Of a stretch of 64,000 nt of DNA, positions 1 through 64,000 are shown one piece after another. Positions within the stretch are counted from its first letter, which is position 1. Each line of letters begins with the position of its first letter. Position numbers and translations under genes: made by a program. This DNA comes from Acidobacteriota bacterium (GTDB lineage Bacteria; Acidobacteriota; UBA890; WLXD01), in the NCBI GenBank assembly GCA_012103255.1, contig WLXD01000006.1:186001-250000 (forward strand), read 5' to 3'. Under the pieces are notes generated by a model. It was not told where the DNA came from. It was given only the letters and a program-made list of their open reading frames with translations, and did not search any database.

Positions 1-960
1 GAGATCACCGCCGACTGGGGCTCGCGGATGGTGGCGCGATCGAATCCCGACTACAACCCGGTTGGCTACCACGACGGCTCGGTGTGGCCCCTCTACACGG
101 GCTGGACTTCACTCGCGGCCTACCGCGCGCGCCAGCCCCTTATCGGATTCCTGCACGCGTACGACAACCTCCGGCTGGTTCGCCACGGGTCACTCGGCAA
201 TATCCCTGAGGTGATCCATGGCGACGTGTTCCAGCCCGCTGGTGTCACGCAACATCAAGCCTGGTCGCACGCGCTCAGCGTGCTGCCGATCGTGGAAGGG
301 CTGATGGGCATCCGACCGGACGCGATGAACCAGACGCTGCAGGTGCACCCGCAGCTGCCCGGCGGCTGGCGCGACCTGAGCGTGCAACGCATCCGCGTTG
401 GCGACGACGCGTTCAACATCACGGTCAACCGAGACCACGAAGCGAGTTCTTTTGTGATCGAGCGCGTTGCGGGGAACGCCCCGATTCAATTCGATCTGGC
501 CCTCGGCCTGCCGCGCGCGGCCCTCGTGAACCTCGATCACGATGCGACGATGGGCGTCGCGATTCCGGCTGGGGAGTCGATCGTGAACCTCGCCACCGAG
601 AAGCAAGTCCGAGTCATCGCTACGCTCACAGAGGGGCGCGGAGTAGTCGCCTTCCGTCACAGTCCGTTCCCTGAGGTGATCCAGGTACTCCCCACCCCCG
701 CCGCCGGTGCCTCGAGTCAGGCAATGCGTGTCGTCGAATCGAGATTCAGCGCTGGGGCGCTCAACGTCAGGGTCGAAGGACTGCCCGGTGAGACGTATCG
801 CTTTGGAGTCTCGACGCCGTGGCCGGTACGAAACGTCGCCGGGCCGCGAGGATCCGTGATCGTCAGCGCAGGGCCCGGCCGGGCCGTTATCGAAACGACG
901 ATTCCGGGCGACGGCCTCGCCTATCAGCGCGCAGATCTGACGATCGAATTCAGGCGCTAG
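1..960 (+). CDS. Glycogen-debranching-enzyme-like glycoside hydrolase, C-terminal part (5' truncated)
   Basis: The reading frame is open from the first base of the window, so the gene begins upstream; 319 codons plus the stop are visible. The visible N-terminal part contains GYHDGSVWPLYTGW and, later, NIPEVIHGDVFQPAGVTQHQ, which resemble the (alpha/alpha)6-barrel of amylo-alpha-1,6-glucosidase/debranching C-terminal domains, where such Asp/Glu-rich segments line the active site. The last 170 residues look like a beta-sandwich cap. A role in alpha-glucan or related oligosaccharide breakdown is inferred from family resemblance; the substrate cannot be fixed from this fragment. Its 3' end overlaps the convergent kinase gene by 11 bases. 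Confidence 0.6.
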   Translation, partial: EITADWGSRMVARSNPDYNPVGYHDGSVWPLYTGWTSLAAYRARQPLIGFLHAYDNLRLVRHGSLGNIPEVIHGDVFQPAGVTQHQAWSHALSVLPIVEGLMGIRPDAMNQTLQVHPQLPGGWRDLSVQRIRVGDDAFNITVNRDHEASSFVIERVAGNAPIQFDLALGLPRAALVNLDHDATMGVAIPAGESIVNLATEKQVRVIATLTEGRGVVAFRHSPFPEVIQVLPTPAAGASSQAMRVVESRFSAGALNVRVEGLPGETYRFGVSTPWPVRNVAGPRGSVIVSAGPGRAVIETTIPGDGLAYQRADLTIEFRR

Positions 961-1864
961 CCAGACCACGCAAGGCCCGCGTGCCTCGCAGGCCACATGC
1001 CGCCGAAGCGGCGACTACCGCTCGGCGCACGGCCATCTCGGTACTCGAGCCCATGAGACGCTCGCACACGAATGCTGCGCCCAACGTATCCCCAGCACCG
1101 GTCGGATCGACCACTTGAACCTCGGGGGCCGCAATATGCGCTGGCGCCGTCTCCGGTCGATACAGCGAGGCGCCGCGCGCGCCGCGAGTAATCAGGACCT
1201 CGCGGGGCCCGATGCGCGAGTCCACAAGACCTCGCACAAAACCGGCGACCGCCCTATTCCACTCGTGTTCGCCGGCAAGGATGGCAGCCTCCTGTTCGTT
1301 GCACTGGATCGTGTCGGCGGCCTCGAGCCAGCTCCGCCAGTCGGCCGGGCGCGCCGGGAAGCGTCGTCCCTCGGCGTCGATGCCAAGTACAAGGCTGTGC
1401 ACGTCGAGATGCACGGGAATAGGCAGCGCGGCCAGCGCACGCAACGCCGCGGGCGTTAGTACCGCGCCCGTGATGCAGTTCACCAAGACGGCGTCACAGT
1501 CCGCGATCGCCTCGATCTCGGGTGCATCGAGCGGTGGGGTGGGCCAACGCAGGCACTCGTCACGATCGCCCCCCACGAGTCCGCCGTCCCGGTAGACAAG
1601 CTCGACGCAGCTGCCGGGCCCGCGCCATGCCACGAGGGCGTCCGCCGCGACGTTGTCGTACGGCGTCCATTCGAGTTCGACGGACTCGCGTGTGTCGTCA
1701 GCCACTCGGCAGATTGGCACAACGTCCACATCGTGCCGGCCCAGGTTGGCCAGAGCTCCCACCGAGTAGGCCAGCCCTCCGAGGCCGGTCGCAACCGTAC
1801 CGTCCGGCATCTCAACCCGGTCCTGGACGACCACCCCCACGACGGCCACGCGCGGCCTAACCAC
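950..1864 (-). CDS. PfkB-family carbohydrate kinase
   Basis: This 304-residue protein has the ribokinase/PfkB signature DPTGAGDTLGAAF at residues 253-265, with Asp258 as the expected catalytic base, and an N-terminal substrate lid region containing the GG motif near residue 30. The family phosphorylates sugars, nucleosides and similar alcohols with ATP in the cytoplasm. The start is a GTG that overlaps the stop of the upstream symporter gene by 3 bases (8-base total span), so the two are probably translationally coupled. Being last in an operon with a sodium symporter and a NagZ-type hydrolase suggests that it phosphorylates the imported sugar, possibly an amino sugar from cell-wall turnover; that substrate is inference. 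Confidence 0.8.
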   Translation of the reverse strand: MVRPRVAVVGVVVQDRVEMPDGTVATGLGGLAYSVGALANLGRHDVDVVPICRVADDTRESVELEWTPYDNVAADALVAWRGPGSCVELVYRDGGLVGGDRDECLRWPTPPLDAPEIEAIADCDAVLVNCITGAVLTPAALRALAALPIPVHLDVHSLVLGIDAEGRRFPARPADWRSWLEAADTIQCNEQEAAILAGEHEWNRAVAGFVRGLVDSRIGPREVLITRGARGASLYRPETAPAHIAAPEVQVVDPTGAGDTLGAAFVCERLMGSSTEMAVRRAVVAASAACGLRGTRALRGLASA

Positions 1865-3284
1865 TTCGCCTCGCTACGCCACCTATGAGCACCCCGAGCA
1901 ACACCGTTACGGCCGCACCCGCGGGCGTGAGCCAGGTCCAGGCGAGTCCGCCAGCCTGCTGCAATGCCAGAGCGGTTAGCTGGCCGGCCACCATGGCGGT
2001 TGTCATGGCGGCACCGGGCAGGCGCACTCCCAACGCCACCAGCAGGAAGACTCCAAGGACGCCACCAAAGGTCACCGACGTGATCGTCAGCCCAGCCTCC
2101 AGGACGGAACCCCAACTTTGAGCAAGCCACGCGACGATCGCCAGGCTCACAGCCGCCGCTGCGGTGGCGATGTACGAAAGCCGCAGCGACGCTGTTTCGC
2201 CCTGCTGTCCCGGCTTGCCGAAGTCCAGCGTCACAGCCGACGCAACCGAACTCATCGAGGACGACAGTGTGGACATGGCGGCCGCGAAAACAGCGGCGAT
2301 GACCAGGCCGGCCAATCCCATGGGCAACTCGTCGACGATGAACCTGGGAAAGATCTGATCGTTCGAGGCGAAGGCCAGGGCCGGCGGATTGAGCTCATAA
2401 AAGGCAAACAGATATGTGCCGATCACCAGGAAGAGCGCCATCTGGGCAAAGACGAGAACACCACTCACGATCACCGCACGCCGCGCTGCTTGACGATCCG
2501 CGCAGGCGAGCAATCTCTGCACGAACATCTGATCGGTACCGTGTGTCGCCATCGTCAACACCGCGCCGCCGATGACGCCACTCCAGAAGGTATAGGGGTT
2601 GCCCCAATCCCAGCCGAGATCCAGCAGGCGCAGCTTGTCGGATGCGCCGAGCTCCGCCAGCGTCGCGGTGAGTCCCTGCGGCAAGCGCTGTGTCAAAACC
2701 GCCAGCGCGAGGATCGCACCGCCAACGTAGACGGCCAGCTGAACAGCGTCATTCCAGATCACCGCTCGCAGACCTCCCCGCACCGTGTACAGCAAAGTGA
2801 TCGCGAGGATTCCCACAACCGCCGCACTGAGCGGGAGCGGCAGCATCGTTTGCAGCACGAGGGCAGTCGCGAAGAGCCGCACCCCGTCCGCCAACAAGCG
2901 TGAAACCAGGAAAACGCCGGAAGTCACGCGACGAGCGCCATCGCCGAATCGAGCTCCGATGATCTCGTAGGCGGTTCGGACGCGTCCGTCGAAGTATCGC
3001 GGCACCAGGAGAGCCGCGACGACGAACCGTCCTACGACGTACCCCAACGCAACCTGGAGGAAGGTCAGGTTGCCGGCGTAGGCGATCGCGGGAACGCCGA
3101 CGAAAGTGAGCGTCGAGGTCTCGGTGCCCACGATAGAAAACGCAGCCGCCCACCAGGGCATACCCCGGCCGGCAAGGAAATACTCATCAACTCCGGCGCC
3201 CCGTCGGCCGACGCGTTCACCCAGCCAAATCGTCAGGGCGAAATACCCACCAACGACGATCCAGTTCAGCAGAGCGGCACTCAC
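1857..3284 (-). CDS. Sodium:solute symporter (SSS family)
   Basis: This protein of 475 residues has about 13 hydrophobic segments. The N-terminal helix is followed by a region typical of SSS family members (DEYFLAGRGMPWW, then a Gly/Thr-rich second helix with GTETSTLTFVG). SSS proteins use the sodium gradient to import sugars, amino acids or nucleosides across the inner membrane. The GTG start overlaps the stop of the upstream NagZ-like fusion gene by four bases (GTGA), and the kinase follows directly. The neighbours suggest import of GlcNAc, MurNAc or a muropeptide-derived sugar, but SSS specificity cannot be read from sequence alone. Confidence 0.85.
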   Translation of the reverse strand: MSAALLNWIVVGGYFALTIWLGERVGRRGAGVDEYFLAGRGMPWWAAAFSIVGTETSTLTFVGVPAIAYAGNLTFLQVALGYVVGRFVVAALLVPRYFDGRVRTAYEIIGARFGDGARRVTSGVFLVSRLLADGVRLFATALVLQTMLPLPLSAAVVGILAITLLYTVRGGLRAVIWNDAVQLAVYVGGAILALAVLTQRLPQGLTATLAELGASDKLRLLDLGWDWGNPYTFWSGVIGGAVLTMATHGTDQMFVQRLLACADRQAARRAVIVSGVLVFAQMALFLVIGTYLFAFYELNPPALAFASNDQIFPRFIVDELPMGLAGLVIAAVFAAAMSTLSSSMSSVASAVTLDFGKPGQQGETASLRLSYIATAAAAVSLAIVAWLAQSWGSVLEAGLTITSVTFGGVLGVFLLVALGVRLPGAAMTTAMVAGQLTALALQQAGGLAWTWLTPAGAAVTVLLGVLIGGVARRSG

Positions 3285-6259
3285 CGGAGCTCGTCGATCG
3301 CTGCGACCACCTCGGCGTGGAAATCAACTCGGGCCTGAATGATCTGTGTGTTCTCGCGCGTCGGGTTTACCCGATTGGTCAAGAGAATCACGAAGAGATC
3401 GCGGCTCGGATCAACCCAGAGCGAAGTCCCGGTGTAGCCAGTGTGTCCAAACGCCTCGGCGTCGAACATCCCCCACCGATTCGAGCCCCAAGCAGTGTCC
3501 CAACCGAGGCCGCGACTGCTGTCCTGCGGGAGTTCCTGACGCCGACGCCACTGAGAGATGACTCCGCGCGACAGAATTCGCTCATGGTCGTAGACCCCCA
3601 TATTGAGCAGCATCTGAGCGTAGATCGACAGATCCGCGGCAGTGGAGAAGAGTCCAGCGTGCGTGGACAGTCCACCCATCGCGTGGGCGTTCTCGTCGTG
3701 CACCTCACCATGCACAACACGGCCCCGCCAGGGATCGTCCTCGGTTGGCGGAATCCGGCTGAATTCATCGGCTCCCGGTAGCCACTGCGTGTCGCGCATG
3801 CCGAGCGGATCGAAAATCTCGCGCGATGCAAATTCCCAATACGGTTCGCCGAGCGCGCGCGTCAGCACCTCGCCGAGCAAAATGATCCCGAGATCCGAGT
3901 ACGCGTACCGGGCGCCGGGCTGCGCTTCGAGATCCGTTGAGTAGATACGACTGAGAATCCGCTCCCGCGCGGCCGATGTCAGCGCCGTCGGGTCGAACTC
4001 GCGATAGAACTCGACGTAGGCCGGCAAACCTGACGAATGCGTCAGTAAGTGGCGCACCGTGATCCCGTCGCGGCCAGGCCCACTGAACTCGGGAACAAGA
4101 TCCGTGACTCGGTAGTCCAACCGAAGGTGGCCACGCTGAACAGCCAGCATGGCAACCGGGGTTGTACCCACAACCTTGGTGAGTGACGCGAGGTCGAAGA
4201 GCGCATTCTCGGGCATCGGCGGGGCGTCAGGCGCTACGCTCATCCGCCCCACTGCACCTCGCCCGATGATGACGTTTTCGTGCCCGACCATATACACGGC
4301 GCCTGGGAAGGCTCCGCCCGCCGCCGAGCTCTCCAATGCGGCGCGTGCGGCCGAAAGGTCGGGCTGACTCTGCAGTTCGTCGCCTGCCGCTCCGCGCCGT
4401 GTCGCGAGTCCGCCCGCGAGCGGAGCACGCGCCAGCCCGTCACCGCGACCGTGCACTCCCGGAACTGATACGGGCAGGCGGCCGCGAACGGCGATCTCGC
4501 CGGTGATCGCACGAGCGGCCGCGCGCTGTAGAGGGCGGCTCCAGCCGTAGGTGGCGAGGACGGTCGACGAGTCCGTGAACGCCGCTACCGAGTAGGGACT
4601 CCCCAGCGCGACAACCACGGTTGGCACCTCCAGACGAGCCAGCATCTCGGCGTAGCGTGCCTGACGCGTTGGAAGCGCGATTCTCCCCGTGCTCGTGCGT
4701 ACCCGGACCCGAACTGCCAGCACGACCGTACGCGCCTTGGCGGCCGCCGCGACGATGTCCGCTGCTTCATCGCCGCTGGTACGACCGTCGATCGAGTACG
4801 ACTCGACCGAGGCCAGATCGTCGCGCAACGCCGCGACGAAGTCTCCGGTTGGGGCTGCCTGGTTGTTGTCGGAAATTCCCACAACGACGACCTTCTGCCA
4901 TTCGCGAGCGTCAAGCGGAAGAATCTCATCGTCATCACGCAGGAGAGTCACTGCGGCGTCAGCCACGTGCTGCGAGGCCGCGATTTCATCGCTCCCACCA
5001 AAGTTGGCGGGCAAGGATTGGAGAACACCTTGCGCCGGCATGTCCGTCAGCCGCAGTCGTGCCTTCGCGCGCAGGACCTCGCGCACAGCGTCGTCCAATC
5101 GTGCCGGAGGCAGGTCGCCGCGTTCGACGGCACGTACGAGTGCCGCATGCACTGCCCGTGGGTTCGGCGGTAGCAACACCATGTCCGAACCCGCCTTCAC
5201 GGCCTCGACCGCGGCAGCTCCGCTCCACCATCGTCGACTGATGCCGCCCATCTCCATCGCGTCCGTCACAACGAGCCCGTCGAAATTCATGTCGTCCCGA
5301 AGGAGCCCTGTGAGCACTTCGTGCGACAGGGTCGCCGGGAGGTCTGGGTCGCCCGTGAGTGCGGGAACTGCCATATGGGCCGTCATAACGCTCGCAACAC
5401 CCGCGTCGATCGTGGCGCGGAACGGTGCCAGTTCGACCGCATGGAGTCGCGCCGCGTCGTGCGTGAGAACGGGGAGCGCGATGTGAGAATCCACACCAGT
5501 GTCCCCATGCCCGGGGAAGTGCTTGGCAGTGGCCAGGACGCCCGCAGCCTGCGCTCCGCGCACGAACGCGGCTGCCATCTCAGACACGTGCCCGGCGTCC
5601 TCGCCGAACGCGCGCACGTTGATCACCGGATTCGTGGGATCGACATTCACGTCGGCCACCGGCGCGAAGATCCAGTGCAGGCCAAGCGCGCGAGCGTCGC
5701 GCCCGGCGCTCCGCCCCATCCATTCGGCGGCCTCTGTGTCGTAAGTCGCTCCGACTGCCATAGCTGTCGGGAACGGCACGGCGCCGTTGATGCGGAAGTC
5801 TGCGCCCCATTCAAAATCGGCCGCCATGATGAGCGGCAAGTGCCCGGCGCCCGCGGCAATCTGCTGGAGGTCGTCTAGCAGTGCTGCGCCCTCGTAGACC
5901 TCCGACCGAAACAGAATGACACCACCGAGAGCGAGCTCACGCACGAGCCCTTCCAGATCGGTGCGCACCGCGTCGTCTTCCGCGTAGAACTCGCCGAACG
6001 CCCGCACCATCAGTATCTGGCCGACGCGCTGCTCAAGCGTCATGGCGGTGAGCATGGTCTCGACCCACGCGTCCTGTTCCGGCGTGAGCGGCTCGCGGGG
6101 ATCCAGCTGCCACTCCGCTGCCGCTTGCGGCGCGGGGGCGCTGGGAACGGCGGGAACATTCGATCCGCCGGCGAGTGCGGCTCCCGCGATGATGAGTACA
6201 GCGGCCGTGACGAGCAGGCGCACGGGTGGGCTAAGATGCGCGGAGTTAGGCCTAGTCAT
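3281..6259 (-). CDS. Exported GH3 beta-N-acetylglucosaminidase fused to serine beta-lactamase-fold hydrolase (NagZ-AmiE type)
   Basis: This 992-residue protein starts with a signal peptide (hydrophobic core at residues 14-30). Residues about 60-405 form a GH3 barrel with KHFPGHGDTGVDSH at 246-259, the His/Asp acid-base signature of NagZ, and nucleophile Asp333 in TDAMEM. A second alpha/beta domain follows to about 600. Residues about 640-985 are a class C beta-lactamase/AmiE fold with SLTK (Ser692, Lys695), YSD (787-789) and HTG (939-941). I chose the ATG at 6259, which is preceded by AGGA; the longer open frame would run into the divergent gene. NagZ removes GlcNAc from muropeptides, and AmiE-like proteins cut the MurNAc-L-Ala bond. 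The fusion therefore probably performs both steps in the periplasm. Confidence 0.85.
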   Translation of the reverse strand: MTRPNSAHLSPPVRLLVTAAVLIIAGAALAGGSNVPAVPSAPAPQAAAEWQLDPREPLTPEQDAWVETMLTAMTLEQRVGQILMVRAFGEFYAEDDAVRTDLEGLVRELALGGVILFRSEVYEGAALLDDLQQIAAGAGHLPLIMAADFEWGADFRINGAVPFPTAMAVGATYDTEAAEWMGRSAGRDARALGLHWIFAPVADVNVDPTNPVINVRAFGEDAGHVSEMAAAFVRGAQAAGVLATAKHFPGHGDTGVDSHIALPVLTHDAARLHAVELAPFRATIDAGVASVMTAHMAVPALTGDPDLPATLSHEVLTGLLRDDMNFDGLVVTDAMEMGGISRRWWSGAAAVEAVKAGSDMVLLPPNPRAVHAALVRAVERGDLPPARLDDAVREVLRAKARLRLTDMPAQGVLQSLPANFGGSDEIAASQHVADAAVTLLRDDDEILPLDAREWQKVVVVGISDNNQAAPTGDFVAALRDDLASVESYSIDGRTSGDEAADIVAAAAKARTVVLAVRVRVRTSTGRIALPTRQARYAEMLARLEVPTVVVALGSPYSVAAFTDSSTVLATYGWSRPLQRAAARAITGEIAVRGRLPVSVPGVHGRGDGLARAPLAGGLATRRGAAGDELQSQPDLSAARAALESSAAGGAFPGAVYMVGHENVIIGRGAVGRMSVAPDAPPMPENALFDLASLTKVVGTTPVAMLAVQRGHLRLDYRVTDLVPEFSGPGRDGITVRHLLTHSSGLPAYVEFYREFDPTALTSAARERILSRIYSTDLEAQPGARYAYSDLGIILLGEVLTRALGEPYWEFASREIFDPLGMRDTQWLPGADEFSRIPPTEDDPWRGRVVHGEVHDENAHAMGGLSTHAGLFSTAADLSIYAQMLLNMGVYDHERILSRGVISQWRRRQELPQDSSRGLGWDTAWGSNRWGMFDAEAFGHTGYTGTSLWVDPSRDLFVILLTNRVNPTRENTQIIQARVDFHAEVVAAIDELR

Positions 6260-6290
6260 CCATTCCTGCCGGAAAGCGGTCAACGGTGCC

Positions 6291-7538
6291 ATGAGTTTAA
6301 GGTTCGACCACTCCACGAACAACGTCGACGCGCCACGTCGCCTGAGCATTGGCTCGCTGCTGATCGTTGGCCTCGTTGCGATGGCGGCTTTTTCGTCTGT
6401 CCAGGACACAGCTGTGCAACCGGGAATCGACGTGTGGCTGGATCGGGAATTTGCCCCGCTCGAGGGTCGCCGCGTAGGGCTCGTCACCAATATCACGGGC
6501 CGCACTGCGGACGGCCGCAGCACAGTCGACGTGTTGGCCAGCGACCCACGCATCGAACTCGCAGCGCTGTTCAGTCCCGAGCACTCGTTCTTTGTCAATC
6601 GCGAAGGCGATATCGATGGTGATCGGCACGCAACAACGGGGCTGCCAGTGCACAGCCTCTATGGCGAAACTCGCAGGCCGACCACCGAAATGCTCGACGG
6701 CCTTGATGCCCTCGTCTTCGACATCCAGGACATCGGGACACGGATCTACACCTACGCAACGACCCTGGCCTACTGCATGGAAGAAGCCGCCGCTGCCGGG
6801 GTGCCGATTGTGGTGCTCGATCGCCCGAATCCGATTGGCGGCGTGCACGTGGGTGGTCCGGTGCTCGACGAGTCCCAGATCTCCTTCGTCGGCTACGCGC
6901 CGATTCCGGTCCGCCATGGCATGACCATTGGCGAGCTCGCCCTCTACTTCAATGTCGAGCGCGCGATAGGCGCGGACCTCACTGTGATCCCCGTCGCCGG
7001 CTGGAGTCGAGATACATGGTTCGACGAGACCGGGCTCGAATGGACCAACCCGTCTCCCAACATTCGCAATCCGACTCAGGCACTTCTTTACCCAGCGCTC
7101 GGTCCGCTGGAATGGACCGACATCTCGGTTGGGCGCGGCACCGATGAGCCGTTCGAGTGGTTCGGTGCACCGTGGATGGACGGCGCTCGCGTGGCCGCAG
7201 CATTGAACGCGGCCGCGCTACCCGGCCTTCGCGCCACACACAAATCGCTCACGCCAGACGCCAGCGTTCACGCCGACGAAGTCTCCAGTGGAGTATTTCT
7301 CACGGTCACAAACCGGATCACGTTCGACAGCGGGCGCACGCTCGCTACCATCGCCGCCGTTCTCGCGTCGGATTACGGCGATGCCTGGGAGCGGTCGCGG
7401 ATCGTAGGACTGTGGGGCGACGAGTCGATCGAAGCTCAGCTCGACGCGGGCCTGAGCGCGTCGGAGATCGTCTCGAGTTGGCAGAGCTCTCTCGACGAGT
7501 TCATGCAGACGCGCGCGCAGTATCTCCTCTACGACTAA
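6291..7538 (+). CDS. namZ: Exo-beta-N-acetylmuramidase NamZ-type (DUF1343, GH171)
   Basis: This 415-residue protein has an N-terminal hydrophobic segment (about residues 18-36) likely to act as a signal sequence, followed by the DUF1343 core: GLVTNITG, an FSPEH motif, VFDIQDIGTRIYTY, NPSPNIR and SVGRGT. DUF1343 includes NamZ of Bacillus subtilis, which releases MurNAc from non-reducing ends of peptidoglycan chains. The canonical EHG is EHS here, a small deviation. It is transcribed divergently from the NagZ-AmiE-like fusion with only 31 bases between the two start codons, so the promoters must overlap. Together they would release GlcNAc, MurNAc and peptides. The start at 6291 is the first ATG giving a signal-like N-terminus; the Shine-Dalgarno is weak. 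Confidence 0.85.
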   Translation: MSLRFDHSTNNVDAPRRLSIGSLLIVGLVAMAAFSSVQDTAVQPGIDVWLDREFAPLEGRRVGLVTNITGRTADGRSTVDVLASDPRIELAALFSPEHSFFVNREGDIDGDRHATTGLPVHSLYGETRRPTTEMLDGLDALVFDIQDIGTRIYTYATTLAYCMEEAAAAGVPIVVLDRPNPIGGVHVGGPVLDESQISFVGYAPIPVRHGMTIGELALYFNVERAIGADLTVIPVAGWSRDTWFDETGLEWTNPSPNIRNPTQALLYPALGPLEWTDISVGRGTDEPFEWFGAPWMDGARVAAALNAAALPGLRATHKSLTPDASVHADEVSSGVFLTVTNRITFDSGRTLATIAAVLASDYGDAWERSRIVGLWGDESIEAQLDAGLSASEIVSSWQSSLDEFMQTRAQYLLYD

Positions 7539-7546
7539 TCGGCGGG

Positions 7547-7951
7547 CTAACGCTTGTCCGGGTGGCTGGGCCAGATCGTCCACACCCCGTGCGCTGCCGC
7601 GACGACGCGTCCACGCGCGTCAACGACCTCACCCGAGGCGAAGGCTACCCGGCGCCCCCTCCGCTCCACTCGGCCTCTTCCCGTCAGCGGGCCATGACGC
7701 GCGGGATCACGAAACTGCACCGATAGCTCGAGTGTGCCGCACCACTCCTCCTCGGACGTGGTCGAGACCACTGCCGATCCAAGGCTGACGTCCAGCAACG
7801 CGGAAACCACGCCGCCGTGCGCAACGCCGCGGCGGTTGCAATGGGCGGCGGTCAGCTCGAGAAATATCTCGGACTCTCCGTCCGCCGCGCGGCGCGGCTC
7901 GATGCCTAGCAAGTCGTCAAATGGGGTCGGGTTCCGACGTATCGCGTCCAA
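7547..7951 (-). CDS. PaaI-family hotdog thioesterase
   Basis: This 134-residue single hotdog domain has the diagnostic segment HCNRRGVAHGGVVSALLD (residues 37-54), in which HGG and the following Asp correspond to the substrate-positioning and catalytic region of PaaI/YbgC-like acyl-CoA thioesterases. The family hydrolyses aryl- or acyl-CoA esters in the cytoplasm. It is a single-gene unit, convergent with namZ (8 bases between stops) and divergent from the CPBP protease gene. The actual acyl substrate cannot be inferred. Confidence 0.8.
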   Translation of the reverse strand: MDAIRRNPTPFDDLLGIEPRRAADGESEIFLELTAAHCNRRGVAHGGVVSALLDVSLGSAVVSTTSEEEWCGTLELSVQFRDPARHGPLTGRGRVERRGRRVAFASGEVVDARGRVVAAAHGVWTIWPSHPDKR

Positions 7952-8051
7952 TGGAATCTCCTGTGGAGTGGCAGTTACCCCATGCTAAGATGCCGCGGCC
8001 GCCGGCGGAGTCTTCGGCCGCCTTTCTGCACCCTTTGCCTGGAACGCGACC

Positions 8052-9005
8052 GTGCCCTGGCCACCGCCTCTCTCTGCCCGCTGGACCGCGCTGGCGCTCT
8101 TCCTCTTCGCGCTGGCGCTGCACCTGTTCGTCGCGATGGGCGGCGCCATTGCCGGGCTCGACTTCAAGCTTCTGATCATCGCCGACGAGCTCGGCGCGAT
8201 TCTCCTCGCCCCCGTCCTCTTCACGATCCTGCTCGGACTGCGGATGTCGGACGCCTTCCTGTTCCGTTCCGCGCACTGGGGCCACTACGTGATCGCGGGG
8301 GCCGCTGCCATACCGTTGCAGCTGTTCGGCGGCGCGCTGCAGGAAATCGTCCTGGACTTCACACCTGGCGGCGAGGAGTGGCGTCAGCTCCTAGAGGACG
8401 CGCTAGCCCCATTGCTGAGCGGCAACACGACATACGACGTCCTCCTTCTGATGTTCGGCGGCGTCGTCTTGGCGGCAGTCTGTGAGGAGATCCTGTTCCG
8501 CGGCCTCCTGATGCAGCTTCTCGCGCGGGGCGGGCGCTGGTGGTTTGCGATCAACGTCTCCGCAGTGCTCTTCGCGGTGTTCCACTTGGACTTCATTGGC
8601 TTGATTCCGCGCACCATTCTCGGAATCTACTTTGGCGTTCTTGTCTGGCGGTCGGGGTCGATATTCCCAGCGATGGTGGCTCACGCAGCCAACAACCTTC
8701 TCGCCTTCGGGCTTTCCCCCGGCGACACGTCGGCGGAGCCGCCAACCCTGCTACAGGCTGGCATTCTCGGCCTGGTCTCGGCGATCGTGTTCCTCGGGAT
8801 GATGGCGCTCTACGTGCGACTCACACCTCGGGCGCTTGCCTTTGAGCCCTCCAAGTCCAAGGACACTGGAGGCGGCTCCAGCGACTCCGATCTGCCGCCA
8901 GAGGTCGAGCTGCCTGGCCCTGATCCGGCTACTTCAGTACCCGCGCCCACGGACAGCGCTGCTCGCCAGGACAGTACTCACCACACGGATCCGCATGAAT
9001 CGTGA
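8052..9005 (+). CDS. CPBP-family intramembrane metalloprotease (CAAX/Abi type)
   Basis: This 317-residue protein has about seven hydrophobic segments and the CPBP motifs EEILFRG (motif 1, two Glu and an Arg), FAVFHLDF (His motif 2) and AHAANN (motif 3), which together make the membrane-embedded metal site of CAAX-type proteases. The last 50 residues are hydrophilic, rich in Pro, Ser and Asp, and probably disordered. The start is GTG. The 3' end runs 77 bases into the convergent CDF gene, so the disordered tail is coded opposite the CDF C-terminus. The substrate is unknown; the family matures peptides or signalling proteins, or confers bacteriocin self-immunity. Confidence 0.85.
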   Translation: MPWPPPLSARWTALALFLFALALHLFVAMGGAIAGLDFKLLIIADELGAILLAPVLFTILLGLRMSDAFLFRSAHWGHYVIAGAAAIPLQLFGGALQEIVLDFTPGGEEWRQLLEDALAPLLSGNTTYDVLLLMFGGVVLAAVCEEILFRGLLMQLLARGGRWWFAINVSAVLFAVFHLDFIGLIPRTILGIYFGVLVWRSGSIFPAMVAHAANNLLAFGLSPGDTSAEPPTLLQAGILGLVSAIVFLGMMALYVRLTPRALAFEPSKSKDTGGGSSDSDLPPEVELPGPDPATSVPAPTDSAARQDSTHHTDPHES

Positions 9006-9921
9006 CGTCTGCGCGACGGACTGAGTCCGTGAGTTCCTGCTCGATGTGATCGACAATATGGTGCGAGGTCTCGAACGAGATCTTCTTGCACAGAACCACG
9101 TGCAAGCTGACGATCTTCTGGCTACCGGCCCGGCGCGTCCGGAGACCGTGGTAGGCAAGCACCTGACCCGCATGAGCATCGAGAACCTCGACGATCTGTG
9201 ATTGCACATCGTCGGGCAACTCGCGATCCACGAGGTCGTGAAGCGACTCACTCACCACCGTGCGCACCTGCCACAAAACGAAGATCGCGATCAGCATCGA
9301 GACGAAGGGATCGAAGTAGATGATCCCCGTGAAGTACTGCACCACGAGCGCGAGGATGACTCCTGTGTGCGTGGTGAAATCCATCGAGTAGTGCAGTTGC
9401 TCGGTTGCCAGGATGGGTGACTCCGAGTCAACCGCTCGCCGGCGGATGGAACGTGAGAGCCCGAGGGCCACGGCTGCGGACACCAGCATCGTAGCGATGC
9501 CGAGACCAGTGGCCTCCACCGCCTGCGGCTCGGCTACCCGGCCGATCGCGTGATAGGCAATGGTGAGGGCCACACCGGCGAGAAGAACCGCCTGCAGTCC
9601 TCCCACCAGACTTTCGATCTTGCCGTGACCGAACGGGTGTTCGCGGTCAGGCGGCTTTTCGGCCTTCACCGCGGAGTACCAGTTGAGCCCGGAGATCACG
9701 GCATCGAGGAGCGAGTCGAGTCCCGAGGCGAGGATCGCCAGACTGTTGGTTGCAAACGCCGCCGCGGCCTTCAGAACGAAGAGTCCCAGCGCTGCCGCCA
9801 CAGCTCGCCGGAAGATCGCGGTCTTGATCTCGAGCTCTCGCGCTCGATGCTCCTCCATCACGCGCTGGGCACGCTCATGTTCGGGAGCCCGAAAACGCTC
9901 GGCGGGATCGGCGCAGGTCAT
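8929..9921 (-). CDS. Cation diffusion facilitator (CDF) metal exporter
   Basis: This 330-residue protein has six predicted membrane segments, a DREHPFGHGKIES loop after segment 3 and the GLDSLLDAV metal-site helix of CDF/FieF/ZitB exporters, followed by a cytoplasmic ferredoxin-like regulatory domain from about residue 215. The C-terminus is unusual, ending in a Cys-containing extension (HADPCGEYCPGEQRCPW) that could be an additional metal site. CDF proteins export Zn, Fe, Co or Mn by proton antiport at the inner membrane. Its ATG overlaps the upstream SDR gene stop (ATGA), showing coupling. The metal cannot be assigned. Confidence 0.85.
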   Translation of the reverse strand: MTCADPAERFRAPEHERAQRVMEEHRARELEIKTAIFRRAVAAALGLFVLKAAAAFATNSLAILASGLDSLLDAVISGLNWYSAVKAEKPPDREHPFGHGKIESLVGGLQAVLLAGVALTIAYHAIGRVAEPQAVEATGLGIATMLVSAAVALGLSRSIRRRAVDSESPILATEQLHYSMDFTTHTGVILALVVQYFTGIIYFDPFVSMLIAIFVLWQVRTVVSESLHDLVDRELPDDVQSQIVEVLDAHAGQVLAYHGLRTRRAGSQKIVSLHVVLCKKISFETSHHIVDHIEQELTDSVRRADVTIHADPCGEYCPGEQRCPWARVLK

Positions 9922-10811
9922 GCGTCTGCTGCACCCCGGCCGCCATCGCGCGCCGCCGCAAGCGCGTCGCGCGTCGAGTAGCGCGGACGGAATCCAAAAT
10001 GGGTCTTGAGTCTGGCGTTGTCGAGGATCGGTGTTCCGCCCGTAAACGCCACGAGGCCTGAAATCGACTCAACACGACCGCCCACACGACAGAGAATCGA
10101 GGCAACCTTGTACAGACCACGCGGCATGCGAGTTGCCGTTCGACCCATGGCCCGACACACGTCCTCTACCCGCATGATCCCGTCAGCGGCGACGTTATAG
10201 ACGCCAGGATTCTCCCCCCGGATTGCCTGCTGCAGGATCTCGATCGCATCTCGCAGATCCAACAGCTGCACGAAGCGACGATCGGCAGGGGTCGGAACGA
10301 GTCGAAGCCTGCCCAGCGCGGCCAACTGGGCCGAGGGCGAGCCAGCGAGCGTGGCACCGGCTCGAAACAGGTGCACGTCTTCCGGTCGTTCTTCAGCCAG
10401 ACGCCTCGCGGCGGTGTCCGTATCCACGGCAGCCCCGAGATCCGATCGTCCCGTGAGTTGGGCCTCTTCGCCGAGCGCATGACCGTTGTTGTCAGCTGCC
10501 CAGCCATAAACCGTGGCGCAACCCCAGACAACGACTCTTGCCCCTTGAGCGGCAACCGCGGCAATCAGGTCGTCCGCCGCGATCGTCGGAGCCGCACCAC
10601 GCCGTGGCGCGAACACGACCGTCACATCGGGCGAGTGCGCCTCCAGCAGGGCATCGAGTTCGGCTCTGTCATGGTATGGCTGGTGCGCAATACCCGGCGA
10701 GGCATCGCCCGACAACGCAGCTGCGAGCACAACAACGTCGTTGCCCCGCTTGGTCTCAAGGCCGGCCAGTCTCCAGCCGAGAGCTGCGTCGCCAACGATC
10801 GCTAGCCGCAT
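9918..10811 (-). CDS. NAD(P)-binding SDR-like protein, probably non-canonical epimerase/dehydratase relative
   Basis: This protein of 297 residues resembles extended short-chain dehydrogenases: an N-terminal beta-alpha-beta start (MRLAIVGDAALGW), an ATVYG segment at the SDR S-x-x-YG position, and a C-terminal substrate domain with GVYNVAADG and the usual PILDN...GF-P tail. The glycine-rich nucleotide motif is degenerate and the catalytic YxxxK expected 30-40 residues after ATVYG is absent, so it may be non-catalytic or use another mechanism. I start at the ATG at 10811; the longer frame adds a low-quality N-terminus. It is coupled to the CDF exporter by an ATGA overlap, but no functional link is evident. 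Confidence 0.65.
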   Translation of the reverse strand: MRLAIVGDAALGWRLAGLETKRGNDVVVLAAALSGDASPGIAHQPYHDRAELDALLEAHSPDVTVVFAPRRGAAPTIAADDLIAAVAAQGARVVVWGCATVYGWAADNNGHALGEEAQLTGRSDLGAAVDTDTAARRLAEERPEDVHLFRAGATLAGSPSAQLAALGRLRLVPTPADRRFVQLLDLRDAIEILQQAIRGENPGVYNVAADGIMRVEDVCRAMGRTATRMPRGLYKVASILCRVGGRVESISGLVAFTGGTPILDNARLKTHFGFRPRYSTRDALAAARDGGRGAADA

Positions 10812-11021
10812 CCTAGCGGACCACCGCGTCGCGGCAATTGGTCGACGCTCCGACACGCACCCCACCACCTGTCCTGAGGGCTGCTCGGCGGCGGGTGTCC
10901 GTGGTCACTTCCTGCTCCTGGCAAACCCGGCATCGACGAGGTGTCGCGCCGGCTGGCCTACATTACCCGCCCCACACGATGGCGTGAAGCGCGAGCACAT
11001 CCACGGCCGTCGGAGGGAGTA

Positions 11022-11072
11022 GGATCGATCCGGGCAGTGCCCGCGAGAGAAACTGTTGACGCCGCGGGCGTC
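11022..11072. promoter_or_regulatory. Cluster of three short palindromes upstream of trxB
   Basis: Three palindromes lie in tandem within the 284-base gap before trxB: GGATCGATCC (11022-11031), CGGGCAGTGCCCG (11031-11043) and GACGCCGCGGGCGTC (11058-11072). The last ends 23 bases before the trxB start codon. They could be operator half-site pairs or short RNA hairpins in the trxB leader. GC-rich DNA produces short palindromes by chance, so this is a weak call. I see no convincing -10/-35 pair in this gap. Confidence 0.3.
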
Positions 11073-11095
11073 GTCGCGCCGACAAGGAGAGTTCC

Positions 11096-12049
11096 ATGAG
11101 TGACAACCACCGTCCCGTGATCATCTTGGGTTCCGGCTGTGCCGGACTGACGGCCGCGATCTACACGGCTCGGGCCAATCTCGCTCCTCTGGTGGTTTCC
11201 GGTCGCGAGTTCGGCGGTCAGCTGTACACGACCACCGACGTCGAAAACTTCCCGGGTTTTCCCGAGGGCATCCAGGGGCCGGACCTCATCGACAACATGA
11301 AGGCTCAGGCTGAGCGTTTCGGCGCGGAGATTCTTCTGGGTCACGCCGAGTCTCTTCAAGTGGCTGAGCGTCCCTTTGGCGTCGCACTCGAAGGAGGCGT
11401 CGAGTACACCTGCGACGCGCTGATCGTGGCGACCGGCGCGTCTCCTAAGCCACTCGGTGTGCCAGGCGAGATGGAACTCCGCGGCTACGGTGTCTCAACC
11501 TGCGCTACATGCGACGCTGCCTTTTTTCGCGAGCGCCCGATCGCGGTGATCGGTGGGGGCGACTCGGCTATGGAAGAGGCCCTCTTCCTGACCAAGTTCG
11601 CCAGCAAGGTCACGTTGATCCACCGCCGTGATGAGTTCCGCGCAAGTCCGGTGATGGCGGAACGCGTGATGGCGAGCGACAAGATCGAGGTCATGTGGAA
11701 CACGGTGACGAAGGAATTCGTTGGCAGCTCCGACACCGGACTGACCTCGGTTCGTGTGGCCGACGTGAACACCGGAGAGGAATCCGATCTCGCGGTGGAT
11801 GGCTGCTTCATCGCCATTGGCCACGACCCGAACACGGCGATTCTCAAGGGGCTCGACGTCGCCGTTGACGACCTCGGGTACGTGACTGATGGCGACCGAC
11901 CGCTACCGTTTACGTCGATCGAGGGGCTTTTCGTGGCAGGCGACATTCACGACCACCACTACCGCCAGGCGATCACGGCCTCCGGGTATGGCTGTCGCGC
12001 GGCGCTCGATGCGGAGCGCTGGCTGACGAACCGCCTGATGGGAGCCTAG
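11096..12049 (+). CDS. trxB: Thioredoxin reductase
   Basis: This protein of 317 residues is the usual length for low-molecular-weight bacterial TrxB. It has the N-terminal FAD motif GSGCAGLTAA (12-21), the redox-active CATC (Cys136, Cys139), the NADPH motif GGGDSAMEEA, the HRRDEFRA segment and a C-terminal FAD-contacting VAGDIHDHHYRQ. It transfers electrons from NADPH via FAD to thioredoxin. The start ATG has a strong Shine-Dalgarno AAGGAGA six bases upstream. It is a single-gene unit, convergent with the MBL hydrolase gene (three bases between stops). No thioredoxin gene is in the window. Confidence 0.95.
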   Translation: MSDNHRPVIILGSGCAGLTAAIYTARANLAPLVVSGREFGGQLYTTTDVENFPGFPEGIQGPDLIDNMKAQAERFGAEILLGHAESLQVAERPFGVALEGGVEYTCDALIVATGASPKPLGVPGEMELRGYGVSTCATCDAAFFRERPIAVIGGGDSAMEEALFLTKFASKVTLIHRRDEFRASPVMAERVMASDKIEVMWNTVTKEFVGSSDTGLTSVRVADVNTGEESDLAVDGCFIAIGHDPNTAILKGLDVAVDDLGYVTDGDRPLPFTSIEGLFVAGDIHDHHYRQAITASGYGCRAALDAERWLTNRLMGA

Positions 12050-12052
12050 GAC

Positions 12053-12712
12053 CTAGCGTCCCTGCAGGAACGGATTCGAGACACGCTCGCGCCCTACCGT
12101 CGTATCCGGTCCGTGTCCGCTCAAGACGCGCACGTCGTCACCCAGAGGGAGCACCTGTGCGGTGATCGACTGCATGAGCGTCGCGTAGTCTCCGCCTGGC
12201 AGATCGGTTCGCCCGATCGAGCCGGAAAACAGAACGTCGCCGGACAGTAGTGTTCGCTGGCCCGAGAACCAGAATCCGACGTGTCCGGGTGCATGTCCGG
12301 GCAGGTGCAGGACGCGCGCGCTGCGTCTGCCGAGCGCCAGGTCCTGACCCGTCGATAGCCAGTCGGTTACCGGTGCCGGTGCATCCACGGGAAAACCAAA
12401 CATCATCCCCTGTTGCACAACGGCTTCGTAGAGTTGCGCGTCGTCCGGATGGAGAAGAATCGGCACGTCACCAAGCAACTCCACCGCCGCGTTGACCCCG
12501 GTCACGTGATCGAGATGGGCGTGGGTGAGCCAGATCGCCTGTACGTCGATTCCCGCATTGCCGGCAGCGTGGAGGAGGGCGTCGACCTGTCCGCCGGGAT
12601 CAACCAGGACCCCTTCTCCGGTCTCGCGATCCCCGATGACGCGCGCGTTCTCTTCAAACGGCGCCACAACCTCGGTGTGAACAAACAGCTCGGGCGTCCC
12701 GTCCCGACTCAT
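12053..12712 (-). CDS. MBL-fold hydrolase (glyoxalase II-like)
   Basis: This 219-residue metallo-beta-lactamase-fold protein has THAHLDH at residues 63-69 (His64, His66, Asp68, His69) and further ligand regions HLPGHAPGHVGF and LSGDVLF, all matching the binuclear glyoxalase II/YcbL group. These enzymes hydrolyse thioesters such as S-lactoylglutathione or related persulfides. It is the last gene of the lipA-E1-E2-E3-recD2 operon; its ATG overlaps the recD2 stop (ATGA). A thioesterase role near a lipoyl/CoA thioester complex is suggestive but unproven. Confidence 0.8.
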   Translation of the reverse strand: MSRDGTPELFVHTEVVAPFEENARVIGDRETGEGVLVDPGGQVDALLHAAGNAGIDVQAIWLTHAHLDHVTGVNAAVELLGDVPILLHPDDAQLYEAVVQQGMMFGFPVDAPAPVTDWLSTGQDLALGRRSARVLHLPGHAPGHVGFWFSGQRTLLSGDVLFSGSIGRTDLPGGDYATLMQSITAQVLPLGDDVRVLSGHGPDTTVGRERVSNPFLQGR

Positions 12713-14910
12713 TGGCGGAGTTCCTCCTGCAGACGCTCATGGAGTGCTGTATTTCGCGCTGCGGGAGAGGCGTTCCGCACCGCCCGACGCAGTGCACGAG
12801 GCTCGGCAACCAGGACCGCCACCTGAGCCGCCCGAGTGAGCGCCGTATACAGGAGATTGCGCTGCAACATCACGTGATGTTCGGGCATCAGCACCACGAC
12901 GACCCCTGGATACTCACTCCCCTGACTCTTGTGAACGGTGCTTGCATAGGCGAGCGTCAGTTCTCCCGCCTCTTCCCGTCCGTAGCCCACCAGGCGACCG
13001 TCGAAGTCGACACTCACGGACCCTTCTTCCAGCGCGAACACATGACCGATGTCCCCGTTGAAAACCTCACGGTCGTAGTCGTTGCGCAGCTGCATGACTC
13101 GATCGCCCACCCTCAAGACAGGACTCTCTGGTCGCGCCGTACTCATGCCGGGGTTGAGCGCGTCCTGAAGCATCGCATTCAGCGACGAAACACCAGCGGT
13201 GCCTCGATGCATCGGCGCAAGCACCTGGATGTCGCGACGCGCTTCCAGCCCGAAGCGTTCCGGCAGTCTACGGGTCACCACCCGCTTCACCAGATCGGCG
13301 GCGTGCTCTGAGTCGTCCGGATGGATGAGGTAGAAGTCAGTTGCGGGCGCGTCCGCCTGGTCGCGGTCAACCAGACCAGATTCCGGCAACTCGCCGGCGT
13401 TGATGCGATGCGCGTTACTCACGATGTCGCTCGCCTGCGCTTGCCGAAAAATCACCTGTAGACGCGCCGAAGGCACGACCTCGGCGTCAAGCAGGTCACG
13501 GAGCACCGCGCCGGGCCCGACGGGTGGGAGCTGATCTGCATCTCCAACCAGCAGCAGTCTCGCGCCTGGCTTCAAGGCTCCGACCAGGGCATCCATCAAC
13601 GACAGGTCGACCATCGAAACCTCATCAACGATGATGAGATCCGCGTCCAACGGGTTGTCCTCGTCGCGGCCGAAGCCGGTGTCGAACCTGTATTCGAGCC
13701 AGCGATGCAGTGTTCGCGCCTCTTGATCCGTGGCTTGCTCCATTCGTTTTGCCGCGCGGCCGGTAGGGGCGGCCAGCGCGACCGAGAGGTCTAGACGATC
13801 GGCGCAACCCACGACCGCCCGGATAAGGGTAGTTTTGCCTGTACCCGGCCCACCGGTGACCACGAGTACCGAATGGAGCAGGGCATTCTCGACGGCACGG
13901 CGCTGATGCTCATCTAGCTGGATATGCAGCCGCTGCTCGACGATCTCCAGCGCCTGTTGAACGCGGTCCCCATCATGTTCCGGCGTATCCGCAATCATCT
14001 CGGCAAGCCGTGCCGCCACGCGGCACTCGGCCGCGTGCATCCGGCGATCCCAGACACGCGATGTGCTGTCACCGGAGGGCTCGACCACAACGTAGCCGCG
14101 CACCGCCAGACTCGACACCACATCGTCGAGCGAGTCGCCGTCCTCGAGCTTCAGCAGTTTGGCCGCCGAGTTGATCAACTCGTCCTGCGGCAGGTAGCAG
14201 TGCCCCGAGCCGGCGGCGGTTCGCAACGCATGGATGACTCCCGCGCCGAGTCGTTCGCCAGCATCTTCGGCGAGCCCTACCCGAAGGGCAAGATCGTCGG
14301 CTGTGCGAAACCCGATGCCAGGGATCTCGTCGATCAATCCGTACGGATCACGTCGGACTCGAGCGACAGCTTCGTCACCCCAGGCCCGGAGCACACGCTG
14401 GGCCAGAGCCGCGCCGAGACCGTGCCCCTGCAGAAAGATACGCCCCTGACGTTCTGCCGACTTGGCCTGCCAGCCTTCGCGGATCAGCTCGAGACGCTTG
14501 GCACCGATCCCACGCACCTGCAGCAGGCGTTGCGGTTCTTCGTCGAGCACCGTAAGCGTCTCGGCTCCGAACCGCGCCACCAGGCGGCGCGCAAGCTCGG
14601 GACCGATTCCGGGCACAACTCCCGAGGCGAGGTACCGCTGCGTGCCCTCCTCGGAAGCCGGGTCAGCAGGCACCGAGGCGCGAGCTCTGAACTGCCTGCC
14701 CCACCGGGAATCGTTCTGCCACTCCCCCTCGATCTCGAGAAACTCGCCTACGAAGACGGGCGCAAGCGGGCCAACGACGGTGCCGACGGCGGTACCGCCC
14801 TCGGTCTCGAAATGGATCACGGCCCAGCCGCTCTCACGATTCTCGAAAACGATCCGGGCGACCGTGCCCCGTAGAGTGCCGTCGAAGAGGCCGGAGTCGG
14901 TGTCGGCCAA
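12709..14910 (-). CDS. recD2: RecD2-type SF1B DNA helicase
   Basis: The protein is about 733 residues from a TTG start at 14910, four bases after the lpd stop. The longer open frame extends into lpd and is Arg-rich noise. It has an N-terminal OB-like region, helix-hairpin-helix repeats (GIGPELARRL, RGIGAKRLELI), Walker A GGPGTGKT at about 353-360, Walker B IIVDEVSM, a GDADQLPPVGPG motif III, and C-terminal TVHKSQGSEYP and YTALTRA motifs. RecD2 is a 5'-3' helicase of bacteria lacking RecBCD. Its place in a lipoate/dehydrogenase operon is odd and probably reflects read-through. The start is uncertain because no clear Shine-Dalgarno is visible. Confidence 0.9.
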   Translation of the reverse strand: MADTDSGLFDGTLRGTVARIVFENRESGWAVIHFETEGGTAVGTVVGPLAPVFVGEFLEIEGEWQNDSRWGRQFRARASVPADPASEEGTQRYLASGVVPGIGPELARRLVARFGAETLTVLDEEPQRLLQVRGIGAKRLELIREGWQAKSAERQGRIFLQGHGLGAALAQRVLRAWGDEAVARVRRDPYGLIDEIPGIGFRTADDLALRVGLAEDAGERLGAGVIHALRTAAGSGHCYLPQDELINSAAKLLKLEDGDSLDDVVSSLAVRGYVVVEPSGDSTSRVWDRRMHAAECRVAARLAEMIADTPEHDGDRVQQALEIVEQRLHIQLDEHQRRAVENALLHSVLVVTGGPGTGKTTLIRAVVGCADRLDLSVALAAPTGRAAKRMEQATDQEARTLHRWLEYRFDTGFGRDEDNPLDADLIIVDEVSMVDLSLMDALVGALKPGARLLLVGDADQLPPVGPGAVLRDLLDAEVVPSARLQVIFRQAQASDIVSNAHRINAGELPESGLVDRDQADAPATDFYLIHPDDSEHAADLVKRVVTRRLPERFGLEARRDIQVLAPMHRGTAGVSSLNAMLQDALNPGMSTARPESPVLRVGDRVMQLRNDYDREVFNGDIGHVFALEEGSVSVDFDGRLVGYGREEAGELTLAYASTVHKSQGSEYPGVVVVLMPEHHVMLQRNLLYTALTRAAQVAVLVAEPRALRRAVRNASPAARNTALHERLQEELRQ

Positions 14911-14914
14911 GGCG

Positions 14915-16315
14915 TCAGATATGGAGCGGGCGGCCTTCGACCGCCAGCGCCGCCTCCTTGAACGCCTCCGAAAGCGTCGGATGCGCGTGCACCGCGAGTG
15001 CCAGGTCTTCCGCGTAGCCCTTGTAGCCCATCGCCACAACGACCTCGTGGATCAAATGGCCGGCCTCGGGTCCGATGCAATGAGCTCCGAGGATCTCGTC
15101 CGTCTCCGCGTCGGCGATGATCTTCACCCACCCTTCGACGTCGTTGCGAGCACGAGCACGGCCGTTGCCGCGGAACGGGAACCTACCGACTTTGACTTCA
15201 CGCCCGGCGAGTTCAGCGTCACTTTCGCGGATACCAACCGACGCAAGCTCTGGGTGCGTGAAGACCACGGCCGGTATGGCGTCGTACTCCATCGCCGCGG
15301 ATTCACCTGCGATGCACTCGGCCGCCACCACGCCTTCGTCCATGGCAACGTGAGCAAGCATCGGGGTGCTCACCACATCGCCGATCGCGTAGACGCCAGG
15401 AACGCCGGTGCGCATGCCGTGATCGACCGTGATGAAGCCGCGGTCGTCGGTGTCCAGACCGATGGAGCCCAGATTCAGATCGGCCGTTGCCGGTTTGCGT
15501 CCGATCGATACGAGAACTTTGTCGGCTTCGATCTCTTGGGCCTCGCCGCCCACGTCGAAACTAACCGTGACTCCATCGTCGGTGGCGTTCGCGCCGGTAA
15601 CTCGCGCGCCGGTCCGGATATCGATTCCTTGCGCCGAGAAGAGCTTCTGCGCCGTGTCGGCCAGTTCCGCATCCATTTCCGGCAGGATCCGATCCATCAT
15701 CTCGACAACCACCACATCGCTGCCGAGCCGGTTGTAGACCGAGCCGAGCTCGAGGCCGATATAGCCGCCACCGACCACGACCATTCGATCGGGCACCGTC
15801 TCAAAGTCCAGCGCCCCGCGTGACGAGACAATCCGGTCCCCATCGAACGGCACCGGCGGGAGTTGAGCCTCCGTGGAGCCCGCCGCAACGATCACGTTGG
15901 CGGCGGTGAGACTCACCGCGTCACCACCAGCCAAAGTGACATCCACCTGTCCGGGGCCCGCGAACCGGCCCTCGCCTTCGAACACTTTGACCTTGTGTTT
16001 CTTGAGAAGACTGCGCACGCCGCCGGTGAGCATCTTCACCGTCTTGGCTTTGTGCTTCTGCATCGCCACGAAGTCAACTTCCGCGCCTTCGACCTTGATG
16101 CCGAACGCAGAGGCGTGTCGAATCTCGGCCAGGAGGTGGGTCGCGTCGAGGAGCGCCTTGGAAGGGATACAGCCCACGTTCAGACACGTCCCGCCCACGA
16201 ACTCGCGCTCGACCACGGCGGCCTTCTTGCCCAACTGCGCCGCCCGAATGGCGGCGATGTAGCCGCCGGGACCGGCGCCAATGATAACGACGTCGAAACT
16301 GTGCTCCGAACTCAC
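14915..16315 (-). CDS. lpdA: Dihydrolipoyl dehydrogenase (E3)
   Basis: This 466-residue flavoprotein has the FAD motif GAGPGGYIAA, redox disulfide GGTCLNVGCIPSK (Cys44, Cys49), NAD motif VVGGGYIGLELGS, and C-terminal HAHPTLSE, whose His-Glu pair is the catalytic base. It reoxidises dihydrolipoamide on E2 with NAD+. The GTG start at 16315 is preceded by AAGGAG at good spacing; the longer open frame upstream is out of register with E2 and is not coding. All catalytic residues are present, in contrast to E1 in the same operon. Confidence 0.95.
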   Translation of the reverse strand: MSSEHSFDVVIIGAGPGGYIAAIRAAQLGKKAAVVEREFVGGTCLNVGCIPSKALLDATHLLAEIRHASAFGIKVEGAEVDFVAMQKHKAKTVKMLTGGVRSLLKKHKVKVFEGEGRFAGPGQVDVTLAGGDAVSLTAANVIVAAGSTEAQLPPVPFDGDRIVSSRGALDFETVPDRMVVVGGGYIGLELGSVYNRLGSDVVVVEMMDRILPEMDAELADTAQKLFSAQGIDIRTGARVTGANATDDGVTVSFDVGGEAQEIEADKVLVSIGRKPATADLNLGSIGLDTDDRGFITVDHGMRTGVPGVYAIGDVVSTPMLAHVAMDEGVVAAECIAGESAAMEYDAIPAVVFTHPELASVGIRESDAELAGREVKVGRFPFRGNGRARARNDVEGWVKIIADAETDEILGAHCIGPEAGHLIHEVVVAMGYKGYAEDLALAVHAHPTLSEAFKEAALAVEGRPLHI

Positions 16316-16362
16316 GCGAAACTCCTTCCTGGTAGGCGACGCGATGACGTGCGCCGCGCCGC

Positions 16363-17688
16363 TTAGGGCTGGCCGAGCACCTGCAGCTTTGGGTCCTCGA
16401 GCAGCGCCACCATGTCGCGCATGAACAGAGCGCCTGGGGCACCGTCCACGATGCGATGGTCGAGCGAAATAGCCATATTCACCATCTGCCGGATCACGAT
16501 CTCGTCGTCGCGCACCACTGGCCGCGGCCGGATCGCTGTGACACCGAGAATCGCCACTTCCGGGTGGTTGATGATCGGCGTGGCGAGAACGCCGCCGATG
16601 TTCCCGGTGCTGGTGATTGTGATGGTGCCACCCGTCAGGTCGTCCATTGAACTGCGTCCATCGCGCGCGTCGGTTGCCAGACGATCGATCTCGCGCGCCA
16701 AGTCGAAAATGCTCAACCGATCCGCGTTCTTCACCACAGGAACCACCAGACCTCGCTCCGTGTCCGTAGCGATCCCGACGTTGTAGTAATTCTTGTAGAT
16801 CAACTCGCCAGCTTCTTCGTCGAGCGAGGAATTCAGAATCGGGTGCCGTTTCGCGGCCTCGACGAGCGCCTTGATGAAGAACGGCAGGTACGTGACCTTG
16901 ATGCCTGCCTGAGCGCCCATCGCCTTGGCGCGGGCGCGCAGTTCGACGATCTCGGTAACGTCGCATTCTTCGACGTAGGTGAAGTGCGGAATCACGCGCT
17001 TGGCTTCGGCGAGCCGCGCTGCGATACGCCTGCGCAATCCGCGGAACGGCACGCGTTCTTCGAGCTCGCCCGGCGGTGCAGCGGCACCTGCAGGCACTGA
17101 CTTCGCCACCGGAGCCGACGGTGCTACTGGCTCGGCTGCGGCGGGCGTCGGCGTGTCGACCGAAGTTGCTGCGGGTGTTGCCACGCGACCGTCCAGGTCC
17201 TCTTTCATCACCATGCCGCCGCGGCCACTGCCCTCGACCTCGGCGAGGTCGATTCCCTTCTCTCTTGCCAATCGACGCGTTGCCGGTGTGGCGCGCACGC
17301 GGCCCGGGCCAGCTGACGGCGCCTCCCAGACCGGCCGGTCCGACTCCTCCAACTCGGCGCGCGCCACTGCGCGTGCCGCATCCACGGTCTTCTGGTCCGC
17401 AGGCGGTGAAGCCGGTCGGTTGGGCATCTCAACTTCGGGCGCCGGAGCGGTTGATTCGCCTTCGCCGAACACCATGATGACCGCGCCGACATCAACTACG
17501 TCGCCCTCGGCCGCTAGCAACTCGGCGACGACGCCAGGCCCGGGGGACGGGATCTCAACGGTCGCCTTGTCCGTCATCACTTCGACAAGCGGCGTGTCTT
17601 CGACCACCTCGTCACCGACGGCGACGAGCCACTTGATAATCTCGCCCTCAGCGGTTCCTTCACCGATCTCGGGTAGCTTGAACTCCAC
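16363..17688 (-). CDS. Dihydrolipoamide acyltransferase (E2)
   Basis: This 441-residue protein has one lipoyl domain with the DK-A lipoylation site (Lys41 in VMTDKATVEIP), an acidic/Ala-Pro linker, a peripheral-subunit-binding domain (RATPATRRLAREKGIDL, about residues 125-160), a second Ala/Pro linker and the catalytic acyltransferase domain ending with SLDHRIVDGA (His411, Asp415). It forms the core of a 2-oxoacid dehydrogenase complex and passes acyl groups to CoA. The architecture resembles branched-chain or BkdB-like E2s more than multi-lipoyl pyruvate E2s. It is 11 bases downstream of E1 beta. Confidence 0.93.
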   Translation of the reverse strand: MEFKLPEIGEGTAEGEIIKWLVAVGDEVVEDTPLVEVMTDKATVEIPSPGPGVVAELLAAEGDVVDVGAVIMVFGEGESTAPAPEVEMPNRPASPPADQKTVDAARAVARAELEESDRPVWEAPSAGPGRVRATPATRRLAREKGIDLAEVEGSGRGGMVMKEDLDGRVATPAATSVDTPTPAAAEPVAPSAPVAKSVPAGAAAPPGELEERVPFRGLRRRIAARLAEAKRVIPHFTYVEECDVTEIVELRARAKAMGAQAGIKVTYLPFFIKALVEAAKRHPILNSSLDEEAGELIYKNYYNVGIATDTERGLVVPVVKNADRLSIFDLAREIDRLATDARDGRSSMDDLTGGTITITSTGNIGGVLATPIINHPEVAILGVTAIRPRPVVRDDEIVIRQMVNMAISLDHRIVDGAPGALFMRDMVALLEDPKLQVLGQP

Positions 17689-17699
17689 AGGCGTCGACC

Positions 17700-18662
17700 T
17701 CAGAAGTTGGCGACGCGCTCGATCGCGGTAGCGATCGCAGCGGCATCGGGCAGGTAGTCATTTTCATGGGCCGGCGCAACAGGAGCGTCGTACCCCGTCA
17801 CGCGCTCTACTGGCGCCTCTAGATGCATGATGGCCTTCTCGGCTAGAGTGGCGCCGATCTCGGAAGCAAACCCGCCGCAGCGTGGCGCCTCCGACACCAC
17901 AACAGCGCGGCCAGTCTTCGCAATCGAACCGAGTAGCGCGCCGATATCGAAGGGCGCAAGAGTACGCAGATCGAGGACGTCCACCTGGATGCCCTTCTCC
18001 GCAGACAACTCTGCGGCGGCCATCGCTTGCGGCACGGTGCTGCCGTAGGTCACGAGGGTAAGATCCGCCCCTTCGCGTCTCAGCCTGGCAATACCGAGCG
18101 ACACGACCGCGTCATCCTCGACGGGAGCCGGCTGCCGATATGATCGCTTCGGCTCGAGGAAAATCACGGGATCGTCGCTGCGAATCGCGGCGCGCATCAG
18201 TCCAGCCGCGTCCGTGGCGTCTGCCGGAGCCGCGACGATGAGTCCCGGGACGTGGGCGAAGTGGGCCTCAGGGCTTTGTGATTGGGTCAGTCCGCCACCC
18301 ACTCCATACGGCACCCGCACGACCATCGGGCAGCTGTACATGCCGCCACTGCGATAGCGCATGCGGGCGACCTCGTTGAACAACTGCTCGGCGCCCGCCC
18401 AGATGAAGTCGGCGAACTGGATCTCCACCACAGGACGCATGCCGTACATCGCCAGACCCGCTGCCGTGCCGATTGCGCCGCCTTCGGAGATGGCGAGATC
18501 AACGACACGATCGGTTCCAAACTCCTCGGCGAGCCCCGCGGTGACGCCGAAGATCCCGCCCAGATCGGCGATCTCCTCGCCAAGAAGAAGAACGCGGTCG
18601 TCAGCAGCCATCTCCTCGCGAAGCGTCCGATTCAAGGCCTCGGCCATCGTGAGTTCAGTCAT
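17700..18662 (-). CDS. 2-oxoacid dehydrogenase E1 beta-subunit-like protein, altered active-site His
   Basis: This protein of 320 residues is a good full-length match to E1 beta: GEEIADLGGIFGVT, ISEGGAIGTAAG (Glu60, the ThDP N1' partner), EIQFADF, RYRSGG, and a C-terminal transketolase-C domain (VLDLRTLAPFD, VVSEAPRCGGF). The conserved HSQS/HSDS loop reads QSQS here (Gln127 in GLTQSQS), so the active-site His is replaced. The ATG at 18662 overlaps the E1 alpha stop (8-base span). Given simultaneous motif loss in E1 alpha, normal oxidative decarboxylation is doubtful. Confidence 0.88.
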   Translation of the reverse strand: MTELTMAEALNRTLREEMAADDRVLLLGEEIADLGGIFGVTAGLAEEFGTDRVVDLAISEGGAIGTAAGLAMYGMRPVVEIQFADFIWAGAEQLFNEVARMRYRSGGMYSCPMVVRVPYGVGGGLTQSQSPEAHFAHVPGLIVAAPADATDAAGLMRAAIRSDDPVIFLEPKRSYRQPAPVEDDAVVSLGIARLRREGADLTLVTYGSTVPQAMAAAELSAEKGIQVDVLDLRTLAPFDIGALLGSIAKTGRAVVVSEAPRCGGFASEIGATLAEKAIMHLEAPVERVTGYDAPVAPAHENDYLPDAAAIATAIERVANF

Positions 18663-19641
18663 CCGCGCCCCCGCGCAGTCTGGTGGACTGCTCTTGAAGC
18701 ATCCAAGGCGACTGTGCCCAAACGTCCTCCAGCATGGTGGCGCTTGAGAGTGGCGGCCGGCCACGGACGGTCTCGATGGCGTCGAGCACACGGGACTCGC
18801 TGCGGCGATTGAAGTCCTCTTCTCGCTGCGCATCCCAGAGACCGCGATGTTCGACAAAGCCTCTGAAGCGTCGTGCAGGATCACGCTCGGCGCTCTCCGG
18901 CTCAAGAACAGCTTCGATGAATACGGGGCCCTCGCCCGCCAGGGCTCTGCGCCGCGCCGTAGCTACCGTCTGCGCCACGGCAAGGCAATCCGAACCATCT
19001 ACCAATGCGGTCTCGAGGCCCAGACCAGCAGCGCGTTGCAGCGCCGTCGGCCGTTCGGTGCCGCGCGTGCGGCAGAGGAAAATCGCGGGCGCCTGATGAC
19101 GCACCGAGGTCGCAAGTCCGGTAAGAAAACTGCCCTGATCCATCGCTCCGCGACCGAAAATCGCCATGGCCACGTTCGGCGCCTGTCGGAGCTGCATGCC
19201 GTGGGCCACGCCAGCCGCCTGTGAAATGCTGGCGCCGACTGTCCCCGAGGGCGGCACAAACCGTCCGTCGGGCAAGCCGCCCTGTCCTGGCAACTGGCGA
19301 CCACGCACCAGATCTCCCTCCACTCCCCATACCTGTGCGAGCAGGTCCTCCAGTTGACCACCTCGGGCAAGGTACGCACCTAGATCGCGATACGAGGGGA
19401 AGAGCCAGTCGCCATCCTCGAGGGCGATCGCAGCACCGGCCGATGAGGCCGCGGCGGGCATCGCCGAGATGTAGAAACCCAGCTCGCCTGATTGCTGAAG
19501 GTCTGTACATGCTTGGTCGACAACCCGGGTCAGGACCAGGCTCTCGTAAAGAGTCCGCAGATCGCCGTCGTCCAGCAGCAATTTGCTGGACTCGGTTTGA
19601 TTGGGATCACCACCCAACAGGATCAGCAGTTGGCGCCCCAT
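18655..19641 (-). CDS. 2-oxoacid dehydrogenase E1 alpha-subunit-like protein, degenerate ThDP site
   Basis: This 328-residue protein aligns along its length with E1 alpha: a helix with LTRVVDQAC, FPSYRDLGAYLARG, GRQLP and SISQAAGVAHG. Key motifs are missing. GQEA is replaced by PAAA near residue 62, the P-x-H after GRQ is PGQ, the GDG of the ThDP/Mg motif is GRG (Arg164), its partner NN is TRG (about 192-194), and the HSxSDD phosphorylation-loop region is replaced by Glu/Arg-rich sequence (about 246-270). The ATG overlaps the lipA end by 19 bases. It is probably a pseudoenzyme or catalyses a different reaction. Confidence 0.85.
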   Translation of the reverse strand: MGRQLLILLGGDPNQTESSKLLLDDGDLRTLYESLVLTRVVDQACTDLQQSGELGFYISAMPAAASSAGAAIALEDGDWLFPSYRDLGAYLARGGQLEDLLAQVWGVEGDLVRGRQLPGQGGLPDGRFVPPSGTVGASISQAAGVAHGMQLRQAPNVAMAIFGRGAMDQGSFLTGLATSVRHQAPAIFLCRTRGTERPTALQRAAGLGLETALVDGSDCLAVAQTVATARRRALAGEGPVFIEAVLEPESAERDPARRFRGFVEHRGLWDAQREEDFNRRSESRVLDAIETVRGRPPLSSATMLEDVWAQSPWMLQEQSTRLRGGADD

Positions 19642-20606
19642 GCTGCCTCTTCGCTCGAAGGAGCGACTTCAGCTCGACGCTTGCGCACGAGCGATTCGAT
19701 GAAAAACTCGCCAGCTCGGTAGGAGCTGCGCACCAACGGCCCGGCTGCGACGTAGCGGAAACCCATCTCTTCCCCCGCCTCGCGGAGTGCATCGAAGCGC
19801 TCCGGGTGCACCCACTCCTGAACGTCGAGGTGCCGATGTGAGGGTTGGAGGTACTGACCCAAGGTCAAGAAGTCCACATCCGCGGCACGCAGGTCCTGCA
19901 TCGTTTGCAGCACCTCTTCGTGACTCTCTCCCAGGCCCAACATGATCGAAGACTTCGTGTAGGGCGCTAGTTGGTGGGCTTTGGCGTGCCGGAGTACATC
20001 AAGCGTCTGCTCGTACCCGCACCGGGCGTCGCGTACCGATCGCTCTAGTCGGCTCACGGTCTCGATGTTGTGGGCGAAGACGTCCATACCGGACTCGACG
20101 ACGGCGTCGATCGCGGATCGGTTTCCCGCAAAGTCTCCGACGAGAGCTTCAACAATCAACTCTGGCTCTGTGGTCTTCAGGTGCTCGATGCACTCGGATA
20201 CGTGCTCGGCACCGCCATCGGGCAAGTCATCGCGGTCGACCATGGTCAATACGATGTACTTGAGCCCCATCAGGGCAACGGACTCCGCGAGCTTGCGCGG
20301 CTCGTCACGATCGACCCAGCCGCCGGGATTGCCTGTCGTCACGGCGCAGAAACGACACCCGCGAGTGCACATCTCTCCGAGCAGCATGAAGGTGGCTGTT
20401 CCGCCTCCCCAACATTCTCCGACGTTGGGGCACTGGGCCTCTTCGCAGACGGTAAAGAGACCGCGCTCGCGCAGAGTGCGCTTGATCATCGTGTAGTTGT
20501 CGCCACCCGGCGCGCGGACCCGGAGCCAGTCGGGCTTGCGTCCGTCGCCGGGGGCAGGTCCGGCGCATCCGGGCACACCTTTGGAGAGCACAGGAAGATC
20601 AACCAT
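19623..20606 (-). CDS. lipA: Lipoyl synthase
   Basis: This 327-residue radical-SAM enzyme has the auxiliary-cluster motif [12 protein letters not shown] (Cys54, Cys59, Cys65), the radical-SAM motif CTRGCRFC (Cys80, Cys84, Cys87) and the C-terminal RSSY near residue 300 that supplies the Ser ligand. It inserts two sulfurs into octanoyl-E2 to form lipoyl groups. The ATG at 20606 gives the usual N-terminus. It is the first gene of the operon with E1, E2 and E3, so lipoylation and its E2 substrate are co-expressed. lipB is not in the window. Confidence 0.96.
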
Positions 20607-20721
20607 GGCGCCGATTATCCCATACGTGCCCGAACTTCGACGGCGGGGTTCCCCTGTATCGCAGTCCCTCCCAGGCGTCGGCGTGCGACAATGGGCGGCG
20701 CCCAAATGGGGGGGCACACGA

Positions 20722-21516
20722 ATGCGACCGTACCTGGATCTGATGCGCGACGTTCTGGAAACCGGCGCCGAGAAAGACGACCGTACCGGAACCGGTACGC
20801 GCAGTGTCTTCGGCCGCCAACTTCGGTTCGACCTCGCCGAGGGCTTCCCGCTGGTCACCACCAAGAAGCTCCACCTGAAGTCGATCATTCACGAACTGCT
20901 CTGGTTCTTGCAGGGGTCCACAAACGTCGGCTATCTGAACGAGAACGGTGTTTCCATCTGGAACGAGTGGGCCGACGCAAACGGTGAGCTCGGCCCGATC
21001 TACGGACACCAGTGGCGTAGCTGGCCCGCACCGGACGGTGCCACTCACGATCAGATCCGCTGGGTACTCCGCGAAATCGAATCCAACCCGACATCGCGTC
21101 GACTGATCGTGTCGGCCTGGAACGTCGCCGCCATCGAAACGATGGCGCTTCCTCCATGCCACACGCTGTTTCAGTTCTACGTCCGCGACGGACGCGTTTC
21201 GTGTCAGCTGTACCAGCGCAGCGCCGACATCTTCCTCGGCGTCCCGTTCAACATCGCGTCCTATGCCCTGCTCACCATGATGGTCGCACAGGTCACCGGG
21301 CACGCACCGGGCGACTTCGTCATCACGCTCGGCGATGCGCACCTGTACAGCAACCACCTGGATCAGGCGCAGGAGCAGCTCGCGCGGGATCCGCGGCCCC
21401 GGCCGCGAATGACGCTCAACCCGGACGTCCGAGATATCGATGGCTTCCGCTACGAAGACTTCGTGCTCTCGGAATACGATCCGCACCCCCACATCAAGGC
21501 GCCGGTGGCGGTGTGA
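20722..21516 (+). CDS. thyA: Thymidylate synthase
   Basis: This 264-residue protein matches the length of canonical ThyA. It has RTGTGT near the N-terminus (dUMP phosphate Arg), the [10 protein letters not shown] active site with Cys146, [16 protein letters not shown] and a C-terminal PVAV. It methylates dUMP using methylene-tetrahydrofolate, giving dTMP and dihydrofolate. The ATG at 20722 follows a G-rich stretch (GGGGGG) 8 bases upstream. Its stop overlaps the folA start (TGATG), so the dihydrofolate produced is recycled by the next gene product. It is divergent from lipA with 115 bases between. Confidence 0.97.
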
Positions 21517-22031
21517 TGGACGAAGCGACCCGTAGGCCGCCGCACGTCGCGGTGATAGCGGCGGTCGCCGATACCGGGGTTATCGGCCGGGACAACGATC
21601 TGCCCTGGCGCCTGTCTGATGATCTCCGTCGCTTCAAACGACTCACCCTCGGGCATCCGGTTGTCATGGGACGCCGTACGTTCGAGTCGATGGGGCGACC
21701 GCTCCCGGGGCGACAGAATCTGGTTCTGAGCCGAGATCCAGAGTTCCAGCCGCCTGACGTCGAAGTGCACCCAAGTCTGGGCGGAGCCTTGGCCGCGGTG
21801 GCTGACGCCGAAATCGTCTTCGTTCTGGGAGGTCGCCAGATCTTCGCCGCCGCGCTCGAGATCGCCGACCGCCTCTACCTCACCCGCGTCCATGCGGACG
21901 TTGCCGGTGATGTCTACTTCCCCGACTACGACCGGTCGCGGTGGAACCTCGAGCACTCCTCCGAGCACGAGGCTGACGAGCGCAACGAGCACAGCTTCAC
22001 GTTCGAGGACTACGTCCGCGCTCAGGCCTAG
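21516..22031 (+). CDS. folA: Dihydrofolate reductase
   Basis: This 171-residue protein has the folate/NADPH signature VAVIAAVADTGVIGRDNDLPW, RFKRLTLGHPVVMGRRTFES and VLGGRQIFA. It reduces dihydrofolate to tetrahydrofolate, completing the cycle with ThyA. Its ATG overlaps the thyA stop by one base. The 3' end overlaps the convergent UnbV-type gene by 4 bases. No terminator is visible between them. Confidence 0.95.
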   Translation: MDEATRRPPHVAVIAAVADTGVIGRDNDLPWRLSDDLRRFKRLTLGHPVVMGRRTFESMGRPLPGRQNLVLSRDPEFQPPDVEVHPSLGGALAAVADAEIVFVLGGRQIFAAALEIADRLYLTRVHADVAGDVYFPDYDRSRWNLEHSSEHEADERNEHSFTFEDYVRAQA

Positions 22032-25000
22032 CGCTGCGGCCGGAGCGGAACATTCACCTCACGCGCTGGCCGCGTGTTGTAGAGGCTCCGCCAGGTCGGT
22101 CCATCCGCCGCATCGTCGACGGTCAACGCTTCTCGTGGATACTCGCGCATCCGGTGAGTGGGCAACGGTTCGACCCGATCGCCGCCGACGGTATTCGGGT
22201 CGCCGTCTTTCACCCAGCCGTTCAGATAGAGCAGCCAATCGCGACGCCAGCCCGTCGCCACCTCCGGTAGCTCATCCCGGAATCGAACCGCCACCTCATC
22301 GCCTGTGCCGATCAGTACCAACCGGTCATCGGCTTGATCCAAAAGATCGTCGAGTTCGCCGTATCGCGTGTAGGACCCCCGATGCTGGTTCCAGTTCGAG
22401 CTGCTCGACACATTGGCGTACGAGAAGCTCTCGAACCCGTCAACATCACGCGTAAGTTCAGAGAACCCGCGCCAGCGGATGGTCGCAGTCTCGGGCGCCA
22501 GAACATGTACTCGCGGGGCAATGCCGCTTGATTGACCCGATGCGCCGCGCATCTCCAAGCCACCCGGCTCCGGGACTCCCCATTCCGCGTGCCAGTCGCC
22601 GTTGGGGCGATACAAACCGCTGGCGTCTCCCTCGGCATAGGCCGCTGCATCCCAATAGAGGCGCATCGTCGTGACCAGGCGGATTCGCGGATCGGCGGGC
22701 CGGATCACGCCATCGAGTTCCACGACGAGCGTCGAGTTCTTGGCATTGGGCAGCCCGATGTCCTCGATCGCGGTATGCCACCCTCCCCGGCCATTCGGAA
22801 CATCGAGTCTGACGGGAGCGAAGCGGACTCGCGGGTCCTCGTCGACCTGAAGGTTGATCGACCCGGTCGCCCAGTAGACCCAGCCCGTGAGGATCAGGCG
22901 GGCAGCGGCGGGCGTGCTGGATGCTGGAACAACAAACTCGAGATGGTGTTCGGTTGCGAGCCCTTCGTAGAGGTAGGGCTCGAACGGTCGCGCGCGAGTT
23001 CCATCGAGACGCGCCAGCTCTCCAGTCCAGTCACGACCATCCTGATCGACCGCCTTGACCGGCTGCGCTCCCTCCACCGAATAGATCCCGAACTCGGGAT
23101 GAGGCGGCGGCACGAAGCGCTCGTCCGGATAGATCTCTGTACCGACCGGGTGGTCGACCGCGAGGAGTCGCACCGCGTCGAGATAGCCGGCCTCCCGCAG
23201 TTCCTCCGTGAGACGCACCTCCAGGAAGCCGTCGCGTGGTTGGAGCGCCTCCCCCGGGATCGGCACGTACTCGTCATAATCCGCAGGGTGAATCACGTCG
23301 GCTGAAAGCGGCATCCCCAGTGGGGCAACACCCAGCACCTCGTTGATGAACCGCCACTCCGTGCCATCCCACGTGTACAGGAGCGGACAGGAGCCCTCGA
23401 GACGCTCGACCTCGCCGATGGGCTCGAGCGTCGCATTCGCAAGGACATCCGTCTCATTCTGAATAATGCCGTTCGGCCAGGTGACACGCACTACGTCTGC
23501 CGCGGCGGCGGTGCCAAGTCCGAGATGCAGCCACCGAGCCCTTTGCAGGCGTCGCTGGTAGGCGCCACCAACCTTGACCTCGATCAACCCACCGATTCCC
23601 TCGAGATTGTTCTTCACGCCGTGCAGACCCAGGCGCATCCAGCCGCCTAACGGCGCCGGCTGCGTCAACAAGATCAACTCGCCAGATCGATCGACCAGCA
23701 CGTCCAGCGAACCATCGCCGTCGTGATCCACCAGGTCCAGAACCCGGTGAACGTCGTCGAGTTCGTTGGCCGCTACGAAGCCGGGGCCTCCGTCATTGAC
23801 GAAGATCCGCCCGGCATCGTCAACGAGGTCGAGCCATCCATCATTGTTGAGATCGCCGACGTGAAATCCTGCGGCATCAGAGGGCACTGTCAGCGGCGCG
23901 CCAAAGGTCCCGTCGCCGTTGTTGATCAGCAACTCTGCACCCATTGGTCCGCTACGCAGCAGATCGAACCAACCGTCATTGTCAAAGTCTTCGGCCGCGG
24001 CTCCCGTGGCTGCCAGTCGACCGCCGGCCCCGACCGAGGCGCCGAGCTCGACGAATCGATTCGCGCGCGCGTTTGAATACAGCGACGTGTCGCCATCGTC
24101 CCGGATCACGTAGAAATCCACGTCGCTGTCGTCGTCGAAATCGGCCCACGCCATCGCCCTCGCAGCTCCGCCGCCGAGGCCTGCTTCCTCCGTGAGTTCT
24201 GCGAAGCTCCAGTCGCCGTGATTGGCGATCCAGCGGAATCCGCGTCCGTCTTCGCCAGTGAGGATCATCAGGTCGAGATCGCCATCGTGATCAGCGTCGA
24301 CCCAGTCTGCAGCGCGCACCCCTTCCATAGCCGGAAAGCCGGTGGTTTCAGCCGGAACGAACTCACCGGACCCCATGTTCCGGAACAGCTTCAGACCGTC
24401 GCCGGACGCAACAACGGCGTCCGGCAGTCCGTCACGATCTACATCTCCCAATGCGAGCAGTGGGCCCGCCACCGGGATAGCCGTAACAAGCTCGTTCACA
24501 TCCCCGCGGTCGTCCGCCAGGACGATCGCTACGCCGGCGCCGACATCTCTTGCCGCGACGGAACCCTGGCCCGCCGGCGACGCGACGCCCACTGCCCGAG
24601 CGTCGAAACTCAGGTCCGCAGCGGTCGCCGGGTTCGCCGCCACGAGATTCGTTCGCGGCACCTCGATGCGTTTGTGACGCCCCGCTTCGAGTGCCGTCGC
24701 CGCCCGTTGTGCCTGCGAAAGACGGGGTTGGTGCTCCTGGTAGCGCTCCATGAAGGGGCGCGCGGCATCGATTCCCTGCCCCACGATCAGCGCCCGACCG
24801 GTGCGGTAGAGACTCGACACGAAGAACTGCTGGCCGATATCGAACCCCATGTCGATGACCCGCTCGTAGAGCGGCAACGCGTTGTCGACGAGCCCTTGAT
24901 TGTGGAGCGCCGCTGCCCAGTTGTAGAGGGTCGCGGGATCGGTCCCATCACTCGCTGCCCCGGATGCGAATTCCGCCGAGGCCTCCGCGTCCCGGCCACG

Positions 25001-25366
25001 CCGCGAATAGACGAGACCCCTGAAGAAATGCGTCGCCGCGTGCCCCGGCGCCAACGCGTCCGCATTCTCGAGTGCCGTCAGGATCGAGTCGTCAGTCGCC
25101 TCGTCCCCGCTCAGCTCGTAGCGGGCGAGAGCCAGGTTGCGCCAATCAGCCGCCGTCGCGTCGGGAGCGGCAACAACCTGCGCGAAGATCTCGATCGCCG
25201 CGGCCGTTCGCTTCTCTTCAAAATGGGCCTGGCCCATGTTTCTCATGGCCTGCAGATCAGCAGGTCCCTGGAGCGACCAAACCCAGGCGAGAAAAGCACT
25301 GGCTGCGAGGGCTGCCAGTACGGCCGGGCCGAGTGCCTCGCCAGAATTACCGTGCCGCTTGTTCAT
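22028..25366 (-). CDS. Large exported TPR / FG-GAP (VCBS) repeat / ASPIC-UnbV protein
   Basis: This 1112-residue protein starts with a hydrophobic helix (residues 13-32) that looks like a signal anchor. Residues about 35-220 are TPR-like helices. About 290-560 holds repeated Asp-rich FG-GAP/VCBS units (for example DVDRDGLPD, DADHDGDLD, DFDNDGWFD, DLNNDGWLD) that bind calcium in beta-propellers. An ASPIC/UnbV domain follows (GIGGLIEVKVGG, VRVTWPNG, about 575-640). The last 470 residues are a conserved-looking beta-rich region with no motif I recognise. Proteins of this architecture are common in Acidobacteriota and Planctomycetota and have no known biochemical function. It is probably periplasmic or cell-surface. 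Confidence 0.75.
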   Translation of the reverse strand: MNKRHGNSGEALGPAVLAALAASAFLAWVWSLQGPADLQAMRNMGQAHFEEKRTAAAIEIFAQVVAAPDATAADWRNLALARYELSGDEATDDSILTALENADALAPGHAATHFFRGLVYSRRGRDAEASAEFASGAASDGTDPATLYNWAAALHNQGLVDNALPLYERVIDMGFDIGQQFFVSSLYRTGRALIVGQGIDAARPFMERYQEHQPRLSQAQRAATALEAGRHKRIEVPRTNLVAANPATAADLSFDARAVGVASPAGQGSVAARDVGAGVAIVLADDRGDVNELVTAIPVAGPLLALGDVDRDGLPDAVVASGDGLKLFRNMGSGEFVPAETTGFPAMEGVRAADWVDADHDGDLDLMILTGEDGRGFRWIANHGDWSFAELTEEAGLGGGAARAMAWADFDDDSDVDFYVIRDDGDTSLYSNARANRFVELGASVGAGGRLAATGAAAEDFDNDGWFDLLRSGPMGAELLINNGDGTFGAPLTVPSDAAGFHVGDLNNDGWLDLVDDAGRIFVNDGGPGFVAANELDDVHRVLDLVDHDGDGSLDVLVDRSGELILLTQPAPLGGWMRLGLHGVKNNLEGIGGLIEVKVGGAYQRRLQRARWLHLGLGTAAAADVVRVTWPNGIIQNETDVLANATLEPIGEVERLEGSCPLLYTWDGTEWRFINEVLGVAPLGMPLSADVIHPADYDEYVPIPGEALQPRDGFLEVRLTEELREAGYLDAVRLLAVDHPVGTEIYPDERFVPPPHPEFGIYSVEGAQPVKAVDQDGRDWTGELARLDGTRARPFEPYLYEGLATEHHLEFVVPASSTPAAARLILTGWVYWATGSINLQVDEDPRVRFAPVRLDVPNGRGGWHTAIEDIGLPNAKNSTLVVELDGVIRPADPRIRLVTTMRLYWDAAAYAEGDASGLYRPNGDWHAEWGVPEPGGLEMRGASGQSSGIAPRVHVLAPETATIRWRGFSELTRDVDGFESFSYANVSSSSNWNQHRGSYTRYGELDDLLDQADDRLVLIGTGDEVAVRFRDELPEVATGWRRDWLLYLNGWVKDGDPNTVGGDRVEPLPTHRMREYPREALTVDDAADGPTWRSLYNTRPAREVNVPLRPQR

Positions 25367-25453
25367 GACTGGTTGCTACTCGGTTGGTGGTTCTTTGGGG
25401 ACATCGACCGCCTTGGCACTCGGCTTCAGTGTACGACTGCGCGCGGGGCCGTC

Positions 25454-25482
25454 GCAGGCCGCCGGTCACGCCGCGATATATT
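25454..25482 (+). promoter_or_regulatory. Possible -10 region for the BON-domain gene
   Basis: TATATT at 25477-25482 is a good -10 hexamer 34 bases upstream of the start codon. The -35 region at 25454-25459 (GCAGGC) is poor, so an activator or an alternative sigma factor may be required, or the match is by chance. Confidence 0.3.
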
Positions 25483-25515
25483 CCGACACACACTCGCCAC
25501 GCTTGGAGATATCGG

Positions 25516-25878
25516 ATGCGACGCACACTCTTCGTGTTCCTGTTCGGATTGATCGCCGGAATCGCCGTCATCTTCGTGCTCGACAGTGGGGTCGACCTCG
25601 GCTCGATGGGAGACAGCGCGAGTGAAGTTCTCGACGACGCCGAGCGCGGAGCCCGGCACCTGCAACTCGAAGCCCGGGTTCGAACCGCGCTCGCTCTGCA
25701 AAAGGATTTCGACCTCTTCGGCGGTATCGGTGTCTCCGCGGAGGACGACACGATCACGCTGACCGGCAAGGTGGGCTCTGAGGATCAGCAGGCGCTCGCG
25801 GAGTTGATCGCGAAAGGCGTCGATGGCGTGGGCGCGGTGATCAACGAGCTAGAGATCCAATCGACCGAGTCAGACTGA
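25516..25878 (+). CDS. Small membrane-anchored BON-domain protein
   Basis: This 120-residue protein has an N-terminal transmembrane helix (residues 4-22), a short linker and a BON domain (about 48-115) with LEARVRTALALQ, the conserved ITLTGKV strand and the Val-Asp-Gly-Val turn followed by INELEI. BON domains bind phospholipid or attach proteins to membranes and are often envelope-stress proteins (OsmY type). The ATG at 25516 has GGAG 7 bases upstream; a longer frame upstream is not supported. Its 3' end faces the ferredoxin gene, with a terminator between. Confidence 0.8.
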   Translation: MRRTLFVFLFGLIAGIAVIFVLDSGVDLGSMGDSASEVLDDAERGARHLQLEARVRTALALQKDFDLFGGIGVSAEDDTITLTGKVGSEDQQALAELIAKGVDGVGAVINELEIQSTESD

Positions 25879-25887
25879 CTCGCGGCG

Positions 25888-25918
25888 AAAAAAACGGGCC
25901 GCCCGATGGGCGACCCGT
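25888..25918 (-). terminator. Intrinsic terminator of the ferredoxin gene
   Basis: An 11-base-pair stem (ACGGGTCGCCC with GGGCGGCCCGT on the minus strand, including one G-U pair) with a 3-base loop at 25894-25918 is followed on the minus strand by seven Ts (25894-25888). On the plus strand the stem has a C-A mismatch and no T-run, so it mainly serves the leftward ferredoxin transcript. Confidence 0.85.
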
Positions 25919-25938
25919 CCAAATCTCGTGGTTCGTGG

Positions 25939-26238
<300 letters not shown>

Positions 26239-26319
26239 CTCTGGCTCTCTCCTGCCTACGTCGTTCGTTCTTGCGATTAACTGGCTCCGACAGGGCCCGA
26301 TCAGCCCCGACGTCTCGCC

Positions 26320-26347
26320 AACATAACACAGCGCACCGCGGCGACAA
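26320..26347 (-). promoter_or_regulatory. Weak candidate promoter for the ferredoxin gene
   Basis: On the minus strand TTGTCG (26347-26342) and TATGTT (26325-26320) are separated by 16 bases, each matching four of six consensus positions. The -10 is 82 bases upstream of the fdxA start codon. This is plausible but weak. Confidence 0.3.
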
Positions 26348-26433
26348 ACAACTCGCGGCCGCCCATTTTCGGGCTGGCCAAATCTCCGCAGCGACGCCCG
26401 ATCCGGGCTCCTCGGCCCGCGACCGACGGTCGA

Positions 26434-26523
26434 ACCGCGGGTCGGAGCAAAAAAAACGCTGCACTTATGCACAAATTCATACGCCCAATTTTCGCCGAAA
26501 GGCGAAGCTGCGCGACCCGCGGT
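26434..26523. other. Structured AT-rich island between fdxA and nrdJ (possible RNA element)
   Basis: A perfect 11-base inverted repeat (ACCGCGGGTCG at 26434-26444 and CGACCCGCGGT at 26513-26523) encloses 68 bases holding an A8 run (26449-26456), a TGCA-ctta-TGCA hairpin (26460-26471) and a perfect 6-bp hairpin with a GAAA tetraloop (26491-26506). The closing stem can be extended outward by CGGT/ACCG (26427-26430 with 26528-26531). It lies upstream of both candidate flanking promoters, so it is not obviously part of either leader. The strand of any RNA is unknown. The rest of the 521-base gap (26239-26759) holds only the sites listed separately. Confidence 0.4.
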
Positions 26524-26592
26524 GAACACCGCTGCCACTGAACACGCGACCACATAGGCGCCTGACGCTCCTGCGGGTTTTCAACACCTTTT

Positions 26593-26640
26593 GCACAGTA
26601 TGTCGTAGGCCTGTTGAGACCACCCCCCTACATCTTGTGG
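26593..26640 (+). promoter_or_regulatory. Candidate NrdR box pair upstream of nrdJ
   Basis: GCACAGTATGTCGTAG (26593-26608) and CCCCTACATCTTGTGG (26625-26640) each resemble the 16-base NrdR consensus (acaCwAtATaTwGtgt). Their centres are 32 bases apart, about three helical turns, the usual arrangement for paired NrdR boxes in front of ribonucleotide reductase operons. The second box is the better match. They sit just upstream of the candidate nrdJ -35 element. The nrdR gene itself is not in the window. Confidence 0.65.
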
Positions 26641-26648
26641 TGCGCGTC

Positions 26649-26677
26649 TTGACTTCCCACAGGTCAGCCAGTAAAAG
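26649..26677 (+). promoter_or_regulatory. Candidate sigma-70 promoter of nrdJ
   Basis: TTGACT (26649-26654) and TAAAAG (26672-26677) are separated by 17 bases. Transcription would begin near 26684, about 76 bases before the nrdJ start codon. It lies directly downstream of the NrdR box pair. Confidence 0.55.
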
Positions 26678-26759
26678 TTTGGAGCCTTTACGCCGCCTTC
26701 CTCCCGGCAGCGAGTTGAGACCCGCCGCGACACGCAGCTAAACCTCGGAGAGCCTTTCC

Positions 26760-29570
26760 ATGCCCCCAGAAAAGAACCTACCTCCCGGTTCGAGTACCTC
26801 TAAAGCCGCCGGTTCCGGCAAGAACACGTCCGTGCACAGTGATGCGCAACAGGACACAGAGGGCGCCGCGACACCCGGCGGGGCACCGGGTCTGACCTTC
26901 ACGCGCTACTTCTCCACCGACGGCGTACACCCGTACGACGCTGTCGAATGGGAACAGCGCGATGCAGTGATCGAGCGGCACGACGGTGACATCGTCTTCG
27001 AGCAGCGCGGCGTCCAGTTCCCCGTCTCCTGGAGCCAGCGCGCCACCAACATCGTCGCCTCGAAGTACTTCCACGGCCAACTCGGCGGTCCCGAGCGCGA
27101 AACGAGCCTCAAGCAGCTGATCGGCCGTGTGGTCGGCCGCATCACGCAGTGGGGCATCGACGGCGGCTACTTTGGCTCCGACGAGTCCGCCGAGGTGTTC
27201 TCGGAGGAACTCACCCATCTCCTCTTGCACCAGTACGTGGCTTTCAATTCGCCAGTCTGGTTCAACCTCGGTGTGGAAGGCGAGCGTCAGCAGGCCTCGG
27301 CCTGCTACATCAACCACGTCGACGACAAGATGGAGTCGATCCTCGATCTCGCCAAGACCGAGGGGCTGATCTTCAAGTGGGGATCCGGTGCGGGTGTGAA
27401 CCTCTCGCGCCTGCGCGGCTCGACCGAGAACCTGTCTGGCGGCGGCGTAGCTTCGGGCCCGGTGTCGTTCATGAAGGGCTTTGACGCCTTCGCGGGAGTC
27501 ATCAAGAGCGGCGGCAAGACCCGACGCGCGGCCAAGATGATCATCCTCGACGTGGACCACCCGGACATTGTCGAATTCATCGAGTGCAAGGGGGCCGAAG
27601 AGCGTAAGGCATGGGCACTGATCGAAGCCGGATACGACCCCGCGCTCGACGGCGAGGCCTACGCTTCGGTGTTCTTCCAGAACGCGAACCACTCCGTTCG
27701 TGCTTCGGACGCGTTCATGCGCGCCGTGGAATCCGGCAGCGAGTGGGAGACCCTGGGCAGAGTCGATGGCCAGCCCGTCTCGAGCCACTCCGCCCGCGAC
27801 ATCATGGCGAAGATCGCCTACGAGACCTGGCACTGCGGCGACCCGGGAATGCAGTACGACGACACCATCAACCGGTGGCATACCTGCAAAGCAACCGATC
27901 GCATCTATGGGTCGAACCCTTGCTCCGAGTACATGTTCCTCGACGAGACCGCGTGCAACCTGGCGTCGCTGAACTTGATGAAGTTCATGCAGGAAGACGG
28001 TTCCGTCGATGTCCAGAGCTACCGGAAGGCGGTGGCGACCACCTTCACGGCCATGGAGATCGTTGTCGGGTACGCGGACTACCCCACCGAGGCGGTCACG
28101 AAGAACTCGCACGACTATCGTCCCCTCGGCCTCGGCTACGCCAACCTCGGCGCGCTCCTGATGCATCAGGGTCTTCCCTATGACTCAGAGAACGGCCGCA
28201 CCTACTCGGCCGCGCTGACCGCCATCATGACGGGCGAGGCGTACGCGCAGTCCGCCAAGCTGGCCGCAGTGAAGGGACCGTTCGCCGGCTACCCGGAGAA
28301 CGAGGAGTCGATGCTGGGCGTGATGCAAATGCATCGCGACGCCGCATACGACATCGACGACAGCAACATCCCGGCCGATATGGCCCGCAGCGCCCGCGAG
28401 GTGTGGGACCGAGCTGTGGAACTTGGTGAAGAGCACGGCTACCGCAACGCGCAGGCGACGGTTCTCGCGCCCACGGGCACCATCAGTTTCATGATGGATT
28501 GCGACACCACGGGTGTGGAGCCTGACCTGGCACTTGTGAAGCACAAGCGACTCGTCGGTGGCGGCACACTCAAGATTGTCAACGAGTCCGTGCCCACTGC
28601 GTTGCAGCGTCTCGGCTACACCAGCGACCAGGTGGAGAGCATCGTCGCTCATATCGACGAGACCGGCACCATCGAAGGCGCCGAACATCTGCAGGACAAG
28701 CACCTCGCGGTGTTCGACTGTGCCTTCCGTGCCCCGGCCGGCGAGCGTTCGATTCACCACATGGGCCATATTCGGATGTTGGCAGCGACTCAACCGTTTA
28801 TTTCCGGCGCGATCTCCAAGACGGTGAACATGCCGGCCGAGTCCAACGTCGAGGACATCGCCGACGCCTACGCCGAGGCCTGGCGGCTCGGCATCAAGGC
28901 CGTCGCGATCTACCGCGACGGCAGCAAGATGGCGCAGCCGCTTGCGACCAGCGCAGAGGGCAAGTCGGACAAACGACCCGAGGTCGTGGTCGCTGGCCCG
29001 GTGCGCCGCAAGCTGCCGGACGAGCGTCACTCGTTTACCCATAAGTTCGGGATCGCCGGGCACAAGGGTTACATCACGGTTGGCCTCTACGAAGATGGCT
29101 CGCCGGGTGAGGTGTTCATCACCATGGCCAAGGAGGGTTCGACGATCTCGGGCCTGATGGACTCCTTTGCGAGCATGACCTCGTTCGCCCTGCAGTACGG
29201 CGTGCCACTGAAGTTCCTCGTGCAGAAGTGTTCGAACGCGCGCTTCGAGCCCTCCGGCTACACAGGCAATCAGGAGATCCCGTTCGCCAAGTCGATTACC
29301 GACTACATCTTCCGATGGATGGCGAACCGCTTCCTGACCGACGCCGAGAAGGTGGAGATCGGGCTCGTCGCAGCCGACTCCGTCGCGACAGATGCCGACG
29401 ACGAAGGCGTCGAGGCTGCCGACGACACCAGCATCGAGACGACCTCCGATTCGGTCGCGTTCGTTTCGCCCACAGACGCGCCGACATGTCCTGACTGCGG
29501 CTCGTTGATGGTGGTTAACGGCAATTGCCATAAGTGCCAGAACTGCGGTTCCACCTCCGGCTGCTCATAG
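26760..29570 (+). CDS. nrdJ: Adenosylcobalamin-dependent (class II) ribonucleotide reductase
   Basis: This 936-residue enzyme reduces ribonucleotides to deoxyribonucleotides using adenosylcobalamin instead of a tyrosyl radical. Residues 1-40 are a low-complexity extension. Cys182 (in SACYINHVDD) is a likely redox-active partner, and NPCSEYMFLDETACNLAS at 386-403 supplies the thiyl-radical Cys388, Glu390 and the partner Cys399. The C-terminus ends in a zinc-ribbon-like segment CPDCGSLM...CHKCQNCGSTSGCS, typical of long NrdJ. The ATG has GGAGAG eight bases upstream. It is a single-gene unit, with NrdR-like boxes before it and an intrinsic terminator after it. It makes the cell cobalamin-dependent for DNA synthesis unless another class exists elsewhere. 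Confidence 0.96.
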   Translation: MPPEKNLPPGSSTSKAAGSGKNTSVHSDAQQDTEGAATPGGAPGLTFTRYFSTDGVHPYDAVEWEQRDAVIERHDGDIVFEQRGVQFPVSWSQRATNIVASKYFHGQLGGPERETSLKQLIGRVVGRITQWGIDGGYFGSDESAEVFSEELTHLLLHQYVAFNSPVWFNLGVEGERQQASACYINHVDDKMESILDLAKTEGLIFKWGSGAGVNLSRLRGSTENLSGGGVASGPVSFMKGFDAFAGVIKSGGKTRRAAKMIILDVDHPDIVEFIECKGAEERKAWALIEAGYDPALDGEAYASVFFQNANHSVRASDAFMRAVESGSEWETLGRVDGQPVSSHSARDIMAKIAYETWHCGDPGMQYDDTINRWHTCKATDRIYGSNPCSEYMFLDETACNLASLNLMKFMQEDGSVDVQSYRKAVATTFTAMEIVVGYADYPTEAVTKNSHDYRPLGLGYANLGALLMHQGLPYDSENGRTYSAALTAIMTGEAYAQSAKLAAVKGPFAGYPENEESMLGVMQMHRDAAYDIDDSNIPADMARSAREVWDRAVELGEEHGYRNAQATVLAPTGTISFMMDCDTTGVEPDLALVKHKRLVGGGTLKIVNESVPTALQRLGYTSDQVESIVAHIDETGTIEGAEHLQDKHLAVFDCAFRAPAGERSIHHMGHIRMLAATQPFISGAISKTVNMPAESNVEDIADAYAEAWRLGIKAVAIYRDGSKMAQPLATSAEGKSDKRPEVVVAGPVRRKLPDERHSFTHKFGIAGHKGYITVGLYEDGSPGEVFITMAKEGSTISGLMDSFASMTSFALQYGVPLKFLVQKCSNARFEPSGYTGNQEIPFAKSITDYIFRWMANRFLTDAEKVEIGLVAADSVATDADDEGVEAADDTSIETTSDSVAFVSPTDAPTCPDCGSLMVVNGNCHKCQNCGSTSGCS

Positions 29571-29614
29571 AACGCCGATACGGGAACTGCTTACGAAGCT
29601 GACAGATACGTAGC

Positions 29615-29680
29615 GCAACGCGGTGAGCGGGCCGCACTGGGGTGGGCGGCGGCCTTGCTCACCGCGTTGCCATTTTCTTT
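29615..29680 (+). terminator. Intrinsic terminator after nrdJ (long loop)
   Basis: A perfect 14-base inverted repeat (GCAACGCGGTGAGC at 29615-29628 and GCTCACCGCGTTGC at 29657-29670) is followed by CATTTTCTTT. The 28-base loop itself contains GGCCGC and GCGGCC segments that can extend the stem. Confidence 0.8.
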
Positions 29681-29732
29681 CGCAAATCGCTGGGGTGGGT
29701 CGATTGCATCGAACGGCCCCTGCGTCCGGGAA

Positions 29733-29819
29733 AGCAGGAACCGACGGGCCGGTCGGGGCCGGGGGCTGCCTCCCGCCGCCGGTTGAGGGCTGCGCCGACT
29801 GGCCCGTCAATTTCCTGCT
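29733..29819 (+). promoter_or_regulatory. Strongly structured 5' leader element before the threonine dehydrogenase gene
   Basis: AGCAGGAA (29733-29740) pairs with TTCCTGCT (29812-29819). After a 2x3 internal loop, GACGGGCCGGTCGG (29743-29756) pairs with CCGACTGGCCCGTC (29795-29808), giving a 14-bp helix with one G-U pair. The 38-base GC-rich apical region has further pairing potential. The element ends 18 bases before the ATG, leaving the AGGAG ribosome-binding site (29826-29830) just outside. There is no T-run, so it is not a simple terminator. It may be a regulatory leader; I match it to no known riboswitch. Confidence 0.5.
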
Positions 29820-29837
29820 CCGTCCAGGAGCCTCGCA

Positions 29838-30854
29838 ATGCGCAAGCCCGTTGTCCTGATCTCAGGCGCTGCCGGCGAGATCGGCCATGCCCTGATCGAC
29901 CACCTGGTTGAAGCCGGCGGCCGCAGCATCGTGACGCTGGATCTACGTCCGCTTGAACCGGCCCTGACGACCAAGGTTTCGCGCGCGTTCACGGGATCGA
30001 TCCTCGACCAGGCGCTCCTGGAGTCGATTGAGGCGGAATTCGCGATCGATCGGATATTCCATCTTGCTGCGCTCCTTTCCACGCGAAGCGAGTTCACTCC
30101 CGTGGCCGCGCACGAGGTGAACGTACGCGGCACGCTGAACCTCCTCGAACTGGCCGCTTCGCAGGCGCGCAGTCGGAACCAGAACGTCGTGTTCTTCTAT
30201 CCGAGTTCGATCGCGGCCTACGGAGTCTCTTCCGATGCGGTCATGCCCGAAACGGGCTGGGACGAATGCTCACACAACCAACCCATAACGATGTACGGGT
30301 GCAACAAGCTGTATTGCGAGCATCTCGGTCGCTACTACGCGGGGCACTACCGGCAGCTCGACGCCGAGCCGGTCGGTGGCAAAGTCGACTTCAGGTCGAT
30401 CCGGTTCCCTGGCCTGATCAGCGCCCACACCGTGCCGTCGGGCGGTACCAGCGACTATGCCCCCGAGATGATTCACGCCGCCGCGCAGGGTGAGCCCTAT
30501 GAGTGCTTCGTGAGGCCCGACACGCGGATCCCGTTTATGGCCATGCCCGACGCCGTGGGCGCCATCCTGGGCCTCATGGAGGCTCCCAGAGACTCCCTCA
30601 CACGGTCCGTCTACAACGTCGGGGCCTTCGCTCCCAGTGCCGGCGATTTCCGCTCATTGGTGGAGGACGCGTTCCCGAGCGCCGCCATCGGCGAGGCAAT
30701 CGATACGAAGCGGCAGCGCATCGTCGATTCGTGGCCTGATGATGTGGACTGCTCGGCGGCGCGGCGTGATTGGGGCCTGGCGCCCGAGTACGACCTCGTG
30801 CGCGCGTTCGACGAGTATCTGGTGCCTACGATCGCCGCGCTGTATCAGAGTTAG
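29838..30854 (+). CDS. SDR-type NAD-dependent L-threonine 3-dehydrogenase
   Basis: This 338-residue extended SDR has GAAGEIG at residues 10-16 (NAD), Ser123/Ser124 in YPSSIAAYG and the catalytic YGCNK (Tyr153, Lys157). The segment GGTSDYAPEMIHAAAQGEPY, followed by RPDTRIPFMAMPDAV, is characteristic of the epimerase-like threonine dehydrogenases rather than sugar epimerases. It oxidises L-threonine to 2-amino-3-ketobutyrate, which is cleaved to glycine and acetyl-CoA by Kbl. No kbl gene is in the window. AGGAG precedes the ATG, and a structured leader precedes that. Confidence 0.82.
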   Translation: MRKPVVLISGAAGEIGHALIDHLVEAGGRSIVTLDLRPLEPALTTKVSRAFTGSILDQALLESIEAEFAIDRIFHLAALLSTRSEFTPVAAHEVNVRGTLNLLELAASQARSRNQNVVFFYPSSIAAYGVSSDAVMPETGWDECSHNQPITMYGCNKLYCEHLGRYYAGHYRQLDAEPVGGKVDFRSIRFPGLISAHTVPSGGTSDYAPEMIHAAAQGEPYECFVRPDTRIPFMAMPDAVGAILGLMEAPRDSLTRSVYNVGAFAPSAGDFRSLVEDAFPSAAIGEAIDTKRQRIVDSWPDDVDCSAARRDWGLAPEYDLVRAFDEYLVPTIAALYQS

Positions 30855-30857
30855 GCC

Positions 30858-32591
30858 TCAATAGGCAGCTGCCGATCCGGAGCGCCGACCATCGGCCACC
30901 GCGAGACGCGCTCCGTCCGGGTAGATCCAGATGCAGTGTGCATCCCCCTGGATCCTGCCTGTGCCGAGCTCATGCCCCATGCCCATCAGAGCATCCGCCG
31001 TGCCCGTCGGAAACGCGCGCTCCAGTCGAACCACGTCGGGCATCCACTGGTGGTGGATCCGCGGCGCATCGACCGCCTGAGCCAGGTTCATTTCGAAGTC
31101 GACCAGGTTCACCACGAGGCGGAACACCGTATTGATGATCGTCTTCCCACCGGGCGAGCCCAGAAGAGCGACGGGCTTGCCATCGCGCGCGAGGATCGTC
31201 GGCGTCATCGATGACAAAGGACGCTTCCCGGCCGCGATCAGGTTCGGATCAGTGCCAACGTAGCCGCGCTCGTCGGTCATTCCCGGCCACTCGTTGAAAT
31301 CTCCCATCTCGTTGTTGAGCAGGAACCCGGTCCCCGGAGCAACAACCTTGGAGCCGAATCCCGCCTCGATCGTGTACGTGGTGGAAACGGCGTTGCCGAA
31401 CGAGTCCACTACCGAGTAGTGCGTCGTCTCGGGAGACTCCGGCGCAGTGAGAATGGCGGCGCCGAGATCGGCGCTCTTGCGCGCCGTATCGGGGGAAATC
31501 GCTGCCGCAAGTTCGACCGCGCGATCCTTGGCCACGAGCCAGTCCACCGGGACGTCGTGATAATCGGCGTCTCCAAGATGGGTCGCCCGGTCCATATAGG
31601 CCTGCCGCATCGACTCCACCATCAGGTGCGCCAGCGGCGCACCGGTCGGATCGGCTCCCTCAAGGTCGAAATTCTCGAGGATGTTGAGCATGCTAACCAA
31701 CGTCGTGCCGCCGGACGACGGCGGCCCCATCGAAATCACGTCCCAGCCGCGGTAGCTCCCGCGCACTGGCTCGCGCTCGACGGGCCGATAGTTGTCCAAG
31801 TCTGCAGCGGTGATCAAACCATCGTTGGCTTCCATCGCAGCAACGAGACGCTCAGCAATGGGACCGCGGTAGAAGGCGTCAGCACCCCCAGTCGCGATCT
31901 GATCGAGCGACCAGGCAAGGTCCGGCTGCACGAACTTCTCACCAGCAGCATAGGGGCTCCCGTCCGGGTGCAGAAACGCCTCGGCGCTGCCCGCGTAGCG
32001 TTGGAATGTCGGCGCGACTCGCCGGAAGGAACCCGCAAGATAGGGATCCACCCAGAATCCATCAGCGGCGAGCTGTTGCGCGGGGCGGACGAGATCAGCC
32101 CAGTCCATGCGGCCCCACTCGTGCGCCTTCTCGAACCCGGCAACTGTTCCCGGCACGCCGACGGCACGCCAGCCGACGTAGTTGACGCCACGCACGGGTC
32201 GTCCGTCTTCGCCGAGGTACATCTCTGCATGCGCAACGGCCGGCGCCATTTCACGAAAGTCGAGCGTCGTGTAGCGGTCCTCGTCGGCCAGGTAGATGAC
32301 CATGAAGCCGCCACCCCCGAGATTGCCGGCCTGCGGATGGGTCACCGCCAAGGCCAGCCCAACCGCAATGGCGGCATCGATTGCGTTTCCGCCGGCGCGG
32401 AGCACCTCGAGACCAGCTCGTGTCGCATGCCCGTCTACGCTCACAACGGCGCCGTGTTCGCCGACGGCCAGCCGGCCGAACTGGACGGCGGCATTGTCCT
32501 GGCCGGTCGCCGCACCGGAGACACGAGGCCCCAAAGCAACTGTGCCCGCCAGGGCGAGAACCACAAGCCCAGTCATCCAACGCTTCTTCAT
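30858..32591 (-). CDS. ggt: Gamma-glutamyltransferase (exported)
   Basis: This 577-residue protein has a clear signal peptide (MKKRWMTGLVVLALAGTVAL and AxA region near residue 27). The autoprocessing/nucleophile motif TTHYSVVD begins at Thr389, and the Gly-rich GSPGGKTI is in the small subunit. Ggt self-cleaves into two subunits and hydrolyses or transfers gamma-glutamyl groups from glutathione and related compounds in the periplasm. It is a single-gene unit, convergent with the threonine dehydrogenase (three bases between stops) and downstream of the MidA-like gene on the same strand. Confidence 0.93.
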   Translation of the reverse strand: MKKRWMTGLVVLALAGTVALGPRVSGAATGQDNAAVQFGRLAVGEHGAVVSVDGHATRAGLEVLRAGGNAIDAAIAVGLALAVTHPQAGNLGGGGFMVIYLADEDRYTTLDFREMAPAVAHAEMYLGEDGRPVRGVNYVGWRAVGVPGTVAGFEKAHEWGRMDWADLVRPAQQLAADGFWVDPYLAGSFRRVAPTFQRYAGSAEAFLHPDGSPYAAGEKFVQPDLAWSLDQIATGGADAFYRGPIAERLVAAMEANDGLITAADLDNYRPVEREPVRGSYRGWDVISMGPPSSGGTTLVSMLNILENFDLEGADPTGAPLAHLMVESMRQAYMDRATHLGDADYHDVPVDWLVAKDRAVELAAAISPDTARKSADLGAAILTAPESPETTHYSVVDSFGNAVSTTYTIEAGFGSKVVAPGTGFLLNNEMGDFNEWPGMTDERGYVGTDPNLIAAGKRPLSSMTPTILARDGKPVALLGSPGGKTIINTVFRLVVNLVDFEMNLAQAVDAPRIHHQWMPDVVRLERAFPTGTADALMGMGHELGTGRIQGDAHCIWIYPDGARLAVADGRRSGSAAAY

Positions 32592-32656
32592 TGACGCTCC
32601 GCTAGCGGGTTGCGATCACCATGTTGTCCGAACGGCGAACGTAGCACGCCTGCCGG

Positions 32657-33808
32657 TTAGTCGGAATCGCCACGCTCGGGCTCCAGCCGCGATCGGCCGA
32701 ATACTGGAGCCTGCCCGGGGATGTCCCGGTGCAGAAACACGACGCGATGCGCCTCCGCGATCTCTGATACCAGCAGGTGCCGCAGTGCCATGCGCGCGGC
32801 CACTTCCTGGCCGGGAAGCTGCTCGGTGGCACCCATGCCTATCAGGAAGACGCCCAGACTGCACTCGCCGGCCCACATGAATTCGCGCTCGATCCCGAGG
32901 CGCCGCAGATTACCCCAGTCCACGTGAGCGGTCAGGTCCTGATCTCCGGGCCGCTCGAGGATCTCGTCCGACAAGACGAACCGTTGCTGCGCGACAAGGG
33001 TTCCGTGCTGTCGCGACGGACCGAACAGCGCTGGAGTGTCGTGCCCGTAATCGACCATCAGAACCCCACCTGCTGACAGCCTTGCGGACAGGGCGTCGAT
33101 CCACGGCTCAATGCCGAGGCAGATGTCCGCAACCTGGCCAGCACCCAGCTCGATTTGGTTCCGCTCGAGGTACCGACGAAGCTCAGTAGCCGCCGGTTGA
33201 AGGCCAATCTCGCGGAGACGTCCGTCCCTGCAGTCGACGAACAACTGCTCGAACGAAGCATCGACACCACGGACGCGTTCTACCGGGAACGCGTCGAGCA
33301 GCTCGTTGCCGTACACGAGCCCCTCGAATCGATCAGGCAACTCTTCAAGGCTCTCGACAACTTCGACACCTGCTCCCGGCGTCGCGGGCCATGTCTGGGC
33401 GGCTCGGGCCGCTGGGCCGCGCTCCACGCTTACGAAGCGGAGGCGGCGCCACAGGTTCGGAGCCGATCGGCGGACGGCGTCGAGGAACGCCGCCGCGAGT
33501 GCACCGTTACCGCTGCCAATCTCGACGGCGACGAACGGATCCGGACGACCAAGGCTGCCGTCGAGCTCTACCGCCATGCGCGCGATGCTGACCCCGAGGG
33601 CCGGATGCACCTGCGGCGCTGTGATGTAGTCGCCGTCCCCGCCCCAGGGCAAGACGTCATTTCGGTAGTAACCCAGACCAGGTTCGTACAGCGCCGCTTC
33701 CATGAACCTGCTGAACGGAATGGGACCGTTCGCTGCGATCGCTTCGCACAGGATTCGCTGGAGCTTTTGCGAACGAGCGCTCTGTGGCGGCGGAAAACCT
33801 GCTTGCAC
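32657..33808 (-). CDS. MidA/NDUFAF7-type SAM-dependent methyltransferase (COG1565)
   Basis: This protein of 383 residues has the family N-terminus (PIPFSRFMEAALYEPGLGYY), the SAM motif VAVEIGSGNGALAA, VERGPAARAAQ and YGNELLDAFPVERV, ending with a LMVDYGHDTP/DLTAHVDW stretch. Mitochondrial NDUFAF7 methylates an Arg of the complex I NDUFS2 subunit; the bacterial role is not established. I chose GTG at 33808 because AGGGAGG sits 7 bases upstream; the longer open frame would overlap divergent rpoD. The gene is divergent from rpoD with a 120-base gap. Confidence 0.85.
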   Translation of the reverse strand: MQAGFPPPQSARSQKLQRILCEAIAANGPIPFSRFMEAALYEPGLGYYRNDVLPWGGDGDYITAPQVHPALGVSIARMAVELDGSLGRPDPFVAVEIGSGNGALAAAFLDAVRRSAPNLWRRLRFVSVERGPAARAAQTWPATPGAGVEVVESLEELPDRFEGLVYGNELLDAFPVERVRGVDASFEQLFVDCRDGRLREIGLQPAATELRRYLERNQIELGAGQVADICLGIEPWIDALSARLSAGGVLMVDYGHDTPALFGPSRQHGTLVAQQRFVLSDEILERPGDQDLTAHVDWGNLRRLGIEREFMWAGECSLGVFLIGMGATEQLPGQEVAARMALRHLLVSEIAEAHRVVFLHRDIPGQAPVFGRSRLEPERGDSD

Positions 33809-33928
33809 GTCGGCCCTCCCTGCGGCACTCTTGACAGACGGGAGTGGGGGAAGTTTGCCTTCAGGTGGATCACCCCTCGCTCGTTCGTGCCTCCAAGAAC
33901 CCGCGAATTCTAGGTAAGTCGACACGGC

Positions 33929-35506
33929 ATGGCAAACGAGAAAGTCGAAGATATCCAAGCGCTGATCGCAAAGGGCAAAAAGCGTGGCTACCTCACGCAC
34001 GCCGAGATTGACGAACTCCTGCCGCAAGGGGCCGACCCGGAGGTCAACCGTCGGCACCTCACCTCGATGTTCGAGGACATGGAGATTGATGTCGTCGCCG
34101 AAGACCCGGCGGCTGCGGAGAACTTCGAAGAGGACGCGAAAGAGTCGTCCACGAAGCGCTACGAGCCTGGTGCGGGAGACCTCGACGATCCCATCAAGAT
34201 CTATTTCCGCGAGATGGGAGAAAAGGCGCTACTCGACCGCGAAGGCGAAATCAGACTCGCGCGCGCGATCGAGGAAGGTCTCGAGAACCGTGTCAAAGCA
34301 GTACTCAACTGCACGATCTCCACGGACTACCTCCTCGAACTGGTGCCCCAGGTTTACGACGGTTCTCAGCCGGTGGAAGAACTAGCTGCTGGGTTCTCGG
34401 AAGCAGATGACAAGGTGGCGATCAAGGAGATCCGCCGCGTCGTGCGCTCAGTGAAACATCAGCTGAAAACCGTCCGGCAGATTCGCGGGAAGCTGAAACG
34501 CAACTTGCGTCAGGAAACCGAATTCCGCGCTCGACTCGATCTGATTCAGACGCAGTCGAAGATCGTTGCGAAGATCGAAAAGCTGGTGCCGTCAGAACCG
34601 TACCTCGACGAGAGCATCGTCCGGATGCGGCGGATCATGGCTCAGTTGGCCATCGCCGCGCACGCCAAGGACACCGAGCGGGTCCGCGAGCTTGAAGACA
34701 CTCACATGCTGACCCGCGACGAGCTCCGCCGGTATCTCCGGTCGATCGAAGACGCAGACCAGCAGGTCGAGTGGGCCAAGAGCGAACTCACCCAGGCGAA
34801 CCTTCGGTTGGTTGTTTCGATCGCCAAGAAGTACGTGAACTACGGGCTCCCGTTCTCTGACCTGATTCAGGAAGGCAATATCGGCCTGATGAAGGCGGTC
34901 GAGAAATTCGACTACAAAAAGGGGTACAAGTTCTCCACGTACGCCACGTGGTGGATCCGTCAGGCGATCACGCGAGCGATTGCGGACAAGGGCAAGACCA
35001 TCCGCGTCCCCGTGCACATGATCGAGACGATCAGGAAGGTCTCGCAGACCTCTCGCAGGCTGTTCAAGCTCCTGGGCCGCAAGCCGACTCCGAAGGAGAT
35101 CGGTGACGAGATGGACATGCCCGTCGACAAGGTGAAGGAGGTGCTGCGCGCCGCCAAGAAGACCCTGTCGCTTGAGACTCCTATCGGTGACGGCGAGGGC
35201 GACTCGTCGCTGGCCGACTTCATCGAGAACGACCAGGTCGTGTCGCCGCTCGACATCGTCCTGTCAAAGAACCTCTCCGATCAGACACGCAAGGTCCTTT
35301 CGACCTTGACGCCGCGCGAGGAGAAAGTTCTCCGCATGCGATTCGGGATCGGTGAAGAGCGCGAATACACGCTCGAGGAAGTAGGCGAATACTTCAGCGT
35401 CACTCGTGAGCGCATTCGCCAGATCGAGGGAAAGGCTCTCCGCAAGCTCCGGCATCCGTTGCGGTCGAAGAACCTGAAGGAACTCCTCGACGAGGCCGCT
35501 TCCTAA
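33929..35506 (+). CDS. rpoD: Primary RNA polymerase sigma factor RpoD (sigma-70)
   Basis: This 525-residue sigma factor has region 1.1 ([16 protein letters not shown]), region 1.2 ([11 protein letters not shown]), the non-conserved insert, region 2 ([29 protein letters not shown]), region 3 and region 4.2 ([20 protein letters not shown]). The length and presence of 1.1 distinguish it from stress sigmas. It directs housekeeping promoter recognition. It is a single-gene unit; a perfect TTGACA lies at 33831-33836 but has no good -10 at standard spacing. Confidence 0.96.
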
Positions 35507-35520
35507 CTAGAGGCGCGTCG

Positions 35521-36612
35521 CTATCGCCGCTCCAGCCAACTGGTTGGATTGAGTGCATCTGATCCCTCACGGACCTCGAAGTAGAGGTTAGGGCCCGTCA
35601 AGGATCCGGTCTCTCCGACTCGGCCGATGAGCTGTCCCGCGTCAATCTGATCGTTGACGCGCACGGTGACGGTCGCCAGGTGGCCGTAGAGTGTGAAGTA
35701 GCCGCCGCCGTGATCCAGGATCACGAGCAGCCCATAGCCGCTGTACCAATCGGCGAAGGCAACTCGGCCAGCGTGGACTGCCGTCACGGGGTCGTCCAGG
35801 GGCGCTCCGATCTCGATACCGCGCGAAACGGTATACGTGTCGTAGATGGGGTGGCGTTGCCGGCCGAAGCCGGTGATGACGTCGCCCGTCGCCGGCCAGC
35901 GAAGATCTCCGCGAGCCTCGTCAAAGCTACCGCCCACCTCCGCCGCCGTGGCGAGGTTGGTCATCGTGCCGCTGAGCTCTGTCTCTGCGCGCTCGGCGCT
36001 CGCAAGCGCGATGCGTTGTGCCTCCGCCTCGCGGTCAATTCGTGAAAGTAGCCGTTGCCGCTCGCTCTGTTGGATCGCGAGTGCGTCAGCCGCCGCGGCG
36101 GTATCGATCCGAACCTCCGCCAGTCCGGCCGCCGTTTCCGCGAGCGACTGGCGGGCATCTTCAAGGCTAGCCAGAGTTGTTCTGACGCCCTCCACAAGGT
36201 CCCGGTCGCGCCCAGCCAGGTACGTAACGATCTGGTACGCGATCAGCGCCTCCTGGCTGCTATCCGCGGTCAGGAGAAGCCGATTGTACGAGAGCGGACC
36301 GACGCGGTAGAGCATGTGAACGCGCCGCACGAGCTGCGCTTTGCTTTGCCCCAACTGGGCGTCGAGGACTTCGATCTCGGTCGCCTGCGCCGCGTTCTGC
36401 TCGGTCAGAGCTGCACCGCGCTGCTCGAGGATCTGCAACTGCTGTCGGCGTAGGGCAAGTTCAACGTCAGCGGCCTCGAAGTCGCGCACGATCGAGGCGC
36501 GTTCCGTGGCACGCCGGTCGAGTTCCGCCCTTAGATCCGGGGCGCGACCCGCCGTCCCCGATTCCTGTCCGATGAGAACGAGCGCCCAGGAAACGCCGAA
36601 GGCGACGCCCAC
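35521..36612 (-). CDS. EnvC-like murein hydrolase activator (degenerate LytM/M23 domain)
   Basis: After an N-terminal hydrophobic segment come long coiled-coil helices (to about residue 225) and a C-terminal LytM/M23 domain with GYGLLVILDHGGGYFTLYGHL. The first zinc-ligand position HxGxD reads SRGIEIG here, so the site is incomplete, as in EnvC/NlpD activators that stimulate amidases instead of cutting peptidoglycan. I use a GTG at 36612, which gives about 363 residues. An upstream start within the hbd reading region (ATG at 36741) is possible. The gene follows thiolase and hbd on the same strand, 31 bases after the hbd stop. Confidence 0.75.
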   Translation of the reverse strand: MGVAFGVSWALVLIGQESGTAGRAPDLRAELDRRATERASIVRDFEAADVELALRRQQLQILEQRGAALTEQNAAQATEIEVLDAQLGQSKAQLVRRVHMLYRVGPLSYNRLLLTADSSQEALIAYQIVTYLAGRDRDLVEGVRTTLASLEDARQSLAETAAGLAEVRIDTAAAADALAIQQSERQRLLSRIDREAEAQRIALASAERAETELSGTMTNLATAAEVGGSFDEARGDLRWPATGDVITGFGRQRHPIYDTYTVSRGIEIGAPLDDPVTAVHAGRVAFADWYSGYGLLVILDHGGGYFTLYGHLATVTVRVNDQIDAGQLIGRVGETGSLTGPNLYFEVREGSDALNPTSWLERR

Positions 36613-36643
36613 CAGGCAGGCAAGGCGGCCGACGGCGCGCCCT

Positions 36644-37492
36644 CTAATACGTGTAGAAGCCCTGACCGGACTTCCTGCCAATGTGCCCGGCGTCGACCTT
36701 GCGTCTGAGCAGCGGACAAGCACGATATTTGGAGTCTCCATACCCCTGATGCAGCACCTCCATGATCGCCAGGCAAACATCCAGGCCGACCAGATCAGCT
36801 AGGCGCAACGGCCCCATCGGATGCGCCATTCCCAACTGCATGACTGTATCGATGTCCTCGGCCGTCGCGACACCCTCCTGCAAACAAAAAACGGCCTCGT
36901 TGATCATCGGCATCAACACCCGGTTCGAAACGAACCCCGGATAGTCGGCGACGGTCACCGGCGTTTTCTGCAACTTACGCGCGAGATCGTCGATCACGGA
37001 ATGCACGTCGTCAGAAGTGGCCTCGCCACGAACGATTTCGACCAGCTTCATCAACGGCACAGGGTTGAAGAAATGCATCCCAACAACCCGGTCCGCGCGC
37101 GCTGTAGACGCGGCGAGGCGGGTGATAGAGATCGACGACGTATTGGAGGCGAGGATGGTCTCCGCGGGGCACCCCGCATCCAGCACGCGGAAGACTTCGG
37201 CCTTGGCCTCGAGGTCCTCGATGATCGCCTCGATGACGAGATCGCAGTCGTAGAGATCCTCGAGCAACGTGGTACCACTGAGGGCGCCGCGCATCGCATC
37301 AGCCTCGTGGCCTTCGACGATGTCCTTCGCCACCCATTTGTCGAGGCCGGCACGAATTCGGCCGAGCCCTGACTCGAGGTGTTCATCCGCAACCTCGCGA
37401 ACGACAACCTCGAACCCTCCGCCCAGACAGACCTGCGCGATGCCTGCGCCCATCGTTCCGGCGCCAACGACGCCGATCCTCTTGATCTCCAT
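36644..37492 (-). CDS. hbd: 3-hydroxybutyryl-CoA dehydrogenase
   Basis: This 282-residue protein has the NAD motif [15 protein letters not shown] at residues 7-21, [21 protein letters not shown] with the catalytic His, and the C-terminal 3HCDH domain with [12 protein letters not shown], ending GFYTY. It interconverts acetoacetyl-CoA and 3-hydroxybutyryl-CoA with NAD(H). The ATG at 37492 has GGAGAG upstream. It follows the thiolase by 23 bases, so the pair performs consecutive steps of acetyl-CoA condensation/beta-oxidation or a butyrate/crotonyl-CoA branch. Confidence 0.94.
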
Positions 37493-37515
37493 ACTCTCTC
37501 CAGGCGCCGTAGCGC

Positions 37516-38697
37516 TCAGACCCGCTCCACGGCCATCGCGACGGCATTGCCACCACCGAGACACATCGCAGCGATGCCACGGGCTGATTCGCGGTCACGC
37601 ATCGCATGGAGCAGGGTTGTCAGAATGCGAGTACCGGACGCGCCGATCGGATGTCCGATCGCCACCGCTCCCCCACGAACGTTGACCCGCTCGGGATCGA
37701 TCTTGAGTTCGCGCACGAGCGCCACCGACTGCACGGCAAACGCCTCGTTGAGTTCGAACAGGTCGACCTCATCACGATCCCATCCAGTCTTCTCAAGCAC
37801 CATTTCAACGGCTTTCACCGGAGCCATCATCACCAGTTCCGGCTCAAGTCCACTCGTCGCGTAGGCGGCAACACGGCCGAGGGGTTCGAGGCCACGACTC
37901 GCCGCCTCGTCTGCCGACATCACACACACAGCGGAAGCGCCGTCGTTCACGCCCGGAGCGTTGCCAGCGGTGACGGAGCCCTCGGGATTGAACACGGGGC
38001 GAAGTCGGCCGAGGGCTTCGGCGGTCGTGTCGCCGCGGATCGGCTCGTCGCGATCTACGACGATCGGTTCGCCGCGTCGTTGGGGGACGCTGACGGACAT
38101 GATCTCGTCGGCAAACTCCCCTGCATCGGTGGCAGCGGCAGCGCGCTTGTGTGAACGCAGACTCCACTGATCCTGTTCGTCGCGACTCACCTCGAAGCGG
38201 TCAGCGACGACCTCTCCGGTGCAGCCCATGTGGTAGTCGTTGTACGCATCCCAGAGCCCGTCGTGCACTGAAGCGTCGAGCAACTTTCCGTGACCGAGCC
38301 GGTATCCGGTGCGTCCTTTCGGCACCAGATAGGGGCCGTGGCTGGCACTTTCCTGGCCGCCGGCCACAATGCGGTCAGCATCGCCCAATTTGATGGCCTG
38401 GGTCGCCAGGACGACCGCCTTGAGAGACGACCCACAAACCTTGTTGAGGGTCAGAGCCGCCACCGACGGCGGTAGTCCCGCGCCGAGCGCGCTCTGTCGA
38501 GCAGGATTCTGGCCGGTACCGGCCTGAACCACCTGCCCCATGATCACTTCATCAATCTCGTCTGGGGTAAGGCCTGCACGCTGGACGGCCTCACGGATCA
38601 CCAGGGCGCCCAGCTGCGGCGCTGTGAACGAACTCAAAGAACCCATGAGTTTGCCACTCGGGGTTCGAACTGCAGATACGATTACGGCTTCACGCAT
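37516..38697 (-). CDS. Acetyl-CoA C-acetyltransferase (thiolase)
   Basis: This 393-residue thiolase has the acyl-Cys [10 protein letters not shown] (Cys88), [14 protein letters not shown] with the catalytic His near 350, and the second Cys in [10 protein letters not shown] (about 380). It condenses two acetyl-CoA to acetoacetyl-CoA or runs in reverse during beta-oxidation. It is the first gene of the operon with hbd, divergent from selB with 75 bases between. Confidence 0.95.
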
Positions 38698-38772
38698 GCC
38701 GACAGGTTAGCCCTGCCCCACAACCCCCACAAGCACGCAAGATTCTTGTCGCAACCTGTTGAAGAAGAGCGT

Positions 38773-40653
38773 GTGGCGTACCGCATCGTAGGTACCGCCG
38801 GTCACATCGACCACGGCAAGAGCTCGCTCGTCGAGGCGCTCACGGGAGCGCACCCGGATCGGCTCCAGGAAGAGATCGAAAGGGGCATAACGATCGACCT
38901 CGGTTTCGCCGACGCGACGATCGAAGAATTCCATGTGGGCTTCGTCGACGTCCCCGGCCACGAGCGCTTCGTGAAGAACATGCTGGCCGGTGTGGGCGGC
39001 ATCGATGCGGTCCTCATCGCGGTGGCCGCAGATGAGTCGGCCATGCCTCAGACACGCGAACACCTCGCCATCTGCCATCTACTTGGAGTCGATGCCGGCA
39101 TCGTGGCGCTGACCAAGTGCGACCTCGTTGACGATGAGATGCTCGAACTCGTGGAGCTCGAAGTCATCGATCTCCTCGAGGAGACTCGCCTCGAGGGCGC
39201 TCCGATCGTACGGACGAGTTCCACAACTGGCGAAGGCCTCGACGATCTGACCGCAAACCTGGCGGACGTTCTCCGGCGCCTCGCACCACGAGCGTCGGGC
39301 GAAGCCCTACGCCTGCCTGTCGATCGTGTCTTCACCGTCCGGGGCTTCGGAACGGTTGTCACCGGCACGCTCCTGGCCGGGTCGATACAGATCGGTGACC
39401 GCTCGCAAGCGCTTCCCGGCGACTCCATCGCGGCAGTGCGTGGCCTACAAATCCATGGCGAGGACGCTCGAGCCGCTCATGAGGGCCAACGCGTGGCGAT
39501 CAATCTGCATGGCGTCGGCGCAGAAAAACTGTCCCGCGGAATGGTGCTGACCCGCCCCGACGAGCTGACGTCCTCCTATGTCCTGGATCTCCGCGTCGAA
39601 CCCCTACCCGGCTTCGTTCTGGAGCATCGCCAGAGAGTTCGTTTCCACCACGGATCCGCCGAGTTGCTTGGCCGATTGGTGCTTTTCGCCGGCGATGAGA
39701 CCAGTGACATCGACTATGCGCAAATCCGGCTCGAATCACCGTATCCGGCCGTTCCCGGCGATCGCGTGGTGCTACGCCGGTACTCGCCGGTGGAGACGAT
39801 CGCCGGAGCCGAGGTACTCGACGCGCACCCGCCGAAGCGCCGCCGGGGGCGTCAGGCGCGGCACGACCTGGCCACCCTCGACGCCCTCGAAGAGGTCGGG
39901 CGTTGTCGACAGTGGATACTGGGATCCGGCGCTCAAGGACTGGACGAAGCGAGCCTGGCGCAGCGCACAGGTCGCAATCCTGATCGTTTTGCAGAGATCC
40001 TTGCGGCGCTTACCGATGCCCCCGATCTCCGCCGGATCAGCGGCACGCCGGCGCTCTGGCTCGGAACCAAACACCTCGACGAGGCTAGCGCGGCTGTCTT
40101 GACTGCACTGGAGCGCTTCCACGCCGAACACCCGCTGCGCGAAGGACTGGAACACGGCAGGCTTCGTGCTCATCTCGAGGATCTGCCAACAACCGCGGCA
40201 AATCACGTCTTGGACCTACTGGCGACGGGCGACGAGATCGCTTCTGGCGACGGATTCGCCTCGCTCGCCGCTCACCAGATTCGCCTCGACGCAGCCCAGG
40301 AGTCCGCGAGAGCATCGCTCCTGGCGGCTTTCGCCGGCGCCGGGCTCGCGGCTCCGCCGGCGGCGGAGATCCTCAGTAGATCCGCGGACCGCGGACTCGC
40401 CGAGGAGCTCCTGCATCTGCTGATCCGCACGGACGCCCTGGTTCGGCTCAACGACCAGTACGTGGTGGCCGCCTCTTGCATCCAGGAACTCATCCAGCGG
40501 CTACACGGCCTGGTGGAACCCGGATCGACGTTCTCCATTGCCGAATTCAAAGAGTGGACCGGGCTGAGCCGTCGGCATTCGATTCCTGTCCTCGAGCACC
40601 TCGATCGCACCCGTGTCACACGTCGCGTCGGCGACGACCGCGTGCTCAACTAG
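38773..40653 (+). CDS. selB: Selenocysteine-specific elongation factor SelB
   Basis: The protein has about 626 residues. It begins with a G domain of the SelB type ([32 protein letters not shown]), followed by beta-barrel domains 2 and 3, and winged-helix repeats in the C-terminal half that bind the SECIS RNA. It delivers Sec-tRNA to UGA codons. I use GTG at 38773, which gives the normal N-terminus; a TTG at 38746 is an alternative. selA, selD and tRNA-Sec are not in the window and no obvious in-frame UGA selenoprotein is adjacent, so the substrate proteins are elsewhere. Confidence 0.95.
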
Positions 40654-40711
40654 ACGCGGCGCCGCGCCCCGGCGGCTCCTTTCGCGTACCATGGTCGCGA
40701 AGGCTGCGTCG

Positions 40712-40741
40712 TTGACCTGCGTTTGGCCGATTGCCTATCAT
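40712..40741 (+). promoter_or_regulatory. Candidate promoter of tatA
   Basis: TTGACC (40712-40717) and TATCAT (40736-40741) are separated by 18 bases, giving a good sigma-70 match 32 bases before the tatA start codon. Confidence 0.6.
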
Positions 40742-40773
40742 CGTTACATGCAAGATTTGAGGAGGGTTCTCCG

Positions 40774-40956
40774 ATGCTCGGCTCGCTAGGACCGACGGAA
40801 CTGCTGCTGATCCTCGTGATCGTCATGCTCTTGTTTGGGGCCCGCAAACTGCCCCAGGTAGGCGCTGGCCTTGGTCGCGGCATTCAGAACTTCAAGGCCG
40901 CGATGCGCGGCGGTTCCGACGAGGACGTCGACGACTCTCCCACCACGAATCACTAA
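40774..40956 (+). CDS. tatA: Twin-arginine translocase subunit TatA/TatE
   Basis: This small protein of 60 residues has one N-terminal transmembrane helix (about 7-20), the conserved FGARKLP hinge motif, an amphipathic helix (VGAGLGRGIQNFKAAM) and a short acidic tail. It forms the pore of the Tat pathway, exporting folded proteins. The ATG at 40774 is preceded by GAGGAGGG. tatC is not in the window. A lipoprotein gene follows 22 bases later. Confidence 0.92.
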   Translation: MLGSLGPTELLLILVIVMLLFGARKLPQVGAGLGRGIQNFKAAMRGGSDEDVDDSPTTNH

Positions 40957-40978
40957 CCCCTGATTCAGGACGATACTG

Positions 40979-41488
40979 ATGGGACAACGCCGTCTAGCTC
41001 TGCGCCTCGTCGCGTTGCCGCTGTTGCTGAGCGTGAGCGCGTGTCAGATCACATGGCGCGAGCCGGTGATCGAGCCGCTCAACACGAATCGCTTCTTCGA
41101 CTCGGCCCTCGATCAGACGTGCGAAGCCGCTGAACAGGTCGTGCAGCAGATCGGGCTTTCGATAGAAGACGTGCAGCGTGAGGACAACGCGTGCCTGCTT
41201 GAAACCGACTTCAAGGTGTTTTCCGACGAGGGTGAAAACCCCATGGATCACCTGGCTCGAGTCGCGATGGTTGGCGTCGGTGGCTTCATCGGCGGACGCT
41301 ACACGCTCACCGTGACCACGCGCGACGTGCGTAACGCGGGCACGCGTGTTCGCGTGACGTCGCGCATCGAAGGCTACGTCAACGAAGAGTTCGGGTATCA
41401 GGTTCTGCGCTCCAACGGCTTGATCGAAACGGCCGTCTTCGATCACATCGGCACCCGGCTCGGCGAGCCCGCCCAACAGGCTCGCTAG
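40979..41488 (+). CDS. Predicted lipoprotein of unknown function
   Basis: This 169-residue protein has a lipoprotein signal peptide with lipobox LLSVSAC, so Cys22 would be lipidated. The mature part is a compact alpha/beta region with Gly-Gly turns near residue 100 (VGVGGFIGGRYTLTV). I do not recognise the family. It follows tatA by 22 bases and is probably co-transcribed, but nothing ties it functionally to Tat. A strong terminator follows. Confidence 0.75.
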   Translation: MGQRRLALRLVALPLLLSVSACQITWREPVIEPLNTNRFFDSALDQTCEAAEQVVQQIGLSIEDVQREDNACLLETDFKVFSDEGENPMDHLARVAMVGVGGFIGGRYTLTVTTRDVRNAGTRVRVTSRIEGYVNEEFGYQVLRSNGLIETAVFDHIGTRLGEPAQQAR

Positions 41489-41511
41489 CGCGGCTCCTTT
41501 CGACCAACTCG

Positions 41512-41555
41512 AAGGGCCCCGGCACCACTCGGTGCCGGGGCCCTTTGGTTTTCGG
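41512..41555. terminator. Strong terminator between the lipoprotein and beta-barrel genes
   Basis: A perfect 15-base inverted repeat (AAGGGCCCCGGCACC at 41512-41526 and its complement at 41531-41545) has an ACTC loop, followed on the plus strand by a T-rich stretch (41543-41553). It sits between convergent genes. The plus strand has the better T tract. Confidence 0.9.
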
Positions 41556-41568
41556 TGGCCTGTTGCGC

Positions 41569-42297
41569 CTAGAAGCGGATATCGAGTCCAACGCTCCAGA
41601 GGAAATTCGAGGCGTTGAAGTCGCCAACGAACACGCCTGGAAGGTCGTCTTCTTCCTGCTTGGTGCCGAAACCTGAGCGCAGGCCTCGTGCATCGATCCG
41701 GAACGCAACCATGTCCACGATCCGAACGCGCAAACCGCCACCGTAGATCAGGCCCGGTTTGCGGGACTTCACGATGCCTTCTTCGTCCGAACTCACGCCA
41801 ACGCTACCGAAGCCCACGGTGAGATACGGCACCACGCGCCGTGTCCTCTCGATCATCGAGTAGTTCACGGACACGGTGAAACGGGTCATGTCGAGATCCG
41901 CGAACGGCACCTCGGTCTTGCCCTGTCCCGCCAGATCCGTGAGTGTGGCTTCGAGGCCCGGGGACGAAACCCCGTACTCCAGTTCAACGTCCCAACGAGC
42001 AGCGAACACGTAGCCGGCCCGCAGGCCGTACATGGTGTCCGAGCCCATGTTGAACTGCGTCCGGAAGAAGACGTTTTCCACGAGGCCCAGTGCGGTACCG
42101 CCAGACAGGTCACCGTACAGACCGCCGATATGGAATCGACTCTCCTTCCAGCCCTCGTCGGGCGCCGAGTACGGAGACGGCATCTCTTCCGTCATCGCCT
42201 CCTCGGCATCCATCTCGGATTCTTCCTGAGCGACCGCCGCGGCGGGCCACACAATCACTATCGCCAGCAACAAAGCGATCCATGAATAACGGCGCAT
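41569..42297 (-). CDS. Outer-membrane beta-barrel protein
   Basis: This 242-residue protein has a signal peptide (hydrophobic core to about 22, cleavage near AVA), an acidic linker, then alternating beta-strand segments and a C-terminal aromatic-ending strand (SVGLDIRF), the OmpA/OprW-like signature recognised by BamA. The function is unknown. It overlaps the upstream pseudo-matrixin gene by one base (TGATG), so it is last in a four-gene cassette of exported proteins. Confidence 0.78.
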   Translation of the reverse strand: MRRYSWIALLLAIVIVWPAAAVAQEESEMDAEEAMTEEMPSPYSAPDEGWKESRFHIGGLYGDLSGGTALGLVENVFFRTQFNMGSDTMYGLRAGYVFAARWDVELEYGVSSPGLEATLTDLAGQGKTEVPFADLDMTRFTVSVNYSMIERTRRVVPYLTVGFGSVGVSSDEEGIVKSRKPGLIYGGGLRVRIVDMVAFRIDARGLRSGFGTKQEEDDLPGVFVGDFNASNFLWSVGLDIRF

Positions 42298-43295
42298 CAG
42301 CCCACCTCCAACGTCAGGCCGCTGGCCTGTTGGCCGGCGCCAAGCCGGATCGTTTCACCGAAGAAGGCGCGCAGAAATGACGTATCCACGTCCTCGCTCG
42401 TGAAGATCCCGCCGATCGCCGCCGGCGTAACCGGAGCCGTCAGGGGCAGAACCTCCATGAGATAGCGCCCGGCCGGCAACCCATCGATACGGAATGAGCC
42501 GTCCGGTAGCGTCAACGAGCCCACAAGGATGTCCGCAATGGGGTCGTAGGCCACGACATGCGCGCCGAACACAGCCGCACCGGCGCGAGTGATCGTGCCG
42601 CTGATCGAGGCGAAGCCCGAGCCCGCGGCTGGATACATCGCGCGGATGCCGGCGACATCGTCGGGCTGCAGCACCCGTGCGCTAGCGCCGATGCCACGGG
42701 CCACCGCGTACATCACGGACGAAGATTCATCGAGAACCTGAGAGGTTTCGAATCCACCGACCGGTGAGTTTGCAAGGCCCAGGAACTTCCCGAACTCCTT
42801 GAGCATCACCGTCTCGAGATCGAGTCCGACGTCAGAACCGGCCGTGGTCGTGAAGCCCACTTCCCGATCGTTGACCAGCATGTCTGCTTCACTGATCGTA
42901 CCGTCGCCGTCGACGAGCAGGAACGTGATCGCAGTGAACTGCGCGCCATCGAGGCCCGCGTCGTTCGAAAACTCGATCGCGTTGATCCCGTCAGCAACTC
43001 CGGCTTCGACGTCCTGCTCACGCTCCAGGTACACCGAAGCGTCGGAGCCGGAAGCAGCGGACCATGTCGCCAATGCCGACTCGAGCGCCTGGCGATCCGA
43101 CGAGTCCGTGATATCGGTCGTCAATCCGGGCGTCACGCGAACAGGAATCGGAAACGATCCGGAGTCCCAGCTGGTAATCACCGGAACGCCGCCCACGTAC
43201 TCGATCGTGTTGGGCACGTAGCCGGTGGCCGGAGACGCCAACGCGAGAATGAGCAACGCAGCCGTTCCCGCCGTCCATCGGACTGATGCCTTCAT
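42297..43295 (-). CDS. Exported matrixin-like protein with replaced zinc ligands, plus CarboxypepD_reg-like domain
   Basis: This 332-residue protein has a signal peptide (cleavage near SPATG, residue 25). Residues about 40-215 resemble the M10 matrixin fold: a FPIPVRV strand, WSAASGSDASV, KEFGKFLGLANS at 166-177, a Met-turn-like SSVMY (192-196) and DDVAGIRAMYP. In active metzincins the first of these is HExGHxLGLxHS, so His166, His170 and His176 equivalents are Lys, Lys and Asn. About 220-330 is a carboxypeptidase-regulatory-like beta-sandwich (ISGTITRAGAAVFGAHV). It is probably a binding protein derived from a metalloprotease. It is coupled at both ends by ATGA/TGATG overlaps. Confidence 0.7.
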   Translation of the reverse strand: MKASVRWTAGTAALLILALASPATGYVPNTIEYVGGVPVITSWDSGSFPIPVRVTPGLTTDITDSSDRQALESALATWSAASGSDASVYLEREQDVEAGVADGINAIEFSNDAGLDGAQFTAITFLLVDGDGTISEADMLVNDREVGFTTTAGSDVGLDLETVMLKEFGKFLGLANSPVGGFETSQVLDESSSVMYAVARGIGASARVLQPDDVAGIRAMYPAAGSGFASISGTITRAGAAVFGAHVVAYDPIADILVGSLTLPDGSFRIDGLPAGRYLMEVLPLTAPVTPAAIGGIFTSEDVDTSFLRAFFGETIRLGAGQQASGLTLEVG

Positions 43296-43801
43296 CGCGC
43301 ACCTCCCTGTCCGACCAGCCGGCTCACCGGCAGTTCGGCTCGATCCACGGCGGGATCGCCGTTGTCCGGTCGCATCAGCGTAGCCCCACCTGAGTGGCTC
43401 GCGCGGGCCGTGACTCCATCAGAGTCAACCTGCCAGACGCCCTGGAACATCCCTACCGGGCGCCAGGCGTCAGCGGAGCCGTAGAGGAAGAGCAGTACAT
43501 CGTCCCCCTTCGACATCCGTGCGGCACCTGGAACAACCATGTTCATGCCACGGTGCCGGCCACCGAGCATACGGACCTCGATGCGACGACTGGCTTCGCC
43601 CTTGTGGACGGAACCGACGCGAACGACAGCGATCGTCTCGATCCTGCCGTCACGCATCTCGGTGCGGACCTTGGTAACACGGCCTTCGACGACGAGTTCG
43701 GCACCCGATCTCAGGCCCGAAAGCGTGAGTCCCTTGAGTACTGTGGCTTCCGCAATCGGCGCAAGGCCGATCATCACCGCGAGCGCCGCCGTGGCGACCA
43801 C
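43292..43801 (-). CDS. Small exported protein of unknown function
   Basis: This protein of about 169 residues, from a GTG at 43801, has a signal peptide (VATAALAVMIGLAPIAEA), then a beta-rich domain with GAELVVEGRVTKV, an IEVRMLGGRHRG strand-turn and GDDVLLFLYG. I do not recognise the family. The start is uncertain. It overlaps the next gene by four bases (ATGA) and begins 11 bases after the VWA gene stop, so it is inside the exported cassette. Confidence 0.6.
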   Translation of the reverse strand: MVATAALAVMIGLAPIAEATVLKGLTLSGLRSGAELVVEGRVTKVRTEMRDGRIETIAVVRVGSVHKGEASRRIEVRMLGGRHRGMNMVVPGAARMSKGDDVLLFLYGSADAWRPVGMFQGVWQVDSDGVTARASHSGGATLMRPDNGDPAVDRAELPVSRLVGQGGAR

Positions 43802-43811
43802 TCGTAGTGAG

Positions 43812-44993
43812 TTATTGGCCGCCGTAGTAGCCAGGCTTGGTGCGAACTTCCCTGGCACCCTTGGCGCGGATCTCGATCTCCCGCCACTCGCCGGGCGAGG
43901 CCGGGTCGGAAGGCCGATACGCGAGGGCGTACTGGCTCTTGAGTTCATTGGCGATGTCTTCATAAGCGTTAAGAAGCTCTCCAAGGGAATCGAGGATTAT
44001 GGACCGGCCACCCGACCCGTCGGCAAAGGCTCGCAGGGAGTCTTCACCGGGATTGAAGCTGTCAAATGATCGCCGACCGCGGAGATCGCCTCCCCCCGCG
44101 CCGAAGATCCCGATGGTATACACGCGAGTGTCGACACGTCGCGCGTACTCGACGGCTTGATCGACCGTCACAGTCTGGGTTGTGTCATAGCCGTCAGAGA
44201 GCACGATCAGCGCGCGTCGCTCCGGACGATCAATGAGAATGTCCGAGCCTTCCACGACAGCGAGGTTCATCGCGGTCGCGCCGCCGAGCACGAGATCGCT
44301 CAATGACTCGCGCAGCATGGCGTGGTTCCCGGTGAGGTCCTGCAGCAGCATCGGGAACGAATCGAACGACATCACGAACGCTTCGTCCTCCGCACCAATC
44401 TGGTCGATAAACGCCAGGGCTCCCTGTCGAGCCCGCTGGAGTTTCGAGCCCTGCATGCTCCCCGACGTATCCAACAAGAGGCCGACGACCATTGGCCGCG
44501 GCTCGGATGAGAAGTTGGTGATCGTCTGCTTCTCGCCGTTTTCGTAGACCTCGAAGTCGTCCCGGTCGAGTCCCGCGACGTAGCGGCCCTCGCCGTCAAC
44601 GGCTGTCGCGTACACCAGGACCGCGCTGACCTCGGCCCGGAACACAGCGGTCTCCAGGTCGCGCGTGAGAATGATGTCCTGGGCGGTGCGGCCGGTAACG
44701 TCGACGACCTCGGCTTCGACCACGTGCTGGGCGAACTCATCGCCCGCATCCCAGGCGATCTCCCAGGGAGCCTGCTCGAGCACTCCCACCACGGCGCCGT
44801 CGACCTTGAACGTAAGGCGCGATATCGCGGTGTCCCCCACCGGCGTCACTTCAGCACGGATCGTGACCTGGCCGGAGACGTACGTGTCGTTTTCCGGCGC
44901 GACAATCCGCACTTCTAGATCTTGTGGCGCTGCCACAAGACGACTCGCCGCGGCGAGTACCAAAACGGGGGCGAGGAGAATTCGTGTCTTCAC
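43812..44993 (-). CDS. Exported VWFA-related domain protein
   Basis: This protein of about 393 residues from a GTG at 44993 has a signal peptide (VKTRILLAPVLVLAAASRLVAA), an N-terminal Ig-like region (VRIVAPENDTYVSGQ) and a VWFA-like domain from about 140 with the MIDAS motif DTSGSM, the second motif Thr in GGATAMN, and IVLSDGYD. It ends with KPGYYGG, typical of the acidobacterial VWFA-related family. Such domains bind ligands through a metal. It is the first gene of the cassette. An upstream ATG at 45059 is an alternative start. Confidence 0.82.
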   Translation of the reverse strand: MKTRILLAPVLVLAAASRLVAAPQDLEVRIVAPENDTYVSGQVTIRAEVTPVGDTAISRLTFKVDGAVVGVLEQAPWEIAWDAGDEFAQHVVEAEVVDVTGRTAQDIILTRDLETAVFRAEVSAVLVYATAVDGEGRYVAGLDRDDFEVYENGEKQTITNFSSEPRPMVVGLLLDTSGSMQGSKLQRARQGALAFIDQIGAEDEAFVMSFDSFPMLLQDLTGNHAMLRESLSDLVLGGATAMNLAVVEGSDILIDRPERRALIVLSDGYDTTQTVTVDQAVEYARRVDTRVYTIGIFGAGGGDLRGRRSFDSFNPGEDSLRAFADGSGGRSIILDSLGELLNAYEDIANELKSQYALAYRPSDPASPGEWREIEIRAKGAREVRTKPGYYGGQ

Positions 44994-45256
44994 GGGCCCG
45001 AGGGGCGACGACAGGACGGCGTCACAGTGCTCTGGTGGGGATTCCAGGGGAGCTAGCAACTAGGCTAGCACAGGGGCTTGAAGCCACTCAAACACCGTTG
45101 GCGTCGAGCTTTTTCGCCTGCGCGACGGCAAACCGGTGCGATGCTGCCTGATTGGTCATCTCCTCGGCGACGCTTCGTGTACGAGGCGCAGGCGTCTAGA
45201 CTGCCGAAACGACGTTCCGTGTCCTGTCCAGCGAGCGACACACGATCAAGAGTTAC

Positions 45257-46546
45257 ATGCGATTTCTCGACCTGATTGAAGACAAGAAACTCGGCCGCGA
45301 ACTCGACGCCGACCAGATCGAAGCTGCGATCAGTGGCTACGTCGCCGGCGATGTACCCGACTATCAGATGGCTGCCCTGCTCATGGCGATCCGCTGGCGC
45401 GGCCTTGGCGACGCCGAGACCCGCGCACTCACCGCGTCCATGGTCAAGAGTGGGACTCGGTATCAGTGGTCCGCCAGCGGACCCGCAGTGGACAAGCACA
45501 GCACCGGCGGCGTTGGCGACAAGATCAGTCTAATTCTGGCGCCTCTCGTGGCGGCCGCGGGCTGCACGGTGCCGATGATCTCTGGACGCGGACTCGGCCA
45601 CACCGGCGGTACTCTCGACAAACTCGAATCGATCCCTGGACTGCGCACAAATCTCGCCGAGGCCGAGTTGCGCGCGATCGTCGACGAACTGGGATTCGTG
45701 ATGGGCGCGCAAACCGACGATCTGGTCCCAGCAGACAGGCTGCTCTACGCGTTGCGTGACGCAACGGGCACCGTCGATGACAGCGGCCTGATCACGGCTT
45801 CGATCCTCAGCAAGAAGATCGCGGAAGGGGCCCAGGCACTCGTTCTCGACGTCAAGGTCGGGTCCGGGGCCTTCTTCGCAGAGGCGGACGAGGCCCGCGC
45901 CCTGGCCGGTCGCCTCCACGATGTGGCGCAGCTCTCGGGTCTACGCTGCACGGCGATGCTCACGGATATGTCGCAACCGCTAGGGCGCTGCGTGGGGAAT
46001 GCCCTCGAGGTTGAAGAGACGATGCGATGCCTGGCGGGCGAGGGGCCCGCGGAGCTGCGCCAGCTGACGGTCGCGCTGGGAGTGGAGATGCTCCGACTCG
46101 CCGGGATCGATGACGATGGCCAGCCGCGGCTCGAACGGTTGCTCGACTCCGGGGCGGCGCGCGAGCGGTTTCTCGCTCTGGTTCAAGCTCAAGGTGGCGA
46201 TGCGTCTGCGCTGGAGCGCGGTGAACTACCGCAGGCATCGCAGGTGCAGGTGGAGAGCTTCACGACCGGCGGCTATCTGGCGCGTGTCGACGCCCGCGCT
46301 CTTGGGTTGGCTGCGATCGCGCTGCGCGCTGGTCGCGATCGACGCGAAGACACCATCGATCCGAGTGCCGGAATCGAAGTCGAGGCCCGCGTGGGCGACG
46401 CCGTCTCCCCGGGCCACGAGTGGATCCGGCTGCACTACAACGATGGAGCCGACGTAGACCGGGCGCGCCGACTCGTGCATGCTGCCGTCACCATCACGGA
46501 CGATCCGCCAGAGGTACCCCCCTTGATCCAAGAGACGATCCGATGA
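45257..46546 (+). CDS. Pyrimidine-nucleoside (thymidine) phosphorylase
   Basis: This 429-residue enzyme has an N-terminal alpha domain, the phosphate-binding KHSTGGVGDK near residue 82, the SGRGLGHTGGTLDKLES core and a C-terminal beta domain. It phosphorolyses thymidine, uridine or deoxyuridine to the base and (deoxy)ribose-1-phosphate. It is first in the nucleoside salvage operon. The Shine-Dalgarno is weak. Uridine versus thymidine preference cannot be decided. The 263-base gap upstream shows no clear promoter. Confidence 0.95.
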   Translation: MRFLDLIEDKKLGRELDADQIEAAISGYVAGDVPDYQMAALLMAIRWRGLGDAETRALTASMVKSGTRYQWSASGPAVDKHSTGGVGDKISLILAPLVAAAGCTVPMISGRGLGHTGGTLDKLESIPGLRTNLAEAELRAIVDELGFVMGAQTDDLVPADRLLYALRDATGTVDDSGLITASILSKKIAEGAQALVLDVKVGSGAFFAEADEARALAGRLHDVAQLSGLRCTAMLTDMSQPLGRCVGNALEVEETMRCLAGEGPAELRQLTVALGVEMLRLAGIDDDGQPRLERLLDSGAARERFLALVQAQGGDASALERGELPQASQVQVESFTTGGYLARVDARALGLAAIALRAGRDRREDTIDPSAGIEVEARVGDAVSPGHEWIRLHYNDGADVDRARRLVHAAVTITDDPPEVPPLIQETIR

Positions 46547-47922
46547 CCGGGCTGCTCGGCCTGGTCGTTCTCTACGGCACCGCCTATCTACTGTCGCGCG
46601 ACCGCGCCAGCGTCAACGTACGCACAGTCGTCTGGGGATTCGCTCTTCAGTTGGTCTTCGCGGTCATCGTTATCAAGACCGCCCCGGGTCAGGCTTTGTT
46701 CTCGACTCTTGCCGACGGGGTAACCCGACTGCTCGAGTTCGCTGACGCCGGCTCGCAATTCGTCTTCGGACCGCTGGCGAGCGCGGACACCAACGGCTTC
46801 GTGCTCGCGTTCCAGGTGCTGCCGGTCGTGATCTTCATCGCGTCCTTCTTCTCAGTGCTCTATTTCATCGGCCTCATGCAGCGCGTGGTTATGGTCATGG
46901 CGCGCGGCATGCACAAGCTCATGAAGGTCTCCGGTTCCGAGTCGCTGGCGGCTGCCGCGAACGTCTTCATGGGCCAGACCGAAGCACCCATCATCATCGC
47001 GCCGTACGTGCCAACGATGACGCGGTCTGAGTTGATGGCGCTCATGACTGGTGGGTTCGCGACAGTGTCGGGCGCGGTGCTTGCCGCATACATCGGCGTC
47101 GGCGTGCGCCCCGAATACTTGCTGTCGGCGAGCGTCATGGCCGCACCAGCCTCGCTGGTCATGGCGAAGCTGCTGATTCCGGAAACCGAGCAGTCCAAGA
47201 CTGCCGGCGAGGTCTCGATCGACGTTGAGACTGATGACGTCAACGTGATCGACGCCGCGGCACGCGGAGCAGGTCAAGGCGTCACCCTGGCGCTCAACAT
47301 TGCGGGGATGCTGATCGCGTTTCTGGGCCTGATTACGCTGGCAAACGGCGTCCTGGGAATGGCAGGGCAGTCGTTCATCGACGCGGGCTCGCTCACGCAG
47401 CTGAGCCTCGGCTTGCTGGGCCTCGGTATCTTCTGGGCGCTCGTGTGGCGGCCGAGCCGAACATCGTTGATGCGCGGTGGCGCTTTGCTCGGAGTGCTTG
47501 TGATCGGCGGCTGGGTTCTCTTCGCCGTGCGCGGACCTGGCGCTTTGACGCTGAGCATCGAAGGCATCCTGGGGGGACTCCTCGCCCCGGTTGCATGGAC
47601 GATGGGAGTGCCGTGGTCTGAGGCCGCCGCCGTCGGCGAACTCTTCGGTACGAAGCTCGTCCTGACGGAGATCATCGGCTTCGTACGAATGGTCCAAATG
47701 GTCGATGCCGGGGTTCTGTCGCCGCGCTCCGAACTCATCGCGTCGTATGCACTCTGCGGCTTCGCCAACTTCGCCTCGATCGCTATTCAGATCGGCGGCA
47801 TCGGCGGATTGGCTCCGTCGCGAAAATCTGACCTGGCGCGCATCGGCCCCTGGGCCATGCTGGCCGGCACGATGGCCTCATATTCCACCGCCACTCTCGC
47901 CGGCCTACTCTCCGACCTCTAG
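46543..47922 (+). CDS. Concentrative nucleoside transporter (NupC/CNT family)
   Basis: This 459-residue protein has about 10-12 hydrophobic segments and family motifs GQTEAPIIIAPY (nucleoside binding), VYIGVGVRPEYLL-like PEYLLSASVMAAPASL and GGFATVSG, followed by the CNT C-terminal gate region with FGTKLVLTE and YALCGFANFAS. It imports nucleosides with sodium or protons. Its ATG overlaps the phosphorylase stop (ATGA). The transporter feeds the downstream phosphorylases and deaminase. Confidence 0.95.
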   Translation: MTGLLGLVVLYGTAYLLSRDRASVNVRTVVWGFALQLVFAVIVIKTAPGQALFSTLADGVTRLLEFADAGSQFVFGPLASADTNGFVLAFQVLPVVIFIASFFSVLYFIGLMQRVVMVMARGMHKLMKVSGSESLAAAANVFMGQTEAPIIIAPYVPTMTRSELMALMTGGFATVSGAVLAAYIGVGVRPEYLLSASVMAAPASLVMAKLLIPETEQSKTAGEVSIDVETDDVNVIDAAARGAGQGVTLALNIAGMLIAFLGLITLANGVLGMAGQSFIDAGSLTQLSLGLLGLGIFWALVWRPSRTSLMRGGALLGVLVIGGWVLFAVRGPGALTLSIEGILGGLLAPVAWTMGVPWSEAAAVGELFGTKLVLTEIIGFVRMVQMVDAGVLSPRSELIASYALCGFANFASIAIQIGGIGGLAPSRKSDLARIGPWAMLAGTMASYSTATLAGLLSDL

Positions 47923-47941
47923 ATCGAACAGGAGTTCGCGT

Positions 47942-48826
47942 GTGCTCAATCCCGGGAATAGCTCTGATCAAGCGTCGGCGTTGACCGACTACAGGTCCCG
48001 CATCCTCGGCGCGGCCGACGCTATCGAGCGGCGGATCGGGATCACGCCTAGCGTGGCTCTCGTGCTGGGAAGCGGGCTCGGTGCCGTAGCCGACAGTCTC
48101 GATGAGGCGACCCGCATCCCGTATGAGGAGATCCCCGGTTGGCCGTCTTCGACGGTCGAAGGCCACGCCGGCCAGCTCGTGGTAGGCCAAAGCGACGGCC
48201 AGGCTGTCGCCGTCATGCAAGGCCGTGTTCATCTCTACGAGGGTTACTCGCCCTGGGAGGTGACTCTTCCCGTCCGGGTTCTGGCAAAGCTCGGATGTCG
48301 TGCACTGATCCTCACCAATGCGGCCGGCGGCATCAATCCGGAGTTCGCTCCCGGTGACCTGATGATGCTCTCGGATCATCTCAACCTGCAGGGATCCAAT
48401 CCGTGCGCCGGACCGAACCTCGAAGAATTCGGGGAGCGCTTCTTCGACATGACGGCGCCGTACGACGCCCGCCTTCGTGAACTGGCCCACGAGGTCGCTT
48501 CGACGCAAGGTGTGGCTCTGCACGAGGGCATCTACGCGGCTCTACTTGGGCCGTCGTTCGAGACTGCGGCCGAGGTGCGCATGCTAGCCGGGCTCGGTGC
48601 GGATGCGGTGGGGATGTCGACCGCGCCGGAAACGATCGCGGCCCGTCACGCTGGCCTGCGCGTCGCGGCGATCTCATGCGTCACCAACCTGGCCGCGGGA
48701 CTTTCTCCGGACCCTCTTGATCACGAGGAAGTCATGGAGGTGGGCGCGCGTGTGCGTAGCACAATGACCGGGCTGCTCACCGGATTGGTGTCCGCTGTCG
48801 CTGCCGAGGTCGACGATGCGAGCTGA
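47942..48826 (+). CDS. punA: Purine nucleoside phosphorylase (PNP I)
   Basis: This 294-residue trimeric-type PNP has ALVLGSGLG (phosphate Ser), STVEGHAGQLVVG, MQGRVHLYEGYSP, LILTNAAGGINP, the GPSFETAAEVRM motif and a C-terminal Asn-containing CVTNLAAG (purine base). It phosphorolyses inosine and guanosine to base and ribose-1-phosphate. The GTG start has GGAG 7 bases upstream. It overlaps cdd by 11 bases. Confidence 0.95.
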   Translation: MLNPGNSSDQASALTDYRSRILGAADAIERRIGITPSVALVLGSGLGAVADSLDEATRIPYEEIPGWPSSTVEGHAGQLVVGQSDGQAVAVMQGRVHLYEGYSPWEVTLPVRVLAKLGCRALILTNAAGGINPEFAPGDLMMLSDHLNLQGSNPCAGPNLEEFGERFFDMTAPYDARLRELAHEVASTQGVALHEGIYAALLGPSFETAAEVRMLAGLGADAVGMSTAPETIAARHAGLRVAAISCVTNLAAGLSPDPLDHEEVMEVGARVRSTMTGLLTGLVSAVAAEVDDAS

Positions 48827-49304
48827 TCGGCCAGCGACGGCGCACCGACCAGATCTTGTCGAGCCTGCTGATCTCGAGCCCGAGCTCCGCAAGCTAGTCG
48901 AGGCCGCGATTCGTGCGCGCGCCAACGCTCACGCGCCTTACTCTGGATTCGCAGTGGGTGCGGCCGCGGTAGACGCTGACCTCCGGCTCCATCGTGGCTG
49001 CAACGTGGAGAACTCGTCATATGGCCTGACCGTCTGTGCCGAGCGGGTCGCGCTCTTTTCCGCGGTCGCGGACGGCGCCAGCGATATCCGCGCCATCGCA
49101 GTCGCTGGGCCAGGCCACCGTGGACGGCCAACACCGCCCTGCGGCGCCTGCCGCCAGGTCATTTGGGATCTCGCCGGAGACGTGCAGGTTCTTTTGGCGA
49201 CGCTCGACGGGCAAGTTGAAGTATGGCAGGCCGCGGACCTCCTTCCGGCGGCCTTCGGGCCCGACGACCTGCAGGACATTCTCGAGACCAAGGACGAACG
49301 ATGA
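48816..49304 (+). CDS. cdd: Cytidine deaminase
   Basis: This 162-residue enzyme has the zinc site CAERVAL (Cys74, Glu76) and PPCGACRQV (Cys109, Cys112). It deaminates cytidine and deoxycytidine to uridine forms, which the first gene product then cleaves. It overlaps punA by 11 bases and the following lipoprotein gene by an ATGA overlap, so the operon is tightly coupled. Confidence 0.95.
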   Translation: MRADRPATAHRPDLVEPADLEPELRKLVEAAIRARANAHAPYSGFAVGAAAVDADLRLHRGCNVENSSYGLTVCAERVALFSAVADGASDIRAIAVAGPGHRGRPTPPCGACRQVIWDLAGDVQVLLATLDGQVEVWQAADLLPAAFGPDDLQDILETKDER

Positions 49305-50737
49305 GACGACACTTCGCTGTCCGATGCCTGGGCGCCGTGCTCATAGGGCTGCTCGCGGGCTGCGGCGCCGGATCGCCGCAGACCGAGTCGGCTGATCGTG
49401 AAACCAACGCGGACCTGCTCATCCTCGGCGGCACCGTCGTCACAATGGACGCGACGAGGACGATCTGGGAGAACGGTGGCATAGCCGTGGTCGATGGCGT
49501 CATCGCCGCCGTGGGCTCGCGTGCGGATATCGAAGCGGAGTGGTCCGCCGCGGAAACGGTGGAGGCGGGAGCTGCCGATCTGGTCATCCCCGGTCTGATC
49601 AACGGCCACGGGCACGCCGCGATGACACTGATGCGAGGCGTGGCCGATGACCTCGCGTTAATGGACTGGCTGCAGAGCTACATCTTCCCGGCGGAGGCAG
49701 CGGTGGTGGATCCGGCTTTCGTCACGGCCGGGACCCGCCTTGCCGCGCTCGAGATGATCCGCACCGGCACAACGACCTTCGTCGACATGTACTACTTCGC
49801 GCAGCAGGTTGCCGAAGTCGTCGACACAAGCGGCCTCCGGGCGATTATCGGTGAGAGCCTCATCGAGTTTCCGGTACCGGGCTCTCCGACGCCGGCAGAC
49901 AGTCTCGAGTACAGCCGGAACTTCATGGAGACCTGGAGCGGTCACGAGCGCGTCACCCCGTCGATCGCGCCGCACGCGCCCTACACCGTTACCCCGGAGA
50001 ATCTCCTGGCAGCGCTGGCTCTCACACGCGAGTTCGATGTGCCGGTGCTCATCCACCTGGCGGAGACCAGCGATGAGGTCGCCCAGATTCAGGATGAGTA
50101 TGGCCTGACGCCGACAGCACATCTCGAGAACATAGGGTTTCTTGGACCGAACGTGATCGGCGCGCATGCAGTCTGGCTGACTGATGAGGATATCGAGATC
50201 CTCGCCCGCCACGACGTCGGCGTAGTCCACAATCCCGAGAGCAACCTGAAGCTCGCGTCGGGCGTCATGCGCGTGGAAGACCTGTTCTCCGCCGGCGTGG
50301 CCACGGGGCTTGGAACCGATGGGCCAGCGAGCAACAACGACCTCGACATGTTCGGGGCGTTGCTCACCGCGCCCCTCCAGCAGAAGAACTTCAACGTCGA
50401 TCCCACGGCAACCCCGGCTACCCGCGTGTTCGCAATGGCCACGATCGAGGGCGCACGTGCCATCGGGATGGAGGATCGGATCGGATCGCTCGAACCGGGC
50501 AAACGGGCGGATGTGGTGATCGTGGATGGCGACGCGCCGAACCTCGTGCCGCGCTACGACCCCTATTCTCACCTGGCCTATGCGGCGCGTGGCGACAACG
50601 TCCGAGCCACGATCGTCGAAGGCGCCGTCCTGTTTCTCGACGGCGACTTCCTCACGCTCGACGTCGAAGCGACGCTCGCTGCCGCTCGGGAGCAGGCAAA
50701 CCGGGTCCGCGAAGCCGTCGGCCTGCCGCAACGCTAG
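49301..50737 (+). CDS. Lipoprotein amidohydrolase, TRZ/ATZ / MTA-SAH (adenosine) deaminase-like
   Basis: This protein of about 478 residues has a lipoprotein signal (LIGLLAGC, Cys21 lipidated). The amidohydrolase barrel has NGHGHAAMTLMRG (His103, His105), IHLAETSDEV (His), IGAHAVWL (His) and TDGPASNND (Asp), the Zn ligands and substrate motifs of MtaD/SsnA-like deaminases. The export signal is unusual because such enzymes are normally cytoplasmic. Located last in the nucleoside operon, it probably deaminates adenosine, MTA or a related nucleoside or base at the outer surface of the inner membrane or outer membrane, before CNT import. The substrate is inferred. Confidence 0.82.
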   Translation: MRRHFAVRCLGAVLIGLLAGCGAGSPQTESADRETNADLLILGGTVVTMDATRTIWENGGIAVVDGVIAAVGSRADIEAEWSAAETVEAGAADLVIPGLINGHGHAAMTLMRGVADDLALMDWLQSYIFPAEAAVVDPAFVTAGTRLAALEMIRTGTTTFVDMYYFAQQVAEVVDTSGLRAIIGESLIEFPVPGSPTPADSLEYSRNFMETWSGHERVTPSIAPHAPYTVTPENLLAALALTREFDVPVLIHLAETSDEVAQIQDEYGLTPTAHLENIGFLGPNVIGAHAVWLTDEDIEILARHDVGVVHNPESNLKLASGVMRVEDLFSAGVATGLGTDGPASNNDLDMFGALLTAPLQQKNFNVDPTATPATRVFAMATIEGARAIGMEDRIGSLEPGKRADVVIVDGDAPNLVPRYDPYSHLAYAARGDNVRATIVEGAVLFLDGDFLTLDVEATLAAAREQANRVREAVGLPQR

Positions 50738-50866
50738 GAGACGCTACGGACTCCCGGCCGGGTGACCGCTCCTGGAACGAACGCCCGGAATCTGGGACGA
50801 AATCGCCCGGAATACTAAGAGCCGATAAAAAACGCCCTGCGAACGCATCTCACGGGCCCGATTCCC

Positions 50867-50894
50867 TTGACTGAAACGCAGTTTGCAATAGCAT
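50867..50894 (+). promoter_or_regulatory. Candidate promoter of the Oar-like receptor gene
   Basis: TTGACT (50867-50872) and TAGCAT (50889-50894) are separated by 16 bases. A start near 50901 would give a leader of about 180 bases before the TTG start. Confidence 0.45.
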
Positions 50895-50964
50895 TGGCGG
50901 CGTCGGGGGGAGGCACCTTGTCCGACCACCGACTCTTTCATGTCCCCAGGACGATGAGTGAGGC

Positions 50965-50983
50965 GTGTTGTGGTGCACAACAC
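50965..50983. repeat. Inverted repeat in the receptor leader
   Basis: GTGTTGT (50965-50971) and ACAACAC (50977-50983) form a perfect 7-base inverted repeat around GGTGC. It could be an operator downstream of the promoter or an RNA hairpin. Confidence 0.35.
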
Positions 50984-51080
50984 TTCAAGTCGGGGTCGAA
51001 GCGTAGTGGTTGCTTCGGCGTCGGGGGGTTACTGGCGGGATGGCCACAAGGGCCGTCTCCAATCACGTTGGGAGGCTGAG

Positions 51081-53915
51081 TTGAAGCCGACTCGTTCGGT
51101 CCTGCTCGCCGCTCTGCTTGCCATGGTCATCATGACTTTCGCGCCCGTCGCGGAAGCTCAGACCCAGGCGACTGGCGGTACGGTGCAGGGTCAAGTTACC
51201 GACCCCGACGGCAACACCCTTCCGGGTGTCACCGTCACGGTCACCAGCAATGAAACCGGTCGCGTTCGTACGACAGTGTCGTCTGCGACGGGTACCTACC
51301 GAGTACCGCTGCTGTCGCCCGGCATGTACACGGTCCGCGTCGATCTCACCGGCTTCCAGCCGATGGAACGTAACGATGTCCGTGTGACGATCGGTTCCGC
51401 ACTCGACGTCAACATGCAGATGGGTCTCGCATCGGTCCAGGAAGTCCTGATCGTGACCGGCGAGGCGCCGCTCATCGAAACGTCGAAGACGCAGGTGTCG
51501 ACGACCATCGACGAGACGGCCATCGACTCTCTGCCCATCCTTGGCCGCAACTTCACCGACTTCGCGCTGCTCACCCCCGGTGCGCAGATCGAGCAGGTTC
51601 GCAACACGGTTGCCCTGTCCGGTCAGCGTGGCGTCAACACGTCGGTCAACATCGATGGCGCGTCCGATAACTCCGCGTTCTTCGGCTACCAGCGTGGCGG
51701 CACGGACTCTCCCTTCACTGTCTCCCAGGAGTCGGTCAAGGAGTTCCAGGTCATCACTTCGGGCATCATGCCTGAGTTCGGTCGCTCCGGCGGTGGTCTG
51801 CTGAACGTGGTCACCAAGTCGGGCACGAACCAGTGGCGCGGTGGCGCGCACTTCTTCACTCGCAACGAGAGCCTCGTCGCCGACGACCCGTTCGGGAACG
51901 CGCAGTCCAACTTCGACGCGAAGCAGTTCGGTGGCAACATCGGCGGACCGATCGTGAAGAATGAGCACTTCATCTTCGCTTCGGTCGACGCGCAGAAGTT
52001 CACGACTCCGTACTTCGTCCGCTACACCGTGACGCCGGCCGAACAGGCTGCACTCGATGCCTACATCGGAGCCAACCGCCCCGACTGGGACATCAGCCAG
52101 AGTCAGTTCGACCGCACCAACGACGTGATCGTGCCGTTCGTGAAAGCCGACTTCGGCATCACGGACAACACGCAGCTGTCGATCCGTGGCAACTACTCAG
52201 CGCACGAGACCGTCGGCGGTGGTACCGACACGAACCTGCAGGGCAACACGTTCAGCACGCAGTCGAGCCTCGGTGACCAGGAAGAGAAGACCGTGTCGAT
52301 CATCGGTCAACTCACCTCGGTTCTCGGCGACCGCGCGTTCAACGAACTGCGTGTCCAGTACGGCACGGACAACCTCGATCGTCTGTCGAACGACGTTATG
52401 GGCCCGGACACCGACGTTCGTAACCCGTCGATTCAGATGGGTCGCCGGTTCTTCATGCCGATCTTCGTCAACGAGAAGAAGTTCCAGGTTCAGAACAACT
52501 TCTCGTACTTGTTCGATGACCACGACATCAAGGTCGGCATCGACTTCGAGACGGATCAGACGGGTGAGTTCTTCGCCGGCTTCGCCGCGGGCGAGTATCG
52601 CTTCTCGGGTCTGGACAACTTCTTCAACAAGGACACGGACTTCCTGTTGCAGAGCTTCGGCGTTGCGACGCCGAACTTCGAGAACAACTTCGATGCGCGG
52701 CAGTCGGTTCTGGCGTTCTATGCGCAGGATTCCTGGCGTGTCAACGACAAGTTGACTCTGAACTACGGCCTGCGTTGGGAAGGCACGTTCAACCCGGATC
52801 CGACCGGCAACCCGGATCGGCCGCAGACGCAGCAGATTCCGAACGACCTGTCGGGTTGGCAGCCGCGCGCAGGCTTTGCCTACGCGGCCAGCGACAAGAC
52901 GGTCCTCCGTGCATCGGGCGGACTGTTCACGTCGCGGACTCCCACGCTTCTATTCTTCAACCCGTTCACCTCCGTCGGCCTTCCCGGCGTTGGCATCTTC
53001 TTCATCCCGAGCTTCGGCCCGAACGGGGCGGTGGACGGGTTGTGGCCGAACATCCTCCCGGCATTGCCGTCCGGAATCACGGCCGAGCAGGAGATCTACT
53101 GGTTCGACCCGAGCTTCCAGAGCGCACGCACGCTGCGCATCAACGGTGGTCTCGAGCATGAGATCGCACGCGACATCTCCGTTGGGGCCGAGTACGTCTA
53201 CGCGCGTGGGTCTAACCTGCAGACACTGCACGACACCAACCTGATTGCCGGCGGACGTGATGCGACCGGTCGCTTCATGTACAACGGCCGCTTCACGAAC
53301 GGCGAGCAGTGGAGGATCTCTCGATCCAACGGCAAGTCGCAGTATCACGCTGCGATCTTCTCGCTCAAGAAGCGCTTCGCCAACGGTTGGGGCGGCATGG
53401 CCCACTACACGTTCGCTGACGACAAGGACAACGACAGCAACGAGCGTTCGGCGGGCGGTGAGCAGGCCACCAACATCTACGACCTGAACGAAGACTGGGG
53501 CTACTCCGATCGGAGCATCAAGCACCGTGTCGTCGTGACGGGCTACGGTGACTTGCCGGCGAACCTCAAGCTCGCTGGTACGTTCACGTGGAACACGGGT
53601 ACCCCGTATAGCGCGAACCTGCCGTTCGACGCCAACGGGGACGGTGAGACCAACGACCGCGCCGTGATCAACGGCACGGTGGCCTCGCGCAACACGTTCC
53701 GCCAGCCGGACTTCAAGAACGTGGATCTCCGCGTGAGCTGGGAAGCCCGTACGGGCGCTGGAAACTTCCAGATCCTTCTGGACGTCTTCAACGTCTTCAA
53801 CTGGCAAAACCTGTTCACCAACGAGACGAACTTCACGGATGCCGACTTCGGCAGCCTGAACACGTTCATCGGGAACACGCGTCAGTTGCAGCTAGGCTTC
53901 AAGTACATCTACTAG
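51081..53915 (+). CDS. Oar-like TonB-dependent receptor with N-terminal carboxypeptidase-regulatory-like domain
   Basis: This protein of about 944 residues has a signal peptide (VLLAALLAMVIMTFAPVAEA) and a CarboxypepD_reg domain (about 32-115: VQGQVTDPDGNTLPGV). A plug-like region follows (LPILGRNFTDFALLTPG, SGGGLLNVVTKSGTN), then a long beta-barrel ending in LQLGFKYIY. There is no classical TonB box that I can locate with confidence. This family is abundant in Acidobacteriota. The TTG start is chosen because GGAGG lies 5 bases upstream and it begins the signal peptide. The substrate is unknown. A terminator follows. Confidence 0.9.
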   Translation: MKPTRSVLLAALLAMVIMTFAPVAEAQTQATGGTVQGQVTDPDGNTLPGVTVTVTSNETGRVRTTVSSATGTYRVPLLSPGMYTVRVDLTGFQPMERNDVRVTIGSALDVNMQMGLASVQEVLIVTGEAPLIETSKTQVSTTIDETAIDSLPILGRNFTDFALLTPGAQIEQVRNTVALSGQRGVNTSVNIDGASDNSAFFGYQRGGTDSPFTVSQESVKEFQVITSGIMPEFGRSGGGLLNVVTKSGTNQWRGGAHFFTRNESLVADDPFGNAQSNFDAKQFGGNIGGPIVKNEHFIFASVDAQKFTTPYFVRYTVTPAEQAALDAYIGANRPDWDISQSQFDRTNDVIVPFVKADFGITDNTQLSIRGNYSAHETVGGGTDTNLQGNTFSTQSSLGDQEEKTVSIIGQLTSVLGDRAFNELRVQYGTDNLDRLSNDVMGPDTDVRNPSIQMGRRFFMPIFVNEKKFQVQNNFSYLFDDHDIKVGIDFETDQTGEFFAGFAAGEYRFSGLDNFFNKDTDFLLQSFGVATPNFENNFDARQSVLAFYAQDSWRVNDKLTLNYGLRWEGTFNPDPTGNPDRPQTQQIPNDLSGWQPRAGFAYAASDKTVLRASGGLFTSRTPTLLFFNPFTSVGLPGVGIFFIPSFGPNGAVDGLWPNILPALPSGITAEQEIYWFDPSFQSARTLRINGGLEHEIARDISVGAEYVYARGSNLQTLHDTNLIAGGRDATGRFMYNGRFTNGEQWRISRSNGKSQYHAAIFSLKKRFANGWGGMAHYTFADDKDNDSNERSAGGEQATNIYDLNEDWGYSDRSIKHRVVVTGYGDLPANLKLAGTFTWNTGTPYSANLPFDANGDGETNDRAVINGTVASRNTFRQPDFKNVDLRVSWEARTGAGNFQILLDVFNVFNWQNLFTNETNFTDADFGSLNTFIGNTRQLQLGFKYIY

Positions 53916-53933
53916 AACCTGGCGACAGAAGTC

Positions 53934-53974
53934 CGGGGCCCCTCCCTTCGGGGTGGGGCCCCGTTTCTTTTCTG
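53934..53974 (+). terminator. Intrinsic terminator after the Oar-like receptor
   Basis: CGGGGCCCCTCCC (from 53934) and GGGGTGGGGCCCCG (to 53963) form a GC-rich stem with a TTC-type loop, followed by TTTCTTTTCT. Confidence 0.88.
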
Positions 53975-54008
53975 CTCTTGGAGCGGCCGCCCCGCCGCGA
54001 TCTGAAAC

Positions 54009-55451
54009 ATGCCCTCCTTCGCCCAACCCGTCGCATCGATGGCGCTTGTGATCGTTGCGTCGATCGCGCCGCTCACGCAGAGCGTGGAAGACGCCATCGC
54101 AGAGATATCCGCGGCACTTGATGGCCGTGGCGGCGATGCCGTGGTTCTGGCCGAGACAGCCGCCACACGGCACCCCGACAACTCACAGGTGCTGCTATGG
54201 CTCGGGCACGCCTACAGGCGGTCCGGCGAATTGACGGCAGCAACCGGAGCCTACCGTCGCGCCGCGGCGCTAGAGCCGGATCATCCTGAGATCCTGATGG
54301 GACTCGCCGCGCTTCGGGAGGTCGTGGGCGACCACGCAACGGCCCTGCAACTGTATGAGCGTGTGACTGTAGTGGCGCCTCGCTTCGCTGCGGCTTGGCG
54401 TTCGGCCGGCGAATCGCACATGCAGTCGGGCAACCACGCCCGGGCCGCAAGTTTCTTCGAAAGCTACCTGGCACTCTCGCCTAGCGACCGCGACGCTCAC
54501 TATCTCTACGGCGTGAGCCTGTACTTCGGGGGTCGCCACGACGACGCCATCCGTTCACTCGAGGCAGCCATCGGCCGGTTTCCCGATCTGGTCTCCGTCA
54601 AATACGCCCTGGGGGTCGTGCTCGCTGACCGGCCCGCGAACGCCGACCGAGCCCTGGACCTCCTTCGCACGTCGGCCAACGAAGGCTTCGAGGTGATCGA
54701 GGCGCGGTACCTGATCGGCAGAATCCACGCCGACCGTGGTGAGTACGAACTCGCCGTTGAGGCCTTCGAGCAAACCATCAGCGCGGATGCCGAACACCGC
54801 GATGCGCACTACCGGCTGGCCACCGCGCTGAGTCGGCTGGGGCGTCGCGACGAGGCTGCCCCACTGATGGCGCGCTTCAATGAACTGCAGCAGGCATTCA
54901 ACGCGACCGAGGCATACGACAAACAGCTCAAGACCGCCAAGAACGAGCTCGCCGCGGCGCTCCGCGCCAACGACGGAATTGCGGCCAACTCTGCCGTAGA
55001 TCGCATGCTCTCCCTGGCACCTGACGACCCTGAGGTGCTCGTCGCGGCTGCCAAGGTCTGGGTATCGTCGGGCCGTACCGAAGACGCTTTCGACGCGCTA
55101 GAGGCCGCCAGCCAGGTTGCGCCACAGAATTGGGAGGCCAACTATCTGTATGGGCTCCTGCTCACCCAGGCAGGCCGCTATGGCGACGCCGTGGCGCCCC
55201 TGCGCCGCTCCCTAACCGCGAATCCACTGTTTCCGGAGACGCACGTCGTGGTCGGCAACATCTTGATGGAACTGGGAGCACCGGCAGAGGCGGTCGCCTC
55301 CTACCTTGCGGCCATCGACCTGGAAGCTGACAATCCTGGATACTGGCTCAACCTGGGAGCCGCGTACGGCGCTGCCGGTCGACCCGATCTGCAGCGACGC
55401 GCCCAGACAGAGTACGAACGACTCCTGACCGCACAGGAACCAAACCGCTGA
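54009..55451 (+). CDS. Exported TPR-repeat protein
   Basis: This 480-residue protein has a signal-like N-terminus (residues 8-25) and about 11 tandem TPR units spanning most of the rest (for example LLWLGHAYRRSGELTAATGAY, split by typical Ala/Gly/Tyr positions). TPR proteins act as scaffolds. It is immediately upstream of, and coupled by a TGATG overlap to, the GWxTD protein, so they probably work together. No catalytic motif is present. Confidence 0.8.
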   Translation: MPSFAQPVASMALVIVASIAPLTQSVEDAIAEISAALDGRGGDAVVLAETAATRHPDNSQVLLWLGHAYRRSGELTAATGAYRRAAALEPDHPEILMGLAALREVVGDHATALQLYERVTVVAPRFAAAWRSAGESHMQSGNHARAASFFESYLALSPSDRDAHYLYGVSLYFGGRHDDAIRSLEAAIGRFPDLVSVKYALGVVLADRPANADRALDLLRTSANEGFEVIEARYLIGRIHADRGEYELAVEAFEQTISADAEHRDAHYRLATALSRLGRRDEAAPLMARFNELQQAFNATEAYDKQLKTAKNELAAALRANDGIAANSAVDRMLSLAPDDPEVLVAAAKVWVSSGRTEDAFDALEAASQVAPQNWEANYLYGLLLTQAGRYGDAVAPLRRSLTANPLFPETHVVVGNILMELGAPAEAVASYLAAIDLEADNPGYWLNLGAAYGAAGRPDLQRRAQTEYERLLTAQEPNR

Positions 55452-57124
55452 TGGAAACGACGATGTTCTCTTTCAAGTCTCGCTTCTCTCTGCTGACCGC
55501 ACTGGTTCTACTGGTCTCGCCTGCCACGCTCGCGCAGGAATCGACGGATCAGGCGCAGACACCGGTTGGAGCCGCGTTCAGCGCCGCGTTTTCCGCGAAC
55601 GGCTGGAACCCGACGCCCGAAGAACTCGAACAAACACTGGACGACTGGCTCAACGAGTTCGTCCTCTACATCATCACCGACGAGGAGCGGGACATCTTCG
55701 AGCGCCTGCCCACCGCCGACCAGAAGCTAGCGTTCACGGAGCGCTTCTGGGATATCCGGGACCCAACGCCCGGCACCGCTCTGAACGAATATCGGCGCGA
55801 GCACATGATGCGCTGGTCGACAGCGAACCGTCGCTTCAGCGCGGGGCGTGCAGGGTGGCGCACCGATCGCGGCCGCGTGTTCATCATCATGGGCCCGCCC
55901 AACAATCTGCAACGGAACCCGATGGGACGCGACGGCAGTGAGCGCGCCTCGGAGGTCTGGTCGTACAACATGGCCGACAACCCGTTGCTGCCCACGGTTC
56001 TCGACCTTAACTTCGTCGACTTCAAAGGCACCAACGACTACGAACTCGTTTCGAACCTCGACGATTCGGCCCAGGTCGTGTCGAAACAGTTCGGATACGT
56101 CAACAACCCGCTCGATGCGTACTCGCTCCGCCGCCACGCTTCCGACATCTACGACGAGCGGTTCATGCAGTATCGAATGACCGACCCGACAGCCGGCGCG
56201 CAGGAGTTTCTCGACTTCCAGTCGAACCTCCGGGAGATCCTGCGAATCCCGGAGATCCACAAGGATCGGCTATCGACGCTTCGAGGCGCCGACGTCCAGT
56301 CGGCTGTGGACTTCGACCAGTTCCCGTTCTCGAAGAGCATCGAGTACTACCAGGCCGTAGGCGCCGCCACGGCCGTGCAGGCAACCGTCGCAATCGACTA
56401 TGACGAACTGGCCTCGAACCTGTTCGGCCTCAACAACCACTTCTCCGCGGACATCCTTGTGGCGCTCGAGCAGAACGGCGAGACGCTGGCGGAGTCCGAG
56501 AAGCGGCTCAACTTCTCGCTAACCGCCGAGGAGTTGGAGCTGCTCCGCGGAACGCAGGTTCTACAGACTTTCCAGCTGCTGGTTCCTCCCGGCACCTATG
56601 ACCTTGTAGTCCTGACGCGCGACAACACCGCCGAACGACATGGACGCTGGATCGAACCGGTCGACGTTCCCAACCTGGCCGGCGACGGGCTACGAGTTTC
56701 GACGCTTACCCTGGCCAGCCAGATCGAAAACGTCGATCCGGAGCCCGGCGCCGAACCGAAAGACTTCCAGCACGGCAACATGCGGGTTGTGCCGAACGTG
56801 CAACGGATCTACTTCCCGGACCAACCGCTCCTGCTCTACGTGCAGGCCTACGGGATGACCGTGGACCAGGCCAGCTCGACCAACGACATCGTGATTCGCG
56901 GGACGATCCGGGGGAACAACGGCCAGGTGCGCGAGATCCCGGACCAGTATCCGCACCCTGCCCCATACACACGCCAGTCATTCTCGTTTGGCATGCCCCT
57001 CAGCGGCTACCGCCCGGGCGTGTACAACGTTGAACTGACGATCACCGACCGTGTCGCCGGCACCTCCGTGACGACGCAGACAGATTTCGCGGTTCTGGGC
57101 GGCGCGTCGGCGGGTGGGCGCTAG
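55451..57124 (+). CDS. GWxTD-domain exported protein
   Basis: This 557-residue protein has a signal peptide (hydrophobic core 13-28). The GWxTD domain spans about residues 45-260 with [16 protein letters not shown] as its signature and a preceding [13 protein letters not shown] block. The C-terminal half is beta-rich and could be carbohydrate- or protein-binding. The function of GWxTD proteins is not known; they are common in Acidobacteriota and Bacteroidota. It is translationally coupled to the TPR gene before it. Confidence 0.82.
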
Positions 57125-57125
57125 C

Positions 57126-58208
57126 ATGGGCACAGGGCCGCTAACGACCGAGCAACTCGAACGTCTGGTTTGCGATGCCGTCGGGCACCTCACAGCGGGC
57201 CCATCCGCGCCATCAGGATCGCGCGCGGTAGTCACGGCCAGCGATGTGGAGGATGAGCGGTCTGGCGAGATCGCGGTTCCCCCGGGGGCTCTAGTTACAC
57301 CGGAGGCGCGAGACCGCGCGCGCGACCTGGGCGTGAGACTTCGCGAAGTTGAGCCGACAGCCGAGCTCACCGGCGAACAGCGCGCCCTGGCCGAGCGTCT
57401 TGCGATGGGGCTTAGGGACACTCTTTCGGGCAGTGAACTTTCCGAACTCGCGTTCTGGTGCCTGCGTGACGGCACATGCGCCGCTCCCCAGGATGTAGCG
57501 CGCATCGTTGATGCTGGCGCCGACCGCGTCGGGCTCGCGATCTGTTCGCCGCCCTTCGACGACGCCATCACTCCGCTGATCGACCACACCCTGCTGAAGC
57601 CTGAGGCGACGGAAAACCAGGTTCGCCAACTTTGCGGCGAGGCGGTCGAGTACGGCTTCGCCAGCGTCTGCGTGAACCCGTGGTTCGTGCCCCTCATCGC
57701 GGGGCTTCTTGCCGGCAGCCCGGTGCGCGCCTGCACCGTCATTGGCTTCCCGCTCGGCGCCAACCACAGCAAGATCAAGGGCCAAGAGGCGCACCTCGCC
57801 GCGAGTCAGGGCGCCACCGAACTCGACATGGTGATCAACGTCGGGGCGCTCAAGTCCGGGCTGTACGATCTGGTTCGCGACGACATCCGGGGAGTCGTCG
57901 AGGGCGGCGCCGACCAGGCTCTCGTGAAAGTGATCCTCGAGACGGCGCTGTTGACTCCAGATGAAATCGAACGGGCCTGCGAGCTGGCCCGCGACGCCGG
58001 AGCGGCTTTCGTCAAGACTTCCACGGGCTTCGGCCCAGGCGGCGCGACTGCGGACGACGTGGCGCTCATGCGCCGAACCGTCGGCCGTTCCATGGGAGTC
58101 AAGGCTTCGGGTGGCATCGGAACGCGCGAGGACGCAGCCGCCATGATCGCAGCCGGCGCCACTCGCATTGGTGCGAGCGCTGGTGTCCGCATCGCAGGCG
58201 GCGCCTGA
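57126..58208 (+). CDS. deoC: Deoxyribose-phosphate aldolase with N-terminal extension
   Basis: This protein of about 360 residues has a DeoC barrel from about 140 ([43 protein letters not shown] with catalytic Lys and [13 protein letters not shown] with the Schiff-base Lys). DeoC cleaves deoxyribose-5-phosphate to acetaldehyde and glyceraldehyde-3-phosphate. The extra 140 N-terminal residues carry a helix ([17 protein letters not shown]) and [20 protein letters not shown], a motif also seen in enzymes of ethanolamine/BMC pathways. No shell genes are present. It begins one base after the GWxTD gene stop. Confidence 0.88.
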
Positions 58209-58273
58209 GCTTGCGCGGCACTAGCGGCGCGTCGATCATCTGAGTGAATTCACTGCACGCCACTGGAGAAGCG

Positions 58274-58603
58274 ATGAGCAACGAACTCGAGTGCAGGGCT
58301 TGCCCCGCGCGCGCGGCAAGGAGCGGCGAGGCCGCGACCCCGGGCGGCCATGTGACGGGCCCCGTGCCCTTCGGCAGCCCCCTGCGGGAAGAAATTCTGG
58401 GCAGCGTCTGTGCCACCTGTTGGCAGGACTGGCTGCAGATGCAGATCAAGATCATCAACGAGCTCGCGTTGAATCTCGGCGACTCGCGGAGTCACGAGAT
58501 CCTCGAGGCTCACGCACGCGATTTTCTTGGACTCTCGGAAGCCGGATCGAGCGGCATGGACTTCGCCGCCGTCGGCGAAGAAAAACCCGAACGCGCTCAC
58601 TAG
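58274..58603 (+). CDS. Fe(II)-trafficking protein, YggX family
   Basis: This 109-residue protein resembles YggX: the EEILGSVCATCWQDWLQMQIKIINE stretch (shown in two parts, WQDWLQMQIKIINE being diagnostic) and the LEAHARDFL C-terminal helix. YggX protects iron-sulfur clusters and helps iron movement. It is longer than usual (around 90), with an N-terminal Cys cluster (CRACPAR). GGAGA precedes the ATG at 58274. Its 3' end overlaps mocA by 4 bases, convergently. Confidence 0.82.
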   Translation: MSNELECRACPARAARSGEAATPGGHVTGPVPFGSPLREEILGSVCATCWQDWLQMQIKIINELALNLGDSRSHEILEAHARDFLGLSEAGSSGMDFAAVGEEKPERAH

Positions 58604-59202
58604 AAAGTCGGCTGCCCAGCCTCCATCGCTGCGTGATCCGACGGAGTGTCCGCGTCGACGACTACCCATGGATCCTCAACGTCGACCACCAACCGGTCCG
58701 GCGAGTAGGCTGCCATGATCGCGCGTGCGCCGTCATCCGGCGGCGCCGCGAGCAGTTCGTCCCAAACCTGTCGCGCAAAGAGTGCAGGGTGGCCGCGACG
58801 TCCTCGATAGGCGGCAACCGCGACGGGTGGTCGGTCTGCGAGCCATGCGTCCATTACCTGTCGTATTGTCGCAGCGCTAATCCGCGGCTGGTCCACGGGA
58901 ATGAGCATGAGCGCCGCGACAGCCGAGGCCGCCTCCAGGTGCCGTACCGCAGCCTGCACGCTACTCAGCATCCCGGTTTCCCAGTCCGGATTGAAAACAA
59001 CATCCGCCCCGCGTAGGTCGACACTTCGCCGCACGGCCTCGGACCTGGCGCCAAGCACGACACACGGATGCGCACGTGCAGCGCCAACGGCTTCCAGCAA
59101 GACTGCGAGGTATGTGGACCCTTCGAGGGCCAAGAGCGGCTTTGCGGACCCCATGCGGCGCGACGCGCCAGCAGCCAGGACGACCGCAGCGATTTCACTC
59201 AC
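58600..59202 (-). CDS. mocA: Molybdenum cofactor cytidylyltransferase-like nucleotidyltransferase
   Basis: This 200-residue protein has the NTP-transferase signature LAAGASRRMGSAKPLL at residues 9-24, IPVDQPRI with the metal Asp, and RGRRGHPALF. MocA/MobA-like enzymes attach CMP or GMP to molybdopterin. It is coupled by an ATGA overlap to xdhC, whose product loads Moco into molybdenum hydroxylases such as xanthine dehydrogenase. The hydroxylase itself is not in the window. Confidence 0.85.
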   Translation of the reverse strand: MSEIAAVVLAAGASRRMGSAKPLLALEGSTYLAVLLEAVGAARAHPCVVLGARSEAVRRSVDLRGADVVFNPDWETGMLSSVQAAVRHLEAASAVAALMLIPVDQPRISAATIRQVMDAWLADRPPVAVAAYRGRRGHPALFARQVWDELLAAPPDDGARAIMAAYSPDRLVVDVEDPWVVVDADTPSDHAAMEAGQPTF

Positions 59203-60233
59203 GCGCGTAGCGCGCGAAGTCGAGACTCATCCTGCGTGCTCTGTTGACGGCGCGACGCCACGAGTTCCGCGACCACGGAAACGGCGATCTCGGCGGGCGT
59301 TTCGGCACCAATATCCAGCCCCATGGGCGAGCGCAGTCGCTCGAAGGCGTCCAGGTCACGCCCCTCGTCGCCAAGAATCGTGCGAAACAACGCACGTTTA
59401 CGCTGACTGCCGATCATGCCCAGGTAACCCGTCTCAGTATCGAGCAGCTGCCGCAGGACTACCAGGTCATGGTCGTGTCCGCGCGTCACGATGACCACCG
59501 AAGTCGTCGACCCCAACGGCAGTTCCGGCAATGCCGTGAAGTCGACTCGGTGCAGCTGGTCCGCCCACGGCATGGCCTGGGGCTGCAAGAACGCGGGACG
59601 GTCTTCAAGCATCCAGACCCGAAAACCAGCTCCGGCCGCGGCCTCGCCAATGGCGACACCGCAGTGACCGGCACCAAATACGAGCAGAAGCGGGGCCGGA
59701 CGAACGGGCTCCGGGAACCAGCGTGCGGCGCGGTCATCGGAGAACCCACGGTGTCGACTGAATTCGATACCGCCGGTATCACCGAGTTCGGCCTCGATCC
59801 CGCGGCTGCCGAGCAGCAGGTGCGCGGCGGCTGCGGGATCCAGTCGGGTGGTAAGCAGGAGTTCCGGGTCGGAGTCCTGCAATGCCACGGCAGCCTCCAC
59901 AAACGCGATCGTGTCTGCGTCTGCCTCGAAGGCCCGTATGAATACCTCCACCGTGCCGCCACACACGTGGCCGCCGGTTTCCGCCTCCACCTCGTTGAGG
60001 TGGAACTCTTCGAGCCGCGCGCCTCCGTTTCGGAGCAACTCCGTCCCGGCCGCATAGACCTCGGCTTCGAGACAGCCTCCGCCGACCGTGCCGACGAACG
60101 TCGCGTCTGGGAGAACGAGCAGCTTGGCGTTGCTGGCCATGGGCAACGAGCCTCGACGCCGCACGACGGTCGCAAGGGCAACGCGCTGCCCGGCCCTCAG
60201 GGACTCCAGGATTCGTGGGAACAGCGAATACAT
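59199..60233 (-). CDS. xdhC: XdhC/CoxI-family molybdenum hydroxylase maturation factor
   Basis: This 344-residue protein has the XdhC N-terminal domain (ALATVVRRRGSLPMAS, GTVGGGCLEAEV) and a C-terminal Rossmann domain (LLVFGAGHCGVAIGEAA). XdhC binds Moco and mediates its sulfuration before insertion. It overlaps mocA by ATGA and follows ccdA by 7 bases. Confidence 0.9.
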   Translation of the reverse strand: MYSLFPRILESLRAGQRVALATVVRRRGSLPMASNAKLLVLPDATFVGTVGGGCLEAEVYAAGTELLRNGGARLEEFHLNEVEAETGGHVCGGTVEVFIRAFEADADTIAFVEAAVALQDSDPELLLTTRLDPAAAAHLLLGSRGIEAELGDTGGIEFSRHRGFSDDRAARWFPEPVRPAPLLLVFGAGHCGVAIGEAAAGAGFRVWMLEDRPAFLQPQAMPWADQLHRVDFTALPELPLGSTTSVVIVTRGHDHDLVVLRQLLDTETGYLGMIGSQRKRALFRTILGDEGRDLDAFERLRSPMGLDIGAETPAEIAVSVVAELVASRRQQSTQDESRLRALRA

Positions 60234-60240
60234 GGGGGCG

Positions 60241-60969
60241 CTAGAGCGCGAATCGGTTCAGGAAGGAGAACCAACTCTGAAAAACACCGAAATTGTTCGT
60301 GAAGATCATGACGCCGATCGCAATCAGCATCACACCGCCGATCATCTCGACCAGGCGCATGTGGCGCTTGATGACGTCAAAGAGTCCCAGGAATCGCTGT
60401 GTCGCCCATCCGGTGAGCAGGAACGGTACGCCCAGGCCGGCAGAGTAGACGGCCAGAAGGAACATCCCTTGCCCGACCGTGTCCTGATTCCCGCCGAGCG
60501 CGAGTACCCCTGCGAGGATCGGTCCGATGCAGGGCGTCCATCCAGCCGCGAAGGCCAAGCCCAGCATAAGCGCGCCCACCGGGCCGCGCGCATTGGCCGG
60601 GCCCTCGAACTTCATCTGACGATAGAGCCACTTGATCGGAAGCAGGCCGGTGAGATGCAAACCGAAGATCACGATAATGGCGCCGGCGATCTTCCTCAGC
60701 ACCGGTAGGTTGCCCATTAGGAACCCACCGAGCGCGGTGGCCGCCGCCCCCATCGCCACGAAAACAATCGAGAACCCCAGGATGAAAAACAGGGTATTGA
60801 CCAGGATCGCTCGACTGGCGGCGGCGTCGCGATCGTCCGCGCGGACCTCGTCCATCGACACGCCCGACACGAACGAAAGATAGCCGGGAACGAGGGGCAG
60901 GACGCACGGCGAGAGGAACGAGACGATGCCCGCCAGAAAGGCGGTCAAGATGGAGATCTGGTCGGCCAT
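60241..60969 (-). CDS. ccdA: Cytochrome c biogenesis protein CcdA
   Basis: This 242-residue protein has six transmembrane helices and the two redox Cys in FLSPCVLPLVPGYLSF (Cys22) and GWTPCIGPIL. CcdA transfers electrons from cytoplasmic thioredoxin to periplasmic thiol proteins for cytochrome c maturation; trxB at 11 kb would supply reduced thioredoxin. I use the ATG at 60969; the longer frame has an unlikely N-terminus. It is in an operon with xdhC and mocA. Confidence 0.92.
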   Translation of the reverse strand: MADQISILTAFLAGIVSFLSPCVLPLVPGYLSFVSGVSMDEVRADDRDAAASRAILVNTLFFILGFSIVFVAMGAAATALGGFLMGNLPVLRKIAGAIIVIFGLHLTGLLPIKWLYRQMKFEGPANARGPVGALMLGLAFAAGWTPCIGPILAGVLALGGNQDTVGQGMFLLAVYSAGLGVPFLLTGWATQRFLGLFDVIKRHMRLVEMIGGVMLIAIGVMIFTNNFGVFQSWFSFLNRFAL

Positions 60970-61000
60970 TGCGGGCCCGATTCTAGCACGGTGCGGTTTC

Positions 61001-61030
61001 TTGACCCGGTCACCGCGACCCACGTACGAT
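61001..61030 (+). promoter_or_regulatory. Candidate promoter for the gene at 61073
   Basis: TTGACC (61001-61006) and TACGAT (61025-61030) are separated by 18 bases, 43 bases before the start codon. Confidence 0.5.
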
Positions 61031-61072
61031 GGCGATGAGTGAGCCAAGTCACGCGACGACGGGAGTTCCCAG

Positions 61073-61489
61073 ATGCGGCGTTCCAGAGGGTCGAAACCAC
61101 CACGCGACGGTGGTGTTCTCGAACAGTTGACCCTGTCCGAACTCGTCGAACTGTGGGCCGAGCGCGAGATCGAGAAGCGGCTGCGTGAAGTGGAGTTCTT
61201 CCACGAGGAGATCAACACCGGCGCCCATGGGCTCGAACACATCCAGGTGTTGCCGCTCCTGGGAGGATTCTGCGAGGGCCCACGACACGTCGAGGTGCTC
61301 GTGGAGGTGCGTGACCAGATTCAGCGCATGAGCAAGATCGGCGCGTGGAAACAAGACAAGCGCGGCGATCGAGACGCCGCCTTCCGAGCCGCCTACGACA
61401 AGGCCAAAGCACACGCGATCATCCAGTTGCTACCCGCCAACGTCTGGCGTCCCTGGATCGGTGCCGATCAGTACGTCACTGCTCGCTAG
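61073..61489 (+). CDS. Hypothetical protein
   Basis: This 138-residue, mostly helical, charged protein has two-thirds predicted helix (LSELVELWAEREIEKRL, HEEINTGAHGLEHIQV), a middle Gly-rich turn (LLGGFCEGPRHV) and an Arg/Lys-rich C-terminal helix. I recognise no domain. GGGAG precedes the ATG. It is followed by a terminator and the divergently transcribed tRNA-Leu. Confidence 0.65.
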   Translation: MRRSRGSKPPRDGGVLEQLTLSELVELWAEREIEKRLREVEFFHEEINTGAHGLEHIQVLPLLGGFCEGPRHVEVLVEVRDQIQRMSKIGAWKQDKRGDRDAAFRAAYDKAKAHAIIQLLPANVWRPWIGADQYVTAR

Positions 61490-61507
61490 CTGCGATCAGG
61501 AACGAGA

Positions 61508-61539
61508 AAACCCGCCCCGATGATGCTCGGAGCGGGTTT
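61508..61539. terminator. Bidirectional terminator between the hypothetical gene and tRNA-Leu
   Basis: AAACCCGC-C-CCGA (61508-61520) and TCGG-A-GCGGGTTT (61527-61539) form a stem with one mismatch. On the minus strand the stem is followed by TTTTCTC immediately after the tRNA 3' end, so it terminates the tRNA transcript. Confidence 0.85.
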
Positions 61540-61542
61540 CAG

Positions 61543-61626
61543 TGCCGAGAGCGAGACTCGAACTCGCACGGGATTTCTCCCACATGGCCCTCAACCATGC
61601 GCGTCTGCCAATTCCGCCACCTCGGC
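61543..61626 (-). tRNA. tRNA-Leu (anticodon GAG)
   Basis: Reading the minus strand, an 84-base class II tRNA folds: acceptor stem GCCGAGG with CTCTCGGC, D-arm, anticodon stem CATGG/CCATG with loop TTGAGGG (anticodon GAG), a long variable arm GGGA-GAAA-TCCC and T-arm GCGAG-TTCGAGT-CTCGC. A73 is the discriminator. The CCA end is not encoded. Confidence 0.97.
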
Positions 61627-61650
61627 TTCTAGACTCTTGCGGCGCTCCTG

Positions 61651-62097
61651 CTACTGCTGTGCGCCGTCGGGCTCGGTGCCGGATTCGTCGCCGGACTCCC
61701 CTTCCCCGCCTTCCGGATCCGTGTCCGTGGCATCGCCGTCAGCGCCTTCTTCGGCGCCCTCGGCATCTGGCAGGGGCTCCGCGGCGGCAGGCGTCTCGGG
61801 GGCAGGCGTGGTCTCGCCAGCGGGTGTCGTCGCGGCCGGTTCATCCAGGCCTTCAAGAAGTGACGAACTGCCACCATCCATCATGCCGAGCGCCAGTGAC
61901 GTCACCATGAACATGACCGCGGCGCCGGTAGTGGCCTTATGCAGCAGCGTCGTAGCGCCGCGCATGCCGAGGGCAGTCTGGCTACCACCGCCGCCGAACG
62001 CACCCGCGAGATCCGCGGCCTGTGCCGACTGCAGTAGAACAACGAAAATTAGGAAAAGGCACACGATGACGTGAATGCCTGTCAACAGAAAAATCAT
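61651..62097 (-). CDS. secG: Preprotein translocase subunit SecG
   Basis: This 148-residue protein has two transmembrane helices ([19 protein letters not shown] and a second near 60) joined by the conserved [13 protein letters not shown] linker, and then a long acidic, Pro/Ala/Thr-rich tail from about 80, longer than most SecG. SecG assists SecYE in protein translocation. The ATG at 62097 is downstream of a GAGGA Shine-Dalgarno that lies in a hairpin. The gene is followed 24 bases later by tRNA-Leu on the same strand. Confidence 0.9.
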
Positions 62098-62104
62098 GCA
62101 GGGA

Positions 62105-62120
62105 ATCCTCTCGGGAGGAT
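62105..62120 (-). promoter_or_regulatory. Hairpin overlapping the secG ribosome-binding site
   Basis: ATCCTC and GAGGAT (62105-62110 and 62115-62120) form a 6-bp hairpin that on the minus-strand mRNA sequesters the GAGGA Shine-Dalgarno of secG, 8 bases before its ATG. Confidence 0.4.
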
Positions 62121-62251
62121 CTAACCGTGGAATGCGGCGATCGGCCGAGGCATGAGCCGGTGAGGCGCCGCCAAGAGGGACTAAATGTAACACCGCGTTC
62201 GGCACGAGGCTATCTCTCTATGCCGGGTGCGATACAGCTTCTGCGGCGGAA

Positions 62252-63013
62252 CTAGCTGCCTACCGCCCGGACGATTCCGGCAAACGAATCGGCATCCAGA
62301 CTCGCCCCACCCACGAGTGCACCGTCGATGTCGGGTTGAGACATCAATTCCGCAGCGTTCCCAGGCTTCACGCTGCCGCCATACTGGATACGCATCGCGG
62401 CGGCCGTTGAGCCCCCGAAGAGTTCCGCCAGAAGCGCTCGGATGTCGGCGTGCACTGCCTGAGCCTGCTCCGGCGTCGCAGTGAGTCCGGTACCGATTGC
62501 CCACACAGGTTCATATGCGACTACGATTCCGGCCGCGCGGTGTGCATCGATGCCGTCGAGACCGGCCTGGAGTTGCCGACGAACCACCGCGATCGTCTCG
62601 TTCGCCTCGCGCTGTTCGCGAGTTTCGCCGCAGCACAAATAGGGCTGCAGGTCGTGGGCGAGCGCCGACCGAACCTTGCGACCAACGAGCTCGTCATCTT
62701 CGCCGAAGATCGCGCGGCGCTCCGAATGTCCGAGAATGACGAAGCTCACCCCTACGTCGGTCAGCATGACCGGCGAAATCTCACCGGTGAAGGCGCCCTC
62801 TTCTGCTTCGTTCATGTTTTGGGCACCGACAGCAATCGACTTGCCCTGAAGCGCGCTCACCGCAGTCTCGAGTGCGGTGAAGGGCGGCGCGACGGCGGCG
62901 TCCACACCGGCAACGCCATCAATCGCTGTGTCGAGCTCCGCGACCAGGGTTCGCGTCGCGGCCAGCGTCTTGTGCATCTTCCAGTTGCCGGTAATCAGCG
63001 GTGTTCGACTCAT
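62252..63013 (-). CDS. tpiA: Triosephosphate isomerase
   Basis: This 253-residue TIM barrel has the N-terminal GNWKMHK (Lys12), LGHSERR with His96 and VAYEPVWAIGTG with Glu168, and the phosphate-binding GGSVKPGNA. It interconverts glyceraldehyde-3-phosphate and DHAP. Its ATG overlaps the pgk stop (ATGA), the usual glycolytic operon order. Confidence 0.97.
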   Translation of the reverse strand: MSRTPLITGNWKMHKTLAATRTLVAELDTAIDGVAGVDAAVAPPFTALETAVSALQGKSIAVGAQNMNEAEEGAFTGEISPVMLTDVGVSFVILGHSERRAIFGEDDELVGRKVRSALAHDLQPYLCCGETREQREANETIAVVRRQLQAGLDGIDAHRAAGIVVAYEPVWAIGTGLTATPEQAQAVHADIRALLAELFGGSTAAAMRIQYGGSVKPGNAAELMSQPDIDGALVGGASLDADSFAGIVRAVGS

Positions 63014-64000
63014 TCGCTTTCGTCTCCGAGGGTTGTCCGGTCTGTGAGAGCTTCTACCCCCGGCAAGACCGCACCCGATAGCAGATCCAGGGAAGCACCG
63101 CCGCCGGTCGAGACGTGCGATACGCGTTCCGCAATGCCGAAGAGGACGGCCGCAGCAGCGGTGTCGCCCCCTCCAATAACCGTGAAGGCCGTGTTTTCGA
63201 GCTTCGCGACTGCCGCCGCTACGGCACGCGTGCCAGCGTCGAAGCCGGGAGTCTCGAACACCCCCATGGGACCGTTCCAGACCACCGTCTGAGCGTCGCC
63301 AATCGCTTCAGCAAATCGCGCGCAACTGTCAGGACCGATGTCGAGCGCCATCTCGTCAGGAGCCACTTCCCGGACCACGTGCGCATTGGCCGGGTCATCG
63401 ATCGCCGGAGCCGCAATGAGGTCATCCGGTAGCACCATCTCCACGCCTGCTTTCTCAGCGGCAACCAACAGGCCGCCGGCCTGCTCGATGGCTTCCGCCG
63501 GCGCTAGCGACCCACCGATAGCTCGACCTTGGGCGGCAAGGAAGGCGTTGGCCATCGCTCCCCCAATCACGATGCGATCCACCAGTGGCAGCACGTTGGC
63601 GATCAGAGCGACCTTGTCGGCCACCTTCGCACCGCCGAGGATCAACACGAACGGCTTTGGCGGATCAACCAGAGCCTGGCTCAGAGTCTCCACCTCGCGG
63701 CGCAAGAGTTCGCCGGCGGCCGCCCCGGGTACGATCCCGGCAACGCCGACGACCGATGCATGAGCGCGGTGTGCGACACCGAAGGCGTCACTCACGTAGG
63801 CATCGGCGATCTCGGCCAGTTCCGCCGCGAAACCCGGATCGTTCGCGGTTTCGCCGGCGTGATACCGCAGGTTCTCCAGCAGCAGGACATCGCCAGCCTG
63901 AAGCTGCGTCACCGCTTCACGAACGTCGGACCCCACGCAATCTGGAGCCAGACGAACGTCGACGTCCAACAACTCGCCGAGACGTTTGGCGACCGGCGCC
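63010..64000 (-). CDS. pgk: Phosphoglycerate kinase (5' end beyond window)
   Basis: The frame is open to the end of the window (the sequence APVAKRLGELL continues in frame beyond the first Met-like codon), so the N-terminal part is missing. The visible C-terminal 330 residues carry VLLLENLRYHAGE, the IVPGAAAG linker, LILGGAKVADKV and the nucleotide motif FTVIGGGDTAAA. It transfers phosphate from 1,3-bisphosphoglycerate to ADP. It is coupled to tpiA by a four-base overlap. Confidence 0.96.
   Translation of the reverse strand, partial: APVAKRLGELLDVDVRLAPDCVGSDVREAVTQLQAGDVLLLENLRYHAGETANDPGFAAELAEIADAYVSDAFGVAHRAHASVVGVAGIVPGAAAGELLRREVETLSQALVDPPKPFVLILGGAKVADKVALIANVLPLVDRIVIGGAMANAFLAAQGRAIGGSLAPAEAIEQAGGLLVAAEKAGVEMVLPDDLIAAPAIDDPANAHVVREVAPDEMALDIGPDSCARFAEAIGDAQTVVWNGPMGVFETPGFDAGTRAVAAAVAKLENTAFTVIGGGDTAAAAVLFGIAERVSHVSTGGGASLDLLSGAVLPGVEALTDRTTLGDESE

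Follow-up and report, generated by a model that had tools for sequence, protein, structure and literature searches.

In one class of Acidobacteriota, two near-invariant hairpins, here called A and B, lie behind nrdJ, the gene of adenosylcobalamin-dependent ribonucleotide reductase. Our reading, to which we give about an even chance, is that they are paired structured RNA elements confined to this class and located in the 3' untranslated part of the nrdJ transcript, where they would act in termination or stabilisation and have, in addition, a sequence-specific partner. The stretch of DNA analysed (64,000 nucleotides, below 'the window') comes from a genome of 4.81 Mb (9 contigs, 95% complete), and the features on which the argument turns are these:

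26760-29570, plus strand: nrdJ, adenosylcobalamin-dependent ribonucleotide reductase (NCBIfam PRK06556, 1399 bits against a cut-off of 859; TIGR02504, 586 bits against a cut-off of 400)
29615-29670, plus strand: element A, a second hyperconserved hairpin 3' of nrdJ, earlier taken for the nrdJ terminator (7/9 class genomes; top 60-bp segment of the syntenic region; fold)
29673-29679, plus strand: T-rich tail (TTTTCTT) that follows A in the own genus of the window only
29733-29740, plus strand: variable basal stem of B, 5' strand, pairing with 29812-29819 in the fold
29742-29808, plus strand: core of element B, a 67-nt hairpin with a 14-bp closing stem and a conserved apical part (55 of its 67 columns are invariant across 7 genomes, without indels; compensatory stem pairs; single copy in its own genome)
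29743-29756 with 29795-29808, plus strand: 14-bp helix of B (fold)
29812-29819, plus strand: variable basal stem of B, 3' strand, pairing with 29733-29740 in the fold
29838-30854, plus strand: tdh, SDR-type L-threonine 3-dehydrogenase (top PDB matches mostly of that name, best E 4.9e-55), adjoining B in the own genus only
30858-32591, minus strand: ggt, gamma-glutamyltransferase, convergent; the gene that comes immediately after B in G005, G006 and G007, without tdh between

B was first noticed in a preliminary description of the window, and refolding of 29733-29819 (87 nt) reproduced the geometry given there: an outer helix of 8 bp and an inner one of 14 bp, separated by a 2x3 internal loop, and above them a GC-rich apical part of 38 nt. 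The minimum free energy is -59.3 kcal/mol as against -43.0 +/- 3.5 kcal/mol for dinucleotide shuffles (n=200; z -4.65), none of which (0/200) was equally stable, and the -130 to -1 region of tdh folds more stably in the window than in any of 79 other tdh orthologues. The setting is also as it had been described: 18 nt separate the end of the hairpin from the ATG (29838) with AGGAG between them, a terminator scan finds no terminator-like T-run 3' of B in the window genome, and the separate hairpin further upstream is our element A with TTTTCTT behind it. In relatives the letters of the basal stem change, and its pairing, judged by eye, is retained in some (G002, G006) and not in all. Within the invariant apical part, 11 nt (GCTGCCTCCCG, 29765-29775) equal the reverse complement of a stretch universal in 16S rRNA, the EUB338 probe region, so that the loop of B might conceivably pair with 16S rRNA. 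This match may be due to chance; no exact copy of the 18-nt 16S rRNA stretch was found in the own genome, perhaps because the assembly is without an rRNA operon.

How tightly both hairpins are held can be read from the synteny of the window with its two congeners (G001, G002), which extends over most of its length. Among 33,337 sliding 60-bp segments (about 33 kb) aligned to both congeners, with a mean identity of 0.658, A ranks best (0.983) and B third (0.95); the second-best segment starts at 26062, inside a minus-strand ORF (25939-26553) that, from its cysteine motif, presumably encodes a ferredoxin. Hardly any of the protein-coding sequence around them is conserved as tightly as A and B. 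The sequence that flanks them drifts to about 70-75% identity, and the nrdJ protein itself is 86-87% identical within the genus, with values of 75% for G003 and 71-75% for G004-G006. Coding does not seem to be what keeps the letters fixed: the variable columns of B in the seven genomes have no three-base period, the frame of B relative to A differs between genomes, and the three congeners do not differ from one another in the A hairpin at any codon position. We considered A as a short protein gene and rejected it, since in the window no start codon in that frame precedes A after the nrdJ stop, and G003 carries an in-frame TAG. A is readable in frame in sister-family genomes, and in G004 and G005 it forms the signal-peptide-like coding start of a lipoprotein-like ORF of 312-315 aa located between A and B (L118:490-1428 and L119:3319-4266). 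Homologues of this ORF elsewhere align from about residue 59 only; this looks like a case of RNA element A having been incorporated into coding sequence.

Changes that do occur within the hairpins mostly respect pairing. In the closing stem of B, three pairs have changed on both sides and are still paired, and the nested apical stem adds one more; with these four compensatory pairs, 96.7% of the cells of the nested model are paired, compared with 17-53% (at most 52.5%) when the model is slid along the alignment. The covariation score of B was reached by 3/500 shuffles and its count of both-sided pairs by 86/500, statistics that are weak given only four distinct B sequences. A has three compensatory pairs with 96.4% of cells paired, and 28/500 shuffles reached its covariation score. 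Compensatory change is hence seen in A as well as B, and from the alignments both are probably structured RNA elements, few distinct sequences and weak statistics being the limits of this judgement. The nature of the non-Watson-Crick cells points the same way: read on the nrdJ-sense strand, A has 18 G-U against 2 A-C, and B has 14 against 2 (nested model) or 8 against 2 (hairpin model). In 14/14 rows of A and B the better fold is that of the plus strand, a comparison biased to that strand since the structures were derived on it. The apical part of B has nearly invariant letters, yet its best fold differs between the two families, and the apical hairpin proposed by RNAalifold contains no covarying pair. 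A loop-loop (kissing) interaction between A and B was tried and discarded: in four genomes, between 188 and 1314 out of 2000 shuffles of matched composition reached its duplex energies.

The window's class is represented by nine genomes (G000-G008) within a phylum set of 396, of which 387 lie outside the class. A DNA query spanning A and B matches eight of the nine. A model of the B core (29742-29808) detects seven of them at E <= 3.4e-13 with permissive filters and, with stricter filters, the same seven of all 396 phylum genomes, so that B was found in 0/387 Acidobacteriota genomes outside the class by this search. The A model (29615-29670) likewise detects 7/9 class genomes, at E <= 1.2e-18 and 81-92 bits; its weak matches outside the class (in 15/396 phylum genomes, 23-31 bits) we take as chance, the five that were checked having no nrdJ within the fetched 1.8-3.1 kb, and no confident match to A was obtained in the 387 outside genomes. 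The two misses each of A and of B within the class are explained by contig ends or incomplete nrdJ: the G003 contig ends 8 nt into the B core, that of G007 begins 3 nt before B, which means A cannot show there, and nrdJ of G008 was recovered only for query residues 25-491 of 936. Assemblies are thus broken at the base of B in two of nine genomes (contig end in G003, L120:13757-13777; contig start in G007, L115:1-10), as if the hairpin stopped assembly or sequencing. Each of the seven genomes has one copy of B, and G006 has, by the B model, one diverged second copy (L117:7494-7561) beside an aquaporin-like gene, which has flanking letters in common with the first copy and a changed 3' half of the apical part. 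We dismissed a repeat family or REP-like element because blastn of B against its own genome returns itself only (other matches at E >= 0.27), and a mobile or phage origin because the B-core pattern has no match in viral contigs and B none in plasmids or phages.

Gene order tells to which neighbour B belongs. Three genomes of the window's genus (G000, G001, G002) have nrdJ, A, B and tdh followed by convergent ggt, and it is only here (3/3) that tdh adjoins B. G006 has nrdJ, A, B and convergent ggt; G005 has the same with the 315-aa lipoprotein-like ORF between A and B; G004 runs from the nrdJ end through A, the 312-aa ORF and B into other genes; and in G007, whose upstream side is not assembled, B is followed by convergent ggt. 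B has the same sense as nrdJ in every case and lies 3' of it in all genomes whose upstream side is assembled, which leads us to conclude from gene orders across the class that B tracks nrdJ, not tdh.

This bears on the earlier proposal that B is a metabolite- or protein-responsive leader of tdh. In the window that proposal is a natural one, with B close to the ATG, AGGAG behind it and no promoter recognisable between B and tdh by a consensus scan; a tdh transcript starting upstream would therefore carry B. Elsewhere it finds no support. B is absent upstream of tdh in 79/79 orthologues outside the genus (400 nt upstream, with chance-level matches of 11-23 nt only), and four sister-family genomes have B without tdh beside it. 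Named relatives of the tdh protein come mostly from Acidobacteriota MAGs, and nrdJ is near tdh at 5/79 orthologue loci outside the genus, in 5/5 downstream of tdh and never on the leader side. Even within the genus, a stretch that by eye is promoter-like, TTGACA-N17-CATTGT, separates B from tdh in both congeners; it ends 6 nt before the tdh ATG, leaving a nearly leaderless start, and scores below the cut-off of the consensus promoter scan. The corresponding part of the window (29809-29837) is without the roughly 40 nt that carry this stretch and has a Shine-Dalgarno site instead, which suggests that the mode of tdh expression may have changed within one genus. Only in the window's own genome, with the ATG near, a Shine-Dalgarno site and no visible promoter behind, can B be physically part of the tdh leader. 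Nor do known families help: neither A nor B has a covariance-model match in Rfam at gathering score, and a search of 29560-29900 at E <= 10 returned nine matches, each of them to a microRNA, lncRNA or antisense-RNA model and with a score far under the cut-off. Of the earlier idea of a functional leader RNA, we therefore keep the structured RNA, on account of its near-invariant core, compensatory closing-stem pairs and sense-strand wobble bias, and drop the tdh-specific sensing; a cis-regulatory leader of tdh, riboswitch-like or protein-responsive, appears to us most improbable.

If A and B belong to nrdJ, their likely task would be to generate the 3' end of the nrdJ mRNA, with which they would be cotranscribed, and to shield it. 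The tails behind them are compatible with one common function where the nrdJ unit ends. A is followed by a T-rich tail in the own genus (weaker in G001 than in the window) and by none in the sister family; the tail of B is T-rich in G004-G007 (5-7 T of 10, with one N in G006) and weaker in the own genus (3-5 T of 10), and a scan for terminator-like sites behind B found none in the window or in L023. Transcription might thus be terminated by whichever hairpin has the T-rich tail, which is A for the own genus and B for the sister family, and both might block 3' exonucleases or persist as processed stable RNA; since B lies behind the T-run of A in the own genus, it may there be off the main nrdJ transcript. 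What these tails do not account for alone is the fixed letters. If A and B were common intrinsic terminators separating nrdJ from the genes around it, with B acting in both directions where ggt is convergent and conservation being a by-product, this would agree with the T-rich tails and with the location of B, which is flanked by convergent genes in G005 and G006 and adjoins convergent ggt in G007. Terminators, however, conserve a stem and a T-run, not letters, whereas here stem and apical letters are nearly fixed while neighbouring sequence drifts, and the B core is retained in three genomes without a terminator-like tail. A plain terminator needs no conserved sequence, so a role in termination alone does not explain A and B, and we consider this account somewhat unlikely. 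Near-invariant letters instead imply selection on sequence as well as pairing, from which we infer a sequence-specific partner; this could be an RNA-binding protein, RNA polymerase or another RNA.

Another option is that the pair encodes a processed, trans-acting small RNA, derived from the 3'UTR and with targets elsewhere. Hyperconserved sequence, the terminator-like 3' end in the sister family and the independent persistence of A and B with the 312-315-aa ORF between them (G004, G005) would suit such an RNA, but most of the letters conserved are taken up by very stable double-stranded stems, which does not resemble an open seed region, and to our minds this option is unlikely. A palindrome working at the DNA level, be it a binding or recombination site or the relic of a mobile element, draws on the long near-palindromic arms and on the diverged copy by the aquaporin-like gene in G006; it is hard to reconcile with a place and strand fixed relative to nrdJ, a B that is otherwise single-copy, wobble-type pairs that lean to one strand and the lack of matches in viral contigs, plasmids and phages, and we judge it very unlikely. 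Going beyond our preferred reading of A and B as 3'-end elements of the nrdJ mRNA, one may envisage a new paired-hairpin RNA class that couples this end to the state of the cell (cobalamin or deoxynucleotide supply) or to RNA polymerase, the latter in the antiterminating manner of the HK022 put RNA, which is made of two hairpins and, by binding RNA polymerase, suppresses termination further downstream. We regard this as quite unlikely, though if true, control of the reductase would be exerted at the 3' end of the mRNA and not through a 5' leader.

As for known systems, A and B have in common with orphan candidate structured RNAs from comparative genomics of bacterial intergenic regions (PMC2864571, PMC8632094) a conserved intergenic structure with some covariation, a fixed gene neighbour and restriction to a clade; they differ in lying downstream of their gene partner, not upstream, in a conservation that is mostly one of letters and in having no Rfam family. 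Intrinsic (Rho-independent) terminators are likewise stable GC-rich hairpins at gene ends, with a T-rich tail that A and B have in some genomes, but the sequence of A and B including the apical part is nearly invariant, and the tail of B is weak in the own genus. With bacterial 3'UTR elements and 3'UTR-derived small RNAs (reviewed in PMC7821165), the likeness would be that of a conserved RNA at the mRNA 3' end with a terminator-like end in some genomes; A and B have no open conserved seed. With put RNA (PMC9378689) they would share a position in nascent RNA, behind one gene and ahead of whatever comes next, and the make-up of two conserved, GC-rich hairpins; they are without phage context, and no sequence relation was seen. 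Yfr6, which is reported near nrdJ in one cyanobacterium (PMC1242208), we set aside as unrelated in place and kind, and a P. acnes passage on nrdJ (PMC3848588) concerns cobalamin riboswitches of other reductases. We found no description of the A/B element in the literature, which is not proof of its absence from print. This suggests A and B are an undescribed candidate among conserved orphan structured RNAs, unusual in their downstream position and degree of conservation.

As seen here, a conspicuous hairpin immediately ahead of a start codon can belong to the gene upstream, and it is only comparison across genomes that reveals this. Non-genic sequence is seldom fixed so tightly, and where it is, there should be a function worth looking for. 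Ribonucleotide reductase is a central control point of DNA synthesis, and its regulation from the 3' end of its mRNA would be unusual.

Follow-up and report, generated by a model that had tools for sequence, protein, structure and literature searches.

The closest described relatives of the protein considered here are the matrixins (MEROPS M10A, PF00413), such as MMP-13, MMP-11 and karilysin, with which it has in common the fold, the methionine of the Met-turn, the Glu and Gly of the active-site helix and the sequence profile. It differs from them in lacking the three zinc-binding His or any other His/Cys set, and in carrying an extra C-terminal beta domain. Metallopeptidase homologues that have lost activity are known among the ADAM pseudoproteases and in families with a substituted HExxH and the CLCAs (PMC3650047; reviewed in PMC11266112); these likewise combine a zincin fold with a substituted motif under selection. 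The present case, in contrast, concerns a bacterial M10 lineage in which all three ligands are lost, natural intermediates are preserved and an NTR/TIMP-like partner is encoded alongside. In families with a substituted HExxH, His is replaced by Arg or Lys non-randomly and more often than expected, a replacement whose role is described as unclear (PMC3650047). In the passages of the pseudopeptidase review reached by a term search, M10 is not discussed (PMC11266112).

A bacterial pairing of a metzincin with a TIMP-like protein has been described in Listeria: Mtz is a secreted metzincin and Tim a TIMP-like lipoprotein, such pairs occur across Gram-positive bacteria, and the authors found no earlier record of a bacterial TIMP-like protein (PMC8235301). 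The locus described here resembles Mtz-Tim in that genes for a metzincin and a TIMP-like protein are adjacent, but Listeria Mtz keeps HExxHxxGxxH/D, has an effect that needs protease activity, and cleaves and releases the TIMP-like lipoprotein, whereas the protease here is dead and lacks the zinc site. Moreover, tim lies downstream, encodes a lipoprotein and is of phage origin, whereas the partner gene here lies upstream and encodes, as judged by eye, a plain signal peptide. We found neither a matrixin/NTR pair from Acidobacteriota nor a dead member reported in the open-access literature that we searched. As the Arg/Lys-for-His trend and the Listeria pair are already published, the acidobacterial pair of a dead matrixin and an NTR protein is a variant of those.

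Matrixin fold of the protein

The window, a stretch of 64,000 nucleotides from an acidobacterial genome, contains the following features:

42297..43295, minus strand: pseudo-matrixin gene; 332 aa, with a putative signal peptide (about residues 1-25), an M10-like domain and a C-terminal beta-sandwich domain
42633..43121, minus strand: matrixin (Peptidase_M10) domain, residues 59-221; Pfam PF00413, 26.2 bits, cut-off 24
42765..42800, minus strand: former zinc site KEFGKFLGLANS, residues 166-177; K166, K170 and N176 replace three His, while E167, G169, G173 and S177 are kept
42708..42722, minus strand: Met-turn-like segment SSVMY, residues 192-196; M195 is invariant in 29 sequences
42450..42608, minus strand: C-terminal Ig/transthyretin-like beta domain (CarboxypepD_reg-like, Pfam), residues 230-282
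43292..43984, minus strand: gene of the upstream partner, an NTR/TIMP-like protein of predicted OB fold with a signal peptide; the 5' boundary of the ORF is uncertain, and the mature protein is encoded by about 43292-43744
43812..45059, minus strand: VWA-domain protein (acidobacterial VWFA family TIGR03436), a neighbour conserved in the dead-enzyme clade
41569..42297, minus strand: outer-membrane beta-barrel protein, downstream neighbour, also conserved in the dead-enzyme clade

A first-pass annotation, made from the sequence alone, had described the 332-residue product as a matrixin-like protein in which a motif at the M10 active-site position is followed by SSVMY and DDVAGIRAMYP (residues 212-222). 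All three segments are present in the translation, and the Pfam Peptidase_M10 score lies above the cut-off, so the motif is more than chance. A profile of the family matches MMP-20, MMP-13, stromelysins and karilysin in the PDB, with E-values of about 1e-6. An AlphaFold2 model built from a 29-row alignment (mean pLDDT 74) places the ex-zinc motif on a helix spanning residues 160-171, a second helix (211-220) after the Met-turn, and a beta sandwich at the C terminus. With Foldseek, the best matches of this model are the catalytic domains of MMP-11, MMP-13 and MMP-9 (E 3.6e-6, about 20% identity), with TM-scores of 0.6-0.66 on the length of the MMPs; the structural comparison proposed by the annotation thus returned metzincins, not an unrelated fold. 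Model confidence is low at residues 147-157 and 177-185, close to the ex-zinc site, so that the model shows the dead site only in outline. The CarboxypepD_reg match of the C-terminal domain is itself sub-threshold (28.4 of 32.3 bits, Pfam), and 10 of 12 homologues matched; an NCBIfam search gave only sub-threshold hits for the pseudo-matrixin and none for the partner protein. By Pfam profile, PDB profile and the fold matches of the model, the protein is a matrixin.

Loss of the zinc site in one acidobacterial clade

Active relatives carry HExGHxxGLxHS where the pseudo-matrixin has MLKEFGKFLGLANS (residues 164-177). The signature HExxHxxGxxH, by which active M10A peptidases are recognized, is absent (KEFGKFLGLAN), and none of the five class members whose copy is readable retains it; together these give the consensus [KR]-E-x-G-[KRH]-x-LGL-x-[NS]S. 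The Lys, Lys and Asn reported in place of His are encoded by AAG, AAG and AAC, next to a GAG codon for E167. The window protein compares with its four homologues as follows (motif; residues at 166, 170 and 176; their codons):

Window: the motif above; K, K, N; AAG, AAG, AAC
G001: KEIGKFLGLANS; K, K, N; AAG, AAG, AAC
G002: REFGKFLGLASS; R, K, S; AGG, AAG, AGT
G003: RELGRMLGLTSS; R, R, S; CGA, CGG, AGC
G008: RELGHLLGLDSS; R, H, S; CGT, CAC, AGC

What had been said about the Lys codons is right: both are more than one change away from CAC. The codons seen across the relatives at positions 166 and 170 nevertheless make a gradual route plausible, from His by way of Arg to Lys, and there is no need to invoke a direct multi-base change from CAC. 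By the tree, H166 and H176 were lost at the base of the clade and H170 later, with Arg preceding Lys. A sequencing or assembly slip, discounted by the first-pass annotation on codon grounds, can be rejected, since the same kind of loss recurs in five genomes, four of them independently assembled relatives. The annotation had also asked whether orthologues fix a K-E-x-x-K pattern. All five have kept the Glu and lost the zinc site, none has a full HExxH, and yet the pattern itself is not fixed (K/R at the first position, K/R/H at the second).

E167, G169, G173, S177 and M195 are invariant in 29 of 29 sequences, 5 dead and 24 active. Several other positions have also changed: residues 181-182 and 196-198, around the cleft, are fixed as E-T and F-P-I in the 24 active relatives and differ in the dead forms, and in the C-terminal domain so do positions 281, 283, 286 and 287 (R, E, D and D in the active relatives). 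An alternative His/Cys metal site was considered and rejected: the only His of the protein is residue 246, within the C-terminal domain, and Cys is absent altogether, so that there is no substitute site of this kind. Going by these residues, zinc has almost certainly been lost, and matrixin-type catalysis with it.

How rare is this loss? The sample of the class comprised nine genomes, of which five, including the host, have a readable matrixin copy; the one in G008 comes from another family of the same order. In a further genome (G006), the partner gene is followed by the start of a matrixin gene and soon after by the end of the contig, and no matrixin copy was found in three genomes of genus g3 (G004, G005 and G007), which are 72-86% complete. 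Across the phylum, the three His and the Glu are intact in 103 of 110 aligned matrixin-like sequences that cover the motif. This set was collected with a profile that included the dead members and is therefore not biased against detecting dead forms. Of the other seven, five are the class members; the remaining two are L071 (HNVGHFIGLGES) and L066, which has a broken frame. The five dead members group as a single clade with support 100/99, nested in a family in which HExGHxxGLxHS is conserved in all 24 of the nearest members. The nearest active relatives of the pseudo-matrixin are just 27-34% identical to it; there is thus no close active form.

Within the genus, dN/dS (NG86) of the pseudo-matrixin is 0.12-0.20, against about 0.12-0.27 for active pairs of similar divergence; dS is near saturation and the values are approximate, but their level argues against neutral decay over the depth sampled. 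Having no set of metal ligands and a gene held by purifying selection, the protein is, by sequence, a pseudopeptidase.

Two further sequences deserve mention in their own right. L071/L181 (G065:C135) represents a separate second loss in the phylum, of the form HNxxH..E (ITHNVGHFIGLGES), with Glu changed to Asn and the third His to Glu; it lies in a long ORF, and a partner gene is found upstream there too. L066 (G236:C3) reads QEIGHFSGLGHS (QExxH) in a matrixin gene whose frame is interrupted internally, which may reflect a pseudogene or a misassembly; it was set aside for this reason.

The NTR/TIMP-like partner and the neighbouring genes

The stop codon of the partner gene overlaps the start codon of the pseudo-matrixin gene (ATGA), and the partner lies directly 5' of the matrixin gene in 29 of 29 close loci, with the 4-base overlap in 25; at these loci the start codons were assigned by a script, and jackhmmer was run against a very small database. 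Searching in the opposite direction, from the partner, across 396 genomes, we found a matrixin match directly downstream of 66 of 83 stand-alone partner hits, and some of the remaining hits sit at contig ends. The host genome also has the partner domain fused N-terminally to two matrixins with an intact HExxH (L019, contig C7, 807 aa; L020, contig C1, 406 aa; both in G000). Aligned partner sequences are clearly homologous, with an invariant Ala at the presumed signal-peptide cleavage site, which was placed by eye. The pseudo-matrixin is thus a member of a family of small secreted matrixins that Acidobacteriota encode together with an NTR/TIMP-like protein.

The partner resembles TIMPs and agrin NtA, of the NTR/OB-fold superfamily, in predicted fold and through a weak sequence match to NtA. 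Its model (pLDDT 90) has agrin NtA and TIMP-1 as top PDB fold matches in Foldseek, and meteorin and complement NTR domains also match ahead of most other OB folds; the resemblance of this predicted model to TIMP is modest (TM about 0.45-0.55, E about 1e-3). At the sequence level, the sole PDB hits are to agrin NtA, with an E-value of 0.29 that is not significant alone, and Pfam NtA matches three partner members (best E 0.0044). The two lines, fold and sequence, are each weak but agree on a predicted NTR domain. Unlike TIMPs, with their disulfides and N-terminal Cys1, the mature partner has no Cys in any of the 29 sequences, and Pfam TIMP matches none of the partner sequences; the protein is therefore TIMP-like in fold but not a TIMP, and inhibition is a candidate function only. 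The partner evolves faster than the pseudo-protease.

One apparent link between the two proteins was dropped. Residue 5 of the mature partner is Pro in all 24 close active pairs and Gly or Lys in all five dead pairs, a pattern that would fit insertion of a TIMP-like N terminus into the cleft; a wider set of about 20 pairs, nearly all of which have the motif intact, often lacks Pro5 as well, and we no longer count the co-change with the active site as evidence.

The order VWA gene, matrixin/NTR pair, barrel gene is common to G001, G002 and G008, and G003 agrees as far as its short contig reaches. VWA and barrel matches were not seen at the active loci sampled, two of which lie downstream of lpxB instead. 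Further along, a small lipoprotein-like gene (window 40979-41488, plus strand) faces the cluster and is conserved in relatives, with a second tandem copy, about 37% identical, in G001 and G002 (L022/L025, L026). A SelB-like gene (selenocysteine elongation factor, named by eye) lies nearby at 38746-40653, plus strand, and is syntenic in relatives.

Possible roles of the zinc-free pair

Ordinary purifying selection has continued to act on the fold markers, the Glu, the Met-turn and the partner gene after the zinc site was lost. We favour the reading, at a probability of roughly 0.6, that a secreted zinc-free pseudo-matrixin has been retained for binding, as one half of an ancestral matrixin/TIMP-like pair. 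The binding role put forward by the first-pass annotation gains strength from the NTR/TIMP-like partner beside both active and dead forms. The two proteins would be exported together and may form a heterodimer, in which the TIMP-like partner, or else a peptide or protein ligand, would dock onto the old active-site cleft. A direct complex of the two is somewhat better than an even bet, and the faster evolution of the partner is weak evidence against a tightly constrained interface. With less confidence than for direct binding, we suggest that Lys/Arg side chains in the place of Zn2+ would put positive charge beside the retained Glu and so keep the metal-free cleft together. At the cell envelope, the complex could be a module for binding or sensing, adjoining the co-conserved VWA and outer-membrane barrel proteins, though these neighbours may be plain synteny within one class. 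The most specific version, in which an ancestral pair of enzyme and inhibitor or chaperone became a permanent zinc-free heterodimer, with Lys/Arg standing in for the metal and the complex as the functional product, is tentative and more doubtful than not.

What else could keep such a gene? The dead matrixin may be a decoy or sink: by titrating TIMP-like inhibitors or matrixin substrates, it would tune the activity of the two HExxH matrixins of the same genome. Inactive metzincins have been proposed as decoys or accessories (PMC3650047), and the two intact-motif paralogues exist; both, however, carry an NTR-like domain of their own in cis and are only distant relatives, so that a shared inhibitor is not obvious, and we regard this role as unlikely. 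A little less credit goes to a new function apart from the TIMP-like partner, for example envelope ligand binding with the VWA and barrel proteins, the upstream gene being kept for operon reasons. The flanking of the pair by these two genes in dead-clade genomes, set against their apparent absence from sampled active loci and the lpxB setting of two of those, speaks for it, but the partner stays with the matrixin in many different genomic settings and also occurs fused in cis.

We disfavour, as improbable, a decaying gene, under relaxed selection after loss of function and awaiting deletion. Its ligands were lost stepwise, several positions invariant in active relatives have changed, and three genomes of one genus of the class show no copy. 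Against this stand frames that are open over their full length in five genomes, at identities as low as about 45%, the low dN/dS within the genus, the invariant Met-turn, Glu and Gly, and the retention of partner and synteny. Least probable is an enzyme with altered chemistry, in which hydrolysis in the old cleft would be carried out by Lys/Glu or by another metal site. The catalytic Glu is kept by all 29 sequences, and dN/dS is no higher than in active homologues, but one His and no Cys are available, the ligand positions drift (K/R, K/R/H, N/S), unlike a catalytic constellation, and the E181-T182 and F196-P197-I198 positions fixed in active relatives have changed.

Finally, we would like to consider the retained pseudo-matrixin and its partner in a wider context. 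One orthologous group provides a natural series, from H-H-H in the outgroups through R-H-S, R-R-S and R-K-S to K-K-N, which suits the study of how an enzyme is converted into a binding protein. It allows the Arg/Lys question raised in PMC3650047 to be tested on small secreted proteins with a candidate partner in the same operon. The occurrence of metzincins with NTR/TIMP-like proteins, as adjacent genes and as fusions, suggests that such pairs are widespread in Acidobacteriota, and protease/inhibitor pairing of the metzincin and TIMP-like type may not be an animal speciality.
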